DNA of 64,000 bases, from positions 1 through 64,000 of the forward strand of contig CANMTR010000006.1 in assembly GCA_947500825.1 (NCBI GenBank), read 5' to 3'. A program made the translations under genes and the position numbers. This stretch comes from an uncultured Paracoccaceae bacterium (GTDB lineage: Bacteria > Pseudomonadota > Alphaproteobacteria > Rhodobacterales > Rhodobacteraceae). A model generated the notes under the pieces. The model saw only the letters and a list, made by a program, of their open reading frames with translations, made no database searches and had not been told where the DNA came from. Shown here in pieces: positions 1 through 64,000 of this stretch (positions are counted from its first letter, which is position 1; every line of letters starts with the position of its first letter).

Positions 1-177
1 GCCGCCGGTGAAGCGCTACCTACGGATAACACACATACCACGCAACCAAATTCGAAACAGAAAATCGAAAAAAGTGAACACGGGAGCGTGAGCATGGCCC
101 GACCGAACGCCCATGCTTCGACTTTCTCCGTGCGCGCGCGTACACGGGACGCGCGCAGAGCGATGGGAGAATGAGCG

Positions 178-1269
178 ATGAAGGTGGATGGAACCCAGTA
201 CCGGTCCTTGTGGTGGGACGACGATGCCGACTCGCTGGCGATCATCGACCAGCGATGGCTGCCCCACGCGTTCCGGATCGAGCACGTGCGCACGATGAAA
301 GGATTCGTCGACGCGATTACGGAGATGCGCGTGCGAGGGGCCCCGCTGATCGGCGCGACATCGGCCTACGGCGTGGCACTTGCCATGCGAATCGATCCGT
401 CCGACGCCTCGCTCGCCCAGGCCGGTGCCACCCTTCTGGAGACCCGGCCCACGGCCGTGAACCTCCGTTGGGCGCTGGAGCGATGCCGCGCGACACTCGC
501 TCCCCTGCCCGAAGGCGCCCGATTCGAGGCCGCCTTGGAGCTCGCGCACCGAATCGCGGACGAGGACGTGGCGATGAACCGCGCCATCGGCGCCCACGGC
601 CTGCCGCTCATACGCGAGATACACGAGCGCACCGGGGCGCCGGTGAACATCCTGACCCATTGCAATGCAGGCTGGATCGCCACGGTGGACCTGGGCACGG
701 CGACGAGCCCGATCTACCAGGCCCATGACGCGGGTATTCCCGTCCATGTCTGGGTGGACGAGACGCGGCCGCGCAACCAGGGCGCCCTGACCGCGTGGGA
801 GCTCGCGGCCCACGGCGTGCCCCACACCTATGTCGTGGACAACGCGGGTGGCCTGCTGATGCAGCGCGGCCGGGTGGACATGGTGATCACCGGCACCGAC
901 CGGACCACCCGGGGCGGCGACGTATGCAACAAGGTCGGCACCTACCTGAAGGCGCTGGCGGCATACGATTCGGGCGTGCCGTTCTACGTCGCCCTGCCCT
1001 CCCCCACCATCGACTGGACGCTGACGGACGGGTCCGAGATCGTGATCGAGGAACGCGAGGCGCGCGAGGTGAGCCACGTGACGGGACGCGGCGCGGACGG
1101 CGCGACCGAGGTCGCCGTCTCGCCGCCCGGCAGCGCGGTGGGCAACTGGGCCTTCGACGTCACGCCCGCGCGGCTGGTGAGCGGGCTGGTGACCGAGCGC
1201 GGCGTCTGCGCGGCCAGCGAGACGGGGCTGTCGGGGCTGTTCCCGGAGCTGGCAGGCCGCGCGGCCTAG
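178..1269 (+). CDS. mtnA: S-methyl-5-thioribose-1-phosphate isomerase
   Basis: This 363-residue cytoplasmic enzyme of the methionine salvage pathway interconverts methylthioribose-1-phosphate and methylthioribulose-1-phosphate. It is full length for the eIF2B-related MtnA family. Visible marks are the RGAP motif at residues 53-56, the catalytic Cys162 in HCNAG and the catalytic Asp241 in GTDR. The ATG at 178 follows a GGGAGA ribosome-binding site. An A/T-rich stretch at about 25-80 probably carries the promoter, but no convincing hexamer pair was defined. Its stop overlaps by a few bases the stop of the convergent His-rich gene. No other methionine-salvage gene is adjacent. Identification is confident from the motifs. 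Confidence 0.95.
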   Translation: MKVDGTQYRSLWWDDDADSLAIIDQRWLPHAFRIEHVRTMKGFVDAITEMRVRGAPLIGATSAYGVALAMRIDPSDASLAQAGATLLETRPTAVNLRWALERCRATLAPLPEGARFEAALELAHRIADEDVAMNRAIGAHGLPLIREIHERTGAPVNILTHCNAGWIATVDLGTATSPIYQAHDAGIPVHVWVDETRPRNQGALTAWELAAHGVPHTYVVDNAGGLLMQRGRVDMVITGTDRTTRGGDVCNKVGTYLKALAAYDSGVPFYVALPSPTIDWTLTDGSEIVIEEREAREVSHVTGRGADGATEVAVSPPGSAVGNWAFDVTPARLVSGLVTERGVCAASETGLSGLFPELAGRAA

Positions 1270-1721
1270 TCGGAGAGGGTGAAGACGACCTCCGCCGCCG
1301 TTCCGTCCGAGACGAGGGGGCGGTGGTCGTTGCCGGTGAGGACCACGCGCACGCGGCCTCGCTCGCGGTCGAGATGGACCCAGGGGCCGTAGAGGCGCGC
1401 GACCTTCTCGCCGTCGACATAGAGATGGGCATGCCCCTCCCCCGCCGCGGGGGCCCCGCCCGCCGCCTCGGGTGCGAAGGCGAATCGCTCGGTCTCCAGG
1501 TGCAGGTTCCAGCCGGATACGGGATCGCGCACGGCCTCCACCGAAAGGCCGGGGCCATCGGCGCCGAGCCGGCGCGGCGTGGCGTGATCGTGCCCCGCCG
1601 CATGTTGGGCCGGGTCCCCGTGGTCGTGGCCCGAAAGCGTCAGGCCCCGGTCGGCGGCCAGGACCACGCCCAGGCCCGTCCCGGTCGCAAGACCGATCGC
1701 CAGCAGGAGGAGGCCACGCAT
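1266..1721 (-). CDS. His-rich exported protein, third gene of the B12-riboswitch cobalt unit
   Basis: This 151-residue protein has a hydrophobic N-terminal signal sequence (about residues 1-23, ending near VVLAA). A histidine-rich stretch follows at about 30-48 with repeated HDH. The compact C-terminal part, about 55-150, has GHAHLYVDGEK and further histidines. It starts a few bases after the cbtA stop, in the same orientation and behind the same riboswitch, so it is probably co-transcribed with cbtBA. I do not recognise a named family. From the signal sequence, the histidines and the position I infer a periplasmic cobalt-binding or metal-delivery role that hands ions to CbtA. This is inference, not family knowledge. 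Confidence 0.75.
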   Translation of the reverse strand: MRGLLLLAIGLATGTGLGVVLAADRGLTLSGHDHGDPAQHAAGHDHATPRRLGADGPGLSVEAVRDPVSGWNLHLETERFAFAPEAAGGAPAAGEGHAHLYVDGEKVARLYGPWVHLDRERGRVRVVLTGNDHRPLVSDGTAAEVVFTLSD

Positions 1722-1722
1722 C

Positions 1723-2394
1723 TCAGGCGCGCGCCAGCCCGAGGGCGACCCGGTCGCGCGACCACAATGCGCCCGCCAGCCCGCCGAGGACAGCCCATGC
1801 GACAAGGCCCGTGCCCAGCGCGCGGGCCGCGAAAAGGGAGGCAAGCTCGGGCGGCGCGGGGCCGGCGAAGGCATCCGGCGAAGGCGCGCCGACCACGTGG
1901 GGGGCGGCCATCGCGAGGATGCCGGCACCCCAGGGCGTCCAGCCGCGACCCAGGCCCAGGAGCGCGCAGCCGACGCCGGTGCTGGCCACCGTCGCCGCCC
2001 ACCAGGCCTGCCGCGCGCCAAGGTCGGCCGCGGCCATCCCCGGCAGTTCGGGCGGCAGGCCCACGGCGGGGGCGAGCTGTACCGTGACGAACCCAGCGAT
2101 TCCCCAGACGAGACCGGTGCGCCCGTCGATCCGGGCAAGCCCCCGGTCGGAGGCCACGGCCATCGCGGCGGTCAGGATCAGGGCGTAGCCCGCATAGACG
2201 AGGCCGGAGAAGACGACGCTCAAACCGTCGCGCAGCGGATCGACCGCCCGCACGAGCTCCGCCGAGGCGCCGCGCGCCACCTCGCCACTCTCGTAGAGTT
2301 CGGCCGTGAGCAGGACGGGCTGGACGAGGACGAATTGCATGAGGGCCGCGCAGAGCCCGGCGAGGAAGCCAGCGATCACGCCGCTGGTCAGCAT
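1723..2394 (-). CDS. cbtA: CbtA, predicted cobalt transporter membrane subunit
   Basis: This 223-residue integral membrane protein has about five to six hydrophobic segments. The first lies within residues 1-30, where GVIAGFLAGLCAALMQ resembles the CbtA start. It also contains the PELPG and WWxxT patterns typical of the family. CbtA proteins are predicted cobalt importers found beside cobalamin riboswitches. The ATG at 2394 follows cbtB by about 14 bases, and the product ends just before the His-rich gene, forming a cbtB-cbtA-His-rich transcription unit. Repression by adenosylcobalamin through the upstream riboswitch is expected. The family assignment rests on sequence pattern plus context. 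Confidence 0.85.
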   Translation of the reverse strand: MLTSGVIAGFLAGLCAALMQFVLVQPVLLTAELYESGEVARGASAELVRAVDPLRDGLSVVFSGLVYAGYALILTAAMAVASDRGLARIDGRTGLVWGIAGFVTVQLAPAVGLPPELPGMAAADLGARQAWWAATVASTGVGCALLGLGRGWTPWGAGILAMAAPHVVGAPSPDAFAGPAPPELASLFAARALGTGLVAWAVLGGLAGALWSRDRVALGLARA

Positions 2395-2408
2395 TCTCGT
2401 CGCCACGG

Positions 2409-2576
2409 TCAGTGGCAGGGAAAGCCGGTCGCGTGGCGCACGTCGTGGGCCGCGGCGTGGAGCGCGTCGGCCTGCACGTGTCCCGACAGGACGATCAGGC
2501 CCAGCCCGATCACGGCCGAGAACAGGGCGGCCCCGGCGAGGGAGGCCGAAGGAAGGGCGGCGGTGGTTGCGTTCAT
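2409..2576 (-). CDS. cbtB: CbtB, small cobalt transporter subunit
   Basis: This 55-residue protein has one transmembrane helix (about 14-31) followed by a short tail with several histidines and the family-typical ending HATGFPCH. CbtB proteins are of this size and carry a conserved C-terminal His motif thought to bind metal. It is the first gene after the cobalamin riboswitch and has a good AAGGAG ribosome-binding site just before its ATG. It precedes cbtA by 14 bases. The protein is too short for routine open-reading-frame cut-offs but is well supported by the motif and position. Confidence 0.9.
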   Translation of the reverse strand: MNATTAALPSASLAGAALFSAVIGLGLIVLSGHVQADALHAAAHDVRHATGFPCH

Positions 2577-2614
2577 GTCTCACTCCTTGCCGTCCGTCCC
2601 GACGGCGGTTCGCG

Positions 2615-2785
2615 TGGTCCTGCCCGACAGGTCTCCTGGCTCGCGGGTCGCAGCACCTGCATCCGCCTTCCCCGGAGCGCGAGGCCCCGAGTGGCATCCT
2701 GGATGCGCGCTCGCCGCTTACAGTCGCGGGGGCGGCTCCGGACTTGGGGGCTGGCCCCCGCACCGGATTCCCTCGATGGCCCCGC
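2615..2785 (-). promoter_or_regulatory. Cobalamin riboswitch upstream of cbtB
   Basis: On the minus strand the leader contains the B12 box AGCCAGGAGACCTG at about 2629-2643. The GCCACT element is at about 2689-2695, the GACTGTAAGCGG stretch at about 2712-2725 and the GGAATCCGGTGCGG start at about 2757-2772. These occur in the order of the cobalamin aptamer. A GC-rich hairpin lies between the B12 box and the cbtB ribosome-binding site at about 2590-2612 and probably forms the expression platform by sequestering translation initiation. Boundaries are approximate. Confidence 0.93.
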
Positions 2786-2865
2786 CTGGACGGGCGGAAC
2801 ACCGGGCAGAACCACGTCTAGGGCGTTTCTCCCCACCGCGAAAGGGAAGATGTCGCGGGCACGGA

Positions 2866-3321
2866 TCAGCGGCGCCTGATCGCCTTCTCGAGGTCGCGGG
2901 CGAAGCGCGACCGGCCGGCCGCGTCCATCCCGTCGAGCCGCTCGATCACCGCCCCCTCGATCCGCTCCAGCCGGGCGCCGCCCCGCTTGCGCTCCCGCGC
3001 CAGGAGCGCCCCGACCCGGGCGGGGTCGAACGGCTCGGCGGCGATCGCGCCCAGCAGCTCGTCGAAGCGGTCGCGCCGGTCCCCACGCGCCTCGGGCGGG
3101 CGGCCCCGGCGCAGCTCGTCCAGGACCGCGCGGCGGTCCGCCTCGGGCAGCGCGCGCACCACCGGTCCGGCCGGACCGAGGCGGTCGCCGCGCGGTGGCC
3201 CGCCGGGGCCGAGGACGGCACCGAGGGCGAGGCCGGCCACCAGGAGGTTGAGCGCCAGCGAACCGACGAGGACGATCCGCCAGATCCGGGGCACTCGCGA
3301 CAAGGAGGTCATCGGGGTCAT
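2866..3321 (-). CDS. Spy/CnrX-like periplasmic 'heavy-metal sensor' family protein
   Basis: This 151-residue protein has an N-terminal membrane anchor (about 13-37, VLVGSLALNLLVAGLALGA). A helical, Arg- and Asp-rich periplasmic domain follows, with the layout of the metal-resistance / Spy-like family (PEADRRAVLDELRRG repeats). Its ATG overlaps the stop of the anti-sigma gene by four bases, so the two are translationally coupled. In related loci such a protein controls an anti-sigma/ECF sigma pair. The domain contains no His or Cys, so direct Co/Ni binding in the style of CnrX is not supported. The real signal may instead be envelope stress or unfolded protein. Confidence 0.7.
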   Translation of the reverse strand: MTPMTSLSRVPRIWRIVLVGSLALNLLVAGLALGAVLGPGGPPRGDRLGPAGPVVRALPEADRRAVLDELRRGRPPEARGDRRDRFDELLGAIAAEPFDPARVGALLARERKRGGARLERIEGAVIERLDGMDAAGRSRFARDLEKAIRRR

Positions 3322-3680
3322 TCTTCGGGCTCCGCGATCTGGAAGTCGTATGCGGCGGCGAGCTGGTCGTAGGCCGGTGCGGCCGGAAGGGCGGCGCCGA
3401 CGAGGCCGCCGGGGTCCGACAGGCCCACGACCACCCCCGTGGCGCAGGCCGCGGCCAGCCCCGCCAGGGTGCCCCAGTCGCGGCGCCGCCGGGCCCGGGC
3501 CACACGGCGCGCGTCCCGCGCAATGCGGGCCATCAGCAAGCCGGAGGGCACCGGCGGAGCGCGGCGCGCGCTCTCTAGCGCCGAATCGGCCACTATCCGG
3601 TGGAGCAGGTCGTCCGGGAGCGCGTCCTCGCGAAGCGCGGCGAGATCCTCCGCGAGATCGTCGTCGTCATTCGTCGACAT
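3318..3680 (-). CDS. Probable membrane anti-sigma factor
   Basis: This 120-residue protein has an acidic N-terminus (STNDDDD), a helical cytoplasmic region of about 85 residues and a single transmembrane segment (about 70-90, WGTLAGLAAACATGVVVG). A short periplasmic tail follows. Its start overlaps the end of the ECF sigma gene by 14 bases and its end overlaps the sensor-like gene by four, the standard sigma / anti-sigma / periplasmic-partner arrangement. The sequence alone does not place it in a named family. The function is inferred from size, topology and position. Its partner sigma gene carries a frameshift, so it may now lack a target. Confidence 0.65.
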   Translation of the reverse strand: MSTNDDDDLAEDLAALREDALPDDLLHRIVADSALESARRAPPVPSGLLMARIARDARRVARARRRRDWGTLAGLAAACATGVVVGLSDPGGLVGAALPAAPAYDQLAAAYDFQIAEPEE

Positions 3681-4217
3681 AGCCCAGCGCCTCCTTTCGC
3701 GCGGACAGGATGCGGCCCAGCGCGCGCCGCCCCCGGGCCGTCAGGCTCTCCACCGCCTCGACGCCGATGCCCATGGCCTCGGCGATCTCGGGGTTCGGAA
3801 GCTCCTCGACGTGGCGCAGGACCACCGCGAGGCGCTGGCGTTCGGGCAGGCGCGCCAGCGCCTCTTCCAGCGCGGTCCGGCGCTGCGCGTCCTGGATCGC
3901 GCCGGGGGCGCCCTGCCCCGGCGCGGCGGGCTCGCCCGCGGCCTCCAGCGGTTCGGTCGGGCGGCGGCGGCGCAGCCTGTCCGTGCACAGGTTCGCCGTC
4001 ACCCGGTAGAGCCAGGTGGAGACGCGGGCGCGATCCGCCACAGGCGCAGCAACGCCTCCTGGGTCACGTCCTCGGCCTCGGCCGCGTCGGCCAACATGCT
4101 GCGGGCCAGCGACAGCACCCGGGGCGCGTGGCGGCGCGCCAGCGGCGCGGCGGCGGAAAGGTCCCCCGCCGCATAGGCCGCGAGCAGCGTCGCATCCGTG
4201 GCCTCGCCGTCCGTCAA
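3667..4217 (-). pseudogene. ECF-type RNA polymerase sigma factor, frameshifted between regions 2 and 4
   Basis: Region 2 is intact in one frame (EAEDVTQEALLRLWRIAP). Region 4 (STWLYRVTANLCTDRLRR through NPEIAEAMGIGVEAVESL) is intact in another frame and runs to the stop at 3667. The frames change at about 4020-4045, where the linker normally reading like W-x-P-G-x-A is missing. A non-triplet deletion of about 20 bases, perhaps between short GCGCCCG-like repeats, would explain this. The likely start is TTG at 4217, eight bases after AAGGGGA and just after the EF-hand gene stop. An in-frame ATG at 4298 lies inside that upstream gene. The gene is either genuinely broken or contains an assembly error. 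Confidence 0.75.
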
Positions 4218-4233
4218 CGCGCGCCGTCCCCTT

Positions 4234-4608
4234 CTAGCCGCGCGCGTCGCGAGGGGCGTGGGGGGCGTGGGGGGCGTGCCCGCAGTCATGACGACCATGG
4301 CGCCCGTGCTCGCCGCGCGGCGGTCCGGTGCGCCGGTCGGCGCGGACCGCGGCGCGTTCGTCGGCCGTCAGGACGCCGTCGCCGCCCGAATCGGCGCGGT
4401 CGAACATCGCGCCGGCCCGGGCTCCGGCGCGGTCCTGCGCGGCCGTAATGGCATCCGCCCGCGTGAAGGGCTCGGCCCCCCCGGGCTGCGCCGCCGCGGG
4501 CGGGGCGCCGGGCGCGGCGGACTCTTCGCCCGGTGCGGGGTCCTGGGCAAGCGCCGCCGAGGCGAGGCCCGCCCCGGCCAGGATCGCGATGAGGGATATG
4601 CGTGTCAT
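4234..4608 (-). CDS. Exported EF-hand protein
   Basis: This 124-residue protein has a clear signal peptide (residues 1-20, ending ALAQ) and an Ala/Pro-rich stretch. One EF-hand loop lies at about residues 80-92 (DSGGDGVLTADE, with the acidic ligands at positions 1, 5 and 12). The His-rich C-terminus ([20 protein letters not shown]) could bind metal. It is the first gene of the minus-strand row leading into the sigma, anti-sigma and sensor genes and lies divergent from bchG. Calcium or another divalent cation is the likely ligand. The role in the ECF system is unknown. Confidence 0.75.
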   Translation of the reverse strand: MTRISLIAILAGAGLASAALAQDPAPGEESAAPGAPPAAAQPGGAEPFTRADAITAAQDRAGARAGAMFDRADSGGDGVLTADERAAVRADRRTGPPRGEHGRHGRHDCGHAPHAPHAPRDARG

Positions 4609-4764
4609 GATCGGCTCTCCGGTGGTCGGTTCCGCCGCGGCCTTCGGCGCGGCGACACTCCTTCTACGCGGCCGCGCCGCCACTCCGTCGCGGTTTCTCC
4701 GGGGCCGCGGCACGGGGGCGCATCGGACTTGCCCGGTGCGGGGTTTTGGTGTTGGCTTTCCGGC

Positions 4765-5670
4765 ATGAGTGTCAATCTGGACTTACAGGCTCGCGGGGGC
4801 CGTCCCGATCCCGCCGCGCTGCTGCGCCTCATCAAGCCGGTGACGTGGTTTCCGCCGGTCTGGGCGTATCTGTGCGGCGTCGTCTCGGCGGGGACCTGGC
4901 CCGAAGGCGCCTGGGGACAGGTGCTTCTGGGCGTGGTCCTGGCGGGCCCCCTCGTATGCGGGATGAGCCAGGCGGCGAACGACTGGTGCGACCGCCACGT
5001 GGACGCGATCAACGAGCCCGACCGCCCGATCCCGTCGGGCCGGGTGCCGGGTCGCTGGGGCCTGTGGGTGGCGCTGGCCATGACGCTCCTGGCGCTCGTC
5101 GCGGGGCGCGGCCTGGGGCCGTGGGGCTTCGGGGCGACCTGCGTGGCGGTGGCCGCCGCCTGGGCCTATTCGGCCGAGCCGGTGCGGCTGAAGCGCTCGG
5201 GCTGGTGGGGGCCGATGCTCGTCGCCTTCTCCTACGAGGGGCTGCCGTGGTTCACGGGTGCGGCCGTGTTGTCGCAGGGGGCTCCGTCCTTCTTCGTGAT
5301 CGTGATGGCCACGCTCTACGCCTTCGGGGCGCAGGGGATCATGCTCCTCAACGACTTCAAGGCCGTGGAGGGCGACCGCGCCACCGGAATCCGCTCGATG
5401 GTGGTCCTGAAGGGGCCCGAGATCGCGGGGCGGATCGCCTGCGCGGTGATGATCTTGCCGCAGACCCTGGTGGTGACGCTGCTGGCGATCTGGGGGCAGC
5501 CGCTCCACGCCGCGGCGATCCTGGTTCTGATCCTGGCCCAGATCGTGCTGATGCGCCGTTTCCTCGCCGAGCCCACGGGGCGGGCCCTGTGGTACTCCGC
5601 CGCCGGCGTGCCGCTCTACGTGGCAGGGATGATGGTCGCCGCCGTGGCGATCCGGGGGCTCGCCCTGTGA
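4765..5670 (+). CDS. bchG: Bacteriochlorophyll a synthase (geranylgeranyl/phytyl transferase)
   Basis: This 301-residue polytopic UbiA-family prenyltransferase esterifies bacteriochlorophyllide a with geranylgeranyl diphosphate in the cytoplasmic membrane. The first Asp-rich motif is NDWCDRHVDAINEPDRP at about 72-88. The second is the NDFKAVEGDRATGIRS stretch near 196-212. Eight to nine hydrophobic segments are visible. The start MSVNL matches known BchG N-termini. Its stop overlaps the GTG of the next gene. Codons 2-8 overlie a TGT-N12-ACA palindrome, and codon 7 is TTA, rare in this genome, which suggests an operator under selection. The gene is first in a bchG-pucC-bchP-idi row. Confidence 0.97.
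   Translation: MSVNLDLQARGGRPDPAALLRLIKPVTWFPPVWAYLCGVVSAGTWPEGAWGQVLLGVVLAGPLVCGMSQAANDWCDRHVDAINEPDRPIPSGRVPGRWGLWVALAMTLLALVAGRGLGPWGFGATCVAVAAAWAYSAEPVRLKRSGWWGPMLVAFSYEGLPWFTGAAVLSQGAPSFFVIVMATLYAFGAQGIMLLNDFKAVEGDRATGIRSMVVLKGPEIAGRIACAVMILPQTLVVTLLAIWGQPLHAAAILVLILAQIVLMRRFLAEPTGRALWYSAAGVPLYVAGMMVAAVAIRGLAL
4770..4787. promoter_or_regulatory. Putative PpsR/CrtJ operator inside the 5' end of bchG
   Basis: The sequence TGTCA-N8-TTACA fits the CrtJ/PpsR consensus TGT-N12-ACA and matches TGTAA-N8-TTACA at nine of ten defined positions. It begins five bases into bchG, so a bound repressor would act as a roadblock or cover the initiation region. PpsR/CrtJ is the known aerobic/light repressor of bch and crt genes in Rhodobacter. 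Binding here is inferred from sequence only. Confidence 0.6.
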
Positions 5671-6950
5671 CGCTGTCGTGGCTCTCCATCCTGCGGCTCG
5701 GGCTGGTGCAGATGTGTCTGGGCGCGGTGGTGGTGCTGACCACCTCGACCCTGAACCGCCTGATGGTGGTGGAGCTGGCGCTGCCGGCGATCCTGCCCGG
5801 CGCCTTGGTGGCCCTGCATTACGGCGTCCAGATCACGCGGCCGAACTGGGGGTTTCTCAGCGACACGGGCGGGCGGCGCACCGGCTGGATGATAGGCGGC
5901 GTGGCGATCCTCGGCGTCGGGGCGCTGGGAGCCGCGGGGGGAATCGCCGTGCTGGAACGGTCGCTGGCGCTGGGTCTGGCCGTTTCGGCCGTGTCCTACG
6001 TCCTGATCGGGCTGGGGGTGGGCGCCGCGGGCACCACGTTACTTGCGCTTCTGGCCACGGCGACGGCGCCCCACCGGCGCGCGGCGGCGGCGACGATCAC
6101 TTGGCTGATGATGATCGCGGGCATCGCCCTCACCGCGGGCGCGGTGGGCGCGGCGCTCGACCCGTATTCCCACGCCCGTCTCGCGGTGATCGTCGCCGTG
6201 GTCGCCGGAGCCGCCCTGGTGGTGACGGCGCTCGCGACATGGGGCGTGGAGCGCGGGATCGTCGCGCGCGCCCCGGCAGACCCCACTCCCCTGCGCGAGG
6301 GGCTGGCCGAAATCTGGGGAGAGCCCCGCGCGCGGGCCTTCACGCTCTTCGTAGGCCTGTCGATGACCGCCTACTTCATGCAGGAGCTGATCCTGGAGCC
6401 TTATGCGGGCCTCGTCTTCGGCTTCACGCCGGGGCAGTCCACCTCCCTGTCGGGGGCGCAGAACGGCGGCGTCTTCCTGGGGATGGCGACGGTGGGGATC
6501 GTGGCCACGGGCCTGCGCCGCGGCGCGCTGCGGGACTGGGTCGTGGCGGGCTGCGTCGGATCGGCCGCGGCGCTGCTGGCGATCGCCGGGATCGGCCAGG
6601 CGGGGCTGCCCGTGCTGCTGCCGGCCACGGTGGCGCTCGGGTTCTTCAACGGGGTCTTCGCGGTGGCCGCGATCGGGTCGATGATGACCCTCGCCGGGGA
6701 GGGGCGCTCGCGCCGGGAGGGCACGCGGATGGGCCTGTGGGGCGCGGCGCAAGCGATCGCGGCCGGGTTCGGAGGGCTGGTGGGCGCGGGCGCGGTGGAC
6801 GCCCTGCGCCAGGTGCTCGACGCGCCGGCGGCCTTCGGGCTGGTCTTCGCCGCCGAGGCGGGCTTGTTCCTCGCCGCGGCGCTGATGGCGGCACGGATCA
6901 TCGACAGGACGTCACCGGAACCCGGGATCGGAGGGCAAGTGCATGTATGA
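5667..6950 (+). CDS. PucC/BCD-family MFS transporter of the photosynthesis cluster
   Basis: This 427-residue protein with about 12 transmembrane segments belongs to the PucC (bacteriochlorophyll delivery) branch of the major facilitator superfamily. It matches in size and position the gene called orf427/428 between bchG and bchP in Rhodobacter. It starts with GTG at 5667, overlapping the bchG stop, and its end overlaps bchP by eight bases. Typical features are the QITRPNWGFLSDTGGRRTG loop after segment 2 and glycine-rich helices. The probable role is moving or delivering (bacterio)chlorophyll or assisting light-harvesting complex assembly. The substrate is not proved. Confidence 0.88.
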   Translation: MTLSWLSILRLGLVQMCLGAVVVLTTSTLNRLMVVELALPAILPGALVALHYGVQITRPNWGFLSDTGGRRTGWMIGGVAILGVGALGAAGGIAVLERSLALGLAVSAVSYVLIGLGVGAAGTTLLALLATATAPHRRAAAATITWLMMIAGIALTAGAVGAALDPYSHARLAVIVAVVAGAALVVTALATWGVERGIVARAPADPTPLREGLAEIWGEPRARAFTLFVGLSMTAYFMQELILEPYAGLVFGFTPGQSTSLSGAQNGGVFLGMATVGIVATGLRRGALRDWVVAGCVGSAAALLAIAGIGQAGLPVLLPATVALGFFNGVFAVAAIGSMMTLAGEGRSRREGTRMGLWGAAQAIAAGFGGLVGAGAVDALRQVLDAPAAFGLVFAAEAGLFLAAALMAARIIDRTSPEPGIGGQVHV

Positions 6951-8151
6951 CGTGGTCGTGGTCGGAGGCGGGCCCTCGGGCGCTGCCGCCGCGGAGGAGA
7001 TCGCCCGGGCGGGATCGCGGGTGGCGCTCCTCGACAAGGCGGGGCGGATCAAGCCCTGCGGTGGCGCGATCCCGCCCCGGCTGATCCGGGACTTCGACAT
7101 CCCCGACGATCAGCTCGTGGCGAAGATCTCCACCGCAAGGATGATCTCGCCCACCGGGCGGGCCGTGGACATCCCCATCGAGAACGGTTTCGTCGGCATG
7201 ATCGACCGTGGCCCCTTCGACGCCTTCCTGCGCGATCGCGCCGTGGCCGCGGGCGCCGAGCGGCACGTGGGGCAGTACCTGCGGATCGAGCGCGGCGACG
7301 CCACGGCGGTGGTCTATCGCGACAAGGAGACGGGCGAAGAGACACATCTCCCCACCCGGATCGTGGTCGGCGCCGACGGCGCGCGCTCGCGCGTGGCCCG
7401 GTCCGAGGTGCCCGGCGGCGAGGACATTCCCTATGTCATCGCCTACCACGAGATCGTCGCCGCCCCGCCCGGCATCGAAGCGTCCGACACGGGTATTTCG
7501 GAAAGGGTGAGGAGTTACGATCCACGCCGCTGCGACGTGATCTACGACGGGTCGATCAGCCCCGACTTCTATGGCTGGGTGTTCCCCCACGGCGCCCAGG
7601 CGAGCGTGGGCATGGGGACGGGGATCGAGGGGATCGACCTGAAGGCCGCGACGAAGGCGCTGCGCGCCGCCGCCGGCCTGACGGAGTGCGAGACGATCCG
7701 GCGCGAAGGCGCGCCCATTCCGCTCAAGCCGCTGGAACGGTGGGACAACGGTCGCGACGTGGTCCTCGCGGGCGACGCGGCGGGCGTGGTCGCGCCGTCT
7801 TCCGGCGAGGGGATATACTACGCCATGGTGGGCGGCCGGGTGGCGGCGTCGGCGGCGCTGGCCACCTTGAGCAGCGGCCGGGCGGCCGATCTCGCGATGG
7901 CGCGCAAGCTGTTCATGCGCGAGCACAAGACGGTCTTTCGAGTTCTGCGGACCATGCAGGACGCCTATTACAGGTCCGACGAGCGGCGGGAGCGTTTCGT
8001 GTCGCTGTGCCACGACGAAGACGTGCAGCGCCTGACCTTCGAGGCCTACATGAACAAGGAGCTGGTCCGCGCCCGGCCGCTCGCGCACCTGAAGATCGGG
8101 CTGAAGAACATGGCCCACCTGCTGCGGCTGGTCCCGGAAACCTACGCATGA
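6943..8151 (+). CDS. bchP: Geranylgeranyl diphosphate / bacteriochlorophyll reductase
   Basis: This 402-residue FAD-dependent reductase reduces the geranylgeranyl tail to phytyl in three steps during bacteriochlorophyll maturation. The dinucleotide-binding GGGPSGAAAAEE lies at residues 8-19. The FAD-contacting VVGADGARSRVAR is near 144-156 and the GDAAGVVAPSSGEG second motif near 278-291. All are intact. Length matches BchP/ChlP. It starts inside the end of the pucC-like gene and its stop overlaps the idi start (ATGA), so translation is coupled. It supplies phytylation after BchG. Confidence 0.96.
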   Translation: MYDVVVVGGGPSGAAAAEEIARAGSRVALLDKAGRIKPCGGAIPPRLIRDFDIPDDQLVAKISTARMISPTGRAVDIPIENGFVGMIDRGPFDAFLRDRAVAAGAERHVGQYLRIERGDATAVVYRDKETGEETHLPTRIVVGADGARSRVARSEVPGGEDIPYVIAYHEIVAAPPGIEASDTGISERVRSYDPRRCDVIYDGSISPDFYGWVFPHGAQASVGMGTGIEGIDLKAATKALRAAAGLTECETIRREGAPIPLKPLERWDNGRDVVLAGDAAGVVAPSSGEGIYYAMVGGRVAASAALATLSSGRAADLAMARKLFMREHKTVFRVLRTMQDAYYRSDERRERFVSLCHDEDVQRLTFEAYMNKELVRARPLAHLKIGLKNMAHLLRLVPETYA

Positions 8152-8678
8152 CGATCCACGTCCCCGCCTGGATCGACGGCCAGTTGCGGCCGGTGGAGAA
8201 GATGGACGTGCACCGGCGCGGGCTGCGTCACCGGGCGGTGTCGGTCTTCGTCCTGTCCGGGGAGAAGGTGCTGCTGCAGAAGCGGGCGGCCGGCAAGTAC
8301 CACACGCCCGGCCTGTGGGCCAACGCCTGCTGCACCCACCCCGCCTGGGGCGAGGCGCCGCATGACGCCGCCACCCGGCGGCTGACGGAGGAGCTGGGGG
8401 TGACCGGGCTGCCGCTCGACTGGCGGGACCGGATCGAGTACCGCGCCGACGTGGGCGGCGGGCTGGTCGAGCACGAGGTGGTGGACCTCTACGTGGGCCG
8501 GCCGGCGGGGCGGCTGGCGCTGGCGCCCGATCCCGCGGAGGTGGCCGAGACCCGGTGGATGGCGTATCACGATCTCGTCAGGGATGTAGCGTGTCACCCG
8601 GAGTTCTATACACCTTGGCTCGAGATCTACCTGCGAGATCATTCCCACCGGATCGTCGGCGCGGTCGAAGGGGCCTGA
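8148..8678 (+). CDS. idi: Isopentenyl-diphosphate delta-isomerase, type 1
   Basis: This 176-residue Nudix-fold enzyme converts IPP to DMAPP and so feeds the geranylgeranyl and carotenoid supply of the photosynthetic apparatus. Catalytic Cys61 sits in NACCTHP. The Nudix-like stretch GEAPHDAATRRLTEELG is at 68-84 and EHEVVDLYV near 107-115 holds the acidic active-site residue. The length equals that of the photosynthesis-cluster Idi (orf176) of Rhodobacter capsulatus. The ATG overlaps the bchP stop. It is the last gene of the island. Confidence 0.95.
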   Translation: MTIHVPAWIDGQLRPVEKMDVHRRGLRHRAVSVFVLSGEKVLLQKRAAGKYHTPGLWANACCTHPAWGEAPHDAATRRLTEELGVTGLPLDWRDRIEYRADVGGGLVEHEVVDLYVGRPAGRLALAPDPAEVAETRWMAYHDLVRDVACHPEFYTPWLEIYLRDHSHRIVGAVEGA

Positions 8679-8777
8679 CGGCATCCTACCTGTGACCGAA
8701 CGGCCGGGCGGGCCACGGTGCCCCATGGGCGCCTCGCCCGCGTCTCCCGGTCCGCCGCTGACACGGAGCGAACCGAC

Positions 8778-9338
8778 ATGCTGACCAGACGCCATTTCAT
8801 CGCCACCGGGCTCGCGATCGTCTCTCCCGGAGCGGTGCTTGGCCATGCGGGCCTGCCGCATACGTCGCGCGCGACCATGGGCGCGCGCGACGTGGAGGTG
8901 CGCGAGACCGCGGAGATCGGCACGATCCACGTCTTCCCGTCCTACTTCGCTCTCTACCATATCCGCGGCAGGGGGATGGCGCGCGAGTACCACATCGCCG
9001 TGGGCGACGAGGGGCGCAACATGTCCGGCACCACGACCATCCGCCGCAAGGAGGAATGGCCGTCCTGGACGCCGACCCAGAACATGATCCGCCGCGAGCC
9101 GGAGGTCTATGGCGAGTTCGCCGGGGGAATGCCCGGGGGTGGCGACAATCCCCTGGGCGCACGGGCGCTGTATCTCTATCGCAACGGGCGGGACACGATG
9201 TACCGCATTCATGGCACGCCGCAGCCCTGGACGATCGGTCAGGCCGTCAGTTCGGGCTGCATCCGGCTGACCAACGACGACGTAATGGAGCTCTACCCCC
9301 AGGTCGATATCGGCACGCGGGTAATCTCCTACGGGTGA
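8778..9338 (+). CDS. L,D-transpeptidase (YkuD domain), exported
   Basis: This 186-residue protein has a Tat-like start (TRRHFIATGLAIV). The YkuD catalytic core uses His145 in RIHGTP and Cys161 in SSGCIRLTND. These enzymes form 3-3 peptidoglycan cross-links or attach proteins to the murein in the periplasm. The family signature HxGT...S-x-GC-I/V-R-L/M-x-N is complete, so it should be active. The unusual N-terminal half includes WPSWTPT and PGGGDNPLGARALYL, both normal for Rhodobacterales members. It stands alone between idi and a convergent hypothetical gene. The target substrate is not known. Confidence 0.9.
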   Translation: MLTRRHFIATGLAIVSPGAVLGHAGLPHTSRATMGARDVEVRETAEIGTIHVFPSYFALYHIRGRGMAREYHIAVGDEGRNMSGTTTIRRKEEWPSWTPTQNMIRREPEVYGEFAGGMPGGGDNPLGARALYLYRNGRDTMYRIHGTPQPWTIGQAVSSGCIRLTNDDVMELYPQVDIGTRVISYG

Positions 9339-9347
9339 GCCGGACCT

Positions 9348-9875
9348 TCAGAAGCCCGGCGCAGCGGCAAAGATGGTGCCCAGATCGGTGTCGAATGCGC
9401 CGGTCCGGTGCCGCAGCATGCCTCCCCGCACGCTGAGATCCGCGGACCGGAAGGTCCGCGCACGGCCCAGCGTGTCGAAGCGCAGCGCATCTCCATCGAA
9501 TGTTCGCAGGATGGAGACGGTCCCGTCCCTTGCCGCGATATTCTCCATGATTTCCATGATCACGGCGCCGTCGCGGACCTCTTCCACGCGGTAGAGGCAG
9601 GCGCCGGTCGGGTCGTCGAGCGCCGCGACGGTCACGAGGGCCGACCCGGTCAGGCGGGCCGGACGGGGCACGGTCGCGACGAGATCCGCGAGGGCGAGGC
9701 CGGGAATGGCGGAGTCCGAGGTCACATGCAGGAACGCGAAGGATCGCCTTTCGATTTCAGTGGCTTGAGGCGATCGGGCGGGGGTGGTGCCAGGCGCTCC
9801 GGAACAGGCGGCGCGAACATCGCCCGCCACAGCGGATGCGATCAGGGCGGCTGGGACCAAGAGGGGAAAACGCAT
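9348..9875 (-). CDS. Exported hypothetical protein
   Basis: This 175-residue protein has a signal peptide (about 1-21, LIASAVAGDVRAA) and a mature part with two cysteines (near 24 and 96) and no motif I recognise. The start at 9875 follows AAAGGTC. An upstream extension in the same frame lacks a ribosome-binding site and crosses the groEL terminator, so I did not use it. It lies convergent to the L,D-transpeptidase gene and downstream of groEL in the same direction, separated by a terminator. A periplasmic location is likely and the function unknown. Confidence 0.6.
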   Translation of the reverse strand: MRFPLLVPAALIASAVAGDVRAACSGAPGTTPARSPQATEIERRSFAFLHVTSDSAIPGLALADLVATVPRPARLTGSALVTVAALDDPTGACLYRVEEVRDGAVIMEIMENIAARDGTVSILRTFDGDALRFDTLGRARTFRSADLSVRGGMLRHRTGAFDTDLGTIFAAAPGF

Positions 9876-9921
9876 TGTGAAAGACCTTTCTGCAAACGCG
9901 GACGGGCCTATCACGGGAAGG

Positions 9922-9952
9922 TAAAAAGAAAGGCGGCCCGAGGGCCGCCTTT
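9922..9952 (-). terminator. Rho-independent terminator of groESL
   Basis: On the minus strand the hairpin AAAGGCGGCCC / GGGCCGCCTTT closes on a very small loop. A T-rich run (CTTTTTAC) follows about 25 bases after the groEL stop. Confidence 0.9.
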
Positions 9953-9978
9953 CCGAAGTCACGTGCGCGGGGGCGCGA

Positions 9979-11628
<1,650 letters not shown>

Positions 11629-11685
11629 TCATGCTCCTCGTGAGAGTAATGTCGCGTCGGATTCCCGTCGGAACCCGGTCGGAGA

Positions 11686-11997
11686 TCAGGCGGCCTGGGC
11701 CGCGGACTGGCCGGAGATCACGCCGAGGATGTCGGACTCCTTCATGATCAGCAGCTCTTCGCCGTCGATCGTCACCTCGGTGCCCGACCACTTGCCGAAC
11801 AGGATGTGATCGTCGGCCTTGACGGCCATCGGGATCAGCTCGCCGGAATCCTTGCGGGAACCTTCGCCCACGGACACGACGACGCCTTCCTGCGGCTTTT
11901 CCTTGGCGCTGTCGGGGATGATCAGACCGCCCTTGGTCTTCTCGTCGGACTCGACCCGGCGGACCAGAACTCGGTCGTGGAGGGGATTGAAAGCCAT
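11686..11997 (-). CDS. groES: Co-chaperonin GroES (Cpn10)
   Basis: This 103-residue protein forms the heptameric lid of GroEL. The conserved start [14 protein letters not shown], the mobile loop (about 16-35, [16 protein letters not shown]) and the roof/ILGV C-terminal strand are all present. The in-frame upstream extension to 12153 runs across the CIRCE element and promoter and is not coding. It is the first gene of the groESL operon, with HrcA-type heat-shock control upstream. Confidence 0.98.
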
Positions 11998-12033
11998 CTT
12001 GGAACGCTCCTCGGTTCGATGTTTCTCGCGCTG

Positions 12034-12060
12034 TTGGCACTCAGTCCCGGCGAGTGCCAA
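12034..12060. promoter_or_regulatory. CIRCE element (HrcA operator) of groESL
   Basis: The sequence TTGGCACTC-N9-GAGTGCCAA is a perfect inverted repeat that extends to 12-bp arms (12031-12063). It matches the CIRCE form TTAGCACTC-N9-GAGTGCTAA. It lies 37 bases upstream of the groES start, downstream of the -10 hexamer, where HrcA would block transcription. Confidence 0.95.
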
Positions 12061-12067
12061 CAGCGTG

Positions 12068-12096
12068 GAGATAAGATCGCGCCCTGATGGTGTCAA
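12068..12096 (-). promoter_or_regulatory. Sigma-70-type promoter of groESL
   Basis: On the minus strand a perfect -35 TTGACA (12091-12096) and a -10 TATCTC (12068-12073) are separated by 17 bases. Transcription would begin just before or within the CIRCE element. The remaining 250 bases up to ppaC contain an A/T-rich patch at about 12150-12180 that may carry the divergent ppaC promoter. No gene is seen there. Confidence 0.8.
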
Positions 12097-12351
12097 CGCG
12101 TCCGGTGTCGAAAGATCACGCTGGCGCGAGCTAACCTGCGAACCTTCGCTCATGGAAAATAATATATATTTTTCTGATTATTACACGACCCCGACCTCGC
12201 CACGCTCCTAATCGTGCGGGCGCGTGGGCCCGGGCGTCGCGCCCCGGGCCGGACCCGCGGGAGGCCGGGCGCACGGACGGCGTGACATCGTGCGAACGGA
12301 CCCATATAGGTCGCAGAACCGGAATCCAGCCCTGCAAAGGAGCCCGCCCCC

Positions 12352-13275
12352 ATGACGACCCTCGTCTTCGGACACAAATCGCCCGACACCGATTCCACCG
12401 GCTCGCCGATCGCATGGGCGTGGTACCTGAGCGAGGTGAAGGGCCACACCGCCGAGGCCGCCCTGCTGGGGGAGCCCAACACCGAGGCCGCCTGGGTCCT
12501 GGACCGCTGGGAGCTGGACAAGCCGCGCGTTATCGAGAGCGTCGAGGCCGGCCAGGAAGTGGTGATCGTCGACACCAACAACCCCGCCGAGCTGCCCGAG
12601 GACATCAACAAGGCCGATATCCGCCAGATCATCGATCACCACCGCCTGGCGGGCGGGCTGCAAACCAAGGGCCCCATCGACATCCGGGTGGAGCCGCTCG
12701 CCTGCACCGCGACCATCATGTACGACATGATCGGCGAGGACGCGTCGAAGATGCCCGACGCGGTGAAGGGCGCGATGCTGTCGTGCATCCTGTCCGACAC
12801 GCTCGAGTTCCGCTCGCCCACCACCACCGACCACGACCGCAAGGTGGCCGAGAAGCTGGCCTCGGAGCTGGGCATCCAGATCCCCGCCTATGCCGCCGAG
12901 ATGTTCGCGGCCAAGTCGGACGTCTCGTCCTTCTCGGACGAGGAATTGCTGCGGATGGATTCCAAGAAGCACGACACCGACGGCAAGAGCTTCCGCGTCT
13001 CGGTACTGGAGACCACCTCCCCCGACACGGTCCTCAAGCGCAAGGACGGGCTGATGGAGGCGATGGACAAGGTCGCCAAGGAGGACGGGGTCGACCACGT
13101 CCTGTTCTTCCTCATCGACATCCTGGAGAGCGAGGCGACGCTCCTGATCCAGAACGACGAGGTGCGCGACATCGCCGAGAAGAGCTTCGCCACCGTGTGC
13201 GGCGACAAGGACCACGTGGTCCTGCCGGGCATCGTCAGCCGCAAGAAGCAGATCATCCCCAACATCACGGTCTGA
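12352..13275 (+). CDS. ppaC: Manganese-dependent inorganic pyrophosphatase (family II)
   Basis: This 307-residue cytoplasmic DHH-family enzyme hydrolyses pyrophosphate to phosphate. Metal ligands are visible as His8, Asp12 and Asp14 in GHKSPDTDS, Asp74 in IVDTNN and DHH at 95-97. The C-terminal DHHA2 domain ends with the substrate-binding SRKKQ near 297-301. The length is canonical for family II without CBS inserts. The ATG at 12352 follows AAAGGAG. It lies upstream of a HAD gene in the same direction, with a 52-base gap. Confidence 0.96.
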   Translation: MTTLVFGHKSPDTDSTGSPIAWAWYLSEVKGHTAEAALLGEPNTEAAWVLDRWELDKPRVIESVEAGQEVVIVDTNNPAELPEDINKADIRQIIDHHRLAGGLQTKGPIDIRVEPLACTATIMYDMIGEDASKMPDAVKGAMLSCILSDTLEFRSPTTTDHDRKVAEKLASELGIQIPAYAAEMFAAKSDVSSFSDEELLRMDSKKHDTDGKSFRVSVLETTSPDTVLKRKDGLMEAMDKVAKEDGVDHVLFFLIDILESEATLLIQNDEVRDIAEKSFATVCGDKDHVVLPGIVSRKKQIIPNITV

Positions 13276-13327
13276 GACGCGTGAGGGGCGCGCGCCGCGC
13301 CCCCGCCGCCATCAGACGGGAGACGCC

Positions 13328-14203
13328 ATGACCCGGATCGTCTCGGCCCTGGCCGATATCACGAACGACTACGACGCGCTCTACTGCGACCTCTGGGGGT
13401 GCCTGCACGACGGGGTCCAGGCGATGCCCGAGGCGATCGCCGCGCTGGAAGCCTACCGCGCGCGGGGCGGCATGGTCGTCCTGCTGACCAACGCGCCGCG
13501 ACCGCGCGCGGAGGTGGCCCAGCAGATCTCCCGGTTCGGCGTGCCGGAGACCGCCTGGGACACGATCGCGACCTCGGGCGACGCCGCGCGGCAGGCGATG
13601 TTCACGGGCGCCGTGGGGGCGCGGGTGTTCCATATCGGCGAGGCCAAGGACGACGGCTTCTTCGAGCCGCTGTCCATCGTCGAGGACCCGGTGGACGTGG
13701 TGCGGGTCCCGCTGGAAGAGGCCCGCGGCATCGTGTGCACCGGCCCGTTCGACCCCACGGCCGACCCCGAGGTGCTGCGCCCGCAGCTTCTGTCGGCCAA
13801 GGCGCGCAGCCTGCCGATGCTCAACGCCAACCCCGACATCGTCGTGGACCGCGGCAGGCAGCGCGAGTTCTGCGGCGGTGCGGTGGCGCAGCTCTACGAG
13901 CGGATGGGCGGCACCGTCATGGCGTTCGGCAAGCCGCATCCGCCGATCTACGACATGGCGCGGCGGCGCCTGACGGAGGCGGGCGGCGCGGACATCGCGA
14001 CCGACCGCATCCTCGCCGTGGGCGACGGCGTCCACACGGATGTCCTCGGCGCGACCGGGGAGGGCATGGACGCCCTGTTCGTCACCGGCGGATTGGCGCT
14101 GGAAGAGACACGGACGAAGACCGACCCGGACCCGGACGCGCTCGACGCATTCCTGCGCGATGCGGGACAATCGCCCCGTTTCAGCATCGGCTTCCTGCGC
14201 TGA
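13328..14203 (+). CDS. HAD superfamily class IIA hydrolase (TIGR01459-like)
   Basis: This 291-residue cytoplasmic HAD phosphatase has motif I as CDLWGCLHDG (about 20-29), where the usual second Asp is replaced by Trp as in this alphaproteobacterial subfamily. Motif II is LLTNAPRP near 51-58, and GKPHPPIYD near 201-209 and GDGVHTDVLGA near 231-241 give motifs III and IV. The class IIA cap lies between motifs II and III. The substrate is unknown. Relatives dephosphorylate sugar phosphates or nucleotides. It is downstream of ppaC in the same direction and may be co-transcribed. Confidence 0.85.
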   Translation: MTRIVSALADITNDYDALYCDLWGCLHDGVQAMPEAIAALEAYRARGGMVVLLTNAPRPRAEVAQQISRFGVPETAWDTIATSGDAARQAMFTGAVGARVFHIGEAKDDGFFEPLSIVEDPVDVVRVPLEEARGIVCTGPFDPTADPEVLRPQLLSAKARSLPMLNANPDIVVDRGRQREFCGGAVAQLYERMGGTVMAFGKPHPPIYDMARRRLTEAGGADIATDRILAVGDGVHTDVLGATGEGMDALFVTGGLALEETRTKTDPDPDALDAFLRDAGQSPRFSIGFLR

Positions 14204-14286
14204 GGCCCCCTCCCGACGAAGGTCGGCCCTCGATTGCTGCACCTGCGAAGTAATTTCCTTGCACGGAACGGCCTCCGGAGTTACGT

Positions 14287-14302
14287 ATCTTGCGCGCAAG
14301 AT
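14287..14302. promoter_or_regulatory. 16-bp perfect palindrome upstream of the MaoC gene
   Basis: ATCTTGCGCGCAAGAT is a perfect 16-bp palindrome 22 bases before the start codon, with the GGAGG ribosome-binding site between. Its position suits an operator. No regulator is adjacent. It is not a confident match to any consensus I know. Confidence 0.45.
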
Positions 14303-14323
14303 CATTATCCGCGGAGGCGTTCC

Positions 14324-14770
14324 ATGCTCGATACCAGCGACGGACAGGGCCCGATCCATATCGAGGACATGAGCGTCGGCCTGACCCGCCACATCGACAA
14401 GACAGTGACCGACCGCGACATCGAGCTGTTCGCCGAGGTCTCCACCGACCGCAACCCGGTGCACCTGAACGACGCCTATGCCCGGACCACCCCGTTCGGC
14501 GGGCGGATCGCCCACGGGATGCTGACCGCGGCGCTGATCTCGGCCGTGATCGGCGAGCGGCTGCCCGGGCACGGCACCGTCTACCTGCGCCAGAACATGG
14601 CCTTCCTCGCGCCGGTGCGGCCCGGCGACACCGTGCGCGCCGAGGTGGAGGTAATGAACATCGACGTCCGCAAGCGCCGGGTGACCCTGGCCACCCGCTG
14701 CCTGGTGGGCGAGACCCTGGTGCTGCGCGGCGAGGCGCTGGTCCTCGCTCCCTCCCGCGCGGCGGCCTGA
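14324..14770 (+). CDS. MaoC-like (R)-specific enoyl-CoA hydratase
   Basis: This 148-residue single hot-dog-fold protein has the hydratase-2 catalytic pattern. DRNPVHLNDAYA (about 46-57, with Asp and His) is followed by FGGRIAHGML near 62-71. Such PhaJ-type enzymes hydrate trans-2-enoyl-CoA to (R)-3-hydroxyacyl-CoA and can link beta-oxidation to polyhydroxyalkanoate synthesis. The chosen ATG follows GGAGG. An upstream extension crosses the 16-bp palindrome and is not used. No pha genes lie nearby, so a PHA role is only a possibility. Confidence 0.85.
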   Translation: MLDTSDGQGPIHIEDMSVGLTRHIDKTVTDRDIELFAEVSTDRNPVHLNDAYARTTPFGGRIAHGMLTAALISAVIGERLPGHGTVYLRQNMAFLAPVRPGDTVRAEVEVMNIDVRKRRVTLATRCLVGETLVLRGEALVLAPSRAAA

Positions 14771-14808
14771 CACTTGCACCGGCCGGGGGCGGGGGATAAG
14801 CGGCGCCC

Positions 14809-15738
14809 ATGCGGATCCTTCGGCGGTATCACGACCTCGACCCCGACGCCCGCGGCGCCTCCGCCGCGATCGGCAATTTCGACGGCGTGCATCTGGGCCA
14901 TCAGGCCGTGCTGGACGTGGCCCGCGCCGAGGCCGGGCCCGAGGCGCCGTTGGGCGTCGTCACCTTCGAGCCGCATCCGCGCCAGGTCTTCGCCCCCGAC
15001 GCCCCCGCCTTCCGGCTGATGAACGCCGAGGCCCGCGCCCACCGGCTGGACCGGCTGGGCGTCGAGCGCCTCTACGAGCTGCCCTTCGACGGCGACCTCA
15101 TCGCCCTGCCCCCGCGCGACTTCGCCGAGCGGGTGCTGTCGCGCGGCCTGGGGCTGTCGCACGTGGTGGTGGGGCGCGACTTCCGCTTCGGCAAGGGCCG
15201 CGCGGGCGGCGCCGAGGACCTCCGCGCATTCGGGGCCGAGATGGGGTTCGGCGTGATCGTCGCCGACCTCGTCGAGACGGGCGGGCGCGAGATCTCGTCC
15301 ACCCGCATCCGCGAGGCGCTGTCCGAGGGCGATCCGGGGCTCGCGGCCGAGATGCTGGGACACCGGCACCGGATCGACGGGCCGGTGATCGCGGGCGAGC
15401 GGCGTGGCCGCACGCTGGGCTACCCCACCGCCAACATGGACCTCGAGGGGCTGCACCTGCCGCGCTTCGGCGTCTATGCGGTGGACGTGGACATCCTGAC
15501 CGGGCCACATGCGGGCCGGGCGCGCGGCGTCGCGTCGCTGGGCGTGCGGCCCATGTTCGGGGAGAACCGGCCCAACCTCGAGACCTACCTGTTCGACTTC
15601 TCGGGCGACCTCTACGGCGCGGAACTGTCGGTGGGACTGGTGGCGTTCCTGCGGGGCGAGGAGCGGTTCGACGATGTGGAGGCGCTGGTGGCGCAGATGG
15701 ACGACGATTCCCGCCGCGCGCGCGAGGCGCTCGCGTGA
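14809..15738 (+). CDS. ribF: Bifunctional riboflavin kinase / FAD synthetase
   Basis: This 309-residue two-domain enzyme makes FMN and then FAD from riboflavin and ATP. The N-terminal nucleotidyltransferase has GNFDGVHLGH at 22-31 and SSTRIREAL near 163-171. The C-terminal flavokinase has GYPTAN at about 204-209 and the conserved ENRPNLETYLFDF stretch near 251-263. Length is canonical. Its stop overlaps the GTG of the YcgN-like gene by four bases, indicating coupled translation. Confidence 0.97.
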   Translation: MRILRRYHDLDPDARGASAAIGNFDGVHLGHQAVLDVARAEAGPEAPLGVVTFEPHPRQVFAPDAPAFRLMNAEARAHRLDRLGVERLYELPFDGDLIALPPRDFAERVLSRGLGLSHVVVGRDFRFGKGRAGGAEDLRAFGAEMGFGVIVADLVETGGREISSTRIREALSEGDPGLAAEMLGHRHRIDGPVIAGERRGRTLGYPTANMDLEGLHLPRFGVYAVDVDILTGPHAGRARGVASLGVRPMFGENRPNLETYLFDFSGDLYGAELSVGLVAFLRGEERFDDVEALVAQMDDDSRRAREALA

Positions 15739-16208
15739 GCCGCGACCCGATCCGGCGTCAGGTGGGACGGCCACGGTTCTGGGAGCGGTTCGCCCTGGAG
15801 GATCTGTCGAACGCGGAATGGGAGGCGCTCTGCGACGGCTGCGGCAAGTGCTGCCTCAACAAGCTCGAGGACGAGGACACCGGCGAGATCGCCCTGACCC
15901 GAGTGGCGTGCCGGCTGTTCGACGACGCGAGCTGCCGCTGCGGGCAGTACGAGATCCGGCGCCAGTTCGTGCCCGAATGCGTGGTCCTGAGCGCCGAGGC
16001 GCTGCCGCGCATCGCCTACTGGCTGCCGCAGACCTGCGCCTACCGGCTCCTGCACGAGGGCCGGCCGCTCGAGCCCTGGCACCCGCTGATCTCGGGCGAT
16101 CCGGAAACGGTCCACGACGCGGGCGTCTCGGCGCGCGGCCTCACCGTTCCGGAATTCGAGATCGACGAGGAGGATTGGGAGGAGCACATCATCGAGGAAC
16201 CGACCTGA
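15735..16208 (+). CDS. YcgN-family (UPF0260) cysteine-cluster protein
   Basis: This 157-residue cytoplasmic protein has the family-typical cysteine pattern CDGCGKCC at about 33-40, then C near 56, 64 and 66, and CVVL near 79. That is a plausible metal or iron-sulfur site. It starts with GTG overlapping the ribF stop. The YcgN/UPF0260 family is widespread in proteobacteria but has no firm biochemical function. The next gene begins almost immediately, so ribF, this gene and the threonine aldolase form one row. Confidence 0.85.
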   Translation: MSRDPIRRQVGRPRFWERFALEDLSNAEWEALCDGCGKCCLNKLEDEDTGEIALTRVACRLFDDASCRCGQYEIRRQFVPECVVLSAEALPRIAYWLPQTCAYRLLHEGRPLEPWHPLISGDPETVHDAGVSARGLTVPEFEIDEEDWEEHIIEEPT

Positions 16209-16209
16209 C

Positions 16210-17250
16210 ATGCATTTCGCCTCTGACAATTCCGGCCCCGCGCACCCGAAGGTGATGGAGGCGCTGATCCGCGCCAACGAAGGTTACGCCATGCCCTACG
16301 GCGTGGAACCGACGATGGAGCGCGTGCGCGGGCGCATCCGCGAGCTGTTCGACGCGCCCCAAGCGGCCGTCTACCTGGTGGCCACGGGGACGGCGACCAA
16401 CACCCTGCTGCTGGCGACGCTGTGCCAGCCGTGGCAGGCCATCTACTGCTCCGAGGTCGCCCATATCGAGGAGGACGAGTGCGGCGCGCCGGAGTTCTTC
16501 TCGGGCGGCGCGCGGCTGGCGCTGGTGGACGCGCCCGACGCGATGATCGACGCGGACGCCCTGCGCGCCCGGATCGCCGCGACCCACCAGGGCACCGTCC
16601 ACGGGATGCAGCGCGGCCCGCTGTCGGTCACCACCGTGACCGAGCGCGGCACCGTCTATCCGCTCGACCGGCTCAACGAACTCACGGGGATCGCGAAGGA
16701 ATACGGCCTGCCGGTGCACCTGGACGGGGCGCGGTTCGCCAACGCCATGGTCTCGCTCGACTGCCGGGCCACGGACCTGGCGCGCGACGTGGACGCGATC
16801 AGCTTCGGCGGCACCAAGAACGGCCTTCTCGGCGTGGAGGCGGCGGTGATCTTCGACCCCGACCTTGCCTGGGAATTCGAGCTGAGGCGCAAGCGCGCGG
16901 GACACCTGTTCTCCAAGCACCGGTTCCTCAGCGCGCAGATGGAGGCCTATCTCGAGGACGACCTCTGGCTGGAGATGGCGCGGCAGGCCAACACCGCCGC
17001 GGCCCGGCTGGCCCGGGGAATCGCGCGGATCGGCCATGCCCGTCTCGTGCACCCGGTGGATGCCAACATCCTCTATGCGAGCTTCCCGCGCGGGGCCCAT
17101 CGGCGCCTGCGCGAGGCGGGGGCGCAGTTCTACTCCCTGGGCCCGCTCGACGAGGGGCCGGACGACGAGGGCGTGCGCGCCCGCCTGGTCTGCGACTGGT
17201 CCGCGGGAGCGGAGGAGACCGACCGTTTCCTGGAGATCCTGAGCCGTTAG
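16210..17250 (+). CDS. Low-specificity L-threonine aldolase family (PLP)
   Basis: This 346-residue PLP enzyme of the beta-eliminating lyase / threonine aldolase family cleaves L-threonine or L-allo-threonine to glycine and acetaldehyde. The start HFASDNSGPAHPKVMEAL is characteristic. VHLDGARFANA (about 170-180) holds the PLP-ring Asp, and Lys203 in SFGGTKNG forms the Schiff base. It follows the YcgN-like gene with one base between and ends in front of a convergent hydrolase gene. A palindromic repeat (17254-17276) sits immediately after its stop and could help terminate transcription. Confidence 0.9.
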   Translation: MHFASDNSGPAHPKVMEALIRANEGYAMPYGVEPTMERVRGRIRELFDAPQAAVYLVATGTATNTLLLATLCQPWQAIYCSEVAHIEEDECGAPEFFSGGARLALVDAPDAMIDADALRARIAATHQGTVHGMQRGPLSVTTVTERGTVYPLDRLNELTGIAKEYGLPVHLDGARFANAMVSLDCRATDLARDVDAISFGGTKNGLLGVEAAVIFDPDLAWEFELRRKRAGHLFSKHRFLSAQMEAYLEDDLWLEMARQANTAAARLARGIARIGHARLVHPVDANILYASFPRGAHRRLREAGAQFYSLGPLDEGPDDEGVRARLVCDWSAGAEETDRFLEILSR

Positions 17251-17253
17251 GGG

Positions 17254-17276
17254 CGGATTTTCGGGTCGAAAATCCG
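17254..17276. repeat. Dispersed intergenic palindrome, copy 1
   Basis: CGGATTTTCG-GGT-CGAAAATCCG has 10-bp perfect arms and a 3-base loop, between two convergent genes. It belongs to the family with copies at 39754, 49667 and 50602 (consensus CGGAWTTTCG-N2/3-CGAAAWTCCG). Confidence 0.8.
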
Positions 17277-17290
17277 GCGTCGCGCGCCGC

Positions 17291-18079
17291 TCAGGCGGTG
17301 CGGTCGAGATGCGCCGCGATCGCCGCGGCCACCGCGTCGGGATGGGTCAGGGGCACCATGTGGCCGGCGTCCTCCACCACCTCGCGCCGGGCATGGGGCA
17401 GCCGCGCGGTCAGCGCCGACAGGATGTCCGGGACGACGGGATGGGTCCGCCCGCCCTCGAGCAGCGTGACGGGCGCCTTCACCCGGTCGAGCCGACCCGG
17501 TGCGAGAAGCCCCAGGCTGTCGTCGCTCAGGCCCGGAATGGACGCCGCCACGAGGTGGATGCGGTCGGCCATGACGGCGCGGTGGGCCTCCGGGATCTCG
17601 GGCCAGGGCGTGTCCCCGCCCCAGATCGCGGTGAACCGCTCCGCCGCGCCCGGCCGGTCGCCCGCGGCGAATGCCGCCTCGACGGCTCGGAACCCCTCCA
17701 CGTGGCGCGCATGGGCCTCGGTGCCGCGGGCGGCGGCGAAGAAGACCGGCTCGACCAGCACCGCGCTGCGTACGAGGTCCGGCCGCCGCACCGCCAGGGC
17801 CAGCGCCACCACCCCGCCGAAGGAATGGCCGACGACGTCGCGCGGCCCCGGGCAGGCGCCCTCGGCCAGGTCCACCGCCTGGCCCAGATAGTCGGCCAAG
17901 CCGTCCCAGCCGGGGCCGCGGCCATGGCCGGGCAGGTCGATGGCGGTGCCCGTCAGCCGGTCGCCCAACCGCTCCATCAACGGCGCCAGGGCGCGGCCGG
18001 AGGCCAACGTGCAGTGCAGGAACAGCGCGGGGCGCGGGCCGGTGCCGCGTACCGTCCGCGCCGCTTGGCGAATGGACAT
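17291..18079 (-). CDS. Alpha/beta hydrolase
   Basis: This 262-residue cytoplasmic serine hydrolase has the nucleophile elbow GHSFGG at 84-89 (Ser86). The oxyanion region [10 protein letters not shown] is near 20-29 and the C-terminal catalytic His is in [11 protein letters not shown] near 240-250. All triad positions appear present. Its ATG overlaps by one base the stop of the DsbA-like isomerase gene, so the pair is coupled. The substrate is unknown. The pairing with a hydroxychromene-carboxylate-isomerase-like protein hints at aromatic or glutathione-related catabolism, but this is only context. Confidence 0.82.
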
Positions 18080-18678
18080 CACGCGGCGCCGGAAAGGTGG
18101 CGGTCGAGATGGGAGAGCCGGTCGTGGCCCCAGAACCTCTGGTCGTCGTCGGTGACGTAGAAGGGCGCGCCGAAGGCACCCGCGGCGACCGCGTCCTCGA
18201 GATTGCGGCCGTAGCGCTCGGCGCCGGTGAACATGGCGCTGCCGGCCAGCGCCGGATCGAACCCCGCCGCCTGGAGGCAATCGGCGATCACGTCGTCGGC
18301 GGCCACGTCGCGCCCTTCGGCCCAGCAGGCGCGGCACAGGCCGTGGACGAGGGCACCCATGTCGCCCCCGCCCGCCTCCTGCGCGGCGATGATCGCAAAG
18401 GCGGAAGGCGCCGGGTTCGTCGGCCAGTGAGGGGGCCGGAGAGTGATCGGCAGCCCGGCGATGGCGGCCGAACGCTCCAGGTCCTGCAGGCGGTAGGCCT
18501 GGCGGCTGGGATGGCGCTCGCCGGGCGGCAGGCCGCCGGTGCGGGAGAAGAGCTGGAGCACGTCGAGCGGCTTGTAGTCGATTTCGGCCCCGTGGCGGGC
18601 CGCGATCTCCTCCAGCCCGGTGCCGGCGAGATAGGTATAGGGAGAGATTGCGGCGAAGTAATACGCGATTCGGCCCAT
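18079..18678 (-). CDS. 2-hydroxychromene-2-carboxylate isomerase / DsbA-like family
   Basis: This 199-residue thioredoxin-fold protein of the kappa-class GST / HCCA isomerase family has the SPYTYLAG active-site start (Ser11) rather than a Cxx[10 protein letters not shown] near 170-178 holds the cis-Pro. Family members use glutathione to isomerise 2-hydroxychromene-2-carboxylate, but many relatives have other unknown substrates. It is upstream of and coupled to the alpha/beta hydrolase and divergent from prs. Confidence 0.85.
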
Positions 18679-18798
18679 GTCCGCCCCTGTCCTTCCCTTC
18701 AGGTTTGCGCGACAGCTATCGCCGTGTATGGCGAAGTCAAACGCGCCGAATCCCCCCTGCCCGGCGCCGCGACTGGAACCGTCCGAGGATCCCCGCCC

Positions 18799-19833
18799 AT
18801 GCCCAGCACCACAGAGCCCAAGCTGATTGCCGGAAACGCCAACGTGCCCCTGGCGCAGAACATCGCCGAGCGCATGTCCTCCCACCGCGGGGTGGACGTG
18901 GGCCTCGTCGATACCCGGGTCGAGCGTTTCAACGATGCCGAGATCTTCGTCGAGGTCTACGAGAACGTCCGGGGCGAAGACATGTTCGTGGTTCAGCCGA
19001 CCTCGAACCCGGCCAACGACAACCTCATGGAGCTGCTGATCATCGCCGACGCGCTGCGCCGCTCCTCGGCCAAGCGGATCACGGCGGTGATTCCCTATTT
19101 CGGCTATGCCCGGCAGGACCGGCGCACCAAGGCGCGCACGCCGATCACCGCCAAGCTGGTGGCCAACATGCTGACCGAGGCGGGGATCGAGCGGATCCTG
19201 ACGATGGACCTGCACGCCGCGCAGATCCAGGGCTTCTTCGACATCCCCGTGGACAACCTCTATGCCTCGCCGGTCTTCTCGCTCGACATCAAGTCGGTGT
19301 TCCGCGACCGGATGGACGACATGATGGTGGTCTCGCCCGACGTGGGCGGCGTGGGCCGCGCGCGCGAGCTGGCCAAGCGCATCCACGCGCCGCTGTCGAT
19401 CGTGGACAAGCGCCGCGAACGGCACGGCGAGGTGGCGGAGATGACGGTGATCGGCGACGTCACCGGCAAGACCTGCATCATCGTCGACGACATCTGCGAC
19501 ACCGCCGGCACGCTGTGCAAGGCCGCCGAGACCCTGATGGAGGCCGGCGCGGCCGAGGTCCACGCCTACATCTCCCACGGGGTGCTGTCGGGCCCGGCGG
19601 TGGAGCGGATCGAGGCATCGGTGATGAAGAGCCTGGTGATCACCGATTCGATCGAGGCCAACGGCAGCGTCGCCGCGTGCGACAAGATCCGGATCGTGCC
19701 CACCGCGCCGATGTTCGCCCAGGCGATCGTCAACATCTGGAACGGCACCTCGGTCAGCTCGCTGTTCGAGCCCGAGACGTTGGAGCCGATCTACGAGAGC
19801 CTCTATCCCGAGAGCCGGAGCGGCGGCGTCTAG
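18799..19833 (+). CDS. prs: Ribose-phosphate diphosphokinase (PRPP synthetase)
   Basis: This 344-residue cytoplasmic enzyme makes PRPP from ribose-5-phosphate and ATP for nucleotide, His and Trp synthesis. [13 protein letters not shown] (about 107-119) and the PRPP-binding [10 protein letters not shown] near 233-242 are intact. The N-terminal ATP-binding part is [18 protein letters not shown] plausible promoter is TTGCGC (18705-18710), 16 bases, then TATGGC (18727-18732). It is slightly longer than typical at its C-terminus. Its stop overlaps the convergent CoA-transferase stop by four bases. Confidence 0.97.
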
Positions 19834-21020
19834 TCCCCGCCCCTCGGGGAAAGGGCCAGCCGCGACAATATCTCGGCGGTGTGCTCGCCCGCGTGGGGCG
19901 GCGCCAGGTCGTAGCGGACGGGCGTGCGCGACAGCTTCAGCGGATTGCCAAGGAGGCGCACTGTCCCCCGCTCCGTGCCGGGGCGGTCCATCTCGATCAC
20001 CATGTCTCGGGCGCGGGCCTGGTCGGATCCCAGGGCCTGGCCCACCGTCTGCACCGCCGAGGCGGTGATCCCGCGCGCTTCGAGGCCCGAGACGATCGCG
20101 GCCACATCGAGGCGGCGCAGGGCGGGCGCAACCCGCTCCATCAGCGCCTCGCGGTGGACGGTGCGGGCCGGATTGGTGGCGAATCGCGGATCGTCGGGCA
20201 GGTCGGTCAGCCCGAGGAAGTCGCAGAAGCGCACGAACTGGCGGTCGTTGCCCACCGCCACGACGGCATGGCCGTCGGCGGCCTCCACCACCTGGTAGGG
20301 CACGATCGCGGGATGGGCGTTGCCGTGGCGCACAGGCTCCCGCCCCGTCTCGAGATAGGTCGTGGCCATGTTCACGAGCCAGGAGAGCTGCGTGTCGACG
20401 AGGGCGAGATCGATGTGCTGCCCCTCGCCCGTGGCCTCACGGTGGCGCAGGGCGGCAAGGATGCCCACGGTGGCGTAGAGGCCGCAGACCACGTCCGCCA
20501 CGGCGACGCCCACCTTCATCGGCTGGCCCTCGGGCTCGCCGGTCAGGCTCATGATGCCGCCGAACGCCTGGGCCATGAGGTCGTAGCCGGGCTTGCCGGA
20601 GTTGGGCCCGGTCTGGCCGAATCCCGAGATCGAGCAATGGATCAGGCCCGGGCGGCCCTCCATGAGCGCGGCCGCGTCGAGGCCGTACTTCGCCAGGCCG
20701 CCGGGCTTGAAGTTCTCCACCACCACGTCGGCGGCGTCCGCCATGCGCCGGATCGTCTCCTGCCCCTCGGGGGTGGAGAGATCGACCGTGACGGAGTGCT
20801 TGTTGCGGTTGGCCGCGAGGAAATAGGTGGAAAGATCGGTCTCCGCCCCATCCGCGCCCCGCACCGAGGCGGGGCCCCAGGAGCGGGTGTCGTCGCCGCC
20901 CCGGGGCGATTCGACCTTCCAGACCTCGGCGCCGAGATCGCCGAGGAGTTGCGTACAGGTGGGCCCCGCGAGAATCCGCGACAGGTCCAGCACCTTCAAT
21001 CCGTCGAGCGCGCCCGCCAT
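19830..21020 (-). CDS. CaiB/BaiF family CoA transferase (class III)
   Basis: This 396-residue class III CoA transferase moves CoA between carboxylic acids. The start is [18 protein letters not shown], with [16 protein letters not shown] conserved [13 protein letters not shown] near 165-177 contains the nucleophilic Asp. Two ATG codons are adjacent (21023 and 21020). I use 21020 because it gives better spacing from GGGGAGGGG. The specific acid cannot be told from sequence; formyl-CoA-, succinyl- and carnitine-type enzymes all look alike. The gene stands alone, convergent with prs. Confidence 0.9.
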
Positions 21021-21155
21021 CATCCCCTCCCCCGGTTCCAGGCCGCGCCACCCTGACCGCGGCGCGGTGCGGCGTCCAGCCCCCGCCGGGACCGCTTGCA
21101 CGATGGCGCGCGTTTCCCGATAAGATCGCCACCACCCGCGCCGAAGGAGGCCGCC

Positions 21156-21467
21156 ATGACCGCCCGGATCTATCAGCCCGCCAAGACCGCGATGTCCTCG
21201 GGCATGGCCAAGACAAAGCTCTGGTTCCTGGAATTCACGGCCGACGAGCCGCGGCGGATCGACCCGCTGATGGGCTGGACAAGCTCCGGCGACACGCAGG
21301 CGCAGGTGCGGCTCGTTTTCGAGACGAAGGACGAGGCGCTGGAATACGCCCGGGATCACGGCATCGACGCGGTGGTCACCCAACCCAAGAAGCGCGGAAC
21401 CAATGTCCGGCCCGGCGGCTATGGCGAGAACTTCGCCACCGGCCGGCGCGGCACCTGGACCCACTGA
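21156..21467 (+). CDS. NDUFS4/18-kDa-like accessory subunit of respiratory complex I
   Basis: This 103-residue alphaproteobacterial protein is of the ETC complex I NDUFS4 family, known as a supernumerary complex I subunit in Paracoccus and mitochondria. Conserved elements are [18 protein letters not shown], the GWTSSGD core near 47-53, [11 protein letters not shown] and the terminal [10 protein letters not shown]. It acts at the cytoplasmic face of NADH:quinone oxidoreductase. The ATG follows AAGGAGG. The 250 bases between it and uvrB hold no gene I can support. An A/T-rich stretch there (about 21590-21635) may carry the uvrB promoter. Confidence 0.92.
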
Positions 21468-21720
21468 CGGCGGTGGAGACCCGGCCCCCCTCCGGTGGGG
21501 AGGGTGGAGCCGGACCATACGCGAGGAGGGGTGAAGTGCGCGAGCCCGGCTCCGGGCTGCTTGGGTGATCTCACCTTGGCAACAATCCACGACGACTTGC
21601 AAGACTTTTTTCTACTCTCGGTTGTTTCCATCCGGATGGCTCCCGCCCCGCTGCGGGAGGGGCTCTTGCAGGATGGCGGCGCGGGGACACATCTAGGCCG
21701 AGCCTGAGGGGACCGCGCCC

Positions 21721-23916
21721 ATGCACAACAACCGTCCAGACCAGATGCCGGCGCTCCTCCACGCCCCGGCCCCCGACGTCCAGGAGCGCGAGAAGCTCGA
21801 GGGCGGCATAGCGTTCCGCATGGACACCGAGTTCCAGCCCGCTGGCGACCAGCCCACGGCCATCGCCGAGTTGTCGGGGGGTGTCAGGGCGGGCGAGCGC
21901 GACCAGGTTCTGCTGGGGGCGACCGGCACCGGCAAGACCTACACCATGGCCAAGGTGATCGAGGAGACCCAGCGCCCCGCCATCATCCTCGCGCCCAACA
22001 AGACCCTGGCCGCGCAACTTTACGGAGAGTTCAAGAACTTCTTCCCCGACAACGCGGTGGAATACTTCGTCAGCTACTACGACTACTACCAGCCCGAGGC
22101 CTACGTGCCGAGGTCGGACACCTTTATCGAGAAGGAAAGCCAGATCAACGAGCAGATCGACCGGATGCGCCATTCGGCCACCCGGGCGCTTCTGGAGCGC
22201 GACGACGTGATCATCGTCGCCTCCGTCTCGTGCATCTACGGCATCGGGTCGGTGGAGACCTACGGGGCCATGACCGTGGACCTGCACGCGGGCCGCGAAT
22301 ACGATCAGCGCAAGGTGATGGCCGACCTGGTGGCCCAGCAGTACAAGCGCAACGATCAGGCCTTCCAGAGGGGGAGCTTCCGGGTGCGCGGCGACGTGCT
22401 GGAGGTGTGGCCCGCCCACCTGGACAACCGCGCCTGGCGGTTCAGCTTCTTCGGCGAGGAGCTGGAGACGATCGTCGAGTTCGACCCCCTGACGGGCGAG
22501 AAGGCCGACACGTTCGAGCGGGTGCGGATCTATGCCAACTCCCACTACGTCACGCCGCGTCCGACGATGCAGCAGGCGGTGCGCTCCATCAAGGCGGAGC
22601 TGCGACAGCGGCTCGACCAGCTCGTGGGCGAGGGCAAGCTGCTGGAGGCGCAGCGGCTGGAGCAGCGCACCAATTTCGACATCGAGATGCTGGAGGCCAC
22701 GGGCGTGTGCAACGGCATCGAGAACTACTCGCGCTACCTGACGGGGCGCGCGCCGGGCGAGCCGCCCCCCACCCTGTTCGAGTTCATCCCCGACAACGCG
22801 CTCGTCTTCGCCGACGAGAGCCACGTCTCCGTGCCGCAGATCGGCGGCATGTACAAAGGCGACTACCGGCGCAAGTTCACCCTGGCCGAGCACGGCTTCC
22901 GCCTGCCCTCGTGCATGGACAACCGCCCCCTCAAGTTCGAGGAATGGGACGCGATGCGGCCGCAATCGGTGTTCGTCTCGGCCACGCCAAGCTCGTGGGA
23001 GCTGGAGCAGTCGGGCGGCGTCTTCACCGAGCAGGTGATCCGGCCCACGGGCCTTCTGGACCCCAAGGTCGAGATCCGGCCCGTGGAGATGCAGGTGGAC
23101 GACCTCCTCGACGAGATCCGGCGGGTGAGCGAGGCGGGATACCGCACCTTGGCCACGGTGCTCACGAAGCGCATGGCCGAGGACCTGACCGAGTACCTGC
23201 ACGAGCAGGGCATCAAGGTCCGCTACATGCATTCCGACATCGACACGATCGAGCGGATCGAGATCCTGCGCGACCTGCGCCTCGGGGCGTTCGACGTGCT
23301 GGTGGGCATCAACCTGCTGCGCGAGGGGCTCGACATCCCCGAATGCGGCCTGGTGGCGATCCTGGACGCCGACAAGGAGGGCTTCCTGCGCTCGGAGACC
23401 TCGCTGGTGCAGACCATCGGGCGCGCGGCGCGCAACGTCGACGGGCGCGTGATCATGTACGCCGACCGCACGACGGGCTCCATGGAGCGCGCGATCCGCG
23501 AGACCGAGCGGCGGCGCGAGAAGCAGATGGCCTACAACGAGGAGCATGGGATCACCCCCGCGACGATCCGCAAGAACGTCGACGACATCCTGTCGGGCCT
23601 CTACGAGGGCGACGTGGACATGAACCGCGTCACCGCCAAGATCGACGACAAGCATTCGGGCTCGAACATGAAGACCGTCCTCGACGGGCTGCGCACGGAC
23701 ATGCGCAAGGCGGCCGAGAACCTCGAGTTCGAAGAGGCCGCGCGCCTGCGCGACGAGGTCAAGCGGCTGGAGGCGGTGGACCTGGCCGTCTCCGACGACC
23801 CGCTGGCGCGGCAATCGGCCGTGGAGGCGGCCTCGGATGCCGCCACGAAATCGTCGGGCCGCTCCACCGCCGGGCGGCCAGGCCAGCGCGGCGGCAACGT
23901 CAAGCGCAAGCGCTGA
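21721..23916 (+). CDS. uvrB: Excinuclease ABC subunit B
   Basis: This 731-residue damage-verifying helicase of nucleotide excision repair is loaded by UvrA and recruits UvrC. Walker A GATGTGKT is at 66-73. The beta-hairpin reads [12 protein letters not shown] near 120-131. DESH helicase motif II is near 365 and the QTIGRAARN motif VI near 563. The C-terminal UVR coiled-coil ([16 protein letters not shown]) is near 665-680, followed by a basic tail. All elements are intact. I find no GTTC-N7-GTTC SOS box within 250 bases upstream. Confidence 0.98.
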
Positions 23917-23930
23917 CGGGGTGCCGATCT

Positions 23931-23963
23931 CGCCCGTGGTTAACAGCGCGTTAACCACGGGCG
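23931..23963. promoter_or_regulatory. Inverted repeat containing a full CtrA box
   Basis: A perfect 14-bp inverted repeat (CGCCCGTGGTTAAC and its complement) with a 5-base loop contains TTAA-N7-TTAAC at 23940-23955, the CtrA-binding consensus. It lies 13 bases after the uvrB stop and about 25 bases before the ATG of the beta-barrel gene. There is no T-run, so it is not a classic terminator. Confidence 0.6.
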
Positions 23964-23978
23964 CGCCATGTAGCTTCC

Positions 23979-24848
23979 ATGCGCGCGATCGTCCTCCTCC
24001 TGCTGCTGATCCAGGCGCCCGCCCCTGCCCTCGCGGGCGCCTGGCCGCGCGGAGAGGGGGAGGCATTCGTCTCCATCAAGGGCGCCGCCGCGCCGGGGCC
24101 GTGGTTCGACCTCGATCCGAGCTTCGCGCTCTATGCCGAATACGGGCTGGGGCCGCGGCTGACCCTGGGCGTGAGCTACGACAAGCTCTCCCCGCCGTTC
24201 TCGCTCGCCAAGGGATTCGTGCGGCGCAACATCAACGCGCCCGACGCGACCTGGCAGGTGGCTCTGGAGGCCGGCGCGGGGGTGGAGTTCGACGACACGG
24301 CGCTGGGGTTCGACCGGGTGCCCTACTGGCGGCCCGTCCCCTACTTCCCCGAGCCGGGACTGCGCGAATACCTGTTCCTCAGGCCCCCCGGGGACGACGA
24401 GACCGTCTATTTCGACGACACAACCGGCAGCTTCGTCACCCTGCCCGACGACGCCGCCTTCGTGCCGGACGAGTTCCGGCCCATCGAGACGGACCTTGAA
24501 CGGGCGCCCAGCACCGGCGTCTTGCTGGGGGCCGCGCATCTGGGGCGGGGGTTCGAGACACCCATCGGCAATGCCTGGGTGGACATGCGCCTCGGCGTGG
24601 AGGTCGCGCTCGACGACCGGCCCGCTCTCTACAAGTTCGACGCGGTGGCGGGGGTGTCGGTGGGCGAACGGGGGTTTGTCAGCGTCGAGATGCGTGCCGC
24701 GCGAGCGGGCGACTACGATGGCCTGCACCTGGTCCCCACGGTCGGCTACGAGCTCCGTCCCGGCCTCGATGCGACGCTGGGCGCGATCGTCGACATGCGG
24801 TCGGACGATCCGGCGCGGGTCGAGGTCGGAGCCTGGGTCACGTTCTGA
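23979..24848 (+). CDS. Putative outer-membrane beta-barrel protein
   Basis: This 289-residue protein has a signal peptide (residues 1-19, ending PALAGA). The mature part is made of alternating amphipathic strands and ends in the aromatic AWVTF, a typical barrel C-terminus for BAM recognition. The family is not recognised. Gly-rich strand pairs such as YAEYGLGPRLTLGVSYDK and VGYELRPGLDATLGAIVDM support a barrel of roughly eight to twelve strands. A CtrA box lies immediately upstream, so expression may be cell-cycle- or motility-linked. The stop is three bases from that of the convergent beta-helix gene. Confidence 0.7.
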   Translation: MRAIVLLLLLIQAPAPALAGAWPRGEGEAFVSIKGAAAPGPWFDLDPSFALYAEYGLGPRLTLGVSYDKLSPPFSLAKGFVRRNINAPDATWQVALEAGAGVEFDDTALGFDRVPYWRPVPYFPEPGLREYLFLRPPGDDETVYFDDTTGSFVTLPDDAAFVPDEFRPIETDLERAPSTGVLLGAAHLGRGFETPIGNAWVDMRLGVEVALDDRPALYKFDAVAGVSVGERGFVSVEMRAARAGDYDGLHLVPTVGYELRPGLDATLGAIVDMRSDDPARVEVGAWVTF

Positions 24849-24851
24849 GCT

Positions 24852-26255
24852 TCAGCCCGATTGATCGCAGCGCAGCGTGACGCCGATGGCTCCCGAGACG
24901 GGGGCGGCGAAGCGCAACCGCACGGGGCGGCCCGGCGCCATCTCCACGTCCGGCGGGGGCGCCTCGCGGCCCTCGATGCGGACAGGCCCCACCCGGGCGG
25001 GGGGGGCGGCGAAGGGCAGAAGGCCCTCCGCGTCGAAGGAGAAGGACCGCTCCGCCCGCGGCATCCGGAAGCGCAGGCCGCAGGGAGAGGCGGCCATCAG
25101 GGCCACGCCGCGATGGGTATTGTCGCCCATCTCGATTCGCCGCATGCGGTCGGGATTGAGCGGAAGGCGCACCTCCTCCACCCGCGCGACACGGCCGCCG
25201 TCGCAGACGAAGCGGTTGCCGGTGATCGACACGTCGCGCAAGGAGCGGCCCGGGCCTGCCGGCAGGATCTCGATCCAGCGGGCGTGGCGGGGCAGGTCGC
25301 ATCCGGCGAAGCGGGTGCCGGTGACCCTCAGACCCGCGAAATCGCCGCCCCCGGCACGCGCCCCCTCGCTCCAGAGAATCGCGGCGCCGTCGAGATCGCA
25401 GTCCGCGATCTCGCACGCGGCGTCGTTTCGCCCCAGCACGATACCGGGGGACAGGCCCGTCCCCCCGGGCGCGATCCGGCAGCGCGATACCCGGCTTCCC
25501 CGACCCGACAGCGACAGGGCCGGGACGACGCCGGCGAAGGTGCAGCCGGAGATGTCGGCGGCGATCCCCGCCGCCTCCACCCCGGTGCCGGAGCCCTCGA
25601 CCCGGCAGCGCGTGAGCACGAGGCCGGCACGGGACCGGCCCGCGACGCGGATCGCCGTGCCGGAGGCGTCGGTGATCTCGCAATCCGACAGGGCGACCGC
25701 GCCACCGCTGCAGCCCACCGCCACGGCACCGCCGCCCCCGCCGAGGGTGATGGAAAGCCCCTCCAGAGACAGGCACGCGCCCTCGGGAAGGCGCGCGACC
25801 GACAGGGCGGGCGCGGCCAGACCCGCGCCCGCGCCCGTGATCCGCCCGCCGCAGAGCGTCTTCGTGCCCGTGGCCCCGGCGGCATCCACGCGGAGCGGCG
25901 CGCGGAGGGCCAGGCACAGCCCCCCCAGGTTGAGCCGCACGTCGCCCGGCGTGGCGAAGAGCGCGCCGAGCGCCTTCGACAGGGCAATGTCCGTGTCTCC
26001 GAATGCGGCGATGTAGTCGCCGATCGCCAGCTCCGGCCCCAGCAAAAGGCGCCGCGACCGGGGCTGGACCAGCCGCCCCTCGAACAGGACGGGGCGGGCG
26101 CAGGAGAGGTCGCGGGAGACGCGGTAGGTGCCCGGCGGCACCCGAACGCCCGCCGGCCCAGCCTCGGCGAAGGCCGCGGCGAGCGCGGCGCCGTCTTCGG
26201 CGAGGCCGTCGCCCACGGCGCCTGCCTCCCGTGCGTCGATGATGCCGATCGCCAT
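24852..26255 (-). CDS. Right-handed parallel beta-helix (pectate-lyase-3-like) protein
   Basis: This 467-residue protein starts with the pectate-lyase-superfamily segment DAREAGAVGDGLAEDGAAL...GVRVPPGTYRVS (about 6-46). Many short repeats of about 20-25 residues rich in Gly, Cys and C-x-I/V follow, typical of a beta-helix. No signal peptide or catalytic signature is visible. The C-terminal 80 residues form a separate beta-rich module. Related proteins include polysaccharide lyases, tailspike-like adhesins and uncharacterised structural proteins. Activity cannot be assigned. It is convergent with the beta-barrel gene. Confidence 0.7.
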   Translation of the reverse strand: MAIGIIDAREAGAVGDGLAEDGAALAAAFAEAGPAGVRVPPGTYRVSRDLSCARPVLFEGRLVQPRSRRLLLGPELAIGDYIAAFGDTDIALSKALGALFATPGDVRLNLGGLCLALRAPLRVDAAGATGTKTLCGGRITGAGAGLAAPALSVARLPEGACLSLEGLSITLGGGGGAVAVGCSGGAVALSDCEITDASGTAIRVAGRSRAGLVLTRCRVEGSGTGVEAAGIAADISGCTFAGVVPALSLSGRGSRVSRCRIAPGGTGLSPGIVLGRNDAACEIADCDLDGAAILWSEGARAGGGDFAGLRVTGTRFAGCDLPRHARWIEILPAGPGRSLRDVSITGNRFVCDGGRVARVEEVRLPLNPDRMRRIEMGDNTHRGVALMAASPCGLRFRMPRAERSFSFDAEGLLPFAAPPARVGPVRIEGREAPPPDVEMAPGRPVRLRFAAPVSGAIGVTLRCDQSG

Positions 26256-26335
26256 GGTGCCCGCCTCCGACCCGGTGAGGGCCGCAGGCTGGCGGGCGGG
26301 TCCCTAACGGAGGGAAAGGACGCCGCGCGGTGCGC

Positions 26336-26737
26336 TCACGCCCCGACCTGGGCGTCGTCGAGCAGCCGGACCCCGTCGATGCGCCACCCGTCCTCGCCGG
26401 GGACCATGTCGTAGTCGAGCACATGGAGGGCCCCGTCGGCGTCGCGGATCATCAACCGCTGCCGAAGGCCCTCTCCCACCGCCTCCTGGCCGAGGAAGGT
26501 CACCTCGCCGGGACGATGGACCATCGGATAGCCCTGCCGCACCATGCGCCCGAAGGTCTCGGCCGTGCCGAACATGTCCCTGATGCCGGGCGAGGCAAAC
26601 CCGAAGGCACGGTCGAAATCGTCGGCCCCGAAGGCCCTGAGCTGCGAGGAGATCACATCGCGGACCTCCTCCTGCTGCTGGGCGCGGACGGGCAGGGCCG
26701 CCAGCGCGAGGATCAGACAGAGCGTCGCGAATCGCAT
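26336..26737 (-). CDS. DUF4864-family exported protein
   Basis: This 133-residue protein has a signal peptide (1-19, ALPVRAQ). The mature cystatin/NTF2-like domain reads VRDVISSQLRAFGADDFDRAFGFASPGIRDMFG (about 24-56), the hallmark of the DUF4864 family. GDGWRIDGVRLL-like closing strands follow at the C-terminus. It is periplasmic and its function is unknown. The start at 26737 gives a complete signal peptide. The upstream in-frame extension lacks one. It lies downstream of the lysK gene, four bases from its stop on the same strand side, in the opposite gap to the beta-helix gene. Confidence 0.75.
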   Translation of the reverse strand: MRFATLCLILALAALPVRAQQQEEVRDVISSQLRAFGADDFDRAFGFASPGIRDMFGTAETFGRMVRQGYPMVHRPGEVTFLGQEAVGEGLRQRLMIRDADGALHVLDYDMVPGEDGWRIDGVRLLDDAQVGA

Positions 26738-26795
26738 GGGCAGCCCTCCACGCCACGAGTATGGCCCATGGCGGCGCAGATCGGAAAGCACCGGT

Positions 26796-28382
26796 TCAGG
26801 CGGTCGCCAGTTCGCCCGCCAGCGCCCGGTCGATCAGCGCCACCGTCTCGTCCACCCCGTACAGGGCCGCGAAGCCGCCGAAGCGCGGCCCCTGGCTCTG
26901 GCCCAGCAGCACCTCGTAGAGGGCACGGAACCAGTCGCGCAGGGGCTCGAAACCGTGTGCCTTGCCCACGGCGAAGACCTCCGACTGCAGCGCCTCGGCA
27001 TCGCGCCCGCCCTCCCACGCGGCGAGGCGGTCGCGCAGATCGGCGATCGCCGCGCGCTCGCGCTCCTCGGGCAGGCGGAACGCCTTCTGAGGGCGCACGA
27101 AATCGGCGTAGTAACGGATCGCGGCCGCGGCGGCGCGGTCGAGCTGCGGGTTGTCCTCGGGCGTGGCGTCGGGCGCGTAGCGGCGAATGAAGCCCCACAG
27201 CGTCTCCGTCTCCTCGGCGCCGGAGACGCTGGCGAGGTTCAGCAGCATCGCGAAGGAAACGACCATGTCCGACGCGGGCACCTCGCCGCCCCCGTGGACG
27301 TGGAAGACGGGATTGTTGAGCCGCTGCGTCGTGTCCTGGCCGGGATAGGCGCGGAGCTGCTGGTGGTACTCGTCCACCGCCCTGGGGATCACGTCGAAGT
27401 GGAGCCGCTTCGCGGTCCGGGGCTTCTGGTACATGAAGTAGGACAGCGATTCGGTGGAGGCGTAGCTGAGCCACTCGTCGATGGTGATGCCGTTGCCGGT
27501 GGTCTTGGAGATCTTCTGCCCGTTCTCGTCGAGGAACAGCTCGTAGACGTAGTGCTCTGGCGGCCGCGCCCCCAGCAGGCGGCAGATCCCGTCGTAGATC
27601 GGCGTGTTGGCGGCGTGGTCCTTGCCGTAGATCTCGAAGTCGACGCCCAGCGCCGCCCAGCGCGCGGCGAAGTCGGGCTTCCATTGCAGCTTCACGTTGC
27701 CGCCCGTCACGGGCAGCGTCCATTCGCGGCCGTCCTCGTCGTCGAAGGTCACGGTGCCTTCGGCGGCGTCCACGTGCTTCATCGGCACGTAGAGCACGCG
27801 CCCCGTCTCGGGGTGGATGGGCAGGAAGATGGAATAGGTCTGGCGCCGCTCCTCGCGGAGGGATTTCAGCATCACCTCCATGATCTCGTCGTAGCGCTCC
27901 GCCGCCCGGCGCAGGGTCGCGTCGAACCGGCCCGAGCGATAGAAATCGGTGGCCGAGACGAACTCGTACTCGAATCCGAACGTGTCGAGAAAACGGCGCA
28001 GCATGGCGTTGTTGTGGGCCCCGAAGCTGTCATGGGTGCCGTAGGGGTCGGGCACATCCGTCAGGGGCTTTTGCAGATGCGGGCGCATGGCCTCGGGATC
28101 GGGCAGGCCCCCGGGCAGCTTGCGCATCCCGTCGAGGTCGTCGGAAAAGCACACGAGCCGGGTGGGCACGTCCGACAGCAGCTCGAAGGCGCGGCGCACC
28201 ATGGTCGTGCGCGCCACCTCGCCGAAGGTCCCGATATGGGGCAGGCCGGAGGGGCCGTAGCCCGTCTCGAACAGCACGTGGCCCTTCTCGGGCGGGGTGT
28301 CGCCGATGCGCTTGATCAGCTTGCGCGCCTCCTCGAACGGCCAGGCCTTGGACGTCTGGGCGATCTCGGCAAGATCGGTCAT
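26796..28382 (-). CDS. lysK: Lysyl-tRNA synthetase, class I
   Basis: This 528-residue archaeal-type class I enzyme is common in Rhodobacterales in place of class II LysRS and attaches Lys to tRNA-Lys. The HIGH motif is PHIGTFG (His49) and the KMSKS motif is KISKTTGN near 289-296. The Rossmann insertions have the expected layout. The start at 28382 is the conserved MTDLAEIA. The longer in-frame form runs into the promoter region. The only class II feature to check, a second LysRS, is not in this window. Confidence 0.96.
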
Positions 28383-28490
28383 GGGGCGCACTCCGGCTGT
28401 CCTCGGAAACCGCGCCTGCCTATTGCCGCAACGCGGTGGCGTCAATTATCGTGGTGCCGTCACCATCCCAGAGCCAGGACACACAGGGCC

Positions 28491-28913
28491 ATGCCCGACT
28501 TCAGCCACCCGATGACGCCGCAGGATTGCCTGGTGGCGCTGATGATCGCCGTGTCCGCGTCGGACGAGAACCTGCGCACCAGCGAGCTGGTCACCATCGA
28601 GCGGGTGGTGAACCACCTGCCTGTCTTCGCCGAGTTCGACCAGGACCGGATCTCGACCATCTCCAAGACGGTGTTCGACCTGTTCTCCGAGGAGGACGGG
28701 CTCGACGCGCTGTTCGGCCTGATCCGCGAGAACCTGCCCGAGGCCCTGTTCGAGACCGCCTATGCCCTGGCCTGCGACGTGGCCGCCGCCGACGGCAGCC
28801 TGGGCGACGTGGAGATCCGGCTTCTGGAGGAGATCCGCTACGAGCTGGCGATCCCGCGGCTCAACGCCGCGGCCATCGAGCGCGGCGCACGGGCGCGGCA
28901 CATGACCCTCTGA
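28491..28913 (+). CDS. TerB-like tellurite-resistance family protein
   Basis: This 140-residue all-helical acidic protein has the TerB-like/YjaH fold pattern. LMIAVSASDENLRTSEL (about 14-30) and ALACDVAAADGSLGDVEIRLLEEI (about 88-111) carry paired Asp residues that bind divalent metal in relatives. It is cytoplasmic. No other ter genes are near, so a tellurite role is unlikely. It is probably a stand-alone metal-binding or DnaJ-associated module. Its stop abuts that of the convergent dacB gene. Confidence 0.8.
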   Translation: MPDFSHPMTPQDCLVALMIAVSASDENLRTSELVTIERVVNHLPVFAEFDQDRISTISKTVFDLFSEEDGLDALFGLIRENLPEALFETAYALACDVAAADGSLGDVEIRLLEEIRYELAIPRLNAAAIERGARARHMTL

Positions 28914-30377
28914 TCACAGGGTATAGAGCGCGCCCCACCGCTCCAGAAGGGCCCGCTGGAGCCATTTCGACGCCCCGATCCAGCGCCGCCCGCCCGCGGG
29001 ACGTTCGCGCTCGGCCACGGTGAGCGCGTCGCGGCGCGGCAGGTCGCCCGTCAGGATCGCGAAGGCGAGGTCCCGGTCGCCGGGACCCGACACGAAGCCC
29101 GTGAGGGCGCTGACGAAGTTGAGCGTTCCGGTCTTGGCCGCCACGTCGAAGCGCCGATCCTCGATGCGGAACGGCTTAAGGAGCGGGCGCAGGCGGCCCT
29201 CCTCCTGGCTGGCCAGCATGGCGCGGACCATGTCGCGGGCGGTGGCGCGGCTGTCGTCGCCCAGGCCCGAATGGTCCTCGAGCGCGGTCGCCTCGAGGCC
29301 ATGGCGCGCCGCCAGCCACTCCGACATCCGCCCCGCCGACGCGGCCAGGGTAGCGACCTGCGGGCCGTCCGAGAGCGCCGCGCCGAGGCCCGTCGCCTCG
29401 GCGGTGAGGTTGGTGGAATGCTCCAGCATGCCCATCAGGATGGGCTGCAGCTCGGCGCTGCGGCGCACGGCGAGCTCGCGGCCCTCGGGCGCCCCGGCGA
29501 TCCCCACGGCACCGCGCGACATGATCCCCTGGGAGCGCGCCAGCACCTGGAAGACCTCTCCGGCATAGAGGCCCGGATGACGCACCGGCAGCCAGCGGGC
29601 GCCGCTCTGGCCCAGCGCGCCGCGCGCCACCGTCCAGTCGTCGCGCCCCTCGCCCTGCTCGTAGGTATAGACCGGCCCCCTGCGGTCCACGACCTCCATC
29701 CGGGCCATCTGGACGCCGGGAATGTAGCGCCCCGCGCGGGCGTCCATCGACACCTGATAGGAGGAGCCCTCGCGGGACCAGCCGAAATGGACCCGGTTGA
29801 AGTTCAGGTTCAGCCCGGAGACGGCCGGATTGTAGGCCACGTGGTCGGGCTGCTCGCCGTCGATCTCGTAGATCCCCGGCAGCGCGCCGGTCCAGACCTT
29901 GAGCTGGCCGCCGACCTCGCGGATGCCCGCCTCCTTGAGGGAGGCGGCAAGCTCCATCAGGTCGCGGGTGTCGAGAACCGGGTCGCCGCCGCCGGCCAGG
30001 ACCAGGTCGCCCATGATGCGCCCGTCCTGCACCGGGCCGGTCGCCAGCAGGCGCGTCTCGAACCGGTGATCGGGGCCGAGCTTGTCGAGGCCGTAGAGGG
30101 TGGTCAGGGCTTTGGCCGTGCTCGCGGGGGGCAGCGGCAGGCCGGCGTTGCGCGATTCGAGGATCTCGCCGGTGCCGGCGTCCGCGACGGCGTAGGCCAC
30201 CTGCCCCGAAAGGCCCGACCGCGTGACGAGGCTCGACGCGGCGTCGACCGCCGCCCGGGACATGTCGGTGCCCCGCGCAGGCGGACGCGGCACGCGCAGC
30301 GGCGCCTCGGCTCCCGCCGCGCCGGTCGCGGCCGCGGCGCCGAGCCCGGCCAGTATGTCGCGTCGGGTCAGACCCAT
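28914..30377 (-). CDS. dacB: D-alanyl-D-alanine carboxypeptidase / endopeptidase (PBP4 type)
   Basis: This 487-residue class C low-mass penicillin-binding protein trims or cleaves peptidoglycan cross-links in the periplasm. It has a Tat-style signal ([21 protein letters not shown]). The active-site STAK has Ser86 at the acylation position, the STN motif is in [10 protein letters not shown] near 325-334, and KTG lies in [10 protein letters not shown] near 405-414. The large insert domain typical of PBP4 lies between the first and second motifs. It is downstream of nadD in the same direction. Confidence 0.93.
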
Positions 30378-30438
30378 GGAATCCCTTCGGTCCGGTGCGC
30401 TCCCCCGATTAGTCGAGGGTGGATCGCCGCTTCAACCG

Positions 30439-31077
30439 TCACGAACCTGTGGAGCCATCACGTCCCTGTTTCCATGCACCTTTGCAACGCAGACGCGAAG
30501 AACTTTCGGCCCGGAGCGGGATGGTGGCAAACGCCCAGGCCGGAGGCGCCGACCCCGCAAGTCGGTGCGGATCGGTCAGCCTGTGGCGGGCAAGCGCCCG
30601 CGCGGCGGGGGCGGAAAGGCCGGCAAGCCTGTGGCCGGGCCGCGCCAGCACGCCGATGGGCACGCGGGCCGCGATGTCCCGCCAACGGTCCCAGCGGTGA
30701 AAGGTGGCGAGGTTGTCGGACCCCATGAGCCAGACGAAATGCACGCCGCGGTAGATTTCAGACAGGTGGCGCACCGTGTCGGCGGTGAAGCGGCTGCCCA
30801 GCTGCACCTCCAGCGCGGTGATCTCGACCCGGGGGTGGCGCATGATGCGCCCCGCCTCGGCCATCCGCCGGTCCAGCGCGGCTGGCCCGTCGGGCTTGAG
30901 CGGGTTGGCCGGGCTGACCAGCCACCACACCCTGTCCAGCGCGAAGCGGCGCAGGGCCTCGTCGGTGATGGCCACGTGGCCCGCATGGGCGGGGTCGAAC
31001 GACCCCCCCAGCAGGCCCACGGTCATTCCGGGCCGGGCGATGGGCCATCCTGGGCCGGGAACGCGTCTTGGGGACAT
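30439..31077 (-). CDS. nadD: Nicotinate-nucleotide adenylyltransferase
   Basis: This 212-residue cytoplasmic enzyme of NAD synthesis adenylates nicotinate mononucleotide. The nucleotidyltransferase motif [11 protein letters not shown] is at 24-34, with LVSPANPLK near 53-61 and [14 protein letters not shown] near 115-128. The ISTTELR-type last motif is absent. Instead the C-terminus reads [14 protein letters not shown], where ESSSRLR fills the same role. The start at 31077 has GGAGGGGG just upstream. An alternative ATG at 31026 would remove 17 residues. It is followed on the same strand by dacB and preceded by hdeD. Confidence 0.92.
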
Positions 31078-31128
31078 GCCCCCTCCCTGCGTGGCGGGAT
31101 CGGCGATGGCAAGCCTCCGGCGGTCCAG

Positions 31129-31686
31129 TCAGCCGGAGCGGGCGGCCAGCGCAAGAGCGGCGGTCGCCACGCCGGACATCACGAGCTCGATCCCCAGCAG
31201 CAGGCCCAGCGTGGTCACCGCCGCCTCCGGCAGCGCGGCGAAGACGATGATCGCCAGCAGGATCGACAGGGCGCCGGACACCGCCATCCAGATCCAGCGC
31301 GCCCGGTGGCGCATCCGCGTCGCCAGCCAGATGCGGACCGCCCCGAGGGCCAGGAACAGCACCGCGACCAGCAATGTCAGCGTGAGCATCCCCGCCAGCG
31401 GGTCGAACCACAGCGCCAGTGCCAGCACGATCATCAACGTGCCGAGCCCCCCCGCCACGAGGCGACCGTCGGAGGAGCCGTGCTGCGCCACGACCGCCAG
31501 CCAGACCTGCAGCGCACCGCCCAGGAAGAAGGCGACGCCCGCGAAGACGGTGACGGCGAGGGACGCGGCGAACGGGTTGGCGAGGGACGCGATCCCGCCG
31601 AGGGCCAGGACAATCCCCATCACCAGGGCCCATTTCCAGTTGAGGGACCCTTGCGGGATCATTCCGGGACGGTCGTCTGGCGGCAT
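31129..31686 (-). CDS. HdeD/DUF308 family membrane protein
   Basis: This 185-residue inner-membrane protein has six hydrophobic segments in three similar pairs, each with a conserved Trp/Gly pattern ([21 protein letters not shown]), as in the HdeD acid-stress family. The molecular role is unknown. E. coli HdeD is linked to acid resistance at high density. The ATG at 31686 is preferred to the GTG two codons upstream because of ribosome-binding-site spacing. It is upstream of nadD on the same strand and divergent from ctaD. Confidence 0.85.
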
Positions 31687-31794
31687 GGGCACGCTCCGGT
31701 CTCGTATGGGTGTCGGGGGTCAACCGCGTTCCCCGCGCCCCCGTTCCCCCGACCCGTCGGACGCCATGGCGCCGTCCCGCGCCAAATAGTATCA

Positions 31795-31823
31795 TTGCGG
31801 CGGAGACGCGCCCGGCCTAGAAG
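31795..31823 (+). promoter_or_regulatory. Probable ctaD promoter
   Basis: A TTGCGG hexamer (31795-31800), a 17-base spacer and TAGAAG (31818-31823) lie about 65 bases before the ctaD start. The match to sigma-70 hexamers is moderate. The site sits in the only non-coding gap of this region. Confidence 0.5.
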
Positions 31824-31887
31824 CGCGGCAACGTGCGATGGCGAGGGCCGCGTGCGCCATTGGCAAAGAGAACCCAGGAGGCGAGAC

Positions 31888-33564
31888 ATGGCTGACGCTA
31901 CCGTCCAAGGCCATGACGGGCACGAGGACCAGAGGGGGTTCTTCACCCGCTGGTTCATGTCCACGAACCACAAGGACATCGGCATCCTCTACCTGTTCAC
32001 CGCGGGTGTGACCGGCTTCATCTCGGTCGCGTTCACGGTGTACATGCGCATGGAGCTGATGGAGCCCGGCGTTCAGTTCATGTGCATGGAGGGGGCGCGC
32101 CTGTTCCCCACCGCGACCGAGAACTGCACGCCCAACGGCCACCTGTGGAACGTGCTGATCACCGCGCACGGCATCCTGATGATGTTCTTCGTGGTCATTC
32201 CGGCGCTCTTCGGGGGCTTCGGCAACTACCTGATGCCGCTCCAGATCGGCGCGCCCGACATGGCGTTCCCGCGGCTCAACAACCTCAGCTACTGGCTGTT
32301 CGTCGCCGGTTCGGCCCTCGCCATCTGCTCGGTCTTCGCACCGGGGGGCAACGGCCAGCCCGGATCGGGGATCGGCTGGGTCCTCTATCCGCCGCTGTCG
32401 ACGACCGAGGGCGGCTATTCCACCGACCTCGCCATCTTCGCCGTGCACGTCTCCGGCGCCTCCTCGATCCTGGGCGCGATCAACATAATCACCACGTTCC
32501 TCAACATGCGCGCTCCGGGCATGAGCCTTTTCAAGGTGCCGCTGTTCTCGTGGTCGATCTTCGTCACCGCCTGGCTGATCCTGCTGGCCCTGCCCGTGCT
32601 CGCCGGCGCCATCACCATGCTGCTGACCGATCGCAACTTCGGCACCACCTTCTTCGACCCTTCGGGCGGCGGTGACCCGGTCCTCTACCAGCACATCCTG
32701 TGGTTCTTCGGGCACCCGGAAGTTTACATCGTCATCCTGCCGGGCTTCGGCATCATCAGCCACGTGATCTCGACCTTCAGCCGCAAGCCGATCTTCGGCT
32801 ACCTGCCGATGGTCTGGGCGTTGATCGCCATCGGCGTGCTGGGATTCGTCGTCTGGGCGCACCACATGTATACCGTGGGCATGTCGCTCACGCAGCAGAG
32901 CTACTTCATGCTCGCCACGATGGTCATCGCGGTGCCCACCGGCATCAAGATCTTCTCGTGGATCGCAACCATGTGGGGCGGTTCCATCGAGATGAAGACC
33001 CCGATGCTCTGGGCGTTCGGCTTCCTCGCCGTGTTCACCCTGGGCGGCGTCACCGGCATCGTCCTGTCCCAGGCCGCGATCGACCGCGCCTACCACGACA
33101 CCTACTACGTCGTGGCCCACTTCCACTACGTGATGAGCCTCGGGGCGGTCTTCGCCATCTTCGCGGGGATCTACTTCTACTTCCCCAAGTTCACCGGCAA
33201 GATGATCCCAGAGTGGATCGGCAAGACGCACTTCTGGGCGATGTTCATCGGTGCGAACCTGACCTTCTTCCCGCAGCACTTCCTCGGGCGTCAGGGCATG
33301 CCGCGCCGCTACATCGACTACCCCGAGGCATTCGCCCTCTGGCACCATGTCTCGTCCTGGGGCGCGTTCCTGAGCTTCGCCTCGTTCCTGTTCTTCATCG
33401 GCGCGATCTTCTGGGTGCTGTTCAAGGTGCCGCGCACCGCGCCGGCCAATCCGTGGACGCCCTGGGCCGACACGCTGGAATGGACCCTGCCCTCGCCGCC
33501 GCCGGAGCACACCTTCGAGACGCTCCCCAAGCGCGAGGACTGGGACACCATCCGCACGCACTGA
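31888..33564 (+). CDS. ctaD: Cytochrome c oxidase subunit I, aa3 type
   Basis: This 558-residue 12-helix catalytic subunit of the aa3 oxidase reduces O2 and pumps protons. Heme a ligands are His94 (in TAHGILM) and His413. The CuB ligands are His276 (cross-linked to Tyr in HPEVY), His325 and His326, and the heme a3 ligand is His411 (AHFHYV). The K- and D-channel signature regions are intact. Subunits II and III and ctaB are not adjacent, as is usual for ctaD in Rhodobacter and Paracoccus. A hairpin terminator lies 40 bases after the stop. Confidence 0.98.
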
Positions 33565-33574
33565 GACCAGGGTG

Positions 33575-34108
33575 ATGCCGGTCGAATGGACCAATGCCAA
33601 GGAAGAGGCCCCGGCGACGCTCGGGGCCTTTTCTCATGCGGGGGGGCGCCCTTTCGCCACCGCCCGGATCTGGCCCCACCGCTCGATGCCCCTGCCCGGC
33701 TTCGCCGGGCTGATGGGCTTCACCTTCGTGATGATCCTGATCCCCACGATCCCGCTCCTGGGGACGCCGGTGTTCTGGGGACTCCTGCCCTTCGTCATGG
33801 GGGCGGTCGCGCTGCTCTACGTGCTGGTGATGCGAAACTACCGCGACGGCGAGCTGGTGGAGGAGCTGACGGTCTGGTCGGACCGCATCGCACTGGTGCG
33901 GCGAAACCCCCGCGCGCCCGACCAGACATGGGAGGCGAACCCGTTCTGGATCCGCCTGCACCTGCACAGCGACCGCGGGCCGGTGAAAAACTACCTGACC
34001 CTCAAGGGCGGCGACCGGGAGGTGGAGCTTGGCGCCTTTCTCAGCCCCGAGGAGCGCGAGGCGCTCCACGACGACCTCGACCGCCTGCTCAAGCGCCTGC
34101 CGGCCTGA
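33575..34108 (+). CDS. DUF2244 membrane protein
   Basis: This 177-residue protein begins with the family-typical MPVEWTN and has two adjacent transmembrane helices (about 44-88). A soluble beta-rich C-terminal domain follows with WEANPFWIRLHLH. DUF2244 genes frequently lie near cytochrome oxidase genes in alphaproteobacteria, but the function is unknown. The start lies 10 bases after ctaD, and codons about 11-20 encode an intrinsic-terminator-like hairpin. Read-through or attenuation would therefore set its expression. Confidence 0.82.
   Translation: MPVEWTNAKEEAPATLGAFSHAGGRPFATARIWPHRSMPLPGFAGLMGFTFVMILIPTIPLLGTPVFWGLLPFVMGAVALLYVLVMRNYRDGELVEELTVWSDRIALVRRNPRAPDQTWEANPFWIRLHLHSDRGPVKNYLTLKGGDREVELGAFLSPEEREALHDDLDRLLKRLPA
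33606..33634 (+). terminator. Terminator-like hairpin after ctaD, inside the DUF2244 5' coding region
   Basis: AGGCCCCG / CGGGGCCT with an 8-base loop is followed by TTTTCT. It fits an intrinsic terminator or attenuator for ctaD but lies in codons about 11-20 of the next gene. Confidence 0.65.
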
Positions 34109-34117
34109 GGCCGGCCG

Positions 34118-34579
34118 TCAGCTCAGGCGGGATTTCACCTTCGGCCCGACCACGCCGAAATCCATCTGCCCCGAATAGCGCGACTTCAGCACGCCCATGA
34201 CCTTGCCCATGTCGCGGATCGAGCTGGCCTGCGTGGTGACCAGGGCGTCGGTCACGGCCTCGTCGATCTCGCTCTCGGAAAGCCGGCGGGGCAGGAACTC
34301 CTCGATCACCTCGATCTCGCCGCGCTCGCTCTCGGCCAGCTCCAGCCGCCCGCCCTCCTCGTAGGCGCGCACGCTCTCCTGGCGCTGCTTGACCATGCGC
34401 GACAGGATCTGGCGCACTCCCTCGTCGGTGACCCCGTTGGGGCCGTCGTCGGAGGTGCGGGCCGCGATGTCGCGGTCCTTGATCGCCGCGTTTATGAGCC
34501 GCAGGGTCGAGAGCCGCTCGGAGCGCTTCTCCTTCATCGCGGTCTTGAGCGCGGCACTGATCCGGTCTCGCAGGTCCAT
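34118..34579 (-). CDS. GatB/YqeY domain protein
   Basis: This 153-residue helical protein of the YqeY family is related to the C-terminal tRNA-interacting tail of GatB. Recognisable parts are LRDRISAALKTAMKEKRSERLSTLRLINAAIK at the start, FLPRRLSESEI near 96-106 and DMGKVMGVLKSRYSGQMDFG near 123-142. A role with amidotransferase or tRNA is often supposed but unproven. It is divergent from carA and convergent with the DUF2244 gene. Confidence 0.92.
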   Translation of the reverse strand: MDLRDRISAALKTAMKEKRSERLSTLRLINAAIKDRDIAARTSDDGPNGVTDEGVRQILSRMVKQRQESVRAYEEGGRLELAESERGEIEVIEEFLPRRLSESEIDEAVTDALVTTQASSIRDMGKVMGVLKSRYSGQMDFGVVGPKVKSRLS

Positions 34580-34700
34580 GGGTTGCCTCCTGGGTTGCGA
34601 CGCGCTGGGATAGGCCCTTCCCGGCCCCGCATCAACCGGCCTTGACCGGACTACGCCCCTTCCATACGTAGCGGACGATTTGCCCGGAAGGAGAGTGCCG

Positions 34701-35849
34701 ATGCCCCGCAGGACGCCCACCGCCTGCCTCGCCCTAGCGGACGGGACGCTCTTTCACGGACGCGGTTTCGGCGCCACCGGCCGGACCACCGCCGAGTTGT
34801 GCTTCAACACGTCCATGACCGGTTACCAGGAAATCATGACCGATCCCTCCTATGCCGGCCAGATCGTCACCTTCACCTTTCCGCATATCGGCAATACCGG
34901 CGTGAACCCGGAGGACGAGGAGACAGCCGCCCCCTTCGCCGAGGGGATGGTGGTCAAATGGGACCCGACCGCCGCGTCGAACTGGCGTTCGGCCGAGGAA
35001 CTGGACGCCTGGATGACCCGCCACGGCAAGATCGGCATCGGCGGCATCGACACCCGCCGCCTAACCCGCGCGATCCGCAAGCAGGGCGCCCCCCACGTGG
35101 CCCTCGCCCACGACCCCGAGGGGCGGTTCGACATCGAAACCCTGATCGCCGAGGCGCGCCGCTTCCCCGGCCTCGTGGGCCGCGACCTGGCGCGCGACGT
35201 GTCGTGCCTGCAATCCTACCGCTGGAGCGGGATGCGCTGGGACTGGCCCCACGGCTATCTGGAGCGCGAGGGCGCGGGTCACCGGGTCGTCGCCATCGAT
35301 TACGGCGCCAAGCGCAACATCCTGCGCTGCCTGGCGAGCGCGGGCTGCGACGTGACCGTCCTTCCCGCCACCGCCACGGCCGAGGACGTGCTGGCCCAGA
35401 ACCCGGACGGCCTGTTCCTGTCGAACGGCCCCGGCGATCCGGCCGCCACCGGGAAATACGCCGTGCCGATGATCCGCGACGTGATGGCGAAGTCAGACAT
35501 GCCGATCTTCGGCATCTGCCTCGGCCATCAGCTTCTGGGCCTCGCTCTCGGGGCCGAGACGCAGAAGATGGGGCACGGCCATCACGGCGCGAATCACCCC
35601 GTCAAGGAGCTGGCCACCGGCAAGGTCGAGATCACGTCCATGAACCACGGCTTCACCGTCGATGCCCAGACCCTGCCCAGGGGCGTGGAGGAAACGCATG
35701 TGTCGCTCTTCGACGGGTCGAATTGCGGTATCCGCCTCGCCGATCGGCCCGTCTGGGGGGTCCAGCACCACCCCGAGGCCAGTCCCGGACCGCAGGACAG
35801 CTTCTACCTCTTCGAACGGTTCGCGGCGGCGATGACCGACGCCGCCTGA
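34701..35849 (+). CDS. carA: Carbamoyl-phosphate synthase small subunit
   Basis: This 382-residue glutaminase subunit supplies ammonia to CarB for arginine and pyrimidine synthesis. The N-terminal CPSase domain has the start LALADGTLFHGRGFG. The C-terminal class I glutaminase has Cys273 in FGICLGHQ and QHHPEASPGP near 354-363 with the catalytic His and Glu. The ATG at 34701 follows GGAAGGAG. carB is not in the window, as in many alphaproteobacteria where the two genes are apart. Confidence 0.97.
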   Translation: MPRRTPTACLALADGTLFHGRGFGATGRTTAELCFNTSMTGYQEIMTDPSYAGQIVTFTFPHIGNTGVNPEDEETAAPFAEGMVVKWDPTAASNWRSAEELDAWMTRHGKIGIGGIDTRRLTRAIRKQGAPHVALAHDPEGRFDIETLIAEARRFPGLVGRDLARDVSCLQSYRWSGMRWDWPHGYLEREGAGHRVVAIDYGAKRNILRCLASAGCDVTVLPATATAEDVLAQNPDGLFLSNGPGDPAATGKYAVPMIRDVMAKSDMPIFGICLGHQLLGLALGAETQKMGHGHHGANHPVKELATGKVEITSMNHGFTVDAQTLPRGVEETHVSLFDGSNCGIRLADRPVWGVQHHPEASPGPQDSFYLFERFAAAMTDAA

Positions 35850-35872
35850 CCCAGCCCGCGACCCCGGAGACG

Positions 35873-35888
35873 TTAACGTGGAATTAAC
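35873..35888. promoter_or_regulatory. CtrA box upstream of the MshEN-glycosyltransferase
   Basis: TTAACGTGGAATTAAC fits TTAA-N7-TTAAC exactly. It lies in the 84-base gap between carA and the glycosyltransferase, about 31 to 46 bases before the possible starts. TTAA is rare in this GC-rich sequence. A second full box occurs at 23940. Confidence 0.6.
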
Positions 35889-35933
35889 GTCCCCACGCCA
35901 GGCTCGTCACCGCAAGAAGTGGCGGTGGCGTCG

Positions 35934-37847
35934 ATGGAACAATCACGGTCTGCGCGCGGATCGGCCCTGCGGCTCGTCCATTCCACGACGAGGCGCGCGC
36001 TCCCCCGGGCGCTGCTGCGGCAGCGCCTCGTCGATCCCGCGACGCTCGCCTGGGCCGAGGATCGCGAGCGCCGCAACGCCGCCACCCTCCCCGACATCCT
36101 CCTGAGCCACGACCTCGTGAGCGCGCCCGACATGGCGCGGACCCTCGCCGGGATCGTCGGCTGCACCGTGGCCGACCCGGACCTCGCGGATGCCGATCCC
36201 GTGGCGATCCGCCGGCTGGGGCCGGGATACTGCGCCGCGCGGCAGATCGTGCCCCTCAGGAATGTCGGCGGCCTCGTCCCCGTGGCCACGACCCGCCCCG
36301 ACCGGTTCGACGCGGTGCGCGCCGAGATCGTCGACCGCCTCGGGCCCGTCGCACCCGCCGCCGCCACCGCGAGCGCGATCGACACCGCCATCCAGCGCCA
36401 TGCCGCCCCCCTGCTGGCGGCCGGGGCCGAGACGCGCTGCCCGTCCCGGGCAAGCTGCCGCAGCCTCACCGGGCGCCGCCTGCGCATGGCCGCGGCAGCC
36501 TGCGTGCTGACCCTCGCGGCGGCGGCGGCGGCCGATCCGGGCCTGTTCGTCACCGCGATCTGCGCCACGGCCCTGATGGTGGCCCTGGTCAACACGGCCG
36601 TCCTCGCCACGGCCTTCGTCTTCACGCTGCGCGGCCCCGGCCCGGCCGCCGACCACGGGGCCGGGCCGGTGCTCGCGCGCCGTCCCACCGTGTCGATCCT
36701 CCTGCCCCTCCACCGCGAGAGCGACGTCGCCGCCGAACTGATGTCGCGCATCGCGCGGATCGACTACCCCCGCGAACTCATGGACGTGATCCTGGTCACC
36801 GAATCGGACGACGAGGTGACCGCCCGCGCGATAACCGAGGCCGACCTGCCACCCTGGGTGCGCACGCTCAGCGTCGGGGCGGGCGAGATCCGCACCAAGC
36901 CGCGGGCCATGAACATGGCGCTCGACTTCTGCCGCGGCTCGATCGTGGGGATCTACGACGCCGAGGACGAGCCCGCGCCACGCCAGATCCGCGACGTGGT
37001 CGAACGCTTCGCCCGGTCCGACCCCAAGGTCGCCTGCCTGCAGGGACGGCTGAACTTCTACAACTCCCGATTCAACTGGATCACGCGCTGCTTCGCCATC
37101 GACTACGCGACCTGGTTCTGGGTCGTGCTGCCGACGCTGCGGCGCCTGGGCTGGCCGGTCCCCCTGGGGGGCACGACCGTATTCTTTCGCCGCGACGCGC
37201 TGGAGGAGGTGGGCGCGTGGGACGCCCACAACGTCACCGAGGACGCCGATCTCGGCATCCGCCTCGCCCGCGCGGGATACGTCACCGATCTCGTCGACAC
37301 CGTCACGCTGGAGGAGGCCTCGGCCTCGCCCGTCGCCTGGATCCGGCAGCGGTCGCGCTGGCAGAAGGGCTACGCCGTCACCTGGGCCAGCCAGATGCGC
37401 GCGCCGCGCGCCGTATGGGCGGACCTGGGCGCCTGGGGGTTCGTGGGTTTGCAGATCCTGATCCTGGGCAGTCTCGCCAGCGCCCTCTTCGCCCCGATCC
37501 TGTGGTCTTTCTGGCTGATCCCGCTGGGCCTGCCGCACCCCTTCGCCGCCATGGCGAGCCCCGTGGGCCAGGTCTGCGCCGCCCTGGGCTTCGGCGCGAT
37601 CCTGGTGGTCAACGTCGCGGCCGGGGTGCTGGCGCTCCAGCGCCAGGGGCGCACCGACCTCACGCCGTGGCTACCGGTCATGCACCTCTACTACCCGCTG
37701 GCGACCGTCTCGATCCTCAAGGCCCTGCGCGAAGTCGTGCGGCAGCCCTTCTACTGGGACAAGACGAGCCACGGGGTAACCCTTCCCGACCGCAATCATG
37801 CCAGTCCCGTGTCGCGCCCCGAATCGTGCGTCAGGCGGGTCTCGTAG
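35934..37847 (+). CDS. Family 2 processive glycosyltransferase with N-terminal MshEN domain
   Basis: This 637-residue membrane protein has an N-terminal MshEN/T2SSE-N domain (about 20-130: LRQRLVDPATLAW, LPDILLSHDLVSAPDMARTLA, RQIVPLRNVGG). Members of that family can bind c-di-GMP. Two transmembrane helices follow (about 182-230), then a GT-A catalytic domain. The domain shows VSILLPLHRESD near 252, DAED near 340, TEDADLGIRLARAGY near 430 and QRSRWQKGY near 471, the GT2 Q-x-x-R-W pattern. Four or so C-terminal helices complete it. This suggests an exopolysaccharide or glucan synthase under second-messenger control. A GTG at 35919 is an alternative start. The end overlaps the GntR gene. Confidence 0.85.
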   Translation: MEQSRSARGSALRLVHSTTRRALPRALLRQRLVDPATLAWAEDRERRNAATLPDILLSHDLVSAPDMARTLAGIVGCTVADPDLADADPVAIRRLGPGYCAARQIVPLRNVGGLVPVATTRPDRFDAVRAEIVDRLGPVAPAAATASAIDTAIQRHAAPLLAAGAETRCPSRASCRSLTGRRLRMAAAACVLTLAAAAAADPGLFVTAICATALMVALVNTAVLATAFVFTLRGPGPAADHGAGPVLARRPTVSILLPLHRESDVAAELMSRIARIDYPRELMDVILVTESDDEVTARAITEADLPPWVRTLSVGAGEIRTKPRAMNMALDFCRGSIVGIYDAEDEPAPRQIRDVVERFARSDPKVACLQGRLNFYNSRFNWITRCFAIDYATWFWVVLPTLRRLGWPVPLGGTTVFFRRDALEEVGAWDAHNVTEDADLGIRLARAGYVTDLVDTVTLEEASASPVAWIRQRSRWQKGYAVTWASQMRAPRAVWADLGAWGFVGLQILILGSLASALFAPILWSFWLIPLGLPHPFAAMASPVGQVCAALGFGAILVVNVAAGVLALQRQGRTDLTPWLPVMHLYYPLATVSILKALREVVRQPFYWDKTSHGVTLPDRNHASPVSRPESCVRRVS

Positions 37848-38443
37848 GCCAGCGAGATATGCGCCGACAGGGCCGCCCGGGCAGCCTCTCCGTCGCGCCG
37901 CTCCAGCGCCGATACGATGCGTCCGTGCTCCTCCAGGGCGTCGGCCCCCCTCCCCAGCACCGCCAGGGACGTGGTCGCCAGAAGCGCCATGGAGCGGTGC
38001 ACGAGGTCGAGCTGACGCACCAGGAACATGTTGTGCGAGGCCAGGTGGATCTGCTTGTGGAAGCGCCTGTTCGCCCGACTCAGCGCCTGCGGGTCCGAAA
38101 CGAGGGCCCGGTCCGCCTCCACCATCTGCCGCAGGACGCGCACCTCCTCGCCGGTCGCGTGCCGCGCGGCCAGCTCGGCCGCCAGCCCCTCCAGCTCGGT
38201 GCGCACGACATAAAGCTCGGCCATCTGGTTGTGGTCTAGGGAGGCGACGATCAGGCTGCGCCCGTCGCGGGTCAGCAGGGATTGCGTCTCCAGCCGTTGC
38301 AAGGCCTCGCGGATCGGCGTGCGGCTGACCCCGAAGCGCTCGGCCAGTTCGTTCTCCACCAACCGCGCGCCGGGGCGATAGATGCCGCCGTCGATCGCCT
38401 CGAGGATAAGCTGATAGGCATCCTGCGGCCGTTGGTCCGCCAT
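37796..38443 (-). CDS. GntR-family (FadR/FCD) transcriptional regulator
   Basis: This 215-residue regulator has a winged-helix N-terminus (GARLVENELAERFGVSRTPIREALQRLE, about 25-52) and an all-helical FCD ligand domain. The metal-binding pattern includes RFHKQIHLASHN (about 122-133) and HGRIVSALERRD. It is a cytoplasmic one-component regulator whose ligand is probably an organic acid. No metabolic operon is adjacent, so the target is unknown. Its 3' end overlaps that of the convergent glycosyltransferase gene by about 50 bases. Confidence 0.88.
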   Translation of the reverse strand: MADQRPQDAYQLILEAIDGGIYRPGARLVENELAERFGVSRTPIREALQRLETQSLLTRDGRSLIVASLDHNQMAELYVVRTELEGLAAELAARHATGEEVRVLRQMVEADRALVSDPQALSRANRRFHKQIHLASHNMFLVRQLDLVHRSMALLATTSLAVLGRGADALEEHGRIVSALERRDGEAARAALSAHISLAYETRLTHDSGRDTGLA

Positions 38444-38552
38444 TCCGGTCTCCTGCCCGATGCCCCGGCACCATAGACAGGCCTCCTGACCGCCACCACC
38501 CTGCGCGTGGCCCGAAACGCCTCTCCTGAGCCGGCTGCGCCGTGAGAACGGC

Positions 38553-38581
38553 CCGCCAGGGGGCTCTTATGCCCCCGGCGG
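38553..38581. repeat. GC-rich hairpin between the GntR and zinc-peptidase genes
   Basis: CCGCC-A-GGGGGC / GCCCCC-GGCGG with a 6-base loop (TCTTAT) gives an 11-bp stem with one bulged base. No T-run follows. The 256-base gap (38444-38699) holds nothing else I can support. This may terminate or punctuate transcription, or be a remnant. Confidence 0.45.
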
Positions 38582-38699
38582 TCGCACGGCACCGGGGCGA
38601 GCGACGGCGCGCTTCGGATCGGGCCTTCTCCCGACCGCCGAGATCGCCGCCTCGTTCCGGGGGCCCTCGCCCGCCCGGACCCCGCCTCGCGGGGTGGCG

Positions 38700-39671
38700 T
38701 CAGGCCGCCATGTCCCCGCCCCGGCGCAGGTGGCGATGGGCGAAGGCCAGCTTGGCCCGGATCGGCCCCGTGAGCACGAAGGGATAGAGGTCGGGCAGAT
38801 CCAGCGCCCGGTTCACGTGATTGACCGCGATCGACAGAGCCACGGCGCCGCCGATCAACCGCTCGGTATCGGCTTCGGCATAGGCGTCGTAGCCCGGCGC
38901 GGGCCCGTCCATCAGCGCCAGCCCGCTGACGGCCGAGCTGTCGAGCAGGTCCACCAGGTGCAGCAGGTGGGCCACCGTTTCGGCCCAGTCCTCGTGCGGG
39001 TGGGCCGTGGCATAGGCGGTGATGTGATCCTTCCCCTTCGGCCTGGGGTCGGCATAGTGGCGCTTGAGCGCCTCGCCGTAGTCGGCGCGCTCGTCACCGA
39101 AGACCTCGCGGAAGGCGTCGAGGAAGGCCGGGTCCTCCGCCAGGCGCAGTTGCAGGAAATGCGCCATCTCGTGGCGCATGTGGCCCAGCATGGTGCGGTA
39201 GAGCTCGCCCATCTTCTCTTGCCGCTCGGCAAGGACGGCCTCGCTCGCCTCGGAAACATTGATGGTGATGGTTCCGCTCGCGTGGCCCATCACCACCTTC
39301 GCCTCCCCGCCCGAGGTCCGCTCCGACAGGAGGCGGAAGACGGGGCGGTCCCCGGGATCGTCCGGGCCGAACCAGCCCCAGCGCGCCAGGTTGGCCAGCA
39401 TCCAGCGCTTGGCGAGCTCCGCGCGCGTCCACAGCGGCAGGTTCTCGGTGGCGCGCAGGTCCGGCACCGTGGTCGTCATCGCGCACGACCGGCAGTAGCG
39501 GCCTCCTTCGGCGACCCAGTTGCAGCCGATCTCGGGGCGGTTCGCGCAGGGTTCGGCCTCGGCCAGCATCCGCTGCCTGTCGGGGTCGAACACGACCTCC
39601 TGCCCGCAGGAGCAGACCGTGTTGTGGAAATAGAGCGGCGCCGAGCAGGCGGGGCAGTGGAACACTTGCAT
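38700..39671 (-). CDS. Putative zinc-binding metallopeptidase (COG4307/DUF2248 type)
   Basis: This 323-residue protein has an N-terminal zinc ribbon (CPACSAPLYFHNTVCSCG, about 6-23). A second Cys cluster lies at CANRPEIGC...CRSC near 42-64. The metalloprotease-like HEMAH is at 167-171, with a further conserved AHPHEDWAETVAH near 221-233 supplying the third ligand. There is no signal peptide, so it is cytoplasmic. The family is conserved in alphaproteobacteria but its substrate is unknown. It ends at 38700, and a palindromic repeat copy lies between it and the ferredoxin gene upstream. Confidence 0.82.
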   Translation of the reverse strand: MQVFHCPACSAPLYFHNTVCSCGQEVVFDPDRQRMLAEAEPCANRPEIGCNWVAEGGRYCRSCAMTTTVPDLRATENLPLWTRAELAKRWMLANLARWGWFGPDDPGDRPVFRLLSERTSGGEAKVVMGHASGTITINVSEASEAVLAERQEKMGELYRTMLGHMRHEMAHFLQLRLAEDPAFLDAFREVFGDERADYGEALKRHYADPRPKGKDHITAYATAHPHEDWAETVAHLLHLVDLLDSSAVSGLALMDGPAPGYDAYAEADTERLIGGAVALSIAVNHVNRALDLPDLYPFVLTGPIRAKLAFAHRHLRRGGDMAA

Positions 39672-39753
39672 CGGTCGAGACTCCGGCGACGTGGATTGCG
39701 GGCGGCGAACCCCGTGTCGCAGTCGATGTTCCGCCCCGCGGGCGTCGCGGGGC

Positions 39754-39774
39754 GGAATTTCGGATCGAAATTCC
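39754..39774. repeat. Dispersed intergenic palindrome, copy 2
   Basis: GGAATTTCG-GAT-CGAAATTCC has 9-bp arms and a 3-base loop. It lies next to a GC-rich hairpin (CCGCCCCGCG / CGCGGGGCGG, 39731-39755) between the ferredoxin and zinc-peptidase genes. It is the same family as the copies at 17254, 49667 and 50602. Confidence 0.75.
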
Positions 39775-39820
39775 CGCGTGCCGCCCCGGGCCGGGGGCCG
39801 GGGCGCTCCGCCGGGGTGGC

Positions 39821-40177
<357 letters not shown>

Positions 40178-40210
40178 CTAGTCGCTCGGCCCGGCGGATG
40201 CCAGCGGGTG

Positions 40211-40244
40211 TTGGCGTGCGAACGCCGATGTTCTATATATGTTC
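40211..40244 (+). promoter_or_regulatory. SOS-type (LexA) promoter of the OB-fold gene
   Basis: GTTC-TATATAT-GTTC (40230-40244) is an exact alphaproteobacterial LexA box. Its central TATATA (40234-40239) is also a good -10, and TTGGCG (40211-40216) lies 17 bases upstream as the -35. The predicted start of transcription falls at about 40246-40247, the A of the ATG, so the mRNA would be leaderless. LexA bound here would cover the -10. Confidence 0.75.
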
Positions 40245-40246
40245 TC

Positions 40247-40639
40247 ATGTCGACCGCCTCGCTCCCCTGGCCCAGGCCGCCCGTCGCCATCCCCCATGGC
40301 TGGCTCGATCGGCCGCCCGACCGCGCGCGGGTCACGGTGGCGGGCCTGGTGCTGCTGCGCCAGCGGCCCGGCACCGCCAGGGGCGTCGTGTTCCTGACGC
40401 TCGAGGACGAGACGGGGGTGTGCAACGTCGTGGTCTGGCGCCGCATCTACGAGCGCGACCGCCGCGCGGTGATCGCCGGGCGCTGCCTGCAGGTGACCGG
40501 CCGGGTCGAGCGCGCCGGCGGCTCCACCCACGTGATCGCCGAGCGGGTGGACGACATCAGCGCCATGCTCGACGAGATCCTGCGCGAAGAGACGGATCAG
40601 CCGTTCCAGCAGACATCCCACAGCCCCTCCAGGTCGTAG
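40247..40639 (+). CDS. Stand-alone OB-fold protein related to the DnaE2 C-terminus
   Basis: This 130-residue protein is almost entirely the nucleic-acid-binding OB domain found at the C-terminus of error-prone polymerase DnaE2 (ARVTVAGLVLLRQRPG, VVFLTLEDETGVCNVVVW, LQVTGRVERAGGSTHVIAERVDDI, about 27-108). The polymerase and PHP domains are missing, and no imuA, imuB or dnaE2 lies around it. A perfect SOS promoter places the transcription start at its ATG. The C-terminal 14 residues overlap the convergent HTH gene. It is either a remnant of an imuA-imuB-dnaE2 locus or a functional small SOS-induced single-strand-binding protein. The intact frame and promoter favour the second possibility but do not prove it. 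Confidence 0.75.
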   Translation: MSTASLPWPRPPVAIPHGWLDRPPDRARVTVAGLVLLRQRPGTARGVVFLTLEDETGVCNVVVWRRIYERDRRAVIAGRCLQVTGRVERAGGSTHVIAERVDDISAMLDEILREETDQPFQQTSHSPSRS

Positions 40640-41469
40640 CCGCCCAGGGCCGCGGCCCGCGCAGCGAAGGCCGGCCCGCGGCAGAAGGCCGCGAGGGCCT
40701 GCAACCCGGGCTCGAACCATGCCCGGCGATCCACCAGGAGATCGTAACGCTCCGTCAGGACCGGCACGAAGTCGAGGCCGAAGGCCCGCGCCGCGCCCTC
40801 GAGCCCCAGGGTCGCGTCGGCCGCGCCCCTGGCGACGGCCTCGGCCGCGTCCGTCTCGGTCCGGGCGGTGGCGGACAGGGTCAGCCCGGCCGGGTCCAGC
40901 CCCGCCCCGGCCAGGAGCGCGTCCAGCAGGGCCGCCGTCCCGGACCCCGGCTGGCGCGGCGCGACCCGGAGGCCGGCAAGGTCCGCGACCGTCTCCGCGC
41001 GCGGGCCGCCGGGGCGCAGGACCAGCCCGCGCCTGCGCCCGGCGAAGGACAGGAGCGCGGCCGGACGGCCCGCGCAGGCCGCCGCCACCGGGCCCACGTT
41101 CCACGCGCCGCCCATGGGGTCGCGCAGATGCAAGCCCGCAGCCACGCCCTCGCCCTGCGCGAACCGGTCGAGCCCGTCCGAGGACCCGTCGAAATAGGTG
41201 GCGAGGCCGGAGCCCGATTCGCGGATCGCCCAGTCGACGAGCGGGTCGTGGCTCCCGAGGACGATGGGCGGGGGGGTCGCCGCGGCGGCCCCCGTCCCGG
41301 CGATCCAGTCGCGGACCTCGCGGGCGGGGAACAGCAGCTTGCCGGTGGCCCGCGACACCGGCACGCGGCCATTCGCCGCCAAGTCGTAGACCTTGCGCTC
41401 CTTGATCCGCAGGAGCGACGCCAGTTCCGGCACGGTCAGGAATTCGGGCTCCGGGTCGGTCACGGCCAT
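40597..41469 (-). CDS. HTH regulator with periplasmic-binding-like ligand domain, linked to tupBCA
   Basis: This 290-residue cytoplasmic protein has an excisionase-type winged helix at the N-terminus (LTVPELASLLRIKERKVYDLAANGRVPVSRATG, about 11-44). A type-2 periplasmic-binding-protein fold lacking a signal peptide follows (about 70-285), with GSGTAALLDALLAGAGL near 173-189. This architecture (COG1910-like) is common near molybdate and tungstate transporter genes and is thought to sense the oxyanion. It lies 66 bases downstream of tupA on the same strand, so it is probably part of the operon and may act on the upstream palindrome at 43860. Confidence 0.85.
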   Translation of the reverse strand: MAVTDPEPEFLTVPELASLLRIKERKVYDLAANGRVPVSRATGKLLFPAREVRDWIAGTGAAAATPPPIVLGSHDPLVDWAIRESGSGLATYFDGSSDGLDRFAQGEGVAAGLHLRDPMGGAWNVGPVAAACAGRPAALLSFAGRRRGLVLRPGGPRAETVADLAGLRVAPRQPGSGTAALLDALLAGAGLDPAGLTLSATARTETDAAEAVARGAADATLGLEGAARAFGLDFVPVLTERYDLLVDRRAWFEPGLQALAAFCRGPAFAARAAALGGYDLEGLWDVCWNG

Positions 41470-41535
41470 GGCTCCATCGCGGCGCGGGCACGGGCACGCG
41501 GGGAAAGCGGCCTCCCCCCCGTGCCTCGCCCCCCG

Positions 41536-42360
41536 TCAGCTAGCCTCTTCGGGCGCGTTGGGAAAGAACAGCTGCTGGCCGTCCACCTCGAAGCCCGCGA
41601 TGGCCTCCTGCCCCTCGGCCGACAGCAGCCAGTCGGCGAAGGCCTGCGCCCCTTCGGCGTTCACGCTGGGGCAGGCCTCCTGGCTCACCGGGATCACGCC
41701 GTACTGGTTGTAGAGGTCCTCGTCGCCCTCCACGAGCACCTCGTAGTCCTGCTTGTTCTCGAAGCTGATCCAGGTGGCGCGGTCGGTCATCGCGTAGGCG
41801 CCCATGCCGATCCCGGCATTGAGCGTCGCCCCCATGCCCGAGCCGGTCTCGCGGTACCACTCGCCGGACGCCTCGGTCGGGTCGACACCGGTGTCTGACC
41901 AGAGCTGCATCTCCTTCTTGTGGGTGCCCGAATCGTCCCCGCGCGAGGCGAACGAGGCGCCCTCCTCCGCGATCTTGGACAATGCCTCCTGGGCGTCCTC
42001 CATGCCCGACACCCCGGCGGGGTCGTCCTCGGGGCCCACGATGACGAAATCGTTGTACATCAGGTCCGTGCGCTCGGTCCCCATCCCGTCGGAGACGAAC
42101 TGCTCCTCGGCGGGCCGGGCATGGACCAGGAGCAGGTCGCCGTCGCAGTTGCGCGCGTTCTGGATCGCCTGGCCGGTGCCCACGGCGACCACGTTGACCC
42201 GGATGCCGCTCTCCTCCTCGAACATCGGCAGGAGGTAGTCGTAGAGCCCGGAATTGGCCGTCGAGGTGGTGGATTGCACGATGATCGAGGGCTCCTGGGC
42301 AAAGGCGGGCGCGGTCAGGAGGGCGAGAGCCGTCGTCGCGAGGGCGCGTCTGTTGGGCAT
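41536..42360 (-). CDS. tupA: Tungstate ABC transporter, periplasmic binding protein
   Basis: This 274-residue protein has a signal peptide (1-21, LTAPAFAQ) and the TupA-defining TTTS-type motif QSTTSTANSGLYDYLLP (about 29-45). A second oxyanion-contacting region is near 145 (SRGDDSGTHKKE). TupA binds tungstate with much higher affinity than molybdate. Length and motif order are canonical. It is the third gene of tupBCA. Tungstate would be needed for W-dependent enzymes such as some formate dehydrogenases, none of which is in the window. Confidence 0.93.
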   Translation of the reverse strand: MPNRRALATTALALLTAPAFAQEPSIIVQSTTSTANSGLYDYLLPMFEEESGIRVNVVAVGTGQAIQNARNCDGDLLLVHARPAEEQFVSDGMGTERTDLMYNDFVIVGPEDDPAGVSGMEDAQEALSKIAEEGASFASRGDDSGTHKKEMQLWSDTGVDPTEASGEWYRETGSGMGATLNAGIGMGAYAMTDRATWISFENKQDYEVLVEGDEDLYNQYGVIPVSQEACPSVNAEGAQAFADWLLSAEGQEAIAGFEVDGQQLFFPNAPEEAS

Positions 42361-42383
42361 GGAGGTCTCCCTTGGGGTTGGTG

Positions 42384-43136
42384 TCAGACGACCAGCCGGC
42401 CGTCCAGGTAGTCCCGCGCCGGCCGGCTGGCGGGCACGGGAAAGAAGCGCGCGGCGGGGCCCTGCTCGGCTACCCGCCCGCGATGGAGGAACACGACCTC
42501 GTCGGCGATGCGCCGGGCCTGTCCCGTGTCGTGGGTAACGAACAGGATGCGGGTGCCCGCGTCCCGCGCCGTCCCCACGATGGCCTCGATCGCGGCCACC
42601 GAGGCCGGGTCGAGGCTCGCGGTCGGCTCGTCGAGGAGCAGCACCTCCGGGTCGGTGGCGAGCGCGCGCGCCAGTGCCAGCCGCTGCTGCTCGCCCCCCG
42701 ACAGCAGGCGCGCGGGCTGGCGCGCCTTGTGGCCCAGCCCGACATGATCGAGAAGGCCCGCCCGCCGGTCCCTGTCCTTGCCCCGCGCGCGCAGGACGAA
42801 GTCGAGGTTGGCGGCGACCGAGCGGCGCAGCAGGACCGGCTTCTGGAACACCAGCGCCTGGCGCGGGGTGGCCGCGCGCGGCGCGGCACCGTTCCAAGAC
42901 ACGGTGCCGCCACTGGGGGCCATCAGCCCGTGCAGGACCTTCAGGAGCAGGCTCTTGCCCGCCCCGTTGGGGCCCATCAGGACGGTGCATCCCCCCGCCC
43001 CGAGCGACAGGTCGACACCGTCCAGAATCGCCGTGCCCCCCAGCTGCAGGGTCAGGCTCCGCACGTCCAGCGGCAGGAGCGGCGGCGGCGCCTCCGCCCG
43101 GACGGCCCCCGGAGATGAGAGGGCCGCGTCAGACAT
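42384..43136 (-). CDS. tupC: Tungstate ABC transporter, ATP-binding protein
   Basis: This 250-residue ABC ATPase energises tungstate import. Walker A is GPNGAGKS (about 54-61), the signature is LSGGEQQR near 143-150, Walker B is VLLLDEPTASLD near 162-173 and the switch His is in VTHDTGQA near 200. It overlaps tupB by eight bases and precedes tupA by 23. No regulatory TOBE extension is present, which fits the TupC type rather than ModC. Confidence 0.92.
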   Translation of the reverse strand: MSDAALSSPGAVRAEAPPPLLPLDVRSLTLQLGGTAILDGVDLSLGAGGCTVLMGPNGAGKSLLLKVLHGLMAPSGGTVSWNGAAPRAATPRQALVFQKPVLLRRSVAANLDFVLRARGKDRDRRAGLLDHVGLGHKARQPARLLSGGEQQRLALARALATDPEVLLLDEPTASLDPASVAAIEAIVGTARDAGTRILFVTHDTGQARRIADEVVFLHRGRVAEQGPAARFFPVPASRPARDYLDGRLVV

Positions 43137-43836
43137 AGGCGCTCCGCGCCGCCGTCATCCGGAGCGCCTGGACGGCCGCGTTCACCCCCAGCGCCAGCAC
43201 CAGCAGGATGATGCCCAGCGCCAGCGCCAGGGGCAGGTCCCCCTTCGACGTCTCGAGCGCGATGGCGGTGGTCATCACCCGCGTCAGGTGGTCGATGTTG
43301 CCGCCCACGACGATCACCGCGCCCACCTCGGCCACCGCCCGGCCGAAGCCCGCGAGCCCCACGGTCAGGAGCGCGTAGCGCGCGTCCCACAGGAGCGCGC
43401 CGATCACCTGCCTCCGCGTGAGGCAGAAGGAGCGGAACTGCTCGGCGTATTCGACGTGCAGATCCTCCAGCACCTGTCGCGACAGGGCCGCGACGATGGG
43501 CGCGATCAGGATCGTCTGCGCCAGGATCATCGCCCCGGGCGTATAGAGAAGCCCCAGGAAGCCCAGCGGCCCCGAACGCGACAGGTGGATATAGACGAGA
43601 AGGCCCACCACGACGGGCGGCAGGCCCATCAGGGCGTTCATCACCACCAGCACGATACCCCGGCCGCGGAACCGCGCGGTCGCCACCAACGCGCCCAGCG
43701 GCAGGCCGAGCAGGCAGGCCAGCGCGGTCGCCGACAGGCTGACCCGGAGCGACAGGGCCACGATCTCCAGCAGGTCCGGATCGCCCGAGGCGACGAGCGA
43801 CAGGGCCAGCGCGAACGCCTCTCCGAGATTCTGCAC
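43129..43836 (-). CDS. tupB: Tungstate ABC transporter, permease
   Basis: This 235-residue inner-membrane permease has about six helices. The cytoplasmic EAA-type loop reads EQFRSFCLTRRQVIGALLWDARYALLTVGLAGFGRAVAEVGAVI (about 138-180), the TupB/WtpB signature. It forms the channel with TupC and accepts tungstate from TupA. It is the first gene of the unit. A palindrome (43860-43885) lies 24 bases upstream and overlaps a CATAAT -10-like hexamer. Confidence 0.92.
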   Translation of the reverse strand: MQNLGEAFALALSLVASGDPDLLEIVALSLRVSLSATALACLLGLPLGALVATARFRGRGIVLVVMNALMGLPPVVVGLLVYIHLSRSGPLGFLGLLYTPGAMILAQTILIAPIVAALSRQVLEDLHVEYAEQFRSFCLTRRQVIGALLWDARYALLTVGLAGFGRAVAEVGAVIVVGGNIDHLTRVMTTAIALETSKGDLPLALALGIILLVLALGVNAAVQALRMTAARSAYV

Positions 43837-43859
43837 GGGTTCCGCTCCGCCGGGAAATT

Positions 43860-43885
43860 ATGCACCTCATCGTAGGACAGTGCAT
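43860..43885. promoter_or_regulatory. Candidate operator of the tup operon
   Basis: ATGCAC-N14-GTGCAT has 6-bp perfect arms, extendable to 7 of 8. It lies 24 bases upstream of tupB and contains CATAAT in the tup orientation. The HTH-PBP regulator at the end of the operon is the natural candidate to bind it. It does not resemble the ModE site. Confidence 0.5.
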
Positions 43886-44261
43886 TAGGTCGGGCAAGGG
43901 CCGGGCCGGCCGACCCCGCCCTGCGCCTCGTGGGCCGCCTCCCCACGCCCCGGACGACGCGCCCCGAGTGCCCCGGCAAGGGGGCGAGGCGGCCGCAGAT
44001 GTCGCCTCGCGCTCACCCCCGCCTGGAGGCGCTCGAGGCCTTTGCCCGGCTCGGGGTGCTCCGTTGGCCCGACCGCGACCGCCGCGACCTGCCGCTCCGG
44101 AGGCCGCACGACGACGGCGCCGCGCAGGGCACCTTCGCCCCGCGCACGCCGGTCCGTCACACCTCCATCGGCACGTCTCCGGTGCGGCTGGTGCGGGTCG
44201 AAGGGGCCGAGGTTGATGCGCGGGCTCGGCTGCCTCGACGGCACGCCGCGCCCGAGTGCGC
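43886..44261. other. Non-coding gap with no supported gene
   Basis: This stretch of about 375 bases lies between tupB and the DMT transporter. Several open frames cross it, but they are Arg/Pro-rich, mutually overlapping, lack ribosome-binding sites and show no family motif. I see no RNA gene, repeat or terminator. It may be decayed coding sequence. Confidence 0.5.
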
Positions 44262-45179
44262 TCAGTAAAGGCCCTTGGCCCTGAGCTTGCGCCGGGCGGT
44301 GCCGCCCCGGGCGAGCTGGCGCTCCCGCAGGACGATCATGACCCCCGACCCGATCACCAGGAGCGCGCCCGCGAGCGTCTGCCAGGTCGGCACCTCGTCG
44401 AACCACACGAAGCCGATCGCCACTGCCCAGAGCATCGAGACATAGGTGAACGGCGCCAGCGCCGAGGCGTCGGCATAGCGGTAGCTCGCCGTCAGCAGCA
44501 CCTGCCCCACCGCCCCGAAGACGCCGCAGCCCAGCAGCAGCAGCGCCTCCCCCGGCGTCGGCCAGACCCAGCCCGCGGGCAGGGTGGCGAGAGCGCAGAC
44601 GCTCGCCGTGGCCAGGAAGTAGAACGCGATCGCCTCGGGACGCTCGGTGCCCGACATCGCCTTGACGATGGTCTGCGCCAGCGCCGCCAGCGCCGCGGAG
44701 GCCAGCGCCATGCCCGCCCCCAGGAGCGCCGGACCGCCCAGGTCGGCGCCCCCCAGGCGCGGCGCGACGATCACCATCACGCCCCCCAGGCCCAGCGCCA
44801 CCGCGCCCAGCCGTATGAGGCGGAACCGCTCGCCCAGGATCAGCGCCGCGAACACCACCAGGAAGACCGGCGTGGCGAAACGGATCGCCTGGACCTCGGC
44901 CAGGGGCAACAGTGCTATGGCGGCGAATCCGAGCCCCATGGACACGCTGCCCACCGTCCCGCGCAGGGCATGGCCGCGCCAGTTCGCCACGTGCAGCCCC
45001 GCGCGCAGGTCGCCCCGCGCCCAGAGCCAGGCCGAGATGATCGGGAGCGACAGGGCGGCGCGGAAGAACACGACCTGCCCGGTGGGTACCCCTTCCGAGG
45101 CCGCCTTCACGAAGGCCGACATGATCGTCAGGACCGAGAAGGCCGCGAGGATCAGGAGAATGCCGCGCATGGGTGCCAT
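44262..45179 (-). CDS. EamA/DMT-superfamily transporter
   Basis: This 305-residue inner-membrane protein has ten hydrophobic helices in two EamA halves. Marks are FFRAALSLPII near 39-49, SMGLGFAAIALLPLAEVQAIRFATPVF near 79-105 and the second-half SYRYADASALAPFTYVSMLWA near 221-241. Members are metabolite exporters or importers (RhaT/YdcZ-like, S-adenosylmethionine). The substrate cannot be assigned. The short basic tail RRKLRAKGLY is normal. It is downstream of the hypothetical gene at 45228 on the same strand. Confidence 0.88.
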   Translation of the reverse strand: MAPMRGILLILAAFSVLTIMSAFVKAASEGVPTGQVVFFRAALSLPIISAWLWARGDLRAGLHVANWRGHALRGTVGSVSMGLGFAAIALLPLAEVQAIRFATPVFLVVFAALILGERFRLIRLGAVALGLGGVMVIVAPRLGGADLGGPALLGAGMALASAALAALAQTIVKAMSGTERPEAIAFYFLATASVCALATLPAGWVWPTPGEALLLLGCGVFGAVGQVLLTASYRYADASALAPFTYVSMLWAVAIGFVWFDEVPTWQTLAGALLVIGSGVMIVLRERQLARGGTARRKLRAKGLY

Positions 45180-45227
45180 GGCCCGGCGCTTACGCCCTTT
45201 GCGGGGCGGGCGCCAGATCGGCGCCGC

Positions 45228-45854
45228 TCAACTCTCGCGCGTCAGCCGGGCCGACAGGCGCAGGGCATGGGCGGGGTCGTCCGCGGCCGGCGGCATCACC
45301 GGGTCGTAGGCGGCGCGCACCAGCGCCCCGATCTCGGGGCGCAACACCACCGCGCCATCCGCCGCCTGCGCCAGGGACGAGCGGTCGGTGAAGGCCGTGT
45401 CGGACCACAGGAGCGCGGTATGCACCGCCTGGTTCAGCGCCACGGTGCGGGCGGGCACCTGCGCCATCTCCGCGTCCATCCGCACGAAGGCGAAGGAGGC
45501 CCGGATCGCGCCGGCCTCGTCGAACCGGAAGATCCTGTACTGGTTGGCGTCCGCCCCCTCGAGCTGCTCGAGAAGCGGGCCGAGCCCGGGGATCAACCGG
45601 TCGAGGTCGGGCACGTGGCGCAGCTCGTCCCAGTCCCGGAAGAAGAAGACCATGACGTTGACGCCGAGCTCGGGGTCGGTCTCGGCCATCCCCTGCCCGG
45701 TCAGCTCGCACACCGCCTCGAGCGCGCCCTTGACCACCCCGAGCGTGTCGTCGTCCACGCCGAAGACGACCGGAGCCATGGGCCGGCCCCACCGCGCGAA
45801 GGCGTAGGACCCGTCCGAGCGGGTGAACAGGGCGGCGATCTCGTCTGGGCTCAT
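45228..45854 (-). CDS. Conserved hypothetical protein
   Basis: This 208-residue acidic cytoplasmic protein has no signal peptide or transmembrane segment. Distinctive blocks are FARWGRPMAPVVFGVDDDTL (about 19-38), VMVFFFRDWDEL near 66-77 and ANQYRIFRFDEAGAI near 102-116. It resembles a family seen in Rhodobacterales but I cannot name a function. It starts at 45854 with ATG and lies upstream of the DMT transporter gene. The 217 bases between it and the divergent protease-like gene contain an A/T-rich patch (about 45930-45950) that may hold promoters. Confidence 0.7.
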   Translation of the reverse strand: MSPDEIAALFTRSDGSYAFARWGRPMAPVVFGVDDDTLGVVKGALEAVCELTGQGMAETDPELGVNVMVFFFRDWDELRHVPDLDRLIPGLGPLLEQLEGADANQYRIFRFDEAGAIRASFAFVRMDAEMAQVPARTVALNQAVHTALLWSDTAFTDRSSLAQAADGAVVLRPEIGALVRAAYDPVMPPAADDPAHALRLSARLTRES

Positions 45855-46071
45855 GGGCCCGCCTCGTAAGGACCGCGCGGGCCGAGGGCAAGCCTCCCGC
45901 TCTGGCCCGGGGGTGCGCGCGACATGGATCGGACAAATTGAAGATAGATCGCGGCCGCGCCGAAACTTCCCCGCAACCGTCTGCGTGCAGGACATCAGGG
46001 GTGATCCGCCCCGCTCCCCGGGGGGGATCCGGATCGGGCCGTCGCGGCCCGTCCCGGCGACCGGAGGCAAG

Positions 46072-47310
46072 ATGACACCGACAGGCGACCAGATCACGCA
46101 AACCGGCGGCGCTGCCGTGTCGTGCGACCTCGACGCGGCGACGCCCGCGATCCGCTCGCACGGCCCCGACCCGGCGGCGCCGATGCGCGCCGCGCGCCGC
46201 CTGTGGGACGCTTCCGCGCCCGAGCGGGAGGCCCCCGCCCGGCCCGGCGGGGGCGAGCCGCCCCACCGCCTCGTGGCCTGCATGGAGCGCCTCGCCGCGC
46301 AGCTCGCCGCCGATCCCGGGCCCGCCGCGCAGCGGCTGGGCGACGACCTCGCCGCCGCCGCCGCGCCCCTCTCGTCCCCGCAGGGCGCCACCTCCGCGGC
46401 GCGCGCCCGGGCCGAGGACGCCCTCGCCGCCGCCGAGGAGGCGCTGGGCGCCCTCTTCGTCAAGCGCGCCGCCGCCGCCGCGCCGGCCGTGATGCGCGTG
46501 GTCGACACCCGGACGGGCCGCGGTCTCGGCGCCGGCACCCTGGTCGCGCCGGGGGTGTTGCTCACCCACGCCACGGTTCTGGGCCACGTCTTCGCCGCCG
46601 CCGCTGCCGTGGCGGAGATCGGCGACGACGGCACCCCGCGCCGATACGCGGTCGAGCCGCGGCGGCTGTTCGACCTCGATCCGGTCACCGGCGCGGCGCT
46701 GGTGGCCCTTTCCCCCCGGTCGACCTGCGACACCCCCCTGTCGCGCTTCGCCCCCCTGCCGCTGGTCCCGGCGCCGGGCAAGATCCGCCGTGGCGCGCCG
46801 GTCAACCTCGTCCATCCCCTGCCCGGCGGCGGGCGCGAGATCGCGGTGGGCGACTGGCGCCTGGTCGCCCTGCCCGGCGATCCCGGCACGCTGGCGCTCT
46901 TCGCCGGCGGCGGCCGCCCGCCCCTGCCCGGCGCACCCTTGTTCAGCGACCGCTGGGAGATCGTGGCCCTGCACCGCTCCGCGATCCCCGACGCGGACGG
47001 CGACGGCGCGTTCCTGAATGTCGAGGGTCGCCCCTGGAGCCCCGCCGACGACCCCGACATGCGCGGCCTGCGCTGGGTGGGGGCCGAAGGCGCGCGGATC
47101 TCGGCCGTGGCCGCGGGGCTGGCGCGGGCGCCCGCCCGGCGCGAACGCGGCGCGGACCTGGTGCGCGCGGCCCTGGCGGCGGGCCGGCTGGCCGAGCCCG
47201 ACGGTCTGCACCGCCCGGCCCCGGTGGGCCGCCCCCCCATGGCCGATCCCGGCCCCGACACGGGCGCGGCGATCCTGCCCTTCGCCGCGCCCGTTGTCCC
47301 GGCGCGGTAA
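46072..47310 (+). CDS. Trypsin-like-fold protein, probably catalytically inactive
   Basis: This 412-residue protein has an Ala/Pro-rich, partly helical N-terminal half (about 1-130) and a C-terminal region resembling bacterial trypsin-like serine peptidases. GRGLGAGTLVAPGVLLTHATVLGH (about 145-168) is at the His-loop. GGGRPPLPGAPLFSDRWEIVALHRS (about 281-305) is where the GxSG-P loop is expected. In both places the catalytic residues are replaced: THATV instead of TNHHV, and PLPGAP instead of SSGxP. The ATG follows CGGAGG. The stop lies in the first unit of a 26-bp tandem repeat. A structural or binding role is likely. Confidence 0.65.
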   Translation: MTPTGDQITQTGGAAVSCDLDAATPAIRSHGPDPAAPMRAARRLWDASAPEREAPARPGGGEPPHRLVACMERLAAQLAADPGPAAQRLGDDLAAAAAPLSSPQGATSAARARAEDALAAAEEALGALFVKRAAAAAPAVMRVVDTRTGRGLGAGTLVAPGVLLTHATVLGHVFAAAAAVAEIGDDGTPRRYAVEPRRLFDLDPVTGAALVALSPRSTCDTPLSRFAPLPLVPAPGKIRRGAPVNLVHPLPGGGREIAVGDWRLVALPGDPGTLALFAGGGRPPLPGAPLFSDRWEIVALHRSAIPDADGDGAFLNVEGRPWSPADDPDMRGLRWVGAEGARISAVAAGLARAPARRERGADLVRAALAAGRLAEPDGLHRPAPVGRPPMADPGPDTGAAILPFAAPVVPAR

Positions 47311-47397
47311 GCGCGCCCGTTGTCCCGGCGCGGTAAGCGCGCCCGTCGTCCCGGCGCGGTAAGCGCGCCCGTTGTCCCGGCGCGGTAAGCGCGCCCG
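47286..47397. repeat. Four-copy 26-bp tandem repeat between convergent genes
   Basis: Four head-to-tail 26-bp units (47286-47311, 47312-47337, 47338-47363, 47364-47389) plus a partial fifth (47390-47397). Units are identical except one base in the third (GTC for GTT). Each carries a TAA. The first overlaps the last codons and stop of the trypsin-like gene, and the array ends three bases before the ruvB stop. Confidence 0.92.
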
Positions 47398-47399
47398 GA

Positions 47400-48428
47400 T
47401 CAGCCGTCGAACAGGTCCGGGCCCCGGTCGGGGCGCGGCGCCGACAGGCCCAGATGGGTCCAGGCCTTCTGCGCCAGCATCCGGCCCCTCGGCGTGCGCT
47501 GGATCAGGCCCTGCTGCAGGAGGTAGGGCTCGATCACCTCCTCCAGCGCGTCGCGGCTCTCCGACAGGGCGGCGGCGATGGTCTCGATCCCCACCGGGCC
47601 GCCCAGGTAGTTCTCGGCCACAAGCTCCAGGTAGCGCCGGTCGGCCCCGTCGAGCCCGATATCGTCCACCCCCAGCCGCGTCAGCGCCCGGTCTGCCAGC
47701 TCGCGGGTGAGCTGCCCGTCGCCCTCCACCAGCGCAAAGTCCACCACCCGGCGCAGCAGCCGCCCGGCAATGCGCGGCGTGCCCCGCGCCCTCGCCGCGA
47801 TCTCGCGCACGCCCGCCGCCTCGGCCGTCACGCCCATCAGCCGCGCACCGCGCGAGACGATGTCCGACAACTCCGCCACGGTGTAGAACTGCAGGCGCAC
47901 GGGAATGCCGAACCGGTCCCGGAGCGGCGTCGTCAAGAGGCCCAGGCGCGTGGTCGCGCCCACCAGGGTGAAAGGCTGCAGCTCGATCCTCACGGTGCGC
48001 GCCGCCGGCCCCTCCCCGATCACCAGGTCCAGCTCGAAGTCCTCCATCGCCGGATAGAGGACCTCCTCCACCACCGGGTTCAGCCGGTGGATCTCGTCGA
48101 TGAACAGAACGTCGCCGCGCTCCAGGTTGGTCAGGATCGCGGCCAGGTCGCCCGCCTTGGCCAGCACCGGCCCCGAGGTCATGCGGAAATTCACCCCCAG
48201 CTCGCGCGCCACGATCTGCGCCAGCGTCGTCTTGCCCAGGCCGGGGGGCCCGTGGAACAGGGCGTGGTCCATGGCGCGCTTGCGCATGCGCGCGCTCTCG
48301 ATGAAGACCTTGAGGTTGGCGCGCGCCTCCGCCTGGCCCGTGAAATCGCCGAGCGTCTGCGGGCGCAGGGCGGGGCCGTCGTCCTCGGGCAGGGGATCGC
48401 CGCGCAAGGTCGGGTCGGGCTGGCTCAC
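47400..48428 (-). CDS. ruvB: Holliday junction ATP-dependent helicase RuvB
   Basis: This 342-residue AAA+ motor drives branch migration with RuvA. Walker A is GPPGLGKT at 60-67, Walker B is FIDEIHR near 110, and sensor 1 is GATTRLGLL near 156-164. The C-terminal winged helix ends [18 protein letters not shown]. It starts with GTG four bases after the ruvA stop and is the last gene of ruvCAB. Identification is certain. Confidence 0.98.
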
Positions 48429-48432
48429 GGCC

Positions 48433-49101
48433 TCATCCCTTCGGCGCCAGCGACTTCAGCGCCGCGCGGATCAGCGCGGCGGTGTCGGCGCCCGCCTCGT
48501 CGCGCGCGGCCTCGGCCACGGCGCGCGAGGCCTCCGCGGGGCCGTAGCCCAGGTTGCCCAGCGCCGACATCGCCTCCGCCTGGGCCCCCGGGCTCGCGGA
48601 GGCGGGCGCCGCCTCCGGTGCGGCCGGCACCGGCGTCGCGCCGCCTTCCGCGGCGGCCGGCGCGGGGGCGGCCGCCTCTCGCACGCCCATCGCCATGATG
48701 CCCGGCGCCTTCTCCTTCAGCTCGTTGACGACCCGCTGGGCGATCTTCGGCCCCACACCCGGCGCCGCGCGGATCGAGGCCGCGTCGCCCAGCGCGATGG
48801 CGCGCCCCACCCCGTCGGGCCCGAGCGCTCCCAGGATCGCGAGCGAGGCGCGCGCCCCGATCCCCTGCACGCTCATCAGCAGTCGGTGCCACTCTTTCTC
48901 CGCCAGCGTCTGGAAGCCGTAGAGCTGCAGCAGATCCTCGCGCACCAGAAGGTCGGTATGGAGCGACACCGCCTCGCCCGGCCCCGGCATCGCCATGCGC
49001 GTGCGCTCGGAGACATGAACGACGTAGCCCACCCCGCCCACGTCGATCAGCACGTGGTCGGGCGCGACATAGCCGACCCGGCCCGACAGCCGCCCGATCA
49101 T
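48433..49101 (-). CDS. ruvA: Holliday junction-binding protein RuvA
   Basis: This 222-residue protein has an OB-fold N-terminus ([26 protein letters not shown]). Two helix-hairpin-helix motifs follow (about 72-130: [29 protein letters not shown]). An Ala/Pro-rich linker, longer than in E. coli, and a RuvB-contacting domain III ([19 protein letters not shown]) complete it. It forms tetramers on the junction. The ATG overlaps the ruvC stop (ATGA), giving coupled translation. Confidence 0.97.
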
Positions 49102-49592
49102 GCCCGCACCTGCGTCAGGTTGCGCCGCCCGGCCCGGTGGAAGGCATGGCACATGGCGATGGCCAGGGCGTCGGCCGCGTCGGGCCCCGCGGGCTCGGCC
49201 CCCGGAAGCTGCATCCGCACCATGTGCTCCACCTGCCGCTTGTCGGCATGCCCCACGCCCACCACCGTCTTCTTGACGGCGTTCGGGGCATACTCGCCGA
49301 TCTCGAGCCCCGCCTGCGCCAGCGCCAGGAGCGCCACGCCACGGGCCTGGCCGAGCTTCAGCGTGCCCGCTCCGTCGCGGTTGACGAATGTCTGCTCGAT
49401 CGCCGCCGACTCGGGCGCGTGAGCCGCGATCAGGTCGCTTAACTGGCGATGGATCGCCAGAAGACGCACGGCGAGGTCGCCCGCGCCCGAGGTGATCTGC
49501 CCGTTGGCCACGTGGCGCAGGCGGCTGCCCTCGGCCTCGATCACGCCCCAGCCGAGATTGCGCAATCCCGGATCGATCCCCAATACCCGCAT
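49098..49592 (-). CDS. ruvC: Holliday junction resolvase RuvC
   Basis: This 164-residue endonuclease cuts Holliday junctions symmetrically. The acidic catalytic set is Asp7 ([12 protein letters not shown]), Glu66 ([10 protein letters not shown]) and the DAADALAIA pair near 138-146. All are present. It is the first gene of the ruvCAB operon. No SOS box is seen in the gap upstream. A copy of the dispersed palindrome lies 75 bases upstream. Confidence 0.97.
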
Positions 49593-49666
49593 CCTACCGC
49601 TCGCCCCTCGTTTCGCGCAGGCCTAGCACGAACGGGGAACATTCGCCAACCGCCCGCCGCCACGCC

Positions 49667-49689
49667 CGAAATTTCGGTCCGAAATTTCG
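49667..49689. repeat. Dispersed intergenic palindrome, copy 3
   Basis: CGAAATTTCG-GTC-CGAAATTTCG has 10-bp arms, each itself palindromic, with a 3-base loop between prmA and ruvC. It is the variant of the family at 17254, 39754 and 50602 that keeps the TTTCG/CGAAA core. Confidence 0.75.
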
Positions 49690-49698
49690 CCCCCCGCG

Positions 49699-50571
49699 TC
49701 AGCCCTCGCGCCGCAGCGTCAGCGTCGTCCAGTCTCCGATGACCTCGCGGTGCGCCACCTCGAACCCCGCCCGGCCATAGACGGCCTCGACCTCCTCGGC
49801 CTGGGGCGTCAGCAGGCCCGACAGGATCGCGTGCCCCCCCGGCGCGGCATGGGCGGCAAGGGATGGCGCCAGCTCGATCAGCGGCCCCTTGAGGATGTTG
49901 GCGAAGATCAGGTCGTAGGGGGCCGCTTCGCCCAGGGCCGGGTGGTCGAAGCCCGCCGCCTCGACGCAGGCCACCTTCTCGGCCAGCCCGTTGAGCCGCA
50001 AGTTCGCTTCCGCCACCTCCACCGCGACCTCGTCGATATCCGAGGCCAGGACCGTGCCGTCGAGCACCCGCGCCGCCGCCATGGCCAGCACCGCCGTGCC
50101 GCAGCCGATATCGGCCACCGCACGGGGCCGTTCCCCCGCCTCCAGCAGCCGGTCGAAGGCCACGAGGCATCCCTTGGTGGTGCCGTGATGCCCGGTGCCG
50201 AAGGCCATCGCGGCATCCACCAGGAGCGCCACGGCCCCTTCCGGCACCCTGTCGGCGTCGTGGCTGCCGTAGAGGAAGAAGCGCCCCGCCTCCACCGGCG
50301 AGAGCTCCCGGCGCACCTTGTCGACCCAGTCGATCTCGGGCAGCTCGCTGACGGTGAAGGGGCGCGCCCCGAACGCCGCCGCCAGAAGCGCGAGGCCCGC
50401 CGCGTCCGGCGCCTCGGTGAAGTAGCCGCCGACCTCCCACAGCCCCGAGCCGTCCTCCATCTCGAAGACGCCCACGCCCGTGGGCTCGGGCTCCAGCCGC
50501 TCCATCGCCTCCCCCAGCCCGCGGGCGTTCTCCTCGTCGGGCAGCAGCGTCAGCGCGGTGAAGGTCGGCAT
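49699..50571 (-). CDS. prmA: Ribosomal protein L11 methyltransferase
   Basis: This 290-residue SAM-dependent enzyme trimethylates ribosomal protein L11. The N-terminal L11-binding domain is followed by the Rossmann domain, with ADIGCGTAVLAMAAARV near 160-176 and FANILKGPLIEL near 224-235 (the NxxxxPL active-site motif). AFGTGHHGTT near 134-143 is the PrmA signature. The start MPTFTALTLL at 50571 is preferred. The longer in-frame form reads through the palindromic repeat upstream. Repeat copies lie on both sides of this gene. Confidence 0.93.
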   Translation of the reverse strand: MPTFTALTLLPDEENARGLGEAMERLEPEPTGVGVFEMEDGSGLWEVGGYFTEAPDAAGLALLAAAFGARPFTVSELPEIDWVDKVRRELSPVEAGRFFLYGSHDADRVPEGAVALLVDAAMAFGTGHHGTTKGCLVAFDRLLEAGERPRAVADIGCGTAVLAMAAARVLDGTVLASDIDEVAVEVAEANLRLNGLAEKVACVEAAGFDHPALGEAAPYDLIFANILKGPLIELAPSLAAHAAPGGHAILSGLLTPQAEEVEAVYGRAGFEVAHREVIGDWTTLTLRREG

Positions 50572-50601
50572 GGTCGGGGCCTCCGGCAGGGGTGGGGCAC
50601 C

Positions 50602-50623
50602 CGGATTTTCGTGCGAAAATCCG
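50602..50623. repeat. Dispersed intergenic palindrome, copy 4
   Basis: CGGATTTTCG-TG-CGAAAATCCG has 10-bp arms and a 2-base loop between prmA and the symporter gene. Its arms are identical to copy 1 at 17254. Confidence 0.8.
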
Positions 50624-50670
50624 CCCCGGGCGGGGTGTTTCGTCTCACGCGGCCCGCCCGGGCGCAAGCC

Positions 50671-52278
50671 TCACCAGAAGGCCACCAGGACGGCCAGCAT
50701 GGCCATGCCCAGGACGGTGCCGTGCAGGCGCACGTCCTTGTACCACGCGACCCCCCAAGCCGCGTCCTCGAGCGCCTTGCCCCGCTGCCAGATCACCTCG
50801 TCCTCCAGGTCCCGCGCCTCCGTCACCGCACTCACGGCCACGTAGAACAGCGCGCAGACCAGCGTGACGATGGCCACGTTGATGGTGAAGTGCACCGGCC
50901 ACACGGGCTCCATCCCCGCGAGGCCCATCACCCCCTCGTTGCCGAGGCAGAACAGCACCGCGCCCAGCGCGTGGCCGAAGATCAGGGTATAGAAGCCCCC
51001 CTTCTCGGTCCCCTGGCGCGACAGGGCGCCCAGCACGAACAGCACCACCAGGGGCGGCACCAGCACCGAGAACATCTGCTGCAGATAGGCCCAGAGACCG
51101 CCGGCGAACTGGATCAGCGGCGCCCAGGCGATGGCCAGCACCATGAAGCCCAGCGTGGCCATGGTCCCGTATCTCTTGCGGGTGGCCTGATCGAGATCGT
51201 GGCCGGGTCGGGCGACGAAGTCGTGGATGAGCAGCGTCGAGGAGGAGTTCAGGGTCGAATCCACGCTCGACATGATCGCCGCGATCAGCCCCGCCATCAC
51301 CAGCCCGGTCAGGCCCGCGGGCAAGAGCTGGGTGATCATGACCGGAAACACCCGGTCGGCGGTCTCGATATCGGGCAAGAGCGCGGTCGCCATGGCGCCG
51401 GGAAACACCATGATGAACAGCGGCAGGATCTTCAGCAGGCCGCCCAGGATCGCTCCCCATTGCGCGTCCGGCAGCGACCGGGCGCCCAGCACCCGCTGGA
51501 CGATGTACTGGTTCGTCACCCAGTACCAGAACCCCAGGAGCGACACGCCGAAGAACAGCCCCGGCCAGGGCAACGTCTCGTTGTCCAGGGGCAGCACCAT
51601 GGACAGGTGGTCCTCGTTCGGCACCGCGTCGCGGATGGCCTGGAACGAGAAGTCCAGGTCGGCGAACATCACGAAGGCCAGAATCGCCGAGCCGCCGATC
51701 AGCACCACCGCCTGCAGCACGTCGGTGAACACCACGGCCTTCAAGCCGCCCAGGGCGGTGTAGATGCCCGCGAACAGCCCGATCGCCACGGCGCTCTGCC
51801 AAAGGGCGATCTGCGGAAAGAACGTCTGCAGCACCAGCCCCCCGGCATAGAGGCCGCCCGCGCAATCGACCACGATGGTGAAGAAGATCGTCAGGCCCGA
51901 GAAATAAAGCCGAGTGCGGCGCGAGAACCGCTTGTCGAGGTACTCCGGCGTCGTGCTGATCCGCGACTTGAGGAAGACCGGCGCGAAGACGAAGGCCATG
52001 AGCAGGAGCGGCACGCCCGCCAGCCACTCGTAGGCCGAGGGCGCCAGCCCGGTGGTGTAGGCCGACCCCGTTAGCCCGATCAGGGTGGAGGACGAGATGT
52101 TGGAGGCAAAAAGCGAAAAGCCGATGGCCGTCCACCCCAGGGACCTCCCCGCCAGGAACAGGTCTTCGCCCGACCGCGTCCGCAGCGATACCCATATCCC
52201 GATGCCGATGATCACCGCGAAATAGCCAGCGATCACCCACAGATCCAGCGCCGTCAGCGCGTCTTGCACATCCTCCAC
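50671..52278 (-). CDS. Sodium:solute symporter (SSS family)
   Basis: This 535-residue inner-membrane symporter has about 13-14 helices. SSS features include SLFASNISSSTLIGLTGSAY (about 55-74), the GGLKAVVFTDVLQ sodium-site signature near 177-189 and MSSVDSTLNSSSTLL near 347-361. The SGLT-like branch to which this belongs takes up sugars, myo-inositol or amino acids with Na+. The substrate is not determinable here. It begins with GTG after GGGGGAG. It stands alone between msrA and prmA. Confidence 0.9.
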   Translation of the reverse strand: MEDVQDALTALDLWVIAGYFAVIIGIGIWVSLRTRSGEDLFLAGRSLGWTAIGFSLFASNISSSTLIGLTGSAYTTGLAPSAYEWLAGVPLLLMAFVFAPVFLKSRISTTPEYLDKRFSRRTRLYFSGLTIFFTIVVDCAGGLYAGGLVLQTFFPQIALWQSAVAIGLFAGIYTALGGLKAVVFTDVLQAVVLIGGSAILAFVMFADLDFSFQAIRDAVPNEDHLSMVLPLDNETLPWPGLFFGVSLLGFWYWVTNQYIVQRVLGARSLPDAQWGAILGGLLKILPLFIMVFPGAMATALLPDIETADRVFPVMITQLLPAGLTGLVMAGLIAAIMSSVDSTLNSSSTLLIHDFVARPGHDLDQATRKRYGTMATLGFMVLAIAWAPLIQFAGGLWAYLQQMFSVLVPPLVVLFVLGALSRQGTEKGGFYTLIFGHALGAVLFCLGNEGVMGLAGMEPVWPVHFTINVAIVTLVCALFYVAVSAVTEARDLEDEVIWQRGKALEDAAWGVAWYKDVRLHGTVLGMAMLAVLVAFW

Positions 52279-52387
52279 GATATCTCCCCCCAGAACGGTC
52301 GTGTCCGGGAGGAGTCGGCGCGCGGCGCATCGGTTCCGACCGCCCCCGCATGCGGCACCGCCGCATGGCCGGGGGCGGCGGTCTCCG

Positions 52388-53041
52388 TCAGGCGGCGGTG
52401 GTGCCCACGGGGCAGCTCACCCCGGTGCCGCCGATGCCGCAATACCCGCCGGGGTTCCGGGCCAGGTATTGCTGGTGGTAATCCTCGGCGAAGTAGAACG
52501 CGGGCGCGTCCTCGATCTCCGTCGTCACCTGCCCGTAGCCCGCCTCGCGGAACCGCGGCTGCATCTCGTCGCGGCTCGCCTCCGCCGCGCGGCGCTGGTC
52601 CTCGCCGAAGACGTAGAGACCCGAGCGGTACTGGGTGCCCCGGTCGTTGCCCTGGCGCATCCCCTGGGTCGGGTCGTGCCCTTCCCAGAACACCTTCAGC
52701 AGGTCCTCGTAGGATACCCGCTTAGGGTCGTAGAGGACGCGCACCACCTCGTTGTGCCCCGTCCGCCCTGAGCAGACCTCCTCGTAGGTGGGGTTCGGGG
52801 TGTGTCCGCCGGCATAGCCCACGGCGGTATTCACCACGCCGTCGACCTTCCAGAACATGCGCTCCACGCCCCAGAAGCACCCCATGCCGAAGATCGCCTC
52901 TTCAAGTCCGCCCTCGGCGGGCTCCTTGAGCGGCCGGTCGAGCACCACGTGGCGCTCGGCGGTGGGGATGGGCGCGTCGCGTCCGGGCAGCGCCTCGTCG
53001 GGCTTGGGCATCTCGGTCGATTTGCGAAGCAGGTTGAACAT
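52388..53041 (-). CDS. msrA: Peptide methionine-S-sulfoxide reductase A
   Basis: This 217-residue repair enzyme reduces the S-epimer of methionine sulfoxide in proteins. Catalytic Cys55 lies in GMGCFWGVE, with [17 protein letters not shown] near 75-91 and the substrate-binding [21 protein letters not shown] near 119-139. It has an N-terminal extension of about 45 residues and C-terminal cysteines (GYCGIG, VSCPVG) that serve as resolving residues. No MsrB is adjacent. Confidence 0.96.
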
Positions 53042-53398
53042 TGCGTCCTCCGGTCTGGCTCGCCCCGGATATAGGAACGCCGACACGGTCCCGCCACGCC
53101 CGCGACACCATGGCGGATCGCGGCCCCCTTCGGCCCCACGCCGCCGGCGCGTCGGCGCCCGCCCGCCCGCCAAAGGCCGGCGATCACGATATCGTTTCGC
53201 GCGCGCCCACCGCGGCCCTCGCGGGCTCCGGCGCCCCGGCCGGGCCGGGTGCGGGGCGGCAAGGGCGCGGACGGGGCGGCAGGACCCCCTGTCAAGGCAC
53301 CCGCCCCGCATCCGGCGGCCATGGTTGCGGGGCGGGAACACAGCCCATAGCTGGCCGTTGCAGCAGCGACGTACCGAAACCCGCTTTGGGAGACACCG
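53042..53398. other. Non-coding gap between msrA and the foldase-like gene
   Basis: About 357 GC-rich bases between divergent genes. Open frames here are antisense shadows with no motif. The msrA promoter and that of the foldase-like gene must lie here. TTGCGG at about 53317 is a weak -35 candidate. No RNA gene or strong hairpin was recognised. Confidence 0.5.
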
Positions 53399-54217
53399 AT
53401 GACAACCACTCCGCTGACCCGCGTGATCGCCACCATCCTCGCACTTCCGCTGGCCGCCGCGCCGGCGCTGGCCCAGGAGGACACCTCCAATGGCGAAGAG
53501 ATGGACTCGGCCCAGTCCGAAACCGGATCGAGCGACATGCAGTCGGGCTCCGACGCCTCCTCCGGCGATTCCCAGTCGGCCGAGGGTGGCGCCGAAGGGT
53601 CGATGGACGGTGATCGCCTGATCGCCACGGTGGACGGCACCGAGATCACCGCCGCCGACGTCCAGACCGCGATCGAGGGGCTGCCCGCCCAGGTGCGCCA
53701 GCAGATGCCCCCTGAGCAGCTCGCCTCCATGGCCGTCGACCAGCTGGTCCTGCGGCAGCTCATCCTCGACGAGGCCGAGGCCGACAACCTCTCCGAGGAC
53801 CCCGAGGTCCAGGAGTTGATCGAGCAGAACCAGCGCGCCAACGAGGAAGACGCGATCCTCCAGGTCTATGTGGAGCGGCAGCTCGAAGGTGCCGTCACCG
53901 ACGAGGAAGTGCAGCAGACCTACGACCAGATCTCCTCGCAGTCCGAGCAGGAGGTTCCCCCGCTTGAGGCCGTTCGGCCCCAGATCGAACAGCAGTTGCG
54001 CCAGCAGCGGCTGGGCGAGGTTCGCGACGAGTTGATGCAGGACGTCGAGATCACCTATTACGGCCCCGACGGCGAGCCGATGGAAGCGTCCGAGACGACC
54101 TCCGGCGGCATGTCCGAAGGCGGGGAAGACGGTGCCTCCTCCGGCAGCGGGTCGTCCGACAGCGGCTCCACGGAAGGCGGCTCCTCCGAGGAGGACGGCT
54201 CCACCGAAGGCAACTGA
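53399..54217 (+). CDS. Exported SurA/PpiC-like protein lacking the parvulin domain
   Basis: This 272-residue protein has a signal peptide (1-25, APALAQ) and a Ser/Asp/Gln/Gly-rich linker (about 28-68). The SurA/PrsA-type N-terminal chaperone module follows ([25 protein letters not shown] through [15 protein letters not shown], about 73-180). The C-terminal chaperone helix comes directly after it ([30 protein letters not shown], about 190-220). The roughly 90-residue PPIase domain normally between the two parts is absent. A Gly/Ser/Glu-rich tail closes it. It probably acts as a periplasmic chaperone without isomerase activity. A strong terminator follows. Confidence 0.8.
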
Positions 54218-54240
54218 TCCGCACCGCCTGTGCAGATCCG

Positions 54241-54273
54241 AAGGGCCCGCCGATCCGCTCGGCGGGCCCTTTT
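54241..54273 (+). terminator. Rho-independent terminator after the foldase-like gene
   Basis: A 13-bp stem (AAGGGCCCGCCGA / TCGGCGGGCCCTT) with loop TCCGC is followed by a TTTT run. It lies 23 bases after the stop and two bases before the convergent priA stop. Confidence 0.93.
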
Positions 54274-54275
54274 CG

Positions 54276-56474
54276 TCAATAGAAGCTCTGCGGGTCGATA
54301 TCGACGGTGAGCCGCAGGTCGCCCTTCACGTCCACCCGCGCCAGCCAGTCCGAGATCGCCTGCTGCAGCGGCGCGGCCTTGTCGGCCTTCACCAGCAGCC
54401 GCACCCGGTGCCGGCCCCGGATGCGCGCGACCGGCGCGGGCGCGGGGCCGAAGATCTCCGCCCCGATCCGGCGCAGCGGCTCGCCCGCCCGCACCAGCCG
54501 GGTACCCAGGTCGAACGCCGCCTGCGGATCGGGCGAGGACAGCACGATCCCCGCCATCCGTCCGTAGGGCGGCACGCCCGCCGCTCGGCGCTGGGCGGCC
54601 TCGGCGGCCCAGAACGCGTCCTCGTCGCCGGTCAGGATCGCGCGGATCACCGGGTGCTCGGGCTGGAAGGTCTGCATCAGCGCGGCGCCGGGCTTCTCCG
54701 CGCGGCCCGCCCGCCCCGCCACCTGCCGCATGAGCTGGAACGTGCGCTCGGCCGCGCGCAGGTCCGACCCCTGCAGCCCGAGATCGGCGTCGATCACCCC
54801 CACCAGCGTCAGGTGCGGAAAATTGTGTCCCTTGGCCACGAGCTGCGTGCCCACCACGATGTCAGCCCCGCCCGCCGCGATCTCCTCGATCCGTGCCTTC
54901 AGCGCCCGCGCGGAGGTATACATGTCCGACGACAGCACCTCGACGCGCGCCTCGGGGAACAGGGCGGCGGCCTCCTCGGCCATGCGCTCCACGCCCGGGC
55001 CAACGGCGGCGAGCTTGCCGGCCACCTCGCACGACGGGCAGGTCTCGGGCACCGCCGTGCTCTCGCCGCACTGGTGGCACACCAGCCGCTTGAGGAACCG
55101 GTGCTCGACCATCCGCGCGTCGCAATGGGGGCAGCCGATCATGTGCCCGCAGGCCCGGCAGATCGTCACCGGCGCATAGCCGCGCCGGTTGAGGAACAGC
55201 AGGCTCTGCTCCCCCTTCTCCAGCCGGGCGCGCACCTCTCCGGCCAGCGCGGGCGACACCCAGCGCCCCGGGGGCACGTCCTCGGCGCGCATGTCGATGG
55301 CGCCCATCTCCGGCAGGGCGGCGGTGCCGTAGCGCGAGGTCAGCGTCAGGCCGCGATACTTTCCCGCCTCCACGTTGGCCCAGCTCTCGAGCGACGGCGT
55401 GGCCGAGGCCAGCACCACCTGCGCCGAACAGATCGAGGCGCGCAGCACGGCCATGTCCCGCGCCGAGTATAGCACCCCGTCCTCCTGCTTGTAGGAGGTG
55501 TCGTGCTCCTCGTCGACGACCACGAGGCCGAGGTCGGCGAAGGGCAGGAACAGCGCCGAGCGCGCGCCCACGATCAGTTGCGCGCCGTTCGCCGCGACCA
55601 TCTTCCACGCCCGCCGCCGCTCGGTCTGGGTCACGCCGTGGTGCCACTCCGCGGGCTTCGCCCCGAACCGCGCCTCCACGCGGGACAGGAACTCCGCCGT
55701 CAGCGCGATCTCCGGCAGCAGCACCAGCGCCTGGCGCCCCGCCCGCAGGCAGGCGGCCACCGCCTCCAGGTACACCTCCGTCTTGCCCGAGCCGGTCACC
55801 CCGCGCAGGAGCGTGGTGCCGTAGGTGCCGCCCGAGACCGCCTCGGCCAGCGCCTCGGCCGCCTCCGCCTGGTCGCCGGCCAGCGCCTTTCCGGGCAGGT
55901 CGGGGTCGAGCCTGGGATAGGGCCCGTCGCGCGGCGCCTCGCGCTCGACCACCGCGCCGTGGCCCACCAGGCCCTTGACCACGCCGGTCCCGGTTCCCGC
56001 CATCTGCGCCAGCTCGCCCAGGGTGAAGCCCAGGCCTCCGTGCTCGTCCAGAACGCCGAGCACCCTGCGGCGCGCGTTGGTCATCCGGTCGGGCTCCCCC
56101 GTGCCCCGGGCATAGACGCGCCGCGTCGCCGGCCCGGAGCCCAGCCCGGGCGAGCGCGTGGCCAGCCGCAGCATGGCCGGCAGCGGCGTCAGGGTGTATT
56201 GCGCCGCGCGCGACAGGAACTCGCGCATCTCGTCGCGCATGGGCGGCACGTCCACCACGCCGCTCACCGCGCGCAGCTTGGCGGCGTCGAAACTGCCCTC
56301 GCCCGGCCCCCAGACCACGCCCAGGACGCGGCGCGGCCCCAGCGGCACCTCCACGAAGTCGCCCGTCCGGCAGCCCCCTTCGGGCGCGGCGTAGTCGAGC
56401 GCCCGGTCGAGCGGCTGGGCGGTCAGCACGCCGACCCGGTCGCCGGGGGCGAAGCGCGCGTCGGCCGGGGTCAT
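54276..56474 (-). CDS. priA: Primosomal replication-restart helicase PriA
   Basis: This 732-residue superfamily 2 helicase reloads DnaB at stalled forks. The N-terminal 3'-binding domain ([20 protein letters not shown]) is followed by Walker A GVTGSGKT (about 227-234), the DEEH motif in [12 protein letters not shown] and a zinc-binding cysteine array ([35 protein letters not shown], about 435-490). The helicase C-domain has [15 protein letters not shown] and [16 protein letters not shown] use the ATG at 56474. A GTG at 56525 would add 17 residues encoded by three imperfect 18-bp repeats. Confidence 0.95.
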
Positions 56475-56562
56475 ACGGGGGGCAGGGGTCGTATGGGGGG
56501 CGGGGGTCGTACGGGAGGGGGTCACGGCACCGACATGCCCGCTCCCCCGCCCGTGCGCAAGA

Positions 56563-56928
56563 TCACCCGTCGATGAGACGCAGGTCTTCGGCCGTCAGCT
56601 CGGGCACCCCCGGCACCACGGCCAGGATCTCGTCGCCGATGGCCACGATCCCGTCCGCGCCGTCGGCGCTGGGGCCCACGGTGACGAGCCCGGCGCGCTC
56701 GGGCGCCACGGGCAGCGAGACCACGTCCTCGCCGCGGCGAAAGCCCGGCAGGACCAGCGGGTCGGCGGCCGCGGGCGCGGGCGGCGCCACCGGCTCGGCG
56801 GGCGTCTCCAGGGGAGCCGCGGCGCGCGCGCGCCACGGCAATCGCCCGCCCGACAGGGCCGACACGGCCAAAGATGCGCCAAGGCAGATCGTCCAGATCG
56901 CCAGTATTCCCAGATCGCCGCCGTCCAT
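56563..56928 (-). CDS. Small membrane-anchored hypothetical protein
   Basis: This 121-residue protein has one N-terminal hydrophobic segment (about 5-27, LGILAIWTICLGASLAVSAL). An Ala/Pro-rich linker and a compact C-terminal region with GDEILAVVPGVPELTAEDLRLID follow. I do not recognise a family. It lies upstream of priA on the same strand and divergent from rpsO. Single-pass topology with a periplasmic or cytoplasmic C-domain is likely. The ATG at 56928 is preferred to a GTG three codons upstream. Confidence 0.55.
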   Translation of the reverse strand: MDGGDLGILAIWTICLGASLAVSALSGGRLPWRARAAAPLETPAEPVAPPAPAAADPLVLPGFRRGEDVVSLPVAPERAGLVTVGPSADGADGIVAIGDEILAVVPGVPELTAEDLRLIDG

Positions 56929-57002
56929 CGCAGCCACTCCCGAATCTCACGCAGACGGCGTATATGACCGGTCCTTACCAGGAGGTTTAGGCCGAAAACG
57001 CT

Positions 57003-57030
57003 TTGCTTCGGGAACGTGATCCTGTATGGG
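57003..57030 (+). promoter_or_regulatory. Probable rpsO promoter
   Basis: TTGCTT (57003-57008), a 16-base spacer and TATGGG (57025-57030) lie about 100 bases upstream of rpsO, within an otherwise non-coding gap. The match is moderate. The leader could hold the S15 autoregulatory fold, which I could not define. Confidence 0.45.
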
Positions 57031-57132
57031 CGGGCCTCCGCCGTGGAGAGGCACATTTCCGCGGCTCGGGCCCGTGCTGGACGACATCCCGGCCGGCGCC
57101 GACTTGTACCACCGACCCGAAAGGAGACACCG

Positions 57133-57402
57133 ATGTCGATCACGCAAGAAGAGAAGCAGCAGCTGATCAAGGATTACGGCACCAAGGGCGGCGATACCGG
57201 CTCGCCCGAGGTCCAGGTCGCGATCCTGACCCACCGCATCGCCGCGCTGACCGAGCACTTCAAGACCCACAAGAAGGACAACCACTCCCGCCGTGGCCTT
57301 CTCAAGCTCGTCGCGCAGCGCCGCAAGCTCCTCGACTACACCCGCGCCAAGAACGAGGAGCGCTACCGCGGCCTCATCAAGCGCCTCGGCATCCGCCGCT
57401 GA
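57133..57402 (+). CDS. rpsO: 30S ribosomal protein S15
   Basis: This 89-residue protein binds 16S rRNA helices 20-22. It is canonical in length and sequence ([46 protein letters not shown]). The ATG follows AAAGGAGA. A strong terminator lies 20 bases after the stop. rpsO and pnp, adjacent in many proteobacteria, are here separated by the bciA gene. Confidence 0.98.
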
Positions 57403-57422
57403 CGCCACCGCGCGCCGGTTCG

Positions 57423-57448
57423 GGCCGCCCCTGGGGGGCGGCCTTTTT
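57423..57448 (+). terminator. Rho-independent terminator of rpsO
   Basis: GGCCGCCC / GGGCGGCC with a 5-base loop is followed by TTTTT, 20 bases after rpsO. Confidence 0.92.
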
Positions 57449-57522
57449 CATGCGCGCCGGCCCGACGACAGGGTTCGCGTGACCTCCTTGCGCGCCCGCG
57501 CCGGACGCGAAACACTCCTCCC

Positions 57523-58467
57523 ATGAACGTGGTTCTTCTCGGCGCCAGCGGAACGATCGGCCGCGCCACCGCCCGCGCGCTCGCCGCGGCCGGGCACCAG
57601 GTCCGCGCCGTCCTGCGCCCCGGCACCGGGGCCGACCTGCCCGAGGGCACCCGGATCTACCGCGCCGACGTGACCCGCCCGGGCGCGCTTGCCGCCGCCA
57701 TGGCCGGCGCCGACGCCGCGATCTGCTGCCTGGCCTCGCGCACGGGCACCCCCGCCGACGCCCGCGCCATCGACCGCGACGCCACCATCGCCGCCGTCGA
57801 AGCGGCCGAGGCCGCGGGCCTGTCGCGCTTCGTCCTCCTGTCGGCGATCTGCGTCGAGCCTCCGCGGCTGGCGTTCCAGCACGCCAAGCGCGCCGCCGAG
57901 GATCGCCTCATGGCCTCCCCCATGGGCTGGACGGTCGTTCGGCCAACGGCCTTCTTCAAGTCGCTCTCGGGCCAGGTGGCGCGGGTGGCGGCGGGGCGGG
58001 CCTTCCTCGTCTTCGGCGACGGGCGGCTGACAGCCTGCGCGCCCATCTCCGACGCCGACCTCGCGGATTTCCTCGTGGCCCGCCTCTCCGACCCGGCGGC
58101 GCGGGGCCGCATCCTGCCCGTGGGCGGGCCCGGCCCCGCGATCACCCCCCGCGACCAGGCCGCGATCCTGTCGAACCTGCTGGGCCGCCCCGTCCCCGTG
58201 CGACGCGTCCCCCTCGCCCTCCTCGACGCCGCCGCCGCGAGCCTGGGGGCGGCCGCGCGCCTGCGCCCCGCCCTGGGCGCCAAGGCCGAGCTCGCCCGGA
58301 TCGGGCGCTTCTACGCCACCACCTCGATGCTCGCGCGCGACCCCGCCACCGGGCGCCCGGACGCGGACTCCACCCCCCGCCACGGCCGCGACACGCTGCG
58401 CGCGCACTACGCCCGCCTCCTCGCCGGCGAGGCTACCGACGACCGGGGCGCCCACGCGGTGTTCTGA
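57523..58467 (+). CDS. bciA: Divinyl (proto)chlorophyllide a 8-vinyl reductase, BciA type
   Basis: This 314-residue NAD(P)H-dependent extended-SDR/NmrA-like enzyme reduces the 8-vinyl group during bacteriochlorophyll synthesis. The nucleotide-binding start is VVLLGASGTIGRATARAL. The BciA-typical SAICVEPPRLAFQHAKRAAE (about 110-129) and VRPTAFFKSLSGQV near 144-157 are present, as are FGDGRLTACAPISDADLA and LPVGGPGPAITPRDQ. It sits between rpsO and pnp, far from the bchG island, in line with bciA lying outside the main photosynthesis cluster in Rhodobacter. It is further evidence that the organism is phototrophic. Confidence 0.9.
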   Translation: MNVVLLGASGTIGRATARALAAAGHQVRAVLRPGTGADLPEGTRIYRADVTRPGALAAAMAGADAAICCLASRTGTPADARAIDRDATIAAVEAAEAAGLSRFVLLSAICVEPPRLAFQHAKRAAEDRLMASPMGWTVVRPTAFFKSLSGQVARVAAGRAFLVFGDGRLTACAPISDADLADFLVARLSDPAARGRILPVGGPGPAITPRDQAAILSNLLGRPVPVRRVPLALLDAAAASLGAAARLRPALGAKAELARIGRFYATTSMLARDPATGRPDADSTPRHGRDTLRAHYARLLAGEATDDRGAHAVF

Positions 58468-58633
58468 ACACCGCCCCCGCTGGCCAGAGCCCCCCTTTTC
58501 CTGTAGGTCCCGCCCATCTGAGACGTGACGCCCGGACCCCGGCGCATGAGATGATGATGGGGTCGGCGGCAATGCGGCCGCCAGGAAACGGACCGCCGGG
58601 GAGGGCTCCGGTCGGACCAGATAGGATACGACG

Positions 58634-60766
<2,133 letters not shown>

Positions 60767-60822
60767 TCCTTCCCGCCGGGGGTCCGCCCCCGGCACCTCC
60801 GTCCGCGCGGTGAGCGCAAACG

Positions 60823-60851
60823 AAAACGCCCCGCGGCTGCGGGGCGTTTTT
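60823..60851 (+). terminator. Terminator of pnp, possibly bidirectional
   Basis: AAAACGCCCCGC / GCGGGGCGTTTT with loop GGCT and a TTTTT tail lies 57 bases after pnp. The opposite strand also ends in TTTT, so it can serve the convergent small membrane protein gene. Confidence 0.93.
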
Positions 60852-60872
60852 CATTGGCGCGAGCGTTTGCGC

Positions 60873-61070
60873 CTATTCCAGGTCCTGAACCTCCTCGGCC
60901 GGCCGGTACTCGTCGCGCGCCATCTTGATGGCCACGAGGAGGACGGACACGGTCAGGAACACGAAGAACAGCGCCTGACCGAGCCAGGCGAGCTCCGTAC
61001 CCGCACCGCCGAAGCCGAACAGGCCCGAGGTCAGCGCCACCGCGAAGGTTATGAACGACCAGTATATCAT
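60873..61070 (-). CDS. Small DUF1328/YtjA-like membrane protein
   Basis: This 65-residue protein has two hydrophobic helices (about 3-20 and 28-49). The glycine-rich turn GLFGFGGAGTE between them gives the topology of the YtjA/DUF1328 small membrane proteins. A charged tail (MARDEYRPAEEVQDLE) follows. The function is unknown. Some relatives respond to envelope or general stress. The ATG at 61070 is preferred to a GTG three codons upstream. It is convergent with pnp and shares its terminator. Confidence 0.65.
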   Translation of the reverse strand: MIYWSFITFAVALTSGLFGFGGAGTELAWLGQALFFVFLTVSVLLVAIKMARDEYRPAEEVQDLE

Positions 61071-61182
61071 GAGTACCACCGCATTCTATGCCGTCCCTTG
61101 AGCGGTCAAGGTCTGGGTGAACGCTTGGTTCCATGTCTTTTAACGTATTGACGGCCACGCACGTGAACGTGGCCGGATAGTC

Positions 61183-64000
61183 TCAGTAATCGCGCTCGAA
61201 GAACACGCCCAGGCTCGCGTCGCCCTCGTTCGAGGTCCCTCCCCGGAAGGTGACCGAGTCCGTAACGTCGAGGTTGAGGTTGATCTCGGCCTCGCCGGCG
61301 GAGTCCACCGTCACGTCGGTATAGACGTTCTCCGAGATGTACTTGCCCGCCTGCAGGCCGACATTGCCCTCCGAGTCGGTGGTTACGTCCAGGTCGTCCA
61401 GCCCCGTGCTCTCGCGCAGGTTGTTGACGATCCCGCCGCCGCCCCGGCCAGCCAGCGTCGCCACGGCCGAGGCGAGCTGTGCGGCCTGGAGGGGCGAGAT
61501 GTTGTCGATGGACTGGCCGAACAGCAGCCGCGACAGGACCTCGTCCTCCGGCAGCTCCGGCGCCGACTGGAACGAGATGTCGGGCTCCGTCGCCTGCCCC
61601 TCCACGATGATGAAGACCGTCACCTCGCCGGTATCGGCCTCGGCCACCAGCCGGATTACGGGGTCGAAATTCCCCTGCAGGGTCACCACCCCCTCGCTGA
61701 GGTCGATGCGCTGGCCCAGCAGGTCCAGCCGGCCCCGGATCAGATCGAACTGCCCCGACGGGACCACGTTCGCCGTCGTCCCCCCCAGGGTGAGCTGCCC
61801 GCCGAGCTCCGCGTCGAGGCCCCGCCCGCGGATGAAGATCTGGTTCTCCGCCAGGATCGTCAGGTCCAGCGGATAGGCCACGCCGCCGCCGCCCGAGCCG
61901 CCCGCCTCCGCGTCCGGGTCCTCCAGGAGGCCCGCCCGGCGCAGCGTTTGCGTCACCGCCGCGTTCTCGCCCACATGGACCAGCCCGTCGGGGATGGGCC
62001 CCGTCGCGCCCAGGCCCGTGGAGGGGACGCGCAACTCCGTCTCGCCCAACCGAATCAGGCCGCCGATGGTCGCGCCGCCCGTCAGCGGGCCGGTCACGTC
62101 CACCTGCCCCGCCAGGATCGTGCGATAAAGGCGCGGGTCCTCGAACACCACGTCGCCGATCTGGATCGCCAGGTTGGCGTCGTATCCCGGATCGAGCGAG
62201 ATCGGCCCGGCCACGCGGATCTGACCGCCCTCGTCCTTGTCGGCGGTGATGTTGAGCTGCACCTGTCCACCGGACAGCCGCGCCGTGCCGGAGATGTTCT
62301 CCAGCACCGCCGGCACCGTCGGCGACACGAAGCGCCCGTCGGCCAGTGTCACCGTGCCCGTCACCGAGCGCGGCTCCAGCGGCCCGTTCACCCCGAGGTC
62401 GAACCGCGCCGTCCCGCTTAAGGAGTTCGGGTCGAGGAACGGGTTGCCGAGGCTCAGGGGCAGCGAGCCCGTCACGTCCAGGTCGGCCCGGTCGAAGCTC
62501 TGCGCCACCGTCCCACCGATGGCGGCGTTGGTGCCCTGCGGCCCGCTCACGTCCAGGTCCAGCGTCACGTTCTGGCCCGACTGGCCCACCTGGCCCTGCG
62601 CCGTCACCGGCCCGTCGAGCCCTTCGACGAAGGTCGCGAGATTCGCGAGCCGCGCGTTCAGCGTCAGGTTCGACGCCCCGCCCAGCACCTGGCCGTCGGC
62701 CGTCACGTCGAGGCCGGGCGAATCGAGGCGCAGCGTGCGCACCCGGATCGGCCCCGCGGCCCGCTCGCGCGCCGCCGACAAATCGAGCGCCGTCGGCCCG
62801 CCCGCCAGCAGGTCGTCCACCTGGGCGATGCCGGTGCGCACGCCGCGCGCGCGCGCGTCCGCCGTCACGTCGAAGCGTCCGCCATCGACCCGGCCCGACC
62901 CTTCGGCCTGCAGCGAGACCTGCCCCGCCAGGGGCTGCCCCGCCAGGCGGCTGAACCGCGACAGGTCCTCGGCCGACATCTCCACCCGTCCGTCGACGCT
63001 GGGCGTCTCCTCCAGGTCGGCGATGCGGGCGGCCGCGTCCAGCACCACGCCGGCGCCGGTGCCGTCGAGCGTGACCTGCCAGTCGCCCTCGGTCTCCCGC
63101 GCGTCGAGCGTGACCCGGCCCTCGCCGGTCATCTCCGGCACGATGGCCGACAGTTCGGGGAAGACGATGCTGGCCTCGGCCGCGTTCTGCCCCGGCCCGT
63201 AGGCCCCCTGCCCGGTGACGGAGACCTGCGGGTTCTGCAGGTTCAGCGTCCTGAGAGAGAGCGCCTCGCCGTCCTTCTCGCCGGCGAGGGCCAGTTCGGT
63301 CACCCCGGCGAACAGCCGGTCGAGCTCGGCCTGGCCCAGTGCCAGGTCGTTCGTGCGGCCCCGCACCTGTGCTGCGGCCTCGCTCAGGTCGCTGCGCGCG
63401 CGCCCCGTCACGTCCAGGTTCACCTGGCCGCCCAGCTCGCGCCCCGCGATGTCCGAGAAGACCGACAGGTCGGCCACGCCCACCCGGGCGGTCCCGTCCA
63501 CCAGCGGCACGGTGTCGAGGTCGGTCACCGTCGCGTCGGCGGCGATCTCGGCGCCCGCGCCCGTGCCCTCCAGGTCGATGGTCCAGCCGTCCTCGCCCTC
63601 GTCGGCCACCAGCGCGATCCGCGCGTCGCCGCTCATGGCGGGCACGATCTCAGCCAGGTCGGCCAGGGCCACGGTCAGGTCGGCGGCGCCGTCCCCGGTG
63701 CCGTAGCGGGCCGATCCCGCCACGTCGATCTGCGGGTTCTCAAGCGTCAGGTCCTCGACCACGATCCGCTCGCCGTCCTTCTCGCCCCGGAACGCAAGCT
63801 GCGTCGCGCCGGCCAGCAGGGCGTCCACCTCGTCCACGCCGATCACCACGTCCGAGGCGCGCCCCGACACGTCGGCGTTCGCGACGCTGAGGTCGGTGCG
63901 CCCGCGCCCGTCCAGCGACAGGTCCACAGTGCCGTTCAGCTCGCGTCCCGCCAGGTCCGAGAAGACCGACAGGTCCGCAACCGCCAGCTCGGCCGAGCCG
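61183..64000 (-). CDS. tamB: TamB (translocation and assembly module), C-terminal part, cut by the window edge
   Basis: At least 939 residues are visible and the N-terminus lies beyond position 64000. The C-terminal DUF490/TamB domain is clear: GGQLTLGGTTANVVPSGQFDLIRG, LDLLGQRIDLSEGVVTLQGNFDPVI, EVLSRLLFGQSIDNISPLQAAQLA and the terminal SLGVFFERDY. Upstream, about 168-residue beta-rich repeats recur, with boundaries near 63985, 63481 and 62977. TamB is an inner-membrane-anchored AsmA-like protein spanning the periplasm that works with TamA in outer-membrane protein or phospholipid transport. tamA would be expected just upstream, outside the window. Confidence 0.93.
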   Translation of the reverse strand, partial: GSAELAVADLSVFSDLAGRELNGTVDLSLDGRGRTDLSVANADVSGRASDVVIGVDEVDALLAGATQLAFRGEKDGERIVVEDLTLENPQIDVAGSARYGTGDGAADLTVALADLAEIVPAMSGDARIALVADEGEDGWTIDLEGTGAGAEIAADATVTDLDTVPLVDGTARVGVADLSVFSDIAGRELGGQVNLDVTGRARSDLSEAAAQVRGRTNDLALGQAELDRLFAGVTELALAGEKDGEALSLRTLNLQNPQVSVTGQGAYGPGQNAAEASIVFPELSAIVPEMTGEGRVTLDARETEGDWQVTLDGTGAGVVLDAAARIADLEETPSVDGRVEMSAEDLSRFSRLAGQPLAGQVSLQAEGSGRVDGGRFDVTADARARGVRTGIAQVDDLLAGGPTALDLSAARERAAGPIRVRTLRLDSPGLDVTADGQVLGGASNLTLNARLANLATFVEGLDGPVTAQGQVGQSGQNVTLDLDVSGPQGTNAAIGGTVAQSFDRADLDVTGSLPLSLGNPFLDPNSLSGTARFDLGVNGPLEPRSVTGTVTLADGRFVSPTVPAVLENISGTARLSGGQVQLNITADKDEGGQIRVAGPISLDPGYDANLAIQIGDVVFEDPRLYRTILAGQVDVTGPLTGGATIGGLIRLGETELRVPSTGLGATGPIPDGLVHVGENAAVTQTLRRAGLLEDPDAEAGGSGGGGVAYPLDLTILAENQIFIRGRGLDAELGGQLTLGGTTANVVPSGQFDLIRGRLDLLGQRIDLSEGVVTLQGNFDPVIRLVAEADTGEVTVFIIVEGQATEPDISFQSAPELPEDEVLSRLLFGQSIDNISPLQAAQLASAVATLAGRGGGGIVNNLRESTGLDDLDVTTDSEGNVGLQAGKYISENVYTDVTVDSAGEAEINLNLDVTDSVTFRGGTSNEGDASLGVFFERDY

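Follow-up and report, generated by a model that had tools for sequence, protein, structure and literature searches.

A free-standing OB-domain gene behind a LexA-type operator, probably a subunit of a split DnaE2 polymerase in Rhodobacteraceae

The gene at 40247..40639 (plus strand) of the window, by which is meant the whole stretch of 64,000 nucleotides analysed from an uncultured Paracoccaceae bacterium, encodes a protein of 130 amino acids that probably serves as the OB subunit in a DnaE2 (ImuC) translesion polymerase split into two polypeptides. The two proteins tile the DnaE2 family model, their genes occur together in genomes of the family, LexA-type boxes are usual on both genes, and fused as well as half-way genomes exist. 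In a large Rhodobacteraceae/Roseobacteraceae group the polymerase gene ends in a linker after the helix-hairpin-helix domain, and the OB domain has a gene to itself, whose promoter is probably leaderless and presumably repressed by LexA. According to the proposed mechanism, upon DNA damage LexA would be cleaved and the body, the OB subunit, ImuB and ImuA would be induced from separate loci; the OB subunit would then join the body, or the ImuB/clamp assembly, in trans and guide the single-stranded template. Physical association of the OB subunit with the body is predicted, and the pair has a putative error-prone translesion activity. A stronger version is put forward tentatively, at a little under an even chance: the polymerase would be an obligate two-polypeptide enzyme, and its template-handling OB domain a leaderless SOS subunit, dosed separately and joining the polymerase/ImuB/clamp complex in trans. 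The split may make mutagenesis conditional on both genes.

Promoter, conservation and fold of the OB gene

An exact LexA box, a TATATA, a TTGGCG and an intact 130-codon frame had been described by a sequence-only reading, and all were found at 40211-40639. The -35 element, read as TTGGCG (40211..40216, plus strand), is separated by 17 nt from the TATATA -10 element (40234..40239, plus strand), which is located inside the operator GTTCTATATATGTTC (40230..40244, plus strand) and is followed after 7 nt by the ATG at 40247. The operator ends 2 nt before this ATG and is an exact copy of GTTC-N7-GTTC, which we take to be the LexA box of alphaproteobacteria. Since the genome contains 91 such exact sites (both strands), one would start within 120 nt upstream of a given start with a chance of about 0.3%, and an exact box so close to the OB gene would be a rare coincidence. 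The gene has the GTTC-N7-GTTC operator over its promoter by which members of the LexA (SOS) regulon are recognised, and it would be LexA-repressed and damage-induced; the GTTC consensus is also used as a LexA box in the accessible part of PMC6473078. The predicted transcription start is at or adjoining the ATG, and with a -10 element within the operator and an ATG where transcription is expected to begin, the transcript is probably leaderless. The frame is also open 5' of the ATG, as a longer frame from a GTG at 39983; most relatives have a stop close upstream (stop-to-stop frames of 134-174 codons in 13 of 16 loci), which makes the ATG behind the box the credible start. At its 3' end, the gene overlaps a convergent gene for an HTH/PBP-like regulator (40597-41469, minus strand) by 43 nt (40597-40639).

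The OB protein matched 44 of 60 related genomes, both as short frames and as the ends of full DnaE2 proteins. Sixteen short-form loci were oriented and read, and an exact box was found 1-3 nt before the ATG in 15 of them. A free-standing, SOS-boxed gene for a DnaE2-type OB domain had been postulated, and it is conserved: an exact box is present upstream in 80 of 87 non-redundant genes counted as free OB, these 87 including one that is actually a piece of a full dnaE2 (L236) and one counted as unboxed whose box-like upstream sequence lies outside the 150-nt search (L164), and excluding L199, which has no upstream sequence. In 73 of the 87 a start codon follows the box at a distance of 1-4 nt, the arrangement that had been suggested for a search of relatives. 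Within the boxed operators the -10 position has the family consensus TAtnTT, and a TTG precedes the box by 18 or 19 nt in 69 of the 80. Among 32 controls filed as full dnaE2, the 150 nt upstream of the OB part contain no box in any case; these controls include L207, which, as its long upstream frame is not polymerase-like, is probably a free OB gene without an exact box within 150 nt.

Pairwise dN/dS between free OB genes has a median of 0.159 and a maximum of 0.34 in 231 pairs (14 of 245 pairs were dropped, dS being saturated or out of range), which shows that the OB gene is under purifying selection. A pseudogene was rejected on this median. Together with the recurrence of the box-start arrangement, the value upholds the earlier statement that the gene is neither simple decay nor a chance frame. 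The position of the gene is conserved as well. A 2Fe-2S ferredoxin gene (Fer2 by Pfam; 39821..40144, minus strand), for which no functional link is claimed, is its divergent neighbour, and a ferredoxin gene of 75-95% identity is found divergent near the OB gene in 18 of the 18 loci compared (from 20 regions, those of G011 and G354 not being in the comparison), mostly at a distance of a few hundred bases and at 1.3 kb in G135. Therefore, the OB gene occupies one orthologous place in these 18 genomes.

The product has an OB fold of the PF01336 family (tRNA_anti-codon; E 1.4e-12, above the cut-off), with a core of residues 28-111 (40328..40579, plus strand) delimited by Pfam and the predicted structure. 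AlphaFold2, given 120 homologues, predicts a confident OB fold standing alone (pLDDT 90.5, pTM 0.80), a model that supersedes an earlier one from 15 sequences (pLDDT 52.9). With VIA-align many OB folds are found at similar Z, the best being a tRNA synthetase (12.6), with residues 1005-1099 of the Mycobacterium tuberculosis DNA polymerase 7pu7 (Z 11.7, rmsd 2.0, 91 aligned) and PolC (Z 10.9, rmsd 2.6, 91 aligned) among them. Fold searches return mostly OB domains of tRNA synthetases, RPA and CST, no DnaE being present among the best 50 Foldseek matches, and a sequence search against solved structures gives weak matches, the best having E-values of 0.0065 (RPA14) and 0.13 (Pol III alpha). As modelled, the fold is generic and is in itself no proof of function. 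Although an OB fold is shared with SSB-type proteins, the protein differs from these by its PF01336 match and by its grouping with DnaE2 OB domains, both in its match to the family model NF004225 and in the OB tree; a Pfam scan to E 0.01 gave PF01336 and a sub-cut-off PF13742 only, with no SSB-family profile. The OB protein is predicted to bind single-stranded DNA. Free OB proteins open with a stretch resembling WPRPPxxLPH, directly followed by the OB fold, and those of the crown do not have the conserved C-terminal SRDFH tail of full DnaE2, so some old contact has been lost in them.

Polymerase bodies without an OB domain

The genome to which the window belongs encodes a DnaE2 body of 964 aa (G000:C4:161942-164836, minus strand) that ends just before the OB domain, and an exact box, GTTCTTTTTTTGTTC, lies 11 nt before its ATG. 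The NCBIfam DnaE2 model NF004225 (1047 positions) is tiled by the two proteins, positions 4-937 being matched by the body and 949-1042 by the OB protein, and the body alone reaches 1181.4 bits against a curated cut-off of 939. In the body, Pfam recognises no OB but the polymerase, finger and HHH_6 domains and, below threshold, PHP; a full DnaE2 shows the same domains plus the OB. The C-terminal OB is thus missing from the polypeptide, and its gene is found on another contig. ImuB is encoded on C4, some 62 kb away from the body, and C5 has a gene for an ImuA-like protein. Each of the two has an exact box upstream, so that imuA and imuB do accompany dnaE2 in this genome, the ImuA-like protein scoring 40.8 bits with the NCBIfam ImuA model, below its cut-off of 150. 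With four boxed loci on three contigs (C4, C5 and C6), the cassette is dismantled. The sequence-only reading had noted that imuA, imuB and a polymerase body are not nearby, which is correct for contig C6, but the OB gene is no orphan, as all are present, with boxes, on C4 and C5. An internal deletion joining promoter and OB-fold had also been considered; it does not explain the separate body, and the orphan or deletion remnant was rejected because an OB-less body is present in the same genome.

Split bodies are recognisable as a class. All 41 in the tree set keep EPPDIDVDF, presumably the catalytic aspartate motif of the DnaE2 body, and none has an OB in frame: they stop 22-101 residues beyond the point where the body query ends, in most cases shortly after an LTLRAHPxxLLRxxLTP-type linker. 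All 30 full DnaE2 proteins of the set carry the OB in frame. In the fused protein of G354 the linker contains the end motif of split bodies followed by the start motif of free OB proteins, and these two motifs in a row mark the fission point. The bodies of the near relatives G002, G003, G007, G008, G010, G012 and G013 have a similar extra tail of the GRRFxEARGLxRSEAWAKDDExGGLKCxSVRE type after the linker, which is missing in the window genome and in G005.

Boxes are also usual upstream of the bodies. Within 200 nt, 20 of 40 split bodies have an exact box and 37 of 40 a box with at most one mismatch, the body of G026 being left out of this count and that of G024 being entered with an exact box at -151 (the box near its start has one mismatch). 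Seventeen of these 37 boxes contain one mismatch, and such a box is estimated to occur by chance within 200 nt in roughly 1 in 10 cases; the same one-mismatch sequence recurs at the same place.

The possibility has to be considered that the OB gene is a relic of a decaying imuA-imuB-dnaE2 cassette, its promoter and OB having been left by a deletion and kept by chance. The dismantled cassette of the window genome would fit this, as would the one body of 41, in G026, whose match is spread over two reading frames and which may for that reason be broken. A relic would nevertheless hardly show a dN/dS of about 0.16, a box 1-4 nt before the start codon in 73 of 87 genes, the EPPDIDVDF motif in every one of the 41 split bodies and the same ferredoxin gene in each of the 18 loci, and it is regarded as very improbable.

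Co-occurrence of body and OB gene

In a search of 394 genomes of the family (393 genera) for ImuB and the DnaE2 body, those with a short OB gene usually proved to have a DnaE2 match that breaks off ahead of the OB. For a count, the match tables of 150 family genomes (149 genera, at least 95% complete) were read, an OB-less body being defined by a match ending at 956-975 of 1101. Such a body is present in 66 of the 150 genomes and a free OB gene in 63, so homologues are not always parts of a full dnaE2; had they been so in close relatives, this would have refuted the sequence-only reading. Both parts are found in 62 genomes, the body only in 4, the OB only in 1 and neither in 83; they are together in 62 of the 67 genomes having either one (Fisher p 4e-36, a statistic that ignores kinship). 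Four genomes filed under neither (G127, G131, G214 and G022) have short OB frames that are pieces of a full DnaE2, as seen from body or linker sequence or the SRDFH tail. No OB match was obtained in G081, G101, G198 and G216 despite an OB-less body, these being assemblies of about 100-490 contigs. The reverse case is G088, where no DnaE2 body was found, while a boxed OB gene (L154, G088:C4:2083567-2083896), ImuB and an ImuA match are present; the usual ATG after the box reads ATC in this OB gene, with an in-frame ATG inside the box and other possible starts.

It could be imagined that the OB protein has separated permanently from the polymerase and has become an SOS-induced factor in its own right, one that binds single strands or regulates the clamp (by an action on DnaE1, for instance, or by serving as a decoy), and that the OB-less DnaE2 works alone. 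G088, with its OB gene, ImuB and ImuA match and no body, could be such a case, the crown free OB proteins have parted with the DnaE2 tail, and OB-less DnaE2 has been reported with no partner mentioned in the part of PMC3919608 that was accessible. This is unlikely when set against the 62 of 63 genomes with a free OB that also have an OB-less body, and against the short OB frames of G127, G131, G214 and G022, which proved to be fragments of full genes and to retain the SRDFH tail. Because the free OB pairs with an OB-less body, a subunit of a split polymerase is the simpler reading compared with a decoy or a general SSB.

An artefact of assembly or gene finding, in which contig ends or frameshifts have cut off the OB from the rest of a full dnaE2, has to be weighed in the same context, as such cases do exist (G022, G127, G131, G214, G662, G463, G459 and L236). 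In a class-wide search, made with a view to free OB genes outside the family, 176 of 347 genomes matched, 6 of these being in the window's family; outside the family, about 10 of the matches listed are in frames under 1,000 aa, and the three just named as G662, G463 and G459 keep the DnaE2 linker and have SRDFH-type tails. The free OB genes are different: in many genomes OB and body are far apart inside large contigs (G082 and G405, assembled as single contigs, have the two at widely separated places), most have a promoter-like box of their own, and the crown proteins that were read lack the SRDFH tail that the pieces keep. Overall an artefact is scarcely credible, and it is refuted for these loci and for the window genome, in which the OB on C6 and the body on C4 are both inside large contigs.

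G126, a genome of 2.5 Mb, has a very diverged split pair (C9:47115-49694 and C9:370477-370791) with 47% and 36% identity to the queries, the OB gene of which keeps an exact box. G072 combines a split pair on C1 with a second, full DnaE2 at C4:60283-63621 and imuA-imuB on C4.

Fission history and relation to known systems

In a FastTree phylogeny of 71 chosen body rows, 39 split bodies form one clade (support 0.91) with the fused body of G354 as its sister (support 1.0). Outside this clade are G119 (split), G017 (full), and G230 (split) with G030 (fused), the deepest of these branches having a support of 0.24. In the OB tree, the 90 free OB domains are united only in a clade that also takes in G354, G030 and L207 (support 0.58). 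Since G119 and G230 are split while the neighbouring G017, G030 and G354 are fused, and since the deep support is weak, the number of fission events is uncertain: there may have been one with re-fusions, or several. In G230, the OB gene is found about 1 kb behind the body, across an open frame on the opposite strand; it has its own box and ends in SRDFH. Fused G354 and split G230, with its neighbouring genes and old tail, look transitional, and the tail kept in both favours fused ancestors there.

The pair resembles full DnaE2 (ImuC) in its homology over body and OB, its DIDVDF motif, its LexA-type boxes and the presence of ImuA and ImuB in the genome; it differs in that the OB has a gene and a probably leaderless SOS-type promoter to itself and, in the crown, in being without the C-terminal SRDFH tail of the full protein. 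Several DnaE2 sequences without an OB domain have been noted by Timinskas et al. 2013 (PMC3919608), and no separate OB gene is described in the accessible part of that paper, whereas here the missing domain is encoded elsewhere in the same genome under SOS-type control. The same source, as far as accessible, mentions cyanobacterial polymerases split by an intein. These too are C-family polymerases made from two genes, but here the fission is at a domain linker, with short linker stretches at the ends. The literature searched, in which coverage of subscription papers is limited, contained no account of a DnaE2 OB gene standing by itself.

If the polymerase is indeed split, it would be a naturally occurring case of an error-prone DNA polymerase divided by domains, present across many Rhodobacteraceae genera with its parts under separate SOS-type promoters, and it could account for the OB-less DnaE2 sequences noted earlier. 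The role of the DnaE2 OB domain would become accessible to simple gene deletion, annotating DnaE2 as one gene would miss part of the enzyme in this group, and the fused and half-way genomes would offer a series for studies of gene fission.

Genomes of genus g1, the genus label of the window (G001, G004, G006, G009 and G011), have full DnaE2 proteins of other types and no split pair, so cassette replacement or transfer may be frequent. In PLSDB, 787 records match; in 19 of the best 25 the matched stretch is annotated as an error-prone polymerase or dnaE, in 2 it has no such annotation and 4 records are unannotated. A free OB gene was not recognised in these 25. Full DnaE2 is carried by the Dinoroseobacter shibae plasmid NC_009957.1 (PLSDB), and an imuA-imuB-dnaE2 cassette on a 126-kb plasmid is reported in the accessible part of PMC9426580.

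A survey of 2026 (PMC12926913, partly accessible) models DnaE2-ImuB contacts via the PHP and (HhH)2 regions. As both are in the body, the OB could presumably split off without loss of the ImuB contacts. ImuB itself has an insertion with the core GDAIDQEARATRSRAAKRR near residue 160 (numbering of G011 ImuB) in 22 split genomes and in G088, that is, in 23 of 33 rows aligned, the ImuB of the window genome (L152) being among the loci compared. This conserved insertion could be a docking site for the OB subunit. It is present in a diverged form in the fused G354 and absent from G011, G072f, G001, G004, G006, G009, G119, G230 and G017.
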